Shown piece by piece: positions 1 to 33,417 of a stretch of DNA of 33,417 nucleotides (positions within the stretch are counted from its first letter, which is position 1; each line of letters begins with the position of its first letter). Below the pieces are notes generated by a model. It was given only the letters and a program-made list of their open reading frames with translations. It was not told where the DNA came from and did no database searches. Origin of the DNA: Azoarcus sp. (lineage in GTDB: Bacteria; Pseudomonadota; Gammaproteobacteria; Burkholderiales; Rhodocyclaceae); assembly GCA_031257305.1 (NCBI GenBank), contig JAIRPB010000197.1, positions 1-33,417 on the forward strand, given 5' to 3'. A program made the translations under genes and the position numbers.

Positions 1-90
1 ATCTTTCGTTTGTGCAAAGGCGGTGGAAGCGGACAGGCCAATCGAGGCAATGGCGGCCAGCGCGAGCAGCTTCTGGTTGTGTTTGGTCAT
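1..90 (-). CDS. N-terminus of an exported protein (truncated by window edge); probably an OmpA-type or other envelope protein
   Basis: Reverse strand from ATG at 90 reads MTKHNQKLLALAAIASIGLSASTAFAQTKD, a classical Sec signal peptide with AFA cleavage site, preceded by GAGGAAACC ribosome-binding-like sequence; identity beyond export is not determinable from 30 aa. Confidence 0.65.
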   Translation of the reverse strand, partial: MTKHNQKLLALAAIASIGLSASTAFAQTKD

Positions 91-194
91 GGTTTCCTCA
101 GTTGTGAAGGGCAAGACAGTGCCGCAGGAACTATGCCGAATAACCTTGATCGTCATTCAGCGACTTCTGTTGATTGAGCGGGATTCCAACTCAG

Positions 195-1511
195 CTAAAC
201 AAGTCTAGTTTGCCATAGGGATGCAAGTGCAAGCAATTCATTGTCGCTATTTTGCAACAATGTTTTTCCATCCCGGACGCGGATGTTGCCGTCAACCCAA
301 ACATGCGAGACTTGTTGACGGTCGCAAACGTAAACCAAATGGGATAGAGGGTCGAAACAGGGCGTTGTGAACGGGCTGTCGAATGCCACGGCGCAAAGGT
401 CAGCACGTTTGCCGATTTCAATTGAGCCGACCAAGCCCTCAAGCCCTAGCGCCCGTGCGCCGCCAAGTGTGGCCATGCGTAGGGCAGTGTGCGCGGGGAC
501 AGCACTGGCATCAGAACTGCTTACTTTAGCCAACAGCGCGGCTTGGCGCATTTCCTGAAAAAGATCGAGCCGGTTGTTGCTGGCCGCGCCGTCGCTTCCT
601 AGCCCAATGTTGATGCCGTGGCGAATCATGGCTGGAACGGGGGCGATGCCGCTGGCGAGTTTCATGTTTGAGCTAGGGCAATGGGCAACGCTGCAACCCC
701 GCCTGGCCAGTAGCGCGAGTTCGTTCTCGTCCAGATGGACAGCGTGTACTGCCGTCAGGCTTGGCCCGAGCAGGTTTGAGCGTTCAAGCCGGGCTAGCGG
801 GCGCGCCCCTGTGGTTTTGATGCTGTCGCTGATTTCATTAGCGGTTTCATGGACGTGGATATGAATGGGCAAATCTAATTCTGTTGCTAAACAGGCAACC
901 CGTTCCAGTCCGGCATCTGAAACTGCGTAAGGGGAATGCGGGGCAAGGGCAAACCGGATAAGGGAATGCCCGCTCCATTTATCTCGGACAGCAAGCCCTT
1001 TGTGCAGGTAGCTATCGGTATCACTAGCCCAGGCGCTTGGAAAATCAACCACGATGAGACCTACCACAGCACGCATGCCCGCTTCGGCAAATTCCTTGGC
1101 CGCATCGTCGGGAAAAAAATACATGTCGTTGCAGGTTGTGATGCCTCCGCGCAGCATTTCGGCGATAGCAAGCCGTGTCCCGTCCCGCACGAAAGCGGGC
1201 GACACATGCCGGGACTCGGCCGGCCAAATCACATCGTTTAGCCAGCGTTCTAGCGGCAGGTCATCAGATAACCCGCGCATTAGGCTCATGGCGGCGTGGG
1301 CATGTAGGTTGATGAGGCCGGGAATCAGCGCGTGCGCGGGTAATTCAATGACTTCGCCCGCTTGGTAGCGCGACCGGGCTTCGGATTGGGGCAAAATATC
1401 GACGATACGGCCTTTTTGGACAGCAACGCTGTACCGTTCTAGGGTGACATTATCGGGGACAACCGGAACCAGCCAGCGCGGGCAGATAAGAAAATCAATG
1501 GCGGTGCTCAA
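195..1511 (-). CDS. mtaD: TRZ/ATZ family amidohydrolase, 5-methylthioadenosine/S-adenosylhomocysteine deaminase-like
   Basis: 438-aa ORF with amidohydrolase motifs LINLHAHAAMSLMRG, HIHVHETANE, VAHCPSSNMKLASGIAPV, GLGSDGAASNNRLDLFQEMR. Confidence 0.85.
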   Translation of the reverse strand: MSTAIDFLICPRWLVPVVPDNVTLERYSVAVQKGRIVDILPQSEARSRYQAGEVIELPAHALIPGLINLHAHAAMSLMRGLSDDLPLERWLNDVIWPAESRHVSPAFVRDGTRLAIAEMLRGGITTCNDMYFFPDDAAKEFAEAGMRAVVGLIVVDFPSAWASDTDSYLHKGLAVRDKWSGHSLIRFALAPHSPYAVSDAGLERVACLATELDLPIHIHVHETANEISDSIKTTGARPLARLERSNLLGPSLTAVHAVHLDENELALLARRGCSVAHCPSSNMKLASGIAPVPAMIRHGINIGLGSDGAASNNRLDLFQEMRQAALLAKVSSSDASAVPAHTALRMATLGGARALGLEGLVGSIEIGKRADLCAVAFDSPFTTPCFDPLSHLVYVCDRQQVSHVWVDGNIRVRDGKTLLQNSDNELLALASLWQTRLV

Positions 1512-1682
1512 GCAATATCTCCGTGAAAGAGCGTCTACCGTGGAACATAATGACGCAACAGTGTAACCCTTGCCAGATTAGGATTGACTTAGCGTTTTTT
1601 CCGTGAAAGTAAAAGAACATGACAGAATACGCATTGGCTGATACATCTCTGTCATATAGTAGATAGCGGGATAGGAAAGGTC

Positions 1683-3065
1683 ATGGAGCAGATTCCTGCA
1701 AAAATTGGTGAGTACAGCATCGTGCGCGAAGTCGGGCGCGGCGCAACCGCAACCGTCTATGAAGCCACGCATCCCGATTTTTCAAAATCTGTTGCGCTCA
1801 AGCTCATCCGGTTCAGCAGCGATGGCAACGACAGCGCCAAGATGAACCGCCGTCTGCTTAAACTCCTGCGGGCTGAAGAGTCTGTGGCGCGGCGGCTAAA
1901 TCATCCCAATATCATTAAAATACACGATGTAGTCATTAAGCCGGGACAAGCCTATGTCATCATGGAATTTTTCCCCGGCACAACGCTGGAGCGGTTTTGC
2001 AGTTTTGAGCACCGCTTGCCCGTGCACCGGGTTATCGGCATTATTTTCAAATGCTGTATGGCGCTTGATTATGCTTTCCGCGAGGGTATCGTGCACCGCG
2101 ATATCAAACCGGCCAACATCATGGTCGACGGCAATGACGATGTGCGGATTACCGATTTCGGGCTGGCGCTCAATATCAACAAAAAAATTGAAACCGATTC
2201 AACTTTTATTATGGGCGTCGGCTCTCCGGCGTACATGAGTCCTGAGCAAATCAAAAATTATCCCCTTAACCAAAAAACCGACCTCTATTCGCTTGGGGCG
2301 GTGATGTTCCACTTGCTGGCGGGAAGGTTGCCGTTCCGTGCCGCCAATCCGGCGCAACTGGTCTACAAAATCATCAATGCCGACCCGCCTCTTGTGTCGC
2401 ATCTCAACCCGGATGTCTCCGAGCAGGTGGACGTAGTCATCCGCAAGGCAATGGAAAAAGACCTTTACTCGCGCTACAAAAACGGCGCGGATTTTGCCAA
2501 AGACCTTTCTGCGATTCGCTACAAAATTCTTGATGAAGATGATGTCCAGGCGGATACCCGGCATTTTTCGATGTTGCGCAAACAGGTATTTTTTACTGAA
2601 TTTGATGATGTCGAGCTGTGGGAAATCCTTCGCATCGGCGTATGGCGCAGTGCGCCGGGATATGCAAAATTGATACGCGAGGGCGATACCGAACAGCGTT
2701 TTGGCGTACTACTAGAAGGCCGCGTTGAGCTGTCTGTATCAGGCCGCAGGGTGATGGAACTGGGGCCGGGAACTATTTTTGGCGAACTGGCTTGGCTAGA
2801 CAGGCTCAAGCATCGCCAGCCAATGACTGTTGTGTCACTTGAGCCGATTACTTGGCTCGAAATCAACCCGTCTGCCCTCGTTTTGGCAACCGAAGAAGTG
2901 CAGGAATCCTTCCGCCGTGAGGTGGCTTCGGTGCTTGCCCACCGTTTTGGCGCACTGGCGCTTGTCCACGCAGAACACTGCGGGGCCGCAACCGCCTCCA
3001 ATGCTTCCGCCACGGCCGGTATGACGACGACGATGAGTAACTGGCAACTGATGGATGATGCCTAA
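1683..3065 (+). CDS. Serine/threonine protein kinase with C-terminal cyclic-nucleotide-binding-like domain
   Basis: Kinase motifs GRGATATVYEA (P-loop), VALKLI, VHRDIKPANIM, ITDFGLA, SPAYMSPEQI; then EGDTEQRFGVLLEGRVELSV...GPGTIFGELAWLD, typical cNMP-binding beta-roll. Confidence 0.9.
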   Translation: MEQIPAKIGEYSIVREVGRGATATVYEATHPDFSKSVALKLIRFSSDGNDSAKMNRRLLKLLRAEESVARRLNHPNIIKIHDVVIKPGQAYVIMEFFPGTTLERFCSFEHRLPVHRVIGIIFKCCMALDYAFREGIVHRDIKPANIMVDGNDDVRITDFGLALNINKKIETDSTFIMGVGSPAYMSPEQIKNYPLNQKTDLYSLGAVMFHLLAGRLPFRAANPAQLVYKIINADPPLVSHLNPDVSEQVDVVIRKAMEKDLYSRYKNGADFAKDLSAIRYKILDEDDVQADTRHFSMLRKQVFFTEFDDVELWEILRIGVWRSAPGYAKLIREGDTEQRFGVLLEGRVELSVSGRRVMELGPGTIFGELAWLDRLKHRQPMTVVSLEPITWLEINPSALVLATEEVQESFRREVASVLAHRFGALALVHAEHCGAATASNASATAGMTTTMSNWQLMDDA

Positions 3066-4090
3066 ACCCACCCCGCCAAATGCTGGCGGATGATTCCGTC
3101 TAGCGCGGATACCCATTCCGGGCGCGTATTGAGGCAGGCAATGGCATGAAACGCCTCCCCGCCGTGAGCCAGAAAGGCATCGCGGCACAGCAGGGCGATT
3201 TCCTCTAATGTTTCCAAGCAGTCGGCAGCAAAACCGGGACAAATAACATCAACCCGTTTTATGCCTGACGCGGCAAGCGCCTCAACGGTAGGCTGTGTGT
3301 AAGGTTCCAGCCATTTTGCGCCCCCAAAGCGGGACTGAAACGTTACATGTAGTTTTTCCGGCGGCAAAGCCAGCGCCTCCCCCAGCAGGCGTGCTGTCAC
3401 AAAACACTCGGCGCGGTATGGGTCGCCCTGTTCATCGGAGCGCACGGGCTGGCCGTGAAAACTCGCTACAAGGCAATCCCCCCGTCCGTGGCGTACCCAA
3501 TGTTCGCGCACACTCGCCGCTAGGGCGGCGATGTAACCGGCATTGTCTGGGAAACTGCGCACAAAACGCAGCTCGGGCACATTGCGCCAGCCGCGCATAG
3601 CCCGTGCAACTTCATCCAGCGTGCTAGCGGTAGTGCTTCCCGCATATTGCGGGTAAAGCGGCACCACCACAATGCGGTTTGCACCCTGTGCGCGAAGGCA
3701 ATCGAGTGTTTCGACGATACCCGGCGCGCCATAACGCATCGCCCAACTCACCAAGATGCTGTTGCCCGCATCAAGCCCGCGATTAAGCGACTCACCTAAC
3801 AGCGACGCAAGACGTTTGGTATGTACTTTGAGCGGGGAACCTTCTGCTGTCCAAATGCTGGCGTACTTTTTGGCTGATTTGCGGGGACGGGTAACAAGGA
3901 TGATGCCATTGAGAATCGGTTGCCACAGCAGGGGCGGCAATTCGATGACCCGTGGGTCGGAAAGAAACTGCCGTAACCAAGGGCGCAAAGCTCCCGCTGT
4001 GGGCGCTTCAGGCGTACCAAGATTAACCAGCAACACACCGATGCGGTGTCCGTTTCCTGTGGCCGTGGGTTCGGGTTTGAAGCGAGGCAT
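3062..4090 (-). CDS. hemH: Ferrochelatase
   Basis: IGVLLVNLGTPEAPTAGALRPWLRQFLSDPRVIELP and SFHGQPVRSDEQGDPYRAEC, CPGFAADCLETLEEI motifs. Confidence 0.95.
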   Translation of the reverse strand: MPRFKPEPTATGNGHRIGVLLVNLGTPEAPTAGALRPWLRQFLSDPRVIELPPLLWQPILNGIILVTRPRKSAKKYASIWTAEGSPLKVHTKRLASLLGESLNRGLDAGNSILVSWAMRYGAPGIVETLDCLRAQGANRIVVVPLYPQYAGSTTASTLDEVARAMRGWRNVPELRFVRSFPDNAGYIAALAASVREHWVRHGRGDCLVASFHGQPVRSDEQGDPYRAECFVTARLLGEALALPPEKLHVTFQSRFGGAKWLEPYTQPTVEALAASGIKRVDVICPGFAADCLETLEEIALLCRDAFLAHGGEAFHAIACLNTRPEWVSALDGIIRQHLAGWV

Positions 4091-4099
4091 ACCGGGGTT

Positions 4100-5143
4100 T
4101 TAGCTGCCGGAAGACAAAGCATTCGACAGTAACTTGGCGGTAATGTCGACAATCGGAATGACTCGGTCGTAAGCCATTCGGGTAGGGCCAATAACCCCCA
4201 CAGAGCCGACAACCTGCCCGTCTACTTCGTAGGGCGCAGTCACCACGCTACAAACGTCCAGTTGCGAAAGCCCCGACTCATTGCCGATAAAAATCTGTAC
4301 GCCTTGTGCGCGGCGGGACAAATCAAGCAACTGCATCAAGCCGGTACGCTGCTCGAATAGCCGGAACAGTTCGCGTAGGCGCGACATGTTGGAGGACAAA
4401 TCCTCTACGTCCAGCAAATTAGTTTCGCCCGAAATAACATAATTGGCCGTGGCCTCCCCCGCGACATCGGCGCTTGCTTCAATGGCTCCTGCCATCAGTT
4501 CGCCCATATCGTTCCTAATCCGGCGCAGTTCCGTCTGGAGGTGTGCGCGGATTTCATCGAACGCGAGCCCCGCGTAATGCTCGTTAAGATAACTAGCCGC
4601 CGTCATTAGGTCGGTTGCTGAATAAGCATGGCGGGTAAACAAGATACGGTTTTGCACGTCCCCGCTCTCGGTCACGATGATGAGCAAGATGCGATTTTCA
4701 GACAGCCCGACAAATTCAATCTGGCGGATGCGTGCGGATTCCCGGCGCGGCGCGACCACCACCCCGGCAAACCGGGTTAAATCCGAGAGCAAGTGAGAAG
4801 CCGAATTCACCAGACGTTGCGGCTGGTCGTGCGGGAACTGGCCTTGCAGTTTTTGCACCTGTGCGCTTTCCATTGGTTGCACTGTTAGCAAGGCATCGAC
4901 GAAAAAACGATACCCCCGCGCCGTTGGTATCCGCCCTGCCGAGGTGTGCGGGCTGGAGATATAGCCCATTTCCTCTAAGTCGCTCATCACGTTACGTACC
5001 GTGGCGGGAGAGAGTTCCAACCCGGATGTACGCGATAGGGCACGCGAGCCGACGGGTTGCCCATCGGCAATATAGCGTTCTATCAGCGCCTTAAGCAGAA
5101 CACGGGAACGGGAGTCGAGCGGGGAAGTGTCAGTCTGTCGCAT
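4100..5143 (-). CDS. hrcA: Heat-inducible transcription repressor HrcA
   Basis: [67 protein letters not shown], diagnostic HrcA N-terminus. Confidence 0.95.
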
Positions 5144-5264
5144 GGCTCCGATTCTAGCCCGGAGTTTCAGGAAAGACGATTTTGTAAGTCGTATTCTTCA
5201 GCGTAAGGAACTGCCAATACCGATTGGGACACATGGCGTTAGAATCGCAAGTTTCGCTAGAGCC

Positions 5265-6656
5265 ATGACAGGTGATGCTGTGAATGACCCCACGCCGGAT
5301 GCTTCCCCCGGAAACGCCTCCGCCCCCACAGGGACGCACCACTTTGAATCCACCGCCCGGTTTGTGGCGTGGGTACGCGCCGCCGCGCCTTATATCCACG
5401 CCTTTCGCGGTAAGACGTTTGTAGTCGGTTTCGGCGGCGAAGTCGCGGCAGGCAAGCTCGCCCAAAGCCTTGCTTACGATTGCAACCTACTCGCGGCGCT
5501 TGGCATCCGTTTGGTACTGGTGCATGGTGCGCGCCCCCAGATAGATGCGGAAGTCATGCGCCGTGGGCTGGCTCCCCAGTTTTATAACGGTTTGCGTGTT
5601 ACTGACCTCCCCACGATGGAGTGCGTAAAAACGGCTATGGCAGTAACCCGTTTTGAGGTTGAGGCATTGCTCTCGCAAGGGTTGCCAAACACGCCGATGG
5701 CAGGGGGTTACATGCGGGTGACGGGCGGCAATTTCATCACCGCACGCCCAGTAGGCGTTGTCGATGGGGTTGACTACCAATACACCGGCATGGTGCGTAA
5801 AGTCATTGCCGAAGAAATCAATGCCGACCTCGACCAGCAAAACGTGGTGCTGATTACGCCGCTCGGTATGTCGCCCGCAGGTGAAATCTTCAACATGTGC
5901 ATGGAAGAAGTTGCCGAAGCTGTCGCGGTGGCCGTCAAAGCGGAAAAACTCATCTATTTATGTGACGCCCCCGGCCTGCTGGATGGCGAAGGGAGCCTGA
6001 TGGGTTCTGTCACGGCAGACGAGGCGGAGCAGCATATTGAGGCCGGAGAGGGCTTAACAGAGGATTTGCACCTTTATTTGCCGTGCGCAATCCGTGCGGT
6101 ACGCAACGGCGTGGCGCGCTGCCACCTCGTTGACCGCGACAAAGACGGTGCGCTGTTGCTGGAATTTTTTACGCCTACGGGAGTCGGTACGGTCGTATCG
6201 CGCAACCCATTATTCCGGTTGCGCGAGGCTACCGCCGACGATGTGGGCTTATTGGTGGCGCTCATCTCGCCGCTGGAGGCTGACGGTACGCTGGTACGGC
6301 GCGGCCGGGAATTGCTCGAACGTGAAATCAACCGTTTTTCAGTGGTGGAATATGATGGGATGCTAGTGGGCTGCGCGGCGCTCTACCGATTTTCAGAAGA
6401 TAATGCCGCAGAACTCGCCTGCCTTGCCGTGACGCCGGAATACCGCCGGGCCGGGCTAGGCGAACAGCTGCTGTGCCGCATCGAACAGCGGGCGCGCCAA
6501 GACAAAATCGAACGCCTATTCGTGCTGACCACGCGCACGGCGCACTGGTTTAGGGAACGGGGATTCAGCGAAATCAACCCCGATGCGCTACCGGCGCAAA
6601 AAAGGGAACTCTATAACCTCCAGCGCCGCTCCAAAGTATTCGTGAAATCACTATAA
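5265..6656 (+). CDS. argA: N-acetylglutamate synthase (amino-acid kinase + GNAT)
   Basis: ORF opens at 5127 but likely starts at the in-frame ATG 5265 (MTGDAVNDPTPD); FVAWVRAAAPYIHAFRGKTFVVGFGGE, LVLVHGARPQID, C-terminal GNAT ACLAVTPEYRRAGLGEQLL. Confidence 0.9.
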   Translation: MTGDAVNDPTPDASPGNASAPTGTHHFESTARFVAWVRAAAPYIHAFRGKTFVVGFGGEVAAGKLAQSLAYDCNLLAALGIRLVLVHGARPQIDAEVMRRGLAPQFYNGLRVTDLPTMECVKTAMAVTRFEVEALLSQGLPNTPMAGGYMRVTGGNFITARPVGVVDGVDYQYTGMVRKVIAEEINADLDQQNVVLITPLGMSPAGEIFNMCMEEVAEAVAVAVKAEKLIYLCDAPGLLDGEGSLMGSVTADEAEQHIEAGEGLTEDLHLYLPCAIRAVRNGVARCHLVDRDKDGALLLEFFTPTGVGTVVSRNPLFRLREATADDVGLLVALISPLEADGTLVRRGRELLEREINRFSVVEYDGMLVGCAALYRFSEDNAAELACLAVTPEYRRAGLGEQLLCRIEQRARQDKIERLFVLTTRTAHWFRERGFSEINPDALPAQKRELYNLQRRSKVFVKSL

Positions 6657-6707
6657 GCAGTTAAAATGATAAATTGTGCCCCAATAAACACATGAGAGGA
6701 AGGGATA

Positions 6708-6983
6708 ATGGCTAAGAGGGTCAACTGCATCAAACTAGGACGTGAAGCCGAAGGGCTAGAGCGCCCGCCCGTGCCGGGAGAACTGGGCAAACGGATTTTC
6801 GAGAACGTATCCAAAGAAGCATGGCAACAGTGGGTGAAGTACCAAACCATGCTTATCAACGAAAACCGTTTGAATCTGCTTGACCCACGTGCCCGCCAAT
6901 ACCTTGGCGAGCAAATGGAAAACCATTTCTTTTCAAGCGGGGCCGACCAGATTTCAGGTTTCGTTCCCCCCACGCCAAAATGA
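6708..6983 (+). CDS. yggX: Oxidative damage protection / probable Fe(2+)-trafficking protein
   Basis: [71 protein letters not shown]. Confidence 0.95.
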
Positions 6984-7954
6984 CACTCGCGTTAACTTTT
7001 ATTTCGCTGTTGGCCGTGTTGCTGGCCGAGCAGATTCGCCCATTGCCCGCAAAGCAGACTGTCGTCGACCCGTTGCGCAAACTCACGGCTTGGCTCATTG
7101 CGCGGCTAGATGGCGGGCACAAATACCATGAGCAACTCATCTGGGGGCTCGTTGTCCTAGGCGGTACGCTTTTGTGCGCGCTCATCTACGACCTGCTTCC
7201 GCAGGTACTAGGATTTCTCTTTGGTATTGCCGTGCTCTTTCTTACCCTTGGTTTCCGCCATGAAAGCCATTATTTCACCGACATCCATTTTGCCCTGCGT
7301 ATGGGTGAAACCGGCCGGGCGCGCGACCTCTTAGCTGAATGGCGGGGCGGGCGGTTCGATGGGGTTTCCGCCGACGGCATGGCACGGCTTACCATCGAAC
7401 AGGCGCTTGTCAGGGCGCACCGTAATGTATTCGGCATTATGTTCTGGTTTGTGGTTCTGGGGCCTTGCGGGGCCGTGATGTACCGCTTAGCAAGATTTCT
7501 TTACGAAGAATGGAATAAGTCAACTGACTATAACGCCGGCCCGATGCTCGGCGTCGAAGCCGCCCCCGTCCTCCCTGACGTTGCGGCACGGCGCTATGGC
7601 GAGTTTGCGTGTCATGCCTTCCTGATTCTCGACTGGCTTCCCTCTAGGCTGACGGCGGTTTTGTTCTCCATCGGGGGCAATTTTGAGGATTCGGTGCTTT
7701 GCTGGCGTTCGCAAGCCGCTTTCTGGCCGGACCGTGCCAGCGCCATTCTAGTCACTAGCGGCGCGGGAGCCTTGGGGGTACGGCTCGGCGAACAAGACTC
7801 CAGCGACGAAGCAAATGAAAGCCCAGAAGTCGGTGTCGGCGAAAAAGCCGGCGTCGACGATTTACAAGCTACGATCGGACTCGTCTGGCGGGCACTGGTC
7901 GTGTTTTTAATGTTACTGGCTCTAACGGCGATTGCCGTCTGGGTTGGTAATTGA
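6980..7954 (+). CDS. CobD/CbiB-family membrane protein
   Basis: 324 aa; [11 protein letters not shown]-terminus, [22 protein letters not shown], multiple hydrophobic segments; overlaps yggX by 4 nt (ATGA). Confidence 0.75.
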
Positions 7955-7977
7955 ACTCAACATGAGGAAGAATTCCA

Positions 7978-9162
7978 ATGGCTAATCGTGAAGTTGTTGT
8001 TTTAAGTGCCGCACGTTCTGCGGTGGGCGGGTTTGGCGGTTCCCTGAAAGACTTGGAACCTGCCGAACTCGGCGGCTTGGTTATCAAAGAAACCATTGCC
8101 CGTTCTGGCGTCGACCCAAAAGAAATTGCCTACGCTGCCGTAGGCAACATCATGCCCACTGACCCCCGTTATCCGTATGTTGCGCGTGTGGCCACTATCC
8201 AAGGCGGCTTGCCGATGAGTTCCATCGCCTTTGCGGTCAACCGCCTGTGCGGTTCAGCCATGCAGGCCATTGTCTCGTCAGCGCAAGCCATCATGCTGGG
8301 CGACACCGACTACGCGCTGGCCGGCGGGGTTGAAGTCATGTCCCGCGCGGCCTACATGCTGCCCGCATTGCGCTTTGGCGCCCGGATGGGCGAAACATCC
8401 GCCTTCGACTCAATGGTATCGGTCATTACCGACCCCTTCGGCGTTGGCCATATGGGCATTACCGCTGAAAACCTTGCGGTCAAACACGGCATCACCCGCG
8501 AACAGCAAGACGCCTTCGCGCTGGAATCCCAAAAACGCGCCGCCGCCGCTTTGGAAGCGGGTTATTTCAAAGGCCAAATCGTGCCGATTACGCTCAAAAC
8601 CCGCAAAGGCGAAGTCGTGTTCGATACCGATGAGCATCCCAAACCCGGCACCACGCTGGAAGCCCTCGCAAAAATGAAGCCCGCCTTCAAAAAAGACGGC
8701 ACGGTGACAGCAGGCAACGCCTCCGGCGTTAATGATGCGGCGGCATTCTTGGTGCTGGCCGATGCCTCTAAAGCCGCCGCCGCAGGCTACAAGCCCATTG
8801 CCCGCCTCGTGGCCTACGCCATTGCCGGGGTTCCCAACGATGTCATGGGCGAAGGCCCCATCCCCGCGACGCAGCTTGCGCTCAAGCGTGCCGGACTCAC
8901 GTTAGACCAAATTGACGTTATCGAATCTAACGAAGCCTTTGCCGCGCAATCGCTAACGGTCGCCAAAGTGCTTGGGCTTGATTCCGCCAAAACCAACCCC
9001 AACGGCGGGGCCATTGCCCTAGGCCATCCGGTGAGCGCCACCGGCAGCGTCATCATCACCAAGCTGTTGCACGAAATGCAGCGCCGCAACGCCCGTTACG
9101 GCCTAGCGACAATGTGTATCGGCGGTGGGCAAGGCATTACCACCATTTACGAGCGCCTCTGA
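7978..9162 (+). CDS. Acetyl-CoA C-acyltransferase (thiolase)
   Basis: Active-site NRLCGSAMQAIVSSAQAI, NPNGGAIALGHPVSATGS, CIGGGQG; RBS GAGGAAG upstream. Confidence 0.95.
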   Translation: MANREVVVLSAARSAVGGFGGSLKDLEPAELGGLVIKETIARSGVDPKEIAYAAVGNIMPTDPRYPYVARVATIQGGLPMSSIAFAVNRLCGSAMQAIVSSAQAIMLGDTDYALAGGVEVMSRAAYMLPALRFGARMGETSAFDSMVSVITDPFGVGHMGITAENLAVKHGITREQQDAFALESQKRAAAALEAGYFKGQIVPITLKTRKGEVVFDTDEHPKPGTTLEALAKMKPAFKKDGTVTAGNASGVNDAAAFLVLADASKAAAAGYKPIARLVAYAIAGVPNDVMGEGPIPATQLALKRAGLTLDQIDVIESNEAFAAQSLTVAKVLGLDSAKTNPNGGAIALGHPVSATGSVIITKLLHEMQRRNARYGLATMCIGGGQGITTIYERL

Positions 9163-9181
9163 CACTTGAGACGCGAAAGTT

Positions 9182-9216
9182 AAAAAAACGGCGTCCTGTT
9201 GGACGCCGTTTTTTTT
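9182..9216 (+). terminator. Rho-independent terminator after thiolase (bidirectional-looking)
   Basis: AAAAAAACGGCGTCC-TGTT-GGACGCCGTTTTTTTT: 8-bp GC-rich stem extended by A/T pairs. Confidence 0.9.
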
Positions 9217-9386
9217 AGGTAAGGATAGGGATGCTTATAGGCAAGATTTTTTGGGTTAGGCACGGTGACAAAAACGACTTCGCGGGGTTCTTGCCGTGCC
9301 GTGTAGCGCAGAAAGCGAACCTCTCCGAAATTTCAGTGCCTTGTCCGAGAGTGTGGGTGTTATTTGCAGAAAAATCAGGGCAAAAC

Positions 9387-9410
9387 AAAATCGGCCCGAA
9401 GGCCGATTTT
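9387..9410 (-). terminator. Rho-independent terminator for the TPEK-repeat gene
   Basis: Minus-strand AAAATCGGCC-TTCG-GGCCGATTTTGTTTTG: 10-bp stem with UUCG tetraloop, 28 nt past the stop codon. Confidence 0.85.
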
Positions 9411-9437
9411 GACAATCAAACAGGCAGAGGAAAGCGT

Positions 9438-10343
9438 TTAGACAATCGCGAGGTCAGTCGTCCCGACAATTTCAACATCGCTGTTTGCTGTAGCGTTGAT
9501 GCCGAGTGTTCCGGCAACGTCTGTCACAATCCCGGCAATCCCGGCGACAACGGTAGCGGGGCCTGGGATATGTAAGTCGACAGACCCGGCAGTGAGATTG
9601 AGGCCGTTCGCGAGGCTGATGTCGAGGTCGAAGTCTTTTTCAGGCGTCGTGAGGTCTTTATCGACGTTGACTTTGATTTCGGTAAGCCCTACGGCAACTT
9701 CGACCGATTTTTCGGGCGTTGCGACAGCGACATCAACGCCCTTGAAGAGACTGACATCAACTCCAACCGCCTTTTCAGGCGTTGCGACGGCAACATGGAC
9801 TCCCGGTATGGGGCCTACGCCGACTTCGACGGCCTTTTCAGGCGTTGCCACGCCAACTTCGACGCCCTTGAAGATGCCGACACCGACTTCAACCGCCTTT
9901 TCGGGCGTTGCGACGGCGACACTGACACCCGATAAGGGACCTACGTCCACCGCGACGGCTTTTTCTGGCGTGATGGCGCTGACGCTGACTCCGGTAAGGC
10001 CAACGCTAAGGTCGAAGTCTTTTTCGGGCGTAGAAAGGTCTTTGTCGACACTGACTTTGACACCCTTGATGCCCACGCCGACATCGACGGATTTTTCGGG
10101 CGTGGTTACGTCAACACCTATTCCGCCCAAACCGAGGCTGAGTTCGACTGTTTTCTCGGGGGTATCGACAATCTTGAAAGTCGTCGTTGTCGCTTCAACA
10201 ATGGAAGAGACGACCGAGGAAACGGTAGAAGTAACGGTGGAAAAAATGGAAGAAACAGTGGATACCACCGAGGAAAACTTTGGAATGGCGGTGACAACTG
10301 CTTTAACAGCGGATGTTAGGAAACCGAACAAAGAAGAAGCCAT
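9438..10343 (-). CDS. Uncharacterised repetitive protein with nine TPEK beta-rich repeats
   Basis: 301 aa from the ATG at 10343 (ORF track opens 11 codons earlier); GGAGG 7 nt before this ATG; nine TPEK units of mostly 20-24 aa; followed by a strong terminator. Confidence 0.85.
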   Translation of the reverse strand: MASSLFGFLTSAVKAVVTAIPKFSSVVSTVSSIFSTVTSTVSSVVSSIVEATTTTFKIVDTPEKTVELSLGLGGIGVDVTTPEKSVDVGVGIKGVKVSVDKDLSTPEKDFDLSVGLTGVSVSAITPEKAVAVDVGPLSGVSVAVATPEKAVEVGVGIFKGVEVGVATPEKAVEVGVGPIPGVHVAVATPEKAVGVDVSLFKGVDVAVATPEKSVEVAVGLTEIKVNVDKDLTTPEKDFDLDISLANGLNLTAGSVDLHIPGPATVVAGIAGIVTDVAGTLGINATANSDVEIVGTTDLAIV

Positions 10344-10439
10344 AATAATCCCTCCAAAAAGATAGCTCCTAGCCAAAAGGGGAAACGGACGCTGGCGAGG
10401 TAATCCGTAAAACTACCTGCTTTGCCGTGACGCTAAATG

Positions 10440-10467
10440 GTAATACAAAAATGTTGAAAAATGTAAA
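10440..10467 (-). promoter_or_regulatory. Candidate sigma70 promoter for the TPEK-repeat gene
   Basis: TTTACA-N16-TATTAC on the minus strand about 97 nt upstream of the ATG. Confidence 0.4.
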
Positions 10468-10513
10468 GCCTTTTTGATTGGGTGTGGTTTTTCGTAATCG
10501 TGTATCCAGCTTA

Positions 10514-12055
10514 CTACACCGCGCGTCGGCGGAAATCTCGTGGGCGCAGACCGAGGGCAAGCAACACGCCGAAATAACTTGCCGCGCCGCAAACGACGAC
10601 AACAGACAAGCGCAGTACGCGCGCCATGCCGCTGCGATGTGCCCACGCCGCATCTTCACCTGCGCCAAACCATAGCACAGCACCCATTACCGCGAGTGCC
10701 GCAAACATCTGGAACGCAAAGCGCCCCCACCCGGGCTGTGGGATGTAAACCTTGCGCCGCCGCAACCCTATAAAAAGCAAGCTGGCATTCAGGCAAGCGG
10801 CCAGGCCGATAGACAAGGCTAATCCCGCGTGAGCCAACGGCCCCAGATAAACGAAGAAAAAATTCATCACTTGGGTTGCGGCCAGCGACAGGATGGCAAT
10901 TTTGACGGGGGTGCGGATGTCCTGCCGTGCGTAGAAACTCGGCGCCAGCACTTTAACTAGGATGAGGCCGGTGAGTCCCACGCTGTAAGCCAGCAGCGCG
11001 TTGCGGGTCATGAGCACGGAATCAAACGTAAATTTACCGTACTGGAATAATGTGGAAATGAGCGGCACAGCGAGGATGGCCAGTGCCAGCGTAGCGGGCA
11101 GGGTCAGGAGCAGAGTCAGGCGCAATCCCCAGTCAAGCAGCGAGGAGAAATCTTCCATCCGGTTGTCGGCGTGGAGCTTGGAGAGACTCGGCAGGAGGAT
11201 TGTCCCTAGCGCCGCGCCGAGCAGCCCGGAAGGAAATTCCATAAAACGGTCGGCGTAGAAAAGCCAAGAGACGCTTCCTTCGGGGAGGTACGAAGCAATG
11301 ATGTTGTTGATGACCAACGACAATTGGCCGACCGAAACCCCCAGCACGGCAGGCCCCATCAGCACGAGGATGCGGCGCACCCCCGGATAATAGGGGTCAA
11401 ACTTTGGGCGCGGCAGCATGCCGATTTTCATCAGCGGGCGTACTTGGAACAGCAATTGCACGGCCCCGCCCAAGAACACGCCCCAAGCCAGCGCCAAGAC
11501 GGGCGTTTTGAAATACGGCGCGGCAAAAAGCCCCGCGCAGATGAGTGCGATGTTAAGCAGCACGGGGGTAAAGGCCGGCACAACAAAACGGTTCCAAGTG
11601 TTAAGGATGCCCGCCGCCAGCGACACTAGCGCGATGAACAGGATGTACGGAAACGTGATTCGGGTGAGTTCGATGGTGAGGGCAAACTTATCGGGATTCT
11701 CATGGAATCCCGGCGCAATGATGCGGATGATGAAAGGCGCGCCCAAGACGCCCAACAGGGCGACTCCCGCCACCGCCAGCGCGAGCAGGGTAGCTACCCG
11801 GTCGACTAAGGCGCGTGTCGCCTCAGGCCCCTGCTTATTTTTGTATTCAGCCAAAATCGGCACGTATGCCTGTGAAAACGCGCCTTCCGCAAAAAGCCGC
11901 CGAAGCAGGTTAGGCAGTTTGAACGCGACAAAAAAAGCGTCGGTCATCATCCCCGCGCCAAACACGCGGGCAATAACGAAATCGCGGACAAACCCCAAGA
12001 TGCGCGACAGCAAAGTCATGCCGCTGACGGTAAGAAGGGCGCGGAGCAGGTTCAT
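10514..12055 (-). CDS. murJ: Lipid II flippase MurJ (MviN)
   Basis: [68 protein letters not shown], diagnostic. Confidence 0.97.
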
Positions 12056-12202
12056 GGAGGTATGGGGCGTTTTGGCCGACTGTCAGAAAGGCGGCATGAT
12101 AGCCGTTTGTCAGGGCAAGCGGCTCTTGCATTGGATGCAGCAAATAGTTTAGAGTCGCACACTTTTCTTTTTGACCAACTTTCAAGAACAGGACAACGTC
12201 AA

Positions 12203-12475
12203 ATGGCCAATTCTGCACAAGCCCGCAAGCGCGCCCGTCAGGCAGACGCGGCCCGTGCCCACAACGCAAGCCTGCGCTCACGTTTGCGCACGGCAATCAA
12301 AGCGGTGCGCAAGGCCGTCACCGCCGGTGACAAAGATGCCGCGCAAGCTGTCTACAGAGCTTCAACCAAAGTCATCGACAGCATCGCCGACAAAAAAATC
12401 ATCCACAAAAACAAAGCGGCCCGCCACAAAAGCCGCCTGTCGGCCGCCATCAAATCCATGATGGTATCGGCCTGA
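12203..12475 (+). CDS. rpsT: 30S ribosomal protein S20
   Basis: [39 protein letters not shown]; start chosen at ATG 12203 inside the longer ORF. Confidence 0.97.
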
Positions 12476-12494
12476 CCTGCCAAGTTTTAGCGTC

Positions 12495-12525
12495 AAAACG
12501 GCGGCTTTAACAAGCCGCCGTTTTT
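12495..12525 (+). terminator. Rho-independent terminator after rpsT
   Basis: AAAACGGCGGCT-TTAACA-AGCCGCCGTTTTT. Confidence 0.9.
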
Positions 12526-12739
12526 ATTTGTTTTGACGCATGGGCGCCAAAACTGCCAGAGCAACTGCCAGAGCCTTTCTTTCTCTGTAATTTGCTGCGT
12601 TCAAAAGCGCCACAAAACCACGTTCGTATTAAACTACTGTTCCACAGCAACAAGGCGAGCCGGTCGGAGAGTGCGGTTAGGCTCCAATCGAACGACAACG
12701 CCCCGAACGAAGTAGCGCAGAACCGGAAAGGAGAACGGG

Positions 12740-14389
12740 ATGGAACGCGAATCAATGGAGTTCGATGTACTGATTGTTGGCGGTGGCCCATCAGGAATCG
12801 CGGCGGCAATCAGGCTTAAACAACTGGCAGCGGAACGTAATCACGAAGTATCGGTGTGCCTTATCGATAAAGGCGCTGAAATTGGCGCCCATATCCTATC
12901 CGGCGCAACCTTCGACCCCATATCTCTCAACGAACTTATCCCAGACTGGAAAGAGCGCGGTGCGCCGATTACCGTCCCATGCGTGAGAGATAAGGTTTTG
13001 TACTTTACCGAAACAAATTCTTTTTCTTTGCCGGTCCCTATGTTGCCGTCCTGTTTCGACAACCACGGCAACTACATCGTGCGCATGGGCGAAGTCACCA
13101 AATGGCTGGGTGAGCAAGCCGAGGCGCTAGGCGTAGAAATTTATCCGGGTTTCACAGGCGCGGACGTGCTCTACGACGAAAACGGCGCTGTAAAAGGCGT
13201 TGTCACGGGCGACATGGGCGTACTTAAAGACGGCACACCCGGTCCCAATTTCCAACCGGGGATGGAACTCATCGCCAAATACACCTTTTTCGCGGAAGGC
13301 GCCCGCGGCCACCTCGGTAAGCGTCTCGAAGCTAAATACAACCTACGTGAAAATAGCGACCCTCAAACGTTTGGCGTCGGCATCAAAGAACTCTGGGAAG
13401 CGGCTCCCGGCAACCCCCATCATCTGCCGGGCTTGGTTGTCCATACGGCGGGATGGCCGCTCTCCAATGCCGACTACGGCGGCTCGTTCATGTACCACCT
13501 TGACAAAAACCTCATCCAAATCGGTTTTGTCGTCGGCTTGAACTACACCAACCCGTACATGTCGCCCTTCGAGGAAATGCAGCGTTTCAAAACCCATCCC
13601 GAAGTCCGCAAATATCTGGAAGGCGGCAAGCGGCTGTCCTACGGCGCACGCACCATCGCTACCGGCAACATCCAAAGCCTGCCGCGCCTGTTCTTCCCCG
13701 GCGGAGTGCTGATTGGCGATGACGCCGGCTTTCTCAACGCCGCGCGCATCAAAGGCAACCACACCTCCATCAAGTCCGGTGTGCTGGCTGCCGAGGCCGC
13801 ATTTGCCGCTCTCGCGTCAGGCCGCCAGCGCGACGCCTTGAGCGATTACGACAGATTATTCCGGGAATCTTGGCTCTATTCCGAACTGTACAAAACGCGC
13901 AACTTCAAACCGATGATGAAGAAGTCCTTCTTCCTCGGTTCCACCCTTTTCGGCATCGACCAAAAAGTATTCTTTGGCATGGGACCTTGGACGTTGCGCA
14001 ACCACAGCGACCATGACCAACTCCGGCCCGCGGCCGAATGCCAGAAAATCGACTACCCCAAACCCGACGGCGTCCTCACGTTTGACCGGCTCTCTTCAGT
14101 ATTTCTGGCCAGCGTCAACCACGAAGAGAACCAACCCTGTCACCTGCAACTAAAAGACCCCGTAGCGGCCATTTCTGTCAATCTGGAAATTTACGATTCG
14201 CCCGAACAGCGTTACTGCCCTGCGGGCGTGTACGAAATTGTCCATGACGGGGAAGGCGGCAAACCGCGCCTTCAAATCAACGCCCAAAACTGCTTGCACT
14301 GCAAAACCTGCGACATCAAAGACCCAACGCAAAATATCAACTGGGTTACGCCGCAGGGCGGGGAAGGCCCCATTTATCAGGGAATGTAA
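12740..14389 (+). CDS. Electron transfer flavoprotein-ubiquinone oxidoreductase
   Basis: FDVLIVGGGPSGIAAAIRLKQ FAD motif; C-terminal 4Fe-4S motif CLHCKTCDIKDPTQNINWVTPQGGEGPIYQGM. Confidence 0.95.
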   Translation: MERESMEFDVLIVGGGPSGIAAAIRLKQLAAERNHEVSVCLIDKGAEIGAHILSGATFDPISLNELIPDWKERGAPITVPCVRDKVLYFTETNSFSLPVPMLPSCFDNHGNYIVRMGEVTKWLGEQAEALGVEIYPGFTGADVLYDENGAVKGVVTGDMGVLKDGTPGPNFQPGMELIAKYTFFAEGARGHLGKRLEAKYNLRENSDPQTFGVGIKELWEAAPGNPHHLPGLVVHTAGWPLSNADYGGSFMYHLDKNLIQIGFVVGLNYTNPYMSPFEEMQRFKTHPEVRKYLEGGKRLSYGARTIATGNIQSLPRLFFPGGVLIGDDAGFLNAARIKGNHTSIKSGVLAAEAAFAALASGRQRDALSDYDRLFRESWLYSELYKTRNFKPMMKKSFFLGSTLFGIDQKVFFGMGPWTLRNHSDHDQLRPAAECQKIDYPKPDGVLTFDRLSSVFLASVNHEENQPCHLQLKDPVAAISVNLEIYDSPEQRYCPAGVYEIVHDGEGGKPRLQINAQNCLHCKTCDIKDPTQNINWVTPQGGEGPIYQGM

Positions 14390-14409
14390 ACGCCCGTTAG
14401 TTGTGTTTC

Positions 14410-14446
14410 AAAAAACGATGCCGCCCAAAAGGCGGCATCGTTTTTT
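14410..14446. terminator. Terminator between convergent ETF-QO and argC
   Basis: AAAAAACGATGCCGCC-CAAAA-GGCGGCATCGTTTTTT; A and T tracts on both sides allow both orientations. Confidence 0.9.
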
Positions 14447-14528
14447 CATTGCCCGTTCCCGTTATAGATGCGCCATTCAGACGCTCGTTTGGAGTCCGGG
14501 ACATGCCCAAAATTTTGACGCAGGCATT

Positions 14529-15569
14529 TTACGGGCTAACCGGGACGCCGCCCAACCCAAGGCTTTCTTCTTCGCCAAACATAATATTCATATTCTGTAC
14601 CGCCTGCCCCGCCGCGCCCTTCACCAGATTGTCGATAACCGAGAGCACCACTACGGTATCCCCCCCCTGCGGGCGATGCACCGCCATCCGGCACATGTTA
14701 GAAGCCCGCACCGAGCGCGTTTCCGGGTGACTGCCTGCGGGCATCACATCAACGAACGTCTCGCCAGCAAAGCGCGACTCAAACAAATCCTGCAACCCTT
14801 TCCCGTCAATATCCCGTGTTAGCCGCGCATACAGCGTCGCGTGGATTCCCCGGACCATAGGCGTCAAATGCGGCACAAACGTCAGCCCAATCTCCGCTCC
14901 GTCCGCCATGCGGGAAAGCCCTTGGCGAATTTCCGGCAAATGGCGGTGGCCGGCAACGCCATACGCCTTAAAACTATCCGTAACTTCGGAATAAAGCATC
15001 GAAACTTCCGCCTTGCGCCCCGCCCCCGATACGCCCGACTTGGCATCCGCGATTAAATGCCCGCGTTCAACGATGCCCGCCTCAATCAAAGGCCAAAATC
15101 CCAACTGCACGGCCGTGGGATAACAGCCGGGATTAGCTAGCACCCTGGCTTTGCGGATTTGCTCACGGTTAATTTCAGGCAAACCATAAACAGCCTCCGC
15201 CACCAACTCCGGCGCGGCATGGGTCATGCCATACCATTTTTCCCATTCCGCCACATCGCGCAAACGGAAATCAGCGGCAAGGTCAATCACCCGCACGCCA
15301 TCCGCCACCAGCGCCGCCGCCTGTTTCATCGCAATGCCATTGGGCGTGGCAAAAAACACCACATCGCACGACGCCAGCGCCGCATCCTCCGGTGTCACAA
15401 ACTTCAAATCAACCCGGCGGCGCAAACTCGGAAACATGTCAGAAACTTTCGTCCCCGCCTCGCCCCGCGAAGTAATTGCCGTTAAACGTACCGCAGGATG
15501 CCCCGCCAAAATCCGCAGCAACTCAATCCCGGTATAACCCGTCCCGCCAACGATGCCGACCTTTATCAT
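14529..15569 (-). CDS. argC: N-acetyl-gamma-glutamyl-phosphate reductase
   Basis: [45 protein letters not shown]; start set at ATG 15569 with AGGAGG 7 nt upstream. Confidence 0.95.
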
Positions 15570-15653
15570 GTGCATTCCTCCTAAAAATCCCAATGACTGA
15601 AGAAGCATGGATTATCCGCGATTGTCGGGATAACAGGCGGATTGCCCAACCCC

Positions 15654-15819
15654 CATCTGCGCGGGTGGGCTTACGGGGCCGATACAGTAGCGAGGAACGA
15701 AACGCACGGCTGGCTGACTTCTTGGCGTATTACAAAGCCCGTCGCCTCTATTTCGCTCTCAGCGGCTGGCTAAGTGCTCTCCTGCTGAGTGGGGCAACGT
15801 GTTGCAAAACAATATGTAG
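15654..15819 (+). pseudogene. Relic of an IS481-type transposase C-terminus (frameshifted)
   Basis: Three frames together read HLRGWAYG / RYSSEERNARLADFLAYYKARRLYFALSG / SPAEWGNVLQNNM-stop, resembling the integrase-core C-terminus of IS481 family transposases (REWAY...S.ERN..L..FL.YYN..RPH.AL.G..P). Confidence 0.55.
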
Positions 15820-15887
15820 ACTGACGTTTTAGCTGTGGGCGGCTCGAATCTTGTGCCCATCTCGCTGTACTGGCTCAGCACAAGGGC

Positions 15888-15917
15888 TTGCAATCTGCGC
15901 ACGCTACCGGATATACT
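15888..15917 (+). promoter_or_regulatory. Candidate sigma70 promoter of the rplC-rpsQ block
   Basis: TTGCAA-N18-TATACT 90 nt upstream of the rplC ATG. Confidence 0.5.
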
Positions 15918-16006
15918 TCGCGGCTTTTCGGGGAGAGCCTCGGTTTTGTGGCTCTCCGTTACTTGTCCACCGTCAGCCAATCGTAGCTGGCGATGAGGAG
16001 AACAAC

Positions 16007-16645
16007 ATGAGTCTAGGCCTTGTTGGGCGCAAGGTCGGCATGACTCGCATTTTTGCCGAGGATGGGGCTTCTATCCCGGTAACAGTGCTTGACGTGTCCG
16101 ACAACCGTGTGTCCCAAATCAAGACGGATGACACCGACGGCTATACTGCCGTTCAGGTCGCAGTCGGCAAACGCCGCGCCAGCCGTATCAATAAGGCGAT
16201 TGCGGGGCATCTTGCCAAGGCGGGGGTTGAACCCTGCCGTGTCCTGCGCGAATTCCGGGTGGAATCCGACAAACTCGCTTCACTTAAAACAGGCGATGTC
16301 ATCGGGGCGGATCTTTTTGCCGTCGGGCAGAAGGTTGATGTCACGGGAACCAGTATCGGCAAGGGCTTTTCTGGCCCGCAAAAACGCCATAACTTTTCTT
16401 CCCAGCGTGCTTCCCACGGTAACTCGGTTTCGCACAACGCGCCGGGTTCCATCGGTATGGCGCAAGACCCCGGCCGCGTGTTCAAGGGAACGCGCATGTC
16501 TGGTCAATATGGCAACGCGCAACGCACAACGCAGGGGCTTGAAGTCGTCCGTGTGGATGTGGAGCGCCAATTGTTGCTGATTCGGGGCGCAGTGCCCGGC
16601 TCCAAAGGGGGGGATGTCATTGTCCGCCCCGCAGTGAAGCCATAA
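16007..16645 (+). CDS. rplC: 50S ribosomal protein L3
   Basis: [68 protein letters not shown] before ATG 16007. Confidence 0.97.
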
Positions 16646-16654
16646 GGGGGCGGC

Positions 16655-17275
16655 ATGGAACTTAAACTTCTTAACGCAGAAGGCCAGGCCGCATCGACGC
16701 TCCAAGCGTCCGATACGCTTTTTGGCCGCGATTACAACGAGGCGCTGGTTCACCAAGTCGTGACGGCTTACCAAGCCAATGCCCGTTCTGGCAACCGTGC
16801 GCAGAAAACCCGCGCCGAGGTCTCGCATTCCACCAAAAAGCCTTTCCGCCAAAAAGGGACGGGCAACGCCCGGGCCGGTATGTCCTCTAGCCCGCTGTGG
16901 CGCGGGGGCGGCAGGATTTTCCCGAATAAGCCGGATGAGAATTTCTCCCACAAGGTTAACCGCAAGATGTACCGCGCCGGGATGGCGTCCATCCTGTCGC
17001 AGTTGGTGCGCGAGGAGCGGATTGCGGTGGTGGAAGATTTCCGAGTCGAAGCGCCCAAAACGAAATTGCTCGTGAAAAAACTCAAAGGCATGGGACTGGA
17101 TTCCGTGCTGGTGATTACCGACGAACTGGACGAGAACTTGTTTTTGTCCTCGCGCAATTTGTACGACGTGCAGGTGCTTGAAGTTGAGAATACCGACCCT
17201 GTGTCGTTGGTGCGTTTCCCGAAAGTGCTGGTCACCAAAGGGGCACTCGCCAAAATGGAGGAGGCGTGGCAATGA
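16655..17275 (+). CDS. rplD: 50S ribosomal protein L4
   Basis: [50 protein letters not shown]. Confidence 0.97.
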
Positions 17276-17577
17276 GCACAGTCACCCAAGAACGTCTGCT
17301 GCAAGTGCTGCTTGCCCCGCAGATTTCAGAAAAAGCAACGTATGTTGCCGATAAATACAATCAGGTCATCTTTAAGGTTGTGCCCGACGCGACGAAGCCC
17401 GAAATCAAGGCTGCTGTCGAAGCACTCTTTAAGGTGAATGTCGAGTCGGTGCAGGTGCTCAACGTGAAGAGCAAGGTCAAGCGCACGGGCCGCATTCTGG
17501 GGCTTCGCAAAGGCTGGAAAAAGGCTTTCGTCAGGCTCAAAGCGGGCCAAGAAATCACTTTTGTGGCGGGGGAGTAA
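17272..17577 (+). CDS. rplW: 50S ribosomal protein L23
   Basis: [64 protein letters not shown] overlap with rplD stop. Confidence 0.96.
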
Positions 17578-17583
17578 TCAATA

Positions 17584-18411
17584 ATGGCACTCGTAAAACT
17601 CAAGCCTACTTCCGCCGGCCGCCGTGGGATGGTCAAGGTCGTCAATCCCAACCTGTATAAAGGCCGGCCGTTTGATGCCCTGACCGCGAAAAAGAAAAGC
17701 AACGCCGGACGTAACAACACGGGGCGTATTACCGTCCGCCATCAGGGCGGCGGCCACAAAGCCCATTACCGGATTATCGATTTCCGCCGCAATAAAGACG
17801 GTATTCCGGCCAAGGTTGAACGTCTCGAATACGACCCAAACCGTTCCGCCAATATCGCGCTGCTGTGCTATGCCGACGGCGAGCGCCGTTACATCATCGC
17901 GCCGCGTGGCGTGGAAGTTGGGCAGGTGCTGCTGAGCGGTTCCGAAGCGCCTATCAAGCCCGGCAACACGCTGCCGATTCGCAATATCCCGGTCGGGACA
18001 ACTGTCCACTGCATTGAGATGCAGCCTGGCAAAGGTGCGCAGATTGCCCGCTCGGCAGGAACATCCGTACAACTGCTTGCCCGTGAAGGCGCGTATGCCC
18101 AGCTACGGTTGCGTTCCGGCGAAATTCGCAAAGTGCATGTTGAATGCCGCGCCACGATTGGCGAAGTCGGCAACGAAGAACACGGCTTGCGCAAGATTGG
18201 CAAGGCGGGCGCAAACCGTTGGCGCGGTATCCGCCCGACGGTGCGCGGCGTGGTCATGAACCCGATTGACCACCCGCATGGCGGCGGCGAAGGCCGCACG
18301 GGTGAAGGCCGCGTGCCTGTCAGTCCGTGGGGCCAGCCGACCAAGGGGTATCGGACGCGCAATAACAAGCGCACCGATGCAATGATTGTGCAGCGTCGCC
18401 ATAAGCGTTAA
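17584..18411 (+). CDS. rplB: 50S ribosomal protein L2
   Basis: [20 protein letters not shown]...[15 protein letters not shown]...[18 protein letters not shown]. Confidence 0.98.
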
Positions 18412-18422
18412 GGGGATCCCAC

Positions 18423-18704
18423 ATGGCAGCACGTTCTATCAAAAAAGGCCCGTTCGTCGACGCTCATCTTATCAAGAAAGTCGATACCGCACGGACCAAC
18501 AACGACAAGCGCCCAATCAAAACTTGGTCGCGCCGTTCCACCATCCTGCCCGACTTTGTTGGGCTGACCATCGCTGTACACAATGGCCGCCAGCACATAC
18601 CGGTTTATGTTTCCGAAAACATGGTGGGCCACAAACTCGGCGAATTTTCCCTAACACGGACTTTCAAGGGGCATGCCGCTTCCAAGAAAGCCGTCAAAAA
18701 ATAA
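18423..18704 (+). CDS. rpsS: 30S ribosomal protein S19
   Basis: [63 protein letters not shown]. Confidence 0.98.
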
Positions 18705-18713
18705 GGAAAGATG

Positions 18714-19043
18714 ATGGAAACCAAAGCCAGTTTGCGGGGTGTTCGTCTTTCGGCGCAGAAGGGTCGCCTTGTGGCAGACCTTGTTCGCGGCAAGACGGTC
18801 GAGCACGCGCTTAACATTCTGAATTTCTCGCCTAAAAAGGGCGCGAAAATTATCCAGAAGGTGGTCGAGTCGGCCATCGCTAACGCCGAGCATAACGACG
18901 GCGCGGACATTGATTTGCTCAAGGTCAAAACCATCCATGTGGAACAAGGGATGACCCTGAAGCGGTTTACCGCCCGCGCCAAGGGGCGCGGCAACCGTAT
19001 TTCAAAGCCGACCTGCCACATCTACGTGACGGTTGGCGAGTAA
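18714..19043 (+). CDS. rplV: 50S ribosomal protein L22
   Basis: [64 protein letters not shown] at 18711 or 18714. Confidence 0.97.
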
Positions 19044-19052
19044 GGAGCGCAT

Positions 19053-19829
19053 ATGGGTCAGAAAATTCATCCCACAGGATTCCGGCTCGCCGTCACGCGG
19101 GATTGGGGTTCACGTTGGTATGCCTCGAGCCAGGAATTCCCGAAAAAGCTCGCGGAAGACATCAAAGTCCGGGAATACCTTAAAAAACGCCTGTCGCACG
19201 CTTCCGTGTCCCGCGTGGTCATTGAGCGGCCGGCCAAGAATGCCCGCATCACCCTGTACTCGTCCCGCCCGGGCGTGGTCATCGGCAAGAAGGGTGAGGA
19301 CATCGAAGCGCTCAAGCGCGATTTGCAAAAAATCGTCGGCGTACCGGTGCATGTGAACATCGAAGAAGTCCGCAAGCCTGAAATTGACGCCCGCCTGATT
19401 GCCGACTCCATCGCGCAGCAACTCGAAAAACGCATCATGTTCCGCCGTGCCATGAAACGTGCGATGCAGAACGCCATGCGTTTGGGTGCGCAGGGCATCA
19501 AAATCATGAGTTCGGGACGCCTAAACGGGGCTGAAATTGCCCGTACCGAGTGGTACCGGGAAGGCCGTGTGCCGTTGCATACGCTACGTGCGGACATCGA
19601 CTATGGTATTTCCGAAGCCAAAACCACTTACGGCATCATCGGCATCAAGGTCTGGGTTTATAAAGGCAAGTCGCTAGGCCGTAACGAACAGCCGGCTCCG
19701 GCTGAACCTGAAACCGAAAACCGCCGTCCCCGCCGTGGTGCGCCACGCGGTGAACGCAATGAGCGCGGTGATGGCGAAAGCCGGCCTGCCCGCCGTGGCC
19801 GTCGGCAAGAAGAAAGCAGGAGTGAATAA
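19053..19829 (+). CDS. rpsC: 30S ribosomal protein S3 (with Arg-rich C-terminal extension)
   Basis: [24 protein letters not shown]...; C-terminal [29 protein letters not shown]. Confidence 0.97.
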
Positions 19830-20243
19830 ATGCTACAGCCACAAAGAAGAAAATACCGCAAGGAGCAAAAAGGCCGTAACAAAGGTCTGGCAACTCGCGG
19901 CGCGAAAGTCAGTTTTGGCGAATATGGGCTTAAGGCGGTTGACCGTGGCCGTTTAACCGCACGCCAGATTGAAGCGGCACGCCGGGCAATGACCCGCCAT
20001 ATCAAACGCGGCGGACGTATCTGGATCCGTATTTTTCCAGACAAACCGATTTCCAAAAAACCGGCGGAAGTCCGCATGGGTAACGGCAAGGGTAATCCAG
20101 AGTATTGGGTTGCCGAGATTCAACCGGGCAAGGTGCTCTATGAGATGGACGGCGTGGACGAGGCTCTGGCCCGCGAAGCCTTCCGTCTGGCAGCGGCCAA
20201 ACTGCCGCTAGGTACCGTGTTCGTCACGCGCCAAGTGGGATAA
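19830..20243 (+). CDS. rplP: 50S ribosomal protein L16
   Basis: [57 protein letters not shown]. Confidence 0.98.
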
Positions 20244-20249
20244 ACCAAC

Positions 20250-20453
20250 ATGAAAGTGAAAGAACGCCTCAAGGAACTTCGCGCTATGAGCGCGGAGGAA
20301 CTCAATAAAGAGCTGCTGGACCAATTAAAAGCGCATTTCTCGCTGCGGATGCAGCATGCGACGCAGCAGTTGAACGATACTAACCAACTGCGCCGGGTAC
20401 GCCGCGACATCGCACGTGTCCGCACGCTCATCAGCGAAAAGGCGGGTGCGTAA
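20250..20453 (+). CDS. rpmC: 50S ribosomal protein L29
   Basis: [64 protein letters not shown]. Confidence 0.96.
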
Positions 20454-20722
20454 TGGCCGAGCAACCACAAAAAAACCGCCGCACAATGATTGGGCGGGTC
20501 GTGAGCGACAAAATGGACAAAACCGTCACCGTACTGGTTGAGCGTCGCGTCAAGCACCCGCTGTACGGCAAAATCGTGACCCGTTCTTCTAAGTATCACG
20601 CTCATGTTGAAAATGGCGTGGCCACGCAGGGCGATTTGGTTGAAATCGAAGAATGCCGTCCGATTTCTCGCACCAAAACTTGGAAAGTGACGCAGGTGCT
20701 TGAAAAGGCGCGTATTGTCTAA
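20453..20722 (+). CDS. rpsQ: 30S ribosomal protein S17
   Basis: [46 protein letters not shown]. Confidence 0.97.
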
Positions 20723-20729
20723 AAAACTG

Positions 20730-20764
20730 CCGCACGTTTCCCATTATTGGGACGTGCGGTTTTT
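20730..20764 (+). terminator. Rho-independent terminator directly after rpsQ
   Basis: CCGCACGT-TT-CCC-ATTATT-GGG-ACGTGCGG-TTTTT, beginning 8 nt after the rpsQ stop. Confidence 0.85.
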
Positions 20765-20852
20765 CCTTGCTCCACTGGTTTGCAGATGTCCCGTTATCGC
20801 ACGGAACCTGCTTTTTCGCGCCGGGGAGCGTATCCATCCATAAGGAGCCTCA

Positions 20853-21275
20853 ATGCGACATTATGAAATCGTATTCATCGTGCACCCGGACCAGTCCGAA
20901 CAGGTGTCCGCGATGATTGACCGCTACAAGGGCATTGTCACTGCCCGCAACGGCCAGATTCACCGGGTCGAAGACTGGGGGCGGCGGCAGCTGGCCTACC
21001 CCATCCAAAAAGTGCACAAAGCCCACTACGTGCTGATGAACATCGAGTGCGACAACGAGGCGCTTGACGAACTCGAACATGTGTTCAAGTTCAATGACGC
21101 CGTGTTGCGCCACCTCATCGTCAAGATGAAAAAAGCCGTCACCACGCCTTCGCCGATGATGAAAGAAGAAAAATCACGGCCACAGGCTGACGTGCCCACA
21201 GCGGAAGATGCCATTGTGGATGCCGAAATTGACGTGGAGGCTGAAATCCTCCCCGAAGAGGCGGCACCGGCCTGA
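20853..21275 (+). CDS. rpsF: 30S ribosomal protein S6
   Basis: [65 protein letters not shown]. Confidence 0.97.
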
Positions 21276-21276
21276 A

Positions 21277-21594
21277 GTGTGCGAACAAAGAGCCGCCAAC
21301 GAACTGCGGCTAGTGGCGCGCATCGCTGAAATCTCCGCGCCACGGCGCACGCCGGCAGGGGTTCTGGTTGTATCTTGCGTACTGGCGCATGAATCAAGGC
21401 AAACCGAAGCGGGTATCGAACGCGAGGTTAAGCTAGAACTGCCGGCGGTCGCTGTCGGCGAACTAGCGCAACGGCTTTCCGAAGCCACGCTGGGCGCAAG
21501 TATCTCGGCAACGGGCTTCATGGCGTCCCAAAGTTTACGCAGCCGCCGCCCCGTATTGCACCTGAACATCATCGAATTCATAGAAGGAAACTGA
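21277..21594 (+). CDS. priB: Primosomal replication protein N (PriB)
   Basis: [56 protein letters not shown], between rpsF and rpsR as expected; likely GTG start at 21277. Confidence 0.88.
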
Positions 21595-21595
21595 A

Positions 21596-21871
21596 ATGGC
21601 TTTCAAGTCCAACAAACTCAACAAGAAAAAAGAGGAACGCGGCAACCGTGGCCTCTTTAAGCGTCGCAAATTCTGCCGTTTTACGGTAGAAAAAATCGAA
21701 GAAGTTGATTACAAGGATGTCGACATCCTAAAAGACTTCATCACAGAGAATGCCAAAATCATGCCAGCGCGTATCACCGGTACCAAAGCGAGATACCAGC
21801 GCCAGCTCTCCGTGGCCGTCAAACGGGCCCGTTTTTTGGCACTTTTGCCCTACACCGACCTGCACCAATAA
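21596..21871 (+). CDS. rpsR: 30S ribosomal protein S18
   Basis: [68 protein letters not shown]. Confidence 0.97.
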
Positions 21872-21881
21872 GGAGGCGGAC

Positions 21882-22331
21882 ATGCAAATCATTCTGCTAG
21901 ACAAAGTAGGCAAACTCGGCTCGTTGGGCGACGTAGTCAAAGTCAAAGACGGTTACGCCCGCAACTACCTGATACCGCATGGTTTTGCCAAACGCGCCAC
22001 AGAAGCCAACAAGGCTGAATTTGAAGCCCGCCGCGCCGAATTTGAACGCGCCCAAGCCGATAAGCTCGGTGCGGCGCAAGCTATCGGGGCGAAACTCGAT
22101 GGCTTGATGGTCCAAATCACCCGCAAGGCGAGCTTGGACGGCAGGCTCTTTGGTTCCGTGAGCAACGTCGACGTGGCAGATGCCCTAGCCGCGCAAGGTT
22201 TCGAGATTGAACGTGCGGCAATCCGTATGCCGGACGGCCATCTGAAACAGGTGGGGGATACCAAGATTGAGGTTGTCCTGCACGCCGATGTGGTTGTGCC
22301 GATTACGGTTTCGGTATTAGGCGAACAGTAA
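21882..22331 (+). CDS. rplI: 50S ribosomal protein L9
   Basis: [43 protein letters not shown]; start at ATG 21882 after AAGGAGG. Confidence 0.97.
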
Positions 22332-22351
22332 AACGCAGGTAGCGCATAAAC

Positions 22352-22379
22352 ACGCCCTCACCCTTCTGGGAGAGGGCGT
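22352..22379. repeat. REP-like palindrome between rplI and dnaB
   Basis: ACGCCCTC-ACCCTTCTGGGA-GAGGGCGT, perfect 8-bp arms; resembles widespread CCCTC.../GAGGG REP-type palindromes. Confidence 0.4.
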
Positions 22380-22402
22380 CGGGAGAGGAACGGGAAGCTA
22401 AC

Positions 22403-23803
22403 ATGGGGACTTCGCCGTACCACGCTTCGAGCGACCCGCAAATTGCGGCCATTAAGCTGCCGCCGCATTCGCTTGAAGCCGAACAGTCGCTCATCGGCGG
22501 CCTGCTGCTTGACAACAACGCTTGGGAGCGGATTGCTGACCTCGTCACGGGCGATGATTTTTACCGTGACGACCACCGCCGTATCTACCAGCACATCACA
22601 AAACTAGCCGACCTCGGCAAACCTGCCGACGTGGTGACAGTGTTTGAGTCGCTGGAAAAAAGCGGCGAAGCAGACCAAGCGGGCGGCTTAGCGTATCTGG
22701 CAGAAATCGCCAACAGTACGCCATCTGCCGCCAACATCCGCCGTTATGCCGAAATCGTCCACGAACGCGCCATTCTGCGCCGGCTCGTTTCAGTGGGTGA
22801 CGAAATCGCCGCCAGTGCGCTGGCCGCGTCAGGAAAAGACGCCAAAACCCTCCTCGACGAAGCCGAAGCGCGGGTATTTGAAATTGCTGAATCCGGGGCG
22901 CGCCACGGCAGTGGGTTCCAGCCTCTCGGTCCCCTTCTGAACGCGGTGGTAGCCCGCACCCAAGAACTCTACGACCGCGACAACCCCGCAGAACTCACAG
23001 GTATTCCCACGGGTTTTATTGACCTTGATGAAAAAACATCCGGCTTGCAACCCTCCGATTTGCTCATCGTCGCGGGGCGTCCGTCGATGGGCAAAACCAG
23101 TTTTGCGCTCAACATCGCCGAACACGTAGCGATAGAAAGCCATCTGCCCGTGGCGATTTTCTCGATGGAAATGCCCGGCACCCAACTCGCCACCCGTTTT
23201 ATTTCCTCGGTCGGGCGGATTGAGATGCAGAAAATCCGCAACGGGCGCTTGGGCGAAGAGGACTGGGCACGTTTTTCGCTGGCAACGGGCAAGCTCTTTG
23301 ACGCGAAAATCTATGTCGATGAGACGCCCGCGCTCAACCCCATTGACCTACGCGCCCGCGCCCGCCGGCTTGCCCGCCAGTGCGGGCGGCTAGGGCTGAT
23401 TGTGATTGACTACCTGCAACTGATGAGCGGTACACGCGAAACGGACAACCGCGCCACAGAACTTTCCGAAATCTCGCGTTCCATCAAAACACTCGCCAAA
23501 GAACTGAATGTGCCCATCGTCGCGCTGTCGCAGCTTAACCGCAGCGTGGAACAACGCCCCAACAAGCGCCCGATGATGTCTGACTTACGTGAATCGGGCG
23601 CCATCGAACAAGATGCGGACATCATCATGTTCATCTACCGGGACGAGGTCTACAACCCCGAATCCCAAGATAAAGGCACGGCGGAACTCATCATCGGCAA
23701 ACACCGCAACGGCCCTACCGGCATGGTGCGGATGACGTTTTTGGGCGAATACACGCGGTTCGAGAACTTCGCGGGCGGCGGCGGGTTTCAGTCTGGGGAG
23801 TAG
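22403..23803 (+). CDS. dnaB: Replicative DNA helicase DnaB
   Basis: LPPHSLEAEQSLIGGLLLDNNAWERI, RPSMGKTSFALNIAEH, VIDYLQLMSG; no intein. Confidence 0.97.
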   Translation: MGTSPYHASSDPQIAAIKLPPHSLEAEQSLIGGLLLDNNAWERIADLVTGDDFYRDDHRRIYQHITKLADLGKPADVVTVFESLEKSGEADQAGGLAYLAEIANSTPSAANIRRYAEIVHERAILRRLVSVGDEIAASALAASGKDAKTLLDEAEARVFEIAESGARHGSGFQPLGPLLNAVVARTQELYDRDNPAELTGIPTGFIDLDEKTSGLQPSDLLIVAGRPSMGKTSFALNIAEHVAIESHLPVAIFSMEMPGTQLATRFISSVGRIEMQKIRNGRLGEEDWARFSLATGKLFDAKIYVDETPALNPIDLRARARRLARQCGRLGLIVIDYLQLMSGTRETDNRATELSEISRSIKTLAKELNVPIVALSQLNRSVEQRPNKRPMMSDLRESGAIEQDADIIMFIYRDEVYNPESQDKGTAELIIGKHRNGPTGMVRMTFLGEYTRFENFAGGGGFQSGE

Positions 23804-23816
23804 GTGTAACGGGGAG

Positions 23817-24281
23817 TCAGTCCCACAACGGCAGAACCATCGCAACAAAATAACCAGACAGCAGCGCGGCGATTGCGAAAGCGAACGAGCGAAGGGTAAT
23901 CAGCCACTTTGGTACGCAACGCAAGAAAAGCGCGACAACAGCGGCACTCAAAACCAAGGCAAATGCTCCTGCTAACTTGGAGCTAAACAATTCCGCCAAA
24001 AACCAGCCGCACACAACCCCCATCAATGCCAGAACCACGAAACTGCCTAGGCGCGATTTTTTAGGTTCTTCCACTTTTTGGGTGATGCCAAGGCCAGCTT
24101 CGGCGCGGGCTTGCCAATAGATGCCAAACGCGGTTCCGAAAATAACAAGCAAAATACAATATTCGGATGTCAATGCCGGAATAAATCTCGACAGCGTTCC
24201 AGCCAAGGCAATTGACCCTATCAGGCAGAGAAGAAGCCGCCAGTGGAACAGCGCGACGATAATAGAAAGTAGCTCGTCCAT
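23817..24281 (-). CDS. Hypothetical membrane protein (about five predicted TM segments)
   Basis: 154-aa ORF with five long hydrophobic stretches by eye; no family recognised. Confidence 0.55.
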   Translation of the reverse strand: MDELLSIIVALFHWRLLLCLIGSIALAGTLSRFIPALTSEYCILLVIFGTAFGIYWQARAEAGLGITQKVEEPKKSRLGSFVVLALMGVVCGWFLAELFSSKLAGAFALVLSAAVVALFLRCVPKWLITLRSFAFAIAALLSGYFVAMVLPLWD

Positions 24282-24391
24282 CAGCGCGATTAAATCACGA
24301 GATATAACCCCTGTGCCGTGCCAAGGTTACTTACACCTCATTGGCCGTGGTAAGCATTATTAGAATTTTGACGAATGTATTAGTGTAGTGC

Positions 24392-24473
24392 TGGATTGGC
24401 TTCCGTGCCCATAACCCGTTATGCCACTTTAATGATGAAACGCCTGTCATTGCGAGCAAAGCGAAGCAATCCA
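24392..24473. repeat. Dispersed-repeat-like element (TCATTGCGAGC...GAAGCAATCCA type) with near-inverted ends
   Basis: TGGATTGGCTTC at left end and GAAGCAATCCA at right end are reverse complements apart from one extra G; contains TCATTGCGAGCAAAGCGAAGCAATCCA, whose translations (SLRAKRSNP / LLRFARND) are common spurious-ORF peptides. Confidence 0.45.
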
Positions 24474-24475
24474 TA

Positions 24476-24531
24476 CCCGCGCCGCTTCCAACGCCTGTTC
24501 AACCCGGTTTGGCGCTATGAGCCTCGATGTC
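24476..24531 (-). repeat. Diverged duplicate of the radA 3' end (copy A)
   Basis: Matches 25347..25401 by hand alignment: 30/33 nt, an unrelated 8/7-nt stretch, then 13/15 nt. Confidence 0.7.
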
Positions 24532-25229
24532 TGCGTCGCTTACGCTCACGTTTTCCGGCAAATCGTATTTTGTGCGAATTCGTTTCTCAATCTCTTCAAT
24601 AGAAGGCAGTGTGTCGGCTAATTCCTGTGGTACATAATCGGACAATTTGTATTCACTAACACCGATAGGCTTGTTGACATCTTTCAACGCATATTCTGCC
24701 GTAAGTTTATCTTTTTGTTTGCACAATAATATTCCGATAGAAGGGTTGTCCGATTCGTGTTTTAATAAATCGTCAACTGCGGAAAGATAGAAATTTAATT
24801 TTCCTGCGTATTCCGGCTTAAATTTTCCGGTTTTAAGTTCAATAACCACATAACAGTGAAGTCGTGTATTATAGAATAATAAGTCGATATAATAATCTTC
24901 ATTAGTAAGATATTATGTGACCAGCTGAATTGTGCAGAGAGTGTCTGCACAATTTGAAAGTCACTAACAAAAGCAGCAAATTTACGCATGTATTTCAGAT
25001 TGCGAACTGAATATCCTTTTGTTTTCGGAAATTCCAACTTTATATCTTTGGCAAGATTCTCTACAAACTTATTTCCATACTGAGTATTTTTGATTATTAT
25101 ATTTCCAATATTCCAATATAGTACAATCTGTTCATGGTTAATACTTAAAACTGCGTTATGTTGCGCGATTTTGATTCGTTCTTTGATTTGCTCCAAAACA
25201 GCGAAATACCCTTCATTATTTATCAGCAT
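24499..25229 (-). pseudogene. YhcG/DUF1016-family PDDEXK nuclease gene, internally deleted and frameshifted
   Basis: N-terminal ORF (MLINNEGYFAVLEQIKERIKIAQ...LYWNIGNII...LSAQFSWSHNILL) and C-terminal frame EDYYIDLLFYNTRLHCYVVIELKTGKFKPEYAGKLNFYLSAVDDLLK lie in different frames and abut, lacking the middle part. Confidence 0.8.
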
Positions 25230-25329
25230 TCTTATTATTCCTCCGGTATTTTCTTATTCACAATAAGACGTTGCATAACAAAATTATAACCTTGATGTCG
25301 TTATTGTAGGCGTTGCGCTGTTTGAATTC

Positions 25330-26691
25330 TTATCCCTGCACAATCCCCCGCGCCGCCTCCAACGCTTGCTCAACCCGGTCAACACCATGAACCTCAATGT
25401 CGGCAATGTTTTGGCGCGGTAGGTTGGCGCGGGGGACGATGGCGGTTTTGAAGCCGAGTTTGGCGGCTTCTTTGAGCCGTTCTTGGCCGTGCGGGGCGGG
25501 GCGGATTTCGCCGGCCAATCCCACTTCGCCAAAAACGGCTAATCCTTGCGGCAGGGGGCGGTCCCGCAGGGAAGAGGAGACGGCCAGCAAAATGGCGAGG
25601 TCCGCTGCGGGTTCGATAATCCTGACGCCGCCGACGGCGTTGATGAATACATCTTGGTCAGCACAGACGATACCCGTATGGCGGTGCATAACGGCCAGCA
25701 GCATCGCTAGCCGGGTGGGTTCAAGCCCCACGGAGAGCCTTCGCGGGTTGGGGCTTTGGGCGTTGTCGACTAGGGCTTGGATTTCAACGAGAAGCGGGCG
25801 GGTGCCTTCCATCGTGATGAGTACGCAGCTGCCGGGCACCACCGCATCGTGCCGGGACAAAAACAGCGCGGAGGGGTTAGAGACGCCTTTTAGCCCACGG
25901 TCGGTCATGGCGAAAACGCCGAGTTCGTTGACAGCGCCAAAACGGTTTTTGAAGGCGCGGATGAGGCGGAAACTGGAGTGGGTGTCGCCCTCAAAATAGA
26001 GCACGGTATCCACGATGTGTTCCAAAACACGGGGGCCGGCCAGCGTGCCGTCTTTGGTGACGTGGCCCACTAGGATGAGCGTGGTGCCGCTTTGTTTGGC
26101 GAAGCGCGTGAGTTGCGCCGCGCATTCGCGTACTTGGGCAACGGAGCCGGGGGCGGATTGCAGGTTTTCGGAATAGAGGGTTTGGATTGAGTCGATGACG
26201 GCCACCACGGGCGCGGCGTCAGAGAGAATTTCTAGGATGCGTTCCAGATGGGTTTCGGTGAGCAGCTGTAAATCGTCCATCGGCAGTTGCAGGCGCTGGG
26301 CACGCAGGGCCACTTGTTTGCCGGATTCTTCGCCGCTGACGTAGAGAACGGGGTACTTCGCCGCCAGCCCGCAGAGGGTTTGCAGAAGCAGGGTGGATTT
26401 GCCGATGCCGGGGTCCCCGCCGATGAGCACCACCGCGCCGGGGACCAGCCCGCTGCCGAGCGCACGGTCAAATTCGGCAATGCTGCTAGGGATGCGCGGT
26501 TCTTCACGTGCTTCAAAGGCGGAAAGTTTCTGGATTTTTGCCGCGCCGCCAGCACGCCGCGATGGCGTAGCGCGGTCGACCACGGTCTCAACCAGCGTGT
26601 TCCATTCCCGGCATTGTGGGCATTGCCCCTGCCAGCGCGGCAATTGCGCGCCGCAACTGGCGCAGACAAAGGCTGATTTTGCTTTCGGCAC
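25330..26691 (-). CDS. radA: DNA repair protein RadA (Sms)
   Basis: FVCASCGAQLPRWQGQCPQCREWNTL zinc finger, GGDPGIGKSTLLLQ, KNRFG; GTG start at 26691 fits RadA N-terminus better than the ORF-track start 26733. Confidence 0.95.
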   Translation of the reverse strand: MPKAKSAFVCASCGAQLPRWQGQCPQCREWNTLVETVVDRATPSRRAGGAAKIQKLSAFEAREEPRIPSSIAEFDRALGSGLVPGAVVLIGGDPGIGKSTLLLQTLCGLAAKYPVLYVSGEESGKQVALRAQRLQLPMDDLQLLTETHLERILEILSDAAPVVAVIDSIQTLYSENLQSAPGSVAQVRECAAQLTRFAKQSGTTLILVGHVTKDGTLAGPRVLEHIVDTVLYFEGDTHSSFRLIRAFKNRFGAVNELGVFAMTDRGLKGVSNPSALFLSRHDAVVPGSCVLITMEGTRPLLVEIQALVDNAQSPNPRRLSVGLEPTRLAMLLAVMHRHTGIVCADQDVFINAVGGVRIIEPAADLAILLAVSSSLRDRPLPQGLAVFGEVGLAGEIRPAPHGQERLKEAAKLGFKTAIVPRANLPRQNIADIEVHGVDRVEQALEAARGIVQG

Positions 26692-26833
26692 AGACGGCCT
26701 CCTCGGGCTGGATAGGTGCAGATTAAACCACATGTGTTTAGGTTTTCTGGTTTGTGGATTTTGTTTCTCGCGGGTTTGGCACTCTTCGTGTTATAAAACC
26801 CGCCTTTCGTCTATTTTGCGGTTTGCGGGTTCT

Positions 26834-28099
26834 ATGCCCTTCGGTTTTTATATCATCATGGCGGCGCAGTTTTTTTCCGCGCTGGCTGACCATGCTATTT
26901 TTATTCTCGCTATCTTCGTGCTCCGCGACCCAAACATTGGCGGTGCCGCCGCCGCTGAAGAGTTTGAGCCGCTACTGAAGTTTTCTTTCTCATTCTTTTA
27001 TGTGGCGCTGGCAGCGTTTGTGGGCGCGTTTGCGGATTCCATGCCGAAATGGCGGGTCATGCTCATCAGCAACACCATCAAAATCGGCGGCTGTTTTTTA
27101 ATGCTGATGGGCGCTCATCCCGTGGTGGCTTACGGCATCATCGGCCTTGGCGCGGCGGCTTATTCCCCGGCCAAATACGGCATTCTCACCGAGTATCTGC
27201 CCCACCGTTTGCTGGTGCTCGCTAATGGCTGGATTGAAGGGCTTACCGTCGGGGCCATCATTTTGGGGATGCTTTTGGGCGGCTGGCTGACTAACGACGG
27301 GGTGATGGCTTGGTTTGCCCAGTTTGACATTCCCCTCTTGGGCGATAGCGTTGACCCCAGTATTGCCGTTATCGGTTTGCTGTACCTGCTGGCGGCCGTA
27401 TTTAATTTGTATATCCCGGATACCGGGGTCGACCACAAGCCCTTGCGGGCTAACCCGCTTTATTTGCTGCGCGATTTTGGGCACAGCCTCTCGCTGTTGT
27501 GGCGCGACAAACTCGGCCAGATTTCGCTTTCGGCGACTACGCTCGTCTGGGGCATTGCGGGAACGATGCAGGTGCTTGTCCTGAAATGGGCTGAAGTCAA
27601 CTTAGGCCGCGAGGAATTATCCAAGCAAACCAACATGCTGGCTTTTGTGGCGATTGGGATGACTATCGGGGCGATTTTGGCTTCGCGTTTTGTGCGGTTA
27701 AGCCAGTCGGTCAAGATTTTTCCCGTGGGGATGCTCATGGGGCTGATTCTTCTGTGTATGCCGATTGTCACCAACATTAATGTGGCCATTTTCATCTTGA
27801 TTCTTATCGGTATCTGCGGGGGCTTTTTCGTGGTGCCGATGAATGCCCTGCTCCAGCACCGGGGACACGTGCTGATGGGAGCCGGACATTCCATTTCAGT
27901 ACAGAATTTCAACGAAAACCTATCGACCCTGACGATGAACGGGCTTTATGCCTGCCTCATTTTCATGAACGTACACATCAACTACGTGCTTATTTTCTTT
28001 GGCCTGCTCGCGGGCGCGGCGCTGTGGCTTATCCAACGCTGGCACAAACTCAACCAGAAGCGCCACAACGTGATGTCGCAGCTAGAGGGGATTCACTGA
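26834..28099 (+). CDS. lplT: Lysophospholipid transporter LplT-like MFS protein
   Basis: FYIIMAAQFFSALADHAIFILAI, LGAAAYSPAKYGILTEYLPHRLLVLANGWIEGLTVGAIILG; start probably ATG 26834. Confidence 0.85.
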   Translation: MPFGFYIIMAAQFFSALADHAIFILAIFVLRDPNIGGAAAAEEFEPLLKFSFSFFYVALAAFVGAFADSMPKWRVMLISNTIKIGGCFLMLMGAHPVVAYGIIGLGAAAYSPAKYGILTEYLPHRLLVLANGWIEGLTVGAIILGMLLGGWLTNDGVMAWFAQFDIPLLGDSVDPSIAVIGLLYLLAAVFNLYIPDTGVDHKPLRANPLYLLRDFGHSLSLLWRDKLGQISLSATTLVWGIAGTMQVLVLKWAEVNLGREELSKQTNMLAFVAIGMTIGAILASRFVRLSQSVKIFPVGMLMGLILLCMPIVTNINVAIFILILIGICGGFFVVPMNALLQHRGHVLMGAGHSISVQNFNENLSTLTMNGLYACLIFMNVHINYVLIFFGLLAGAALWLIQRWHKLNQKRHNVMSQLEGIH

Positions 28100-28136
28100 T
28101 AAACGGCATACTTTTTAAGCCGGTGTTTTATCAGGA

Positions 28137-28460
28137 TTATGCGGACAATCTGGCGCTTACGAAGCGGTTTAAGCTGATACCTTCTTCTGCGGCTTTGATG
28201 GCCAGTGCGCGATGGATAGTCGGCGGTACGCGCACTAAAAATTTCCCGCTATATTCACGGTCCGCTATCGGTTGCGGGATTTCCTCGCCATTGTCCTGCA
28301 TGTCTTTGACAGCCGAAGCCACGGCTTGCCGGATTCCCGCAAGGGCTTTTTCTGGCGAAGCGGCAAGCCACGACAGCGACGGAAACTCAATACAAAGGCC
28401 AACATGCTCACCATCCTCTGGCGACCATGTAACGCGGTAGGTGTAATGGTCAAGATTCAT
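28137..28460 (-). CDS. hicB: HicB-family antitoxin
   Basis: YTYRVTWSPEDGEHVGLCIEFPSLSWLAASPEKALAGIRQAV plus C-terminal ribbon-helix-helix-like FLVRVPPTIHRALAIKAAEEGISLNRFVSARL. Confidence 0.85.
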   Translation of the reverse strand: MNLDHYTYRVTWSPEDGEHVGLCIEFPSLSWLAASPEKALAGIRQAVASAVKDMQDNGEEIPQPIADREYSGKFLVRVPPTIHRALAIKAAEEGISLNRFVSARLSA

Positions 28461-28704
28461 GATGACTCCTTAACTTGTTGATGGCGGCAAGCACTTGGCG
28501 TACCTGATACGCCTTGGCTCGCCCTTTGTTATTTTGGATATTGATGCGAGGGTCGCCGGGCCACGGAGTCTTAAAAATCACATGACTTCCGCCTGTCTGG
28601 CGTGGCTTTCCAAAAAATTCCTCACAAATTTTCAGCAAATCGGCAAACCGGACGTTTGCCGGTTCGCGCTGCATTTGTTCAAGAAGTTTCGTGGTTAAAG
28701 GCAT
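28450..28704 (-). CDS. hicA: HicA-family toxin (mRNA interferase)
   Basis: FADLLKICEEFFGKPRQTGGSHVIFKTPWPGDPRINIQNNKGRAKAYQVRQVLAAINKL with conserved GGSH; overlaps hicB by 11 nt; ATG 28704 preferred over TTG 28719. Confidence 0.85.
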   Translation of the reverse strand: MPLTTKLLEQMQREPANVRFADLLKICEEFFGKPRQTGGSHVIFKTPWPGDPRINIQNNKGRAKAYQVRQVLAAINKLRSHHES

Positions 28705-28712
28705 ACAAAATG

Positions 28713-28728
28713 GTATCAATAATGATAC
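28713..28728. promoter_or_regulatory. Candidate hicAB operator palindrome
   Basis: GTATCA-ATAA-TGATAC 9 nt upstream of the hicA ATG. Confidence 0.5.
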
Positions 28729-28770
28729 TTATCGGCAAGCCCCGCTTTTCTTTTATGTGTATGATTCTGC

Positions 28771-28793
28771 GCCCGGTTCAAACCGGGCGTTTT
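28771..28793 (+). terminator. Terminator/attenuator-like hairpin just upstream of rep
   Basis: GCCCGGT-TCAA-ACCGGGC-GTTTT ending 20 nt before the rep ATG. Confidence 0.45.
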
Positions 28794-28812
28794 CATTTCC
28801 GGTTTTTACTGC

Positions 28813-30807
28813 ATGTCTGACCACCTCAATGCCCCGCAGCGTGAAGCAATCCGTTATCTCGATGGCCCGTGTCTGGTGCTGGCCGGGGCGGGGAGCGGCA
28901 AAACGCGGGTGATTACGCAAAAAATTGCTTATCTGGCAAAGGAGTGCGGGATAGACGCTTCCCGTATTGCGGCGATTACCTTCACCAACAAGGCCGCCCG
29001 CGAGATGCAGGAGCGCCTTGCCAAACTCATGGGCGGGCGAGCGCCGGAAGGGGTGACGGTGTGCACGTTCCATGCGCTTGGGGTAAAAATTATCCGTGCG
29101 GAGGCGCGCTGCTGCGGGCTGAAACCGCAGTTTTCGATTCTTGATGCGGCAGATTCTGCCCAAATTGTCCAAGACATCGCCGGCGATTCCTGCAAAGGCA
29201 TCGCCAAACAATTGCAATGGCAGATTTCGGCTTGGAAAAACGCGATGGTCCCGCCCGCAGAAGCGGCAAAACGGGCCGCGGACGACATCGCGGCGGAGGC
29301 GGCGAAACTCTACCCAGAGTATGAGCGGACTTTACGGGCCTATCAGGCGGTGGATTTCGATGACCTCATCGGGCTACCGGTGCGCTTGTTCGAGGAAAAC
29401 GCACAGGCCATTGAACGTTGGCAGAACCGATTGCGTTATCTGCTTGTCGATGAATATCAGGATACAAACCGCGCACAGTATCGGCTGATGTGCCAGTTAG
29501 CCGGGGTGCGCGGGGCGTTTACGGCAGTAGGCGACGACGACCAAGCAATTTACGCTTGGCGCGGGGCGGACGTGGAAAACTTGCGGCAGTTGCAAAAAGA
29601 TTACCCCCAACTCAAGGTCATCAAGCTGGAACAGAATTACCGCTCGATGCGCCATATCCTTGAAGCGGCTAACCGGGTCATCGCGCACAACGAAAAACTG
29701 TTCGAGAAACGCCTGTGGTCGGAATACGGCATGGGCGAGCCTGTCGTCGTCACAAGTTGCCGCAACGCGGAACACGAGGCTGAATGGGTAGCGATGAAAA
29801 TCAGCACGCATAAATTCCAGCACCGTACCCGTTACCGCGATTACGCCATTCTTTACCGAGGCAACCACCAGGCCCGGCTGCTGGAAGAACAATTGCGTAA
29901 CCAGCACATTCCTTACGTCCTCTCTGGCGGGCAAAGTTTTTTTGAGCGCGCCGAAATACGCGACATCATTGCTTGGCTGCGGTTGCTGGCAAACGGGGAG
30001 GACGATTTAGCTTTTATCCGCGCCATAACCGTGCCCCGGCGCGGCATTGGGCCGGGCACGGTAGAAGCGTTGGGGCAGTACGCAGGCCATCGGCATAAGA
30101 GTTTTTTGGCCGCCGCTTTAGAAGAAGGGCTATCGGAGCGGCTACAGCCCCGGCAACTCGACGCCGTGCGGGAATTCGTGGCTTTTGTCGGGCGTATGCA
30201 GCAGCGCGCCCAAACGGAGCCAGCGGGAAAAACGCTCACGGCACTGCTCGCCGCAATCCATTATGAAAGCTGGCTGTTTACGCACTTTGAGCACCATGAG
30301 GCGGAAACCAAATGGCGCAACGTCTCGGATTTTGCTGATTGGCTAGGGCGGCGGGGCGATGAGGACGGCAAAAACCTGATTGAACTCACCCAAACCATTG
30401 CGTTGGCTTCCATGCTCGACAAAAAAGACTCCGATTTTGACGGCGTACAGCTAGCCACCCTGCATGCGGCCAAAGGGCTAGAGTTCCCGCACGTATTCCT
30501 AGTTGGCGCGGAAGAAGGCTTGTTGCCGCACCAAAGTAGCATCGACGAAGGAAAAGTCGACGAAGAACGGCGGCTGATGTATGTCGGCATCACCCGTGCG
30601 CAACGTAGCCTGAATCTCACATGGTGCGAACGGCGCAAGGCCGGCAAAGAACTGCGGACATGCGAACCCTCGCGCTTTATTGCTGAAATGGGCGAGGACG
30701 TGCGGGTTTTAGGCCGTGAACAGCGCAACGCGCCCCTCTCCAAAGAAGAAGGGCGCGCAAGGCTGGCGAGCTTAAGGGCGATGCTTGAAGCACGATTGCA
30801 AAAATGA
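28813..30807 (+). CDS. rep: ATP-dependent DNA helicase Rep
   Basis: LNAPQREAIRYLDGPCLVLAGAGSGKTRVITQKIAYL, VDEYQDTNRAQY, AVGDDDQAIYAWRGAD, ATLHAAKGLEFPHVFLVG UvrD/Rep motifs. Confidence 0.95.
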   Translation: MSDHLNAPQREAIRYLDGPCLVLAGAGSGKTRVITQKIAYLAKECGIDASRIAAITFTNKAAREMQERLAKLMGGRAPEGVTVCTFHALGVKIIRAEARCCGLKPQFSILDAADSAQIVQDIAGDSCKGIAKQLQWQISAWKNAMVPPAEAAKRAADDIAAEAAKLYPEYERTLRAYQAVDFDDLIGLPVRLFEENAQAIERWQNRLRYLLVDEYQDTNRAQYRLMCQLAGVRGAFTAVGDDDQAIYAWRGADVENLRQLQKDYPQLKVIKLEQNYRSMRHILEAANRVIAHNEKLFEKRLWSEYGMGEPVVVTSCRNAEHEAEWVAMKISTHKFQHRTRYRDYAILYRGNHQARLLEEQLRNQHIPYVLSGGQSFFERAEIRDIIAWLRLLANGEDDLAFIRAITVPRRGIGPGTVEALGQYAGHRHKSFLAAALEEGLSERLQPRQLDAVREFVAFVGRMQQRAQTEPAGKTLTALLAAIHYESWLFTHFEHHEAETKWRNVSDFADWLGRRGDEDGKNLIELTQTIALASMLDKKDSDFDGVQLATLHAAKGLEFPHVFLVGAEEGLLPHQSSIDEGKVDEERRLMYVGITRAQRSLNLTWCERRKAGKELRTCEPSRFIAEMGEDVRVLGREQRNAPLSKEEGRARLASLRAMLEARLQK

Positions 30808-31046
30808 GCCTATCATCCGTGTACCCTATCGGTATCTCGCCAGAGAAATAACCCACAACCCAACTCGTGAGCGTGAAATTTGAAACATCGTGGATTCCTC
30901 CCATTCCCGCCCCAAGCTGTTCAGATAAAATCAAACGCAGCCTTAAGCAGTGCGGCGTGTTTGTCATGGCATCGTTTGCACGATGGCGTTTCGCCCGAAA
31001 AATTGGCTATCATGAACGGATTGTCCTTCATAAGCGTTAATGCTTT

Positions 31047-31631
31047 ATGAGAAAGCATTTTTTTTCCTTGCTGGCGGTCTCCTGCGGTCTCCTGTTATTT
31101 GCCGTTATGGTGTGCGGTGTGCAGGCGCAAGAGAATAAAGGGAGCACTGCGGCACGGGTTCCAAGCCTTGTCACTATTTTTTGGGGCATCGTCAGCTACA
31201 CGCGCTGGCCGGAGGCTAAAACACCAGACTCCGAGGCAAAGCCTATGCGGATATGTTTGCCGGCAAAAGACAAGCGAGCCGCGCTGCTTAGCAAATCTGC
31301 CGTAACGTTTGGGCCTAAAAGCCCGGTTCAAATCCGTGACTCGCTCGAAAATGCCGCAACCGAGTGTGATATTCTGTATGTATATAATATGAACGGCGAT
31401 GAAACGGGCAAGTTACTGCAATCGCTCCGAAATGCGCCTGTGCTAACCATTGGCGAAGGGAATACGTTTTGTTCACTGGGCGGGATGTTTTGCCTGTTAT
31501 CCAACAACATGGATAGCGGGGGAGAGACAAGCATTGATAAGTTCGCTGCAAATCTGGGTGCTATTTCGAGCAGTCCCCTGCGGATTAACCCGCAAGTGCT
31601 GCGTTTGTCGAAACGTGGGCGGGAGCGCTAA
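31047..31631 (+). CDS. yfiR: YfiR family periplasmic regulator
   Basis: Signal peptide, then FWGIVSYTRWPE, ECDILYVY, VLTIGEGNTFCSLGGMFCLL, FAANLGAISSSPLRINPQVLRLSK; precedes a GGDEF protein and OmpA lipoprotein. Confidence 0.85.
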   Translation: MRKHFFSLLAVSCGLLLFAVMVCGVQAQENKGSTAARVPSLVTIFWGIVSYTRWPEAKTPDSEAKPMRICLPAKDKRAALLSKSAVTFGPKSPVQIRDSLENAATECDILYVYNMNGDETGKLLQSLRNAPVLTIGEGNTFCSLGGMFCLLSNNMDSGGETSIDKFAANLGAISSSPLRINPQVLRLSKRGRER

Positions 31632-31634
31632 AAA

Positions 31635-32909
31635 ATGATGGGCCGCAAAACCCTTTTCGGAGTGCTTCGTTACATTATTTCGTGGTCGGTTGCCATGACG
31701 TTGCTCATCAGCAGCGTTATGTTCGCGGCAACGTTTTTCCATACCGTCCGCTTACAGCGCGAAGACAACATCGAGCTTATTGCCCGCACGGCCGCCTATT
31801 CAACCGAAGCGGCAGTCATGTTTGGCGACGACCAAGCGGCAAACGAAATTCTTAAAGATATTCTCAACAAAGAAGAAATCTGCCGGATTACGCTCTACGC
31901 CGAACCCCAAGGCAATGTGTTCGCAAACGCCGAAAAACCGTGCGACAGCACCTCCGACGCTTTCTTCTCCGGCGTCACCAAACGGATTGACGTAAAGCAC
32001 AAAGAAGAAGGGCAAGACGGGGAGCGCCTGCTGGGCGCCATCGAAATCAAAAGCCAAGACTCCAAGCTCTACAAAACGTTTTTGTACCACGGGATACTCG
32101 TCCTGTTTTTCTGCCTCATCCTCGCCGTACTAGTCGCCCGGGTTCCCGCACGGTGGATGGAACAACGGTTTTCCTCCGAACTTCACGCGCTCTCTGGCAT
32201 GGCGCATGCCGCACGGCTAGAAGGCGATTTCACCCGGCGCCTGCCCTCGTTTGAAATTGCTGAATTCAATGGCCTAGGGCAAGACTTCAACGCGCTATTC
32301 AGCGAAATTCAAACCCGTAACGCCGAACTCGCCATCAGGCAACAGCATCTCGAATCCGTTAATAGAAGCCTGTCAAGCATGGCCATGTGCGATTCCCTCA
32401 CGGGGCTGGCCAACCGCGCCTGCTTTGGCGAACAGCTTGAAATCGCCATCAGCAAGGCGCGGGCGAACGAAACAAAAGTGGGCATCCTGTATATCGACAA
32501 TGACCACTTCAAAGACATCAACGATAGCTACGGCCACTCTGCGGGAGATTCCCTGCTAGTCAACGTTGGCAAGCGGCTCTCCGGCGCTGTGCGCGATAGC
32601 GACTTAGTCGCCCGGCTGGGCGGGGACGAATTCGCCATTCTGCTCACAACCGTCAGCGGCGAAGACGACCTGCGGCATGTCTCAAACAAAATCTTGGCGG
32701 CGATGGCACGCAAGCTACGTCTCGCCGAACGTGAAGGGGTCGATGTCGAACTCGGCGTAAGCATTGGCATGGCCATCTTTCCAGACCAAGCCAATGACGG
32801 GCTTTCACTGTTACGCGCCGCTGACCAAGCCATGTACCGTGCCAAGCGCCTTGGGCGCGGCCGGTCCTGCATGTACGACCCCTCTGTTGATGCTGGCCTA
32901 GGAGGATAA
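31635..32909 (+). CDS. yfiN: Membrane diguanylate cyclase, YfiN-like
   Basis: Two TM segments flanking a periplasmic region, HAMP-like linker, GGDEF domain with intact LVARLGGDEFAILL. Confidence 0.9.
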   Translation: MMGRKTLFGVLRYIISWSVAMTLLISSVMFAATFFHTVRLQREDNIELIARTAAYSTEAAVMFGDDQAANEILKDILNKEEICRITLYAEPQGNVFANAEKPCDSTSDAFFSGVTKRIDVKHKEEGQDGERLLGAIEIKSQDSKLYKTFLYHGILVLFFCLILAVLVARVPARWMEQRFSSELHALSGMAHAARLEGDFTRRLPSFEIAEFNGLGQDFNALFSEIQTRNAELAIRQQHLESVNRSLSSMAMCDSLTGLANRACFGEQLEIAISKARANETKVGILYIDNDHFKDINDSYGHSAGDSLLVNVGKRLSGAVRDSDLVARLGGDEFAILLTTVSGEDDLRHVSNKILAAMARKLRLAEREGVDVELGVSIGMAIFPDQANDGLSLLRAADQAMYRAKRLGRGRSCMYDPSVDAGLGG

Positions 32910-32912
32910 AGG

Positions 32913-33416
32913 ATGATGTCCATTGCAATACGTCCGGCGCTCACCCGCATGTGGGCGATGCTGTTTTGTGCGGGTTTGCTTGCCGCAGGCTGTAAAAGCC
33001 TAGGGTTGAGCGACGAACAAATTACCGCCCTCAAGGACGCAGGTTTTCACAAAGAAGAAGAAGGCTGGGAGCTTGATTTTGAAGGGCTTTTGCTATTTGA
33101 AAGCAATGCCTCTGAACTCACCCCGCACAGCCGCGAAACAATTGTGCGCACGGTAAAGTTGCTCAAAGACATCGGCATTGGCCAAGTCAGGGTTGAGGGT
33201 TACGCCGACAACACGGGCAACAAAGCGCACAACGAAAAACTCTCCCTAGCGCGGGCAGAAGCCGTTGCGCAAGAAATCGAACGCGCCGGCCTGCCCCGCA
33301 GCAATATCACTGTCAAAGGTTTTGGCGCCGCAAACCCGGTCGGCAACAACAAAACCCGCGAAGGCCGCGCCCAAAACCGCCGGGTCGCCATCATTATTCA
33401 GGTGGATGATTTGTAG
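32913..33416 (+). CDS. yfiB: OmpA-family lipoprotein, YfiB-like
   Basis: Lipobox LLAAGC, OmpA peptidoglycan-binding motifs VEGYADNTGNKAHNEKLSLARAEAV...NRRVAI. Confidence 0.88.
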   Translation: MMSIAIRPALTRMWAMLFCAGLLAAGCKSLGLSDEQITALKDAGFHKEEEGWELDFEGLLLFESNASELTPHSRETIVRTVKLLKDIGIGQVRVEGYADNTGNKAHNEKLSLARAEAVAQEIERAGLPRSNITVKGFGAANPVGNNKTREGRAQNRRVAIIIQVDDL

Positions 33417-33417
33417 A

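Follow-up and report, generated by a model that had tools for sequence, protein, structure and literature searches.

A small TPEK-repeat protein family of one Azoarcus lineage, most likely structural and located at the cell surface or secreted

The repeats of the curli subunit CsgA are comparable in length to units of 20–24 residues, OspA is a spirochaete lipoprotein, and the HTHP family consists of a small hexamer-forming protein and is defined by its heme-coordinating tyrosine. The substrates of type I secretion carry an uncleaved C-terminal signal that ends in acidic and then hydrophobic residues. CdzC and CdzD of Caulobacter are aggregating, glycine-zipper surface proteins secreted by a type I system (PMC5380434). 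The AprA-like proteases have a known type I signal at the very C-terminus, an Asp with three hydrophobic residues after it (PMC2642768). Here we describe a TPEK repeat protein, P0001, whose gene lies in a window of 33,417 nucleotides (the whole stretch of DNA analysed) from an Azoarcus sp. genome, and compare it with these systems.

P0001 is encoded by a 301-codon gene on the minus strand, running from 10343 to 9438, with an ATG start and a TAA stop. The features of the gene and its product, in order of transcription, are the following.

10440..10467, minus strand: possible promoter, TTTACA-16-TATTAC, picked by eye only, weak and missed by the consensus scan
10350..10355, minus strand: ribosome-binding site GGAGGG, 6 nt 5′ of the ATG, read from the sequence
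9438..10343, minus strand: TPEK repeat protein gene, 301 aa, an ORF with ATG, ribosome-binding site and terminator, and with homologues P0002–P0004 in the same sense
10170..10343, minus strand: N-terminal amphipathic helical region, residues 1–58, assigned from the hydrophobic moment and from helices at residues 2–45 in the model, at low pLDDT
9576..10163, minus strand: nine TPEK units, residues 61–256, with two predicted beta-strands each, from the repeat count, the V-x-V alternation and the AlphaFold model
9504..9557, minus strand: predicted small-residue helix, residues 263–280, 3′ of the repeats, from the AlphaFold model at low pLDDT and from matching zippers in P0002–P0004
9441..9479, minus strand: C-terminal tail DVEIVGTTDLAIV, candidate type I secretion signal, aligned with the ends of P0003 and P0004, and with no Lys or Arg among the last 50 residues of the protein
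9386..9411, minus strand: intrinsic terminator hairpin with a UUCG loop, computed fold

The TPEK ORF is a genuine gene, as the first-pass annotation had held: the ATG, the GGAGGG site 6 nt before it and a strong terminator (AAAATCGGCC-TTCG-GGCCGATTTT, with a fold of −17.7 kcal/mol and z = −3.56) all belong to the minus strand. The same annotation gave the gene its own candidate promoter, which was not confirmed: a sigma-70 consensus scan found none on the minus strand, and TTTACA-16-TATTAC is a by-eye candidate only. The gene is flanked by a thiolase gene (plus strand) on one side and by murJ (minus strand) on the other, and no Rfam family was matched in the window. A plus-strand open frame of 289 aa (9496–10365) runs antisense to the TPEK gene, and similar shadow frames lie over its relatives. 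Elsewhere in the window, three consecutive plus-strand genes at 31047–33413 resemble the YfiR-YfiN-YfiB cyclic-di-GMP control set (judged by eye from the N-termini), two overlapping partial minus-strand frames at 24502–25229 look by eye like one frameshifted DUF1016-type nuclease gene, and a small protein at 28140–28460 on the minus strand is, again by eye, like a HicB-type antitoxin.

The motif TPEK occurs at residues 61, 81, 105, 125, 146, 167, 188, 209 and 233, with spacings of 20, 24, 20, 21, 21, 21, 21 and 24 aa, which confirms the nine units, mostly of 20–24 aa, reported earlier; when P0001 was shuffled 2000 times, no 4-mer was seen more than 7 times, and the most frequent one averaged 2.1 occurrences. 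The V-x-V alternation (41 occurrences) likewise stands far above the 15.4 ± 3.4 of the shuffles (maximum 30). The protein contains 61 valines, has no Cys, Trp or Tyr, and has a pI of 4.4. The codons for TPEK differ among the units, with Pro as CCC, CCA or CCT and Lys as AAA or AAG, and a comparison of the units over their first 11 codons gives pS = 0.62 and pN = 0.19. Because pS exceeds pN in 35 of the 36 unit pairs, the units have been conserved at the protein level rather than copied recently, in agreement with the earlier view of them as old repeats maintained as protein. Residues 81–124 and 209–252 share a longer unit form, VDKDL-[ST]-TPEKDFDL, seen directly in both; this suggests that the two stretches are copies of one double unit, left by an older block duplication.

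The AlphaFold model of P0001 draws two strands per unit and predicts beta-strands in all nine units, with a pLDDT of about 52–73 over the repeats (about 60–73 over the greater part of them), below 50 at the termini and 53 on average. The model of P0003 is poor (mean pLDDT 43.5) and has the same strand pattern. The earlier proposal of two short strands per unit is thus supported by the model at modest confidence, while a model of moderate confidence with no significant fold match does not separate a beta-solenoid, with parallel strands in coils stacked in register, from stacked hairpins or a meander. In a Foldseek search, no fold matched the P0001 model at E ≤ 0.001; the weak neighbours were antiparallel meanders (OspA, VDAC and propellers). 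The 58 N-terminal residues have a helical hydrophobic moment of 0.40, compared with 0.18 ± 0.036 in shuffles. No signal peptide is apparent by eye from the P0001 sequence.

In the Pfam search of P0001, one match exceeded the cut-off, namely HTHP (PF11534) with a whole-protein score of 26.8 versus 25 bits, over a 28-residue stretch corresponding to profile positions 9–36 of 72. We reject it as spurious because the 301 residues include no tyrosine, so that the defining heme ligand is impossible. Nothing came near the cut-off in NCBIfam, which, with the sole Pfam match a false positive, supports the first-pass annotation, which knew of no named family with this repeat. Matches to tape-measure proteins in PHROGs are confined to the N-terminal helix, a low-complexity region, and were treated as compositional. 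There was no sequence match to P0001 among solved structures, and no paper naming a bacterial TPEK repeat was found in the literature.

No orthologue of full-length P0001 was found in 61 relatives, in the whole genus (n = 22 genomes), in plasmids or in a pattern search of genome and viral contigs. A sister gene encoding a 123-aa protein with VTPGANVGVDVGAGGVGVGV units, P0002, was reached via a weak match elsewhere in the same genome. A profile of the TPEK units alone finds P0002 at E = 7.4e-7, and P0002 as query finds the TPEK stretches at E = 7.7e-6. P0002 is in turn matched by P0003 (E = 8.3e-8) and P0004 (E = 1.6e-5), proteins of 151 and 154 aa with 75% mutual identity that come from two further genomes of the genus, whose contigs are deposited as 'MAG: Azoarcus sp.'. 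The first-pass annotation missed both the sister gene and the P0003/P0004 pair, which have features of the N- and C-terminus in common with P0001. The genes of this pair share a neighbourhood, each adjoining a gene called QueH-like by eye; in the sense frame their dN/dS of 0.51 (bootstrap 0.30–0.83) shows purifying selection. Rhodocyclaceae clades that co-evolve with termites have been published, in a paper that does not name these bins, and from those clades, together with the naming style of the isolates, we infer that the P0003 and P0004 genomes are termite-gut genomes; the bacterium with P0001 would then be related to termite-gut symbionts.

The three smaller proteins carry small-residue zippers at the place that matches the post-repeat helix of P0001: GKVIGSLVGGIFG in P0002 and G-x3-S-x3-G-x3-G in P0003 and P0004. 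At the C-terminus, the tail DVEIVGTTDLAIV of P0001 aligns with NDVDITGT..ADFTLV and NGVDLTGT..ADFTLV of P0003 and P0004, and the alignment extends to the last residue (TDLAIV, ADFTLV and ADFTLV, respectively). P0002 ends in PQIPY, so the acidic-then-hydrophobic tail is present in three of the four members, and a profile of the tail run across the genus found these three and no further ones. Judged from these sequence matches, P0001–P0004 make up one real family, and this TPEK repeat family is genuine, small and apparently young. Since a paralogue and an orthologous pair exist, it is more than a curiosity.

Searches beyond the genus brought no further member. The TPEK-unit profile found nothing besides P0002 in 400 genomes of the order; in the phylum (about 400 genomes) it gave three weak matches, none of them a homologue. 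The profile of the small proteins was run on the family (about 400 genomes) and on the class (about 370 genomes) and gave weak matches only, and those that were translated were not homologues. The weak matches in other families (among them G299, G280, G803 and G1258) were translated and dismissed as membrane proteins, chance repeats or shadow frames; for some of the loci the translated frame was not on the matched strand and carries little weight, all of these being weak (E > 0.004). Composition-biased repeats may inflate E-values; the order-wide search with the TPEK-unit profile gave no false match. At the thiolase and MurJ loci of relatives there is no adjoining TPEK-like gene. The thiolase gene itself is present in all 22 genomes of the genus, 21 of which lack TPEK. 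In one relative (G004:C52) thiolase and murJ are adjacent in tandem orientation and the TPEK gene is absent, which indicates that the gene order around the TPEK site has been rearranged.

The P0001 genome contains two complete-looking inner-membrane type I systems (domain names given by eye except for HlyD). The first, on contig C21 (L109, 4587–9694), has two tandem ABC genes and an HlyD-type gene and lies at the contig end; the second, on contig C27 (L110, 1–5618), has an ABC gene with a peptidase-like domain and HlyD. These are the two HlyD-type genes above the cut-off in the genome, accompanied by ABC genes. The system on C27 adjoins a large Bap-like adhesin, of which the contig end leaves only the N-terminal part. 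As nearly the whole genus has type I systems, their presence does not discriminate, and none of P0001–P0004 has a type I gene adjoining it. In the tails of P0001, P0003 and P0004, the Asp is followed by four residues, one of them small (Ala or Thr), rather than by exactly three hydrophobic ones. P0001 has no RTX array (GGxGxDxUx), only a single chance-like GGxGxD that is nowhere repeated. CsgG (PF03783) had no match in this genome, which is 96.6% complete; a CsgG-domain match is found in 19 of the 22 genomes of the genus, i.e. in 19 of the 21 other members.

Based on the acidic-then-hydrophobic tail, the two type I systems, the lack of CsgG and the lack of an apparent signal peptide, we propose type I export and a role at the surface or in the matrix. 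P0001 is most likely structural, either secreted or located at the cell surface, with export and function read from these traits. The fuller reading that we favour, in which P0001 is an extracellular beta-repeat protein specific to its lineage and leaves the cell through one of the two type I systems of its genome, is put forward tentatively, its probability falling somewhat short of even. P0001 would then be the largest protein in a small family of extracellular beta-repeat proteins that evolves fast and is restricted to one lineage. Shown here are the family, its conservation, the type I genes of the genome and the layout, namely an N-terminus that is hydrophobic or amphipathic and has no apparent signal peptide, predicted strand-turn-strand units of ~20–24 residues with the valines along one side, a small-residue helix and, in three of the four members, an acidic-then-hydrophobic end. 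Presumably, the tail would be read by one of the type I systems, which would export the chain unfolded; outside the cell, the valine faces may pack against each other or assemble, and both kinds of helix, amphipathic and small-residue, may anchor the protein to the cell surface or within a matrix, so that it could act in adhesion or in building a matrix in the gut. Protein length would be set by the unit number, which differs among the members. It is rather doubtful that all of this applies together in its boldest form, i.e. a new self-assembling extracellular beta-repeat polymer from one termite-gut symbiont lineage, with RTX-less type I export and with a length that changes as units are gained or lost.

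A curli-like functional amyloid subunit built of 20–24-residue strand-turn-strand repeats would account for the strand pattern, which is like that of the imperfect repeats of CsgA (PMC11005368), and for the repeat length, the high valine content and the clear alternation. It is nevertheless unlikely, given that P0001 matches no Pfam Curlin repeat and lacks the curli consensus, that its genome has no CsgG and that no Sec signal peptide is apparent from its sequence. Self-assembly may still take place outside the curli pathway and would then belong to the favoured reading of an exported extracellular beta-repeat protein.

Distinctly unlikely is a bacteriocin-like protein that stays on the surface as CdzC and CdzD do and whose glycine-zipper helices would enter the membrane of a neighbouring cell while the beta-repeats form surface aggregates. 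The zippers of P0002–P0004, the strongly amphipathic N-terminus of P0001 and the aggregating, type I-secreted nature of CdzC/D all fit such a function, but P0001 has no extended glycine zipper, no secretion or three-helix immunity gene adjoins any of P0001–P0004, and CdzC/D are proteins of only 84–86 aa with adjacent cdzAB and cdzI. We give an equally low probability to an intracellular coat or scaffold, in which the amphipathic helix and one-sided valine sheets would lie on a lipid or polymer-granule surface. The N-terminal amphipathicity, one weak fold match to apolipoprotein B and an adjoining thiolase that could feed polyester synthesis speak for it; yet that thiolase is a genus-wide gene mostly found without TPEK, P0002–P0004 are not near such genes, and the conserved tail would be left unexplained. 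That the apparent gene is a mere shadow of the long antisense frame at 9496–10365 is extremely improbable and already largely refuted, since the ribosome-binding site and terminator match the minus strand, the homologues are conserved in the sense frame, and stops occur in the antisense frames of P0003 and P0004.

The four proteins constitute a repeat family that is absent from Pfam and NCBIfam and is limited, as far as sampled, to one genus. If export is confirmed, P0001 would be a short non-RTX type I cargo and, for a symbiont, a surface protein of recent origin specific to its lineage. With a paralogue and an orthologue pair at hand, the family lends itself to studying how repeat proteins originate and lengthen.

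Compared with HTHP, P0001 shares a 28-residue stretch that passes the Pfam cut-off, and lacks tyrosine. Its likeness to the single-layer beta-sheet of OspA is weak and not significant (Foldseek E about 0.03, TM below 0.3), with no sequence similarity. Like curli CsgA, P0001 is made of tandem strand-turn-strand units of ~20–24 residues; unlike it, P0001 has a helical N-terminus and is without the S/Q/N/G curli consensus, an apparent signal peptide or CsgG in its genome. P0001 lacks the RTX nonapeptide array and the catalytic domain of the type I proteases and lipases AprA, PrtG and TliA, and resembles them in the acidic and then hydrophobic residues at the extreme C-terminus. The TPEK family differs from CdzC/CdzD in that its members are not 84–86 aa long, have no adjacent secretion or immunity genes and are dominated by beta-repeats, whereas both have small-residue zippers and a hydrophobic, aggregation-prone composition; type I export, shown for CdzC/CdzD, is proposed for the TPEK family.
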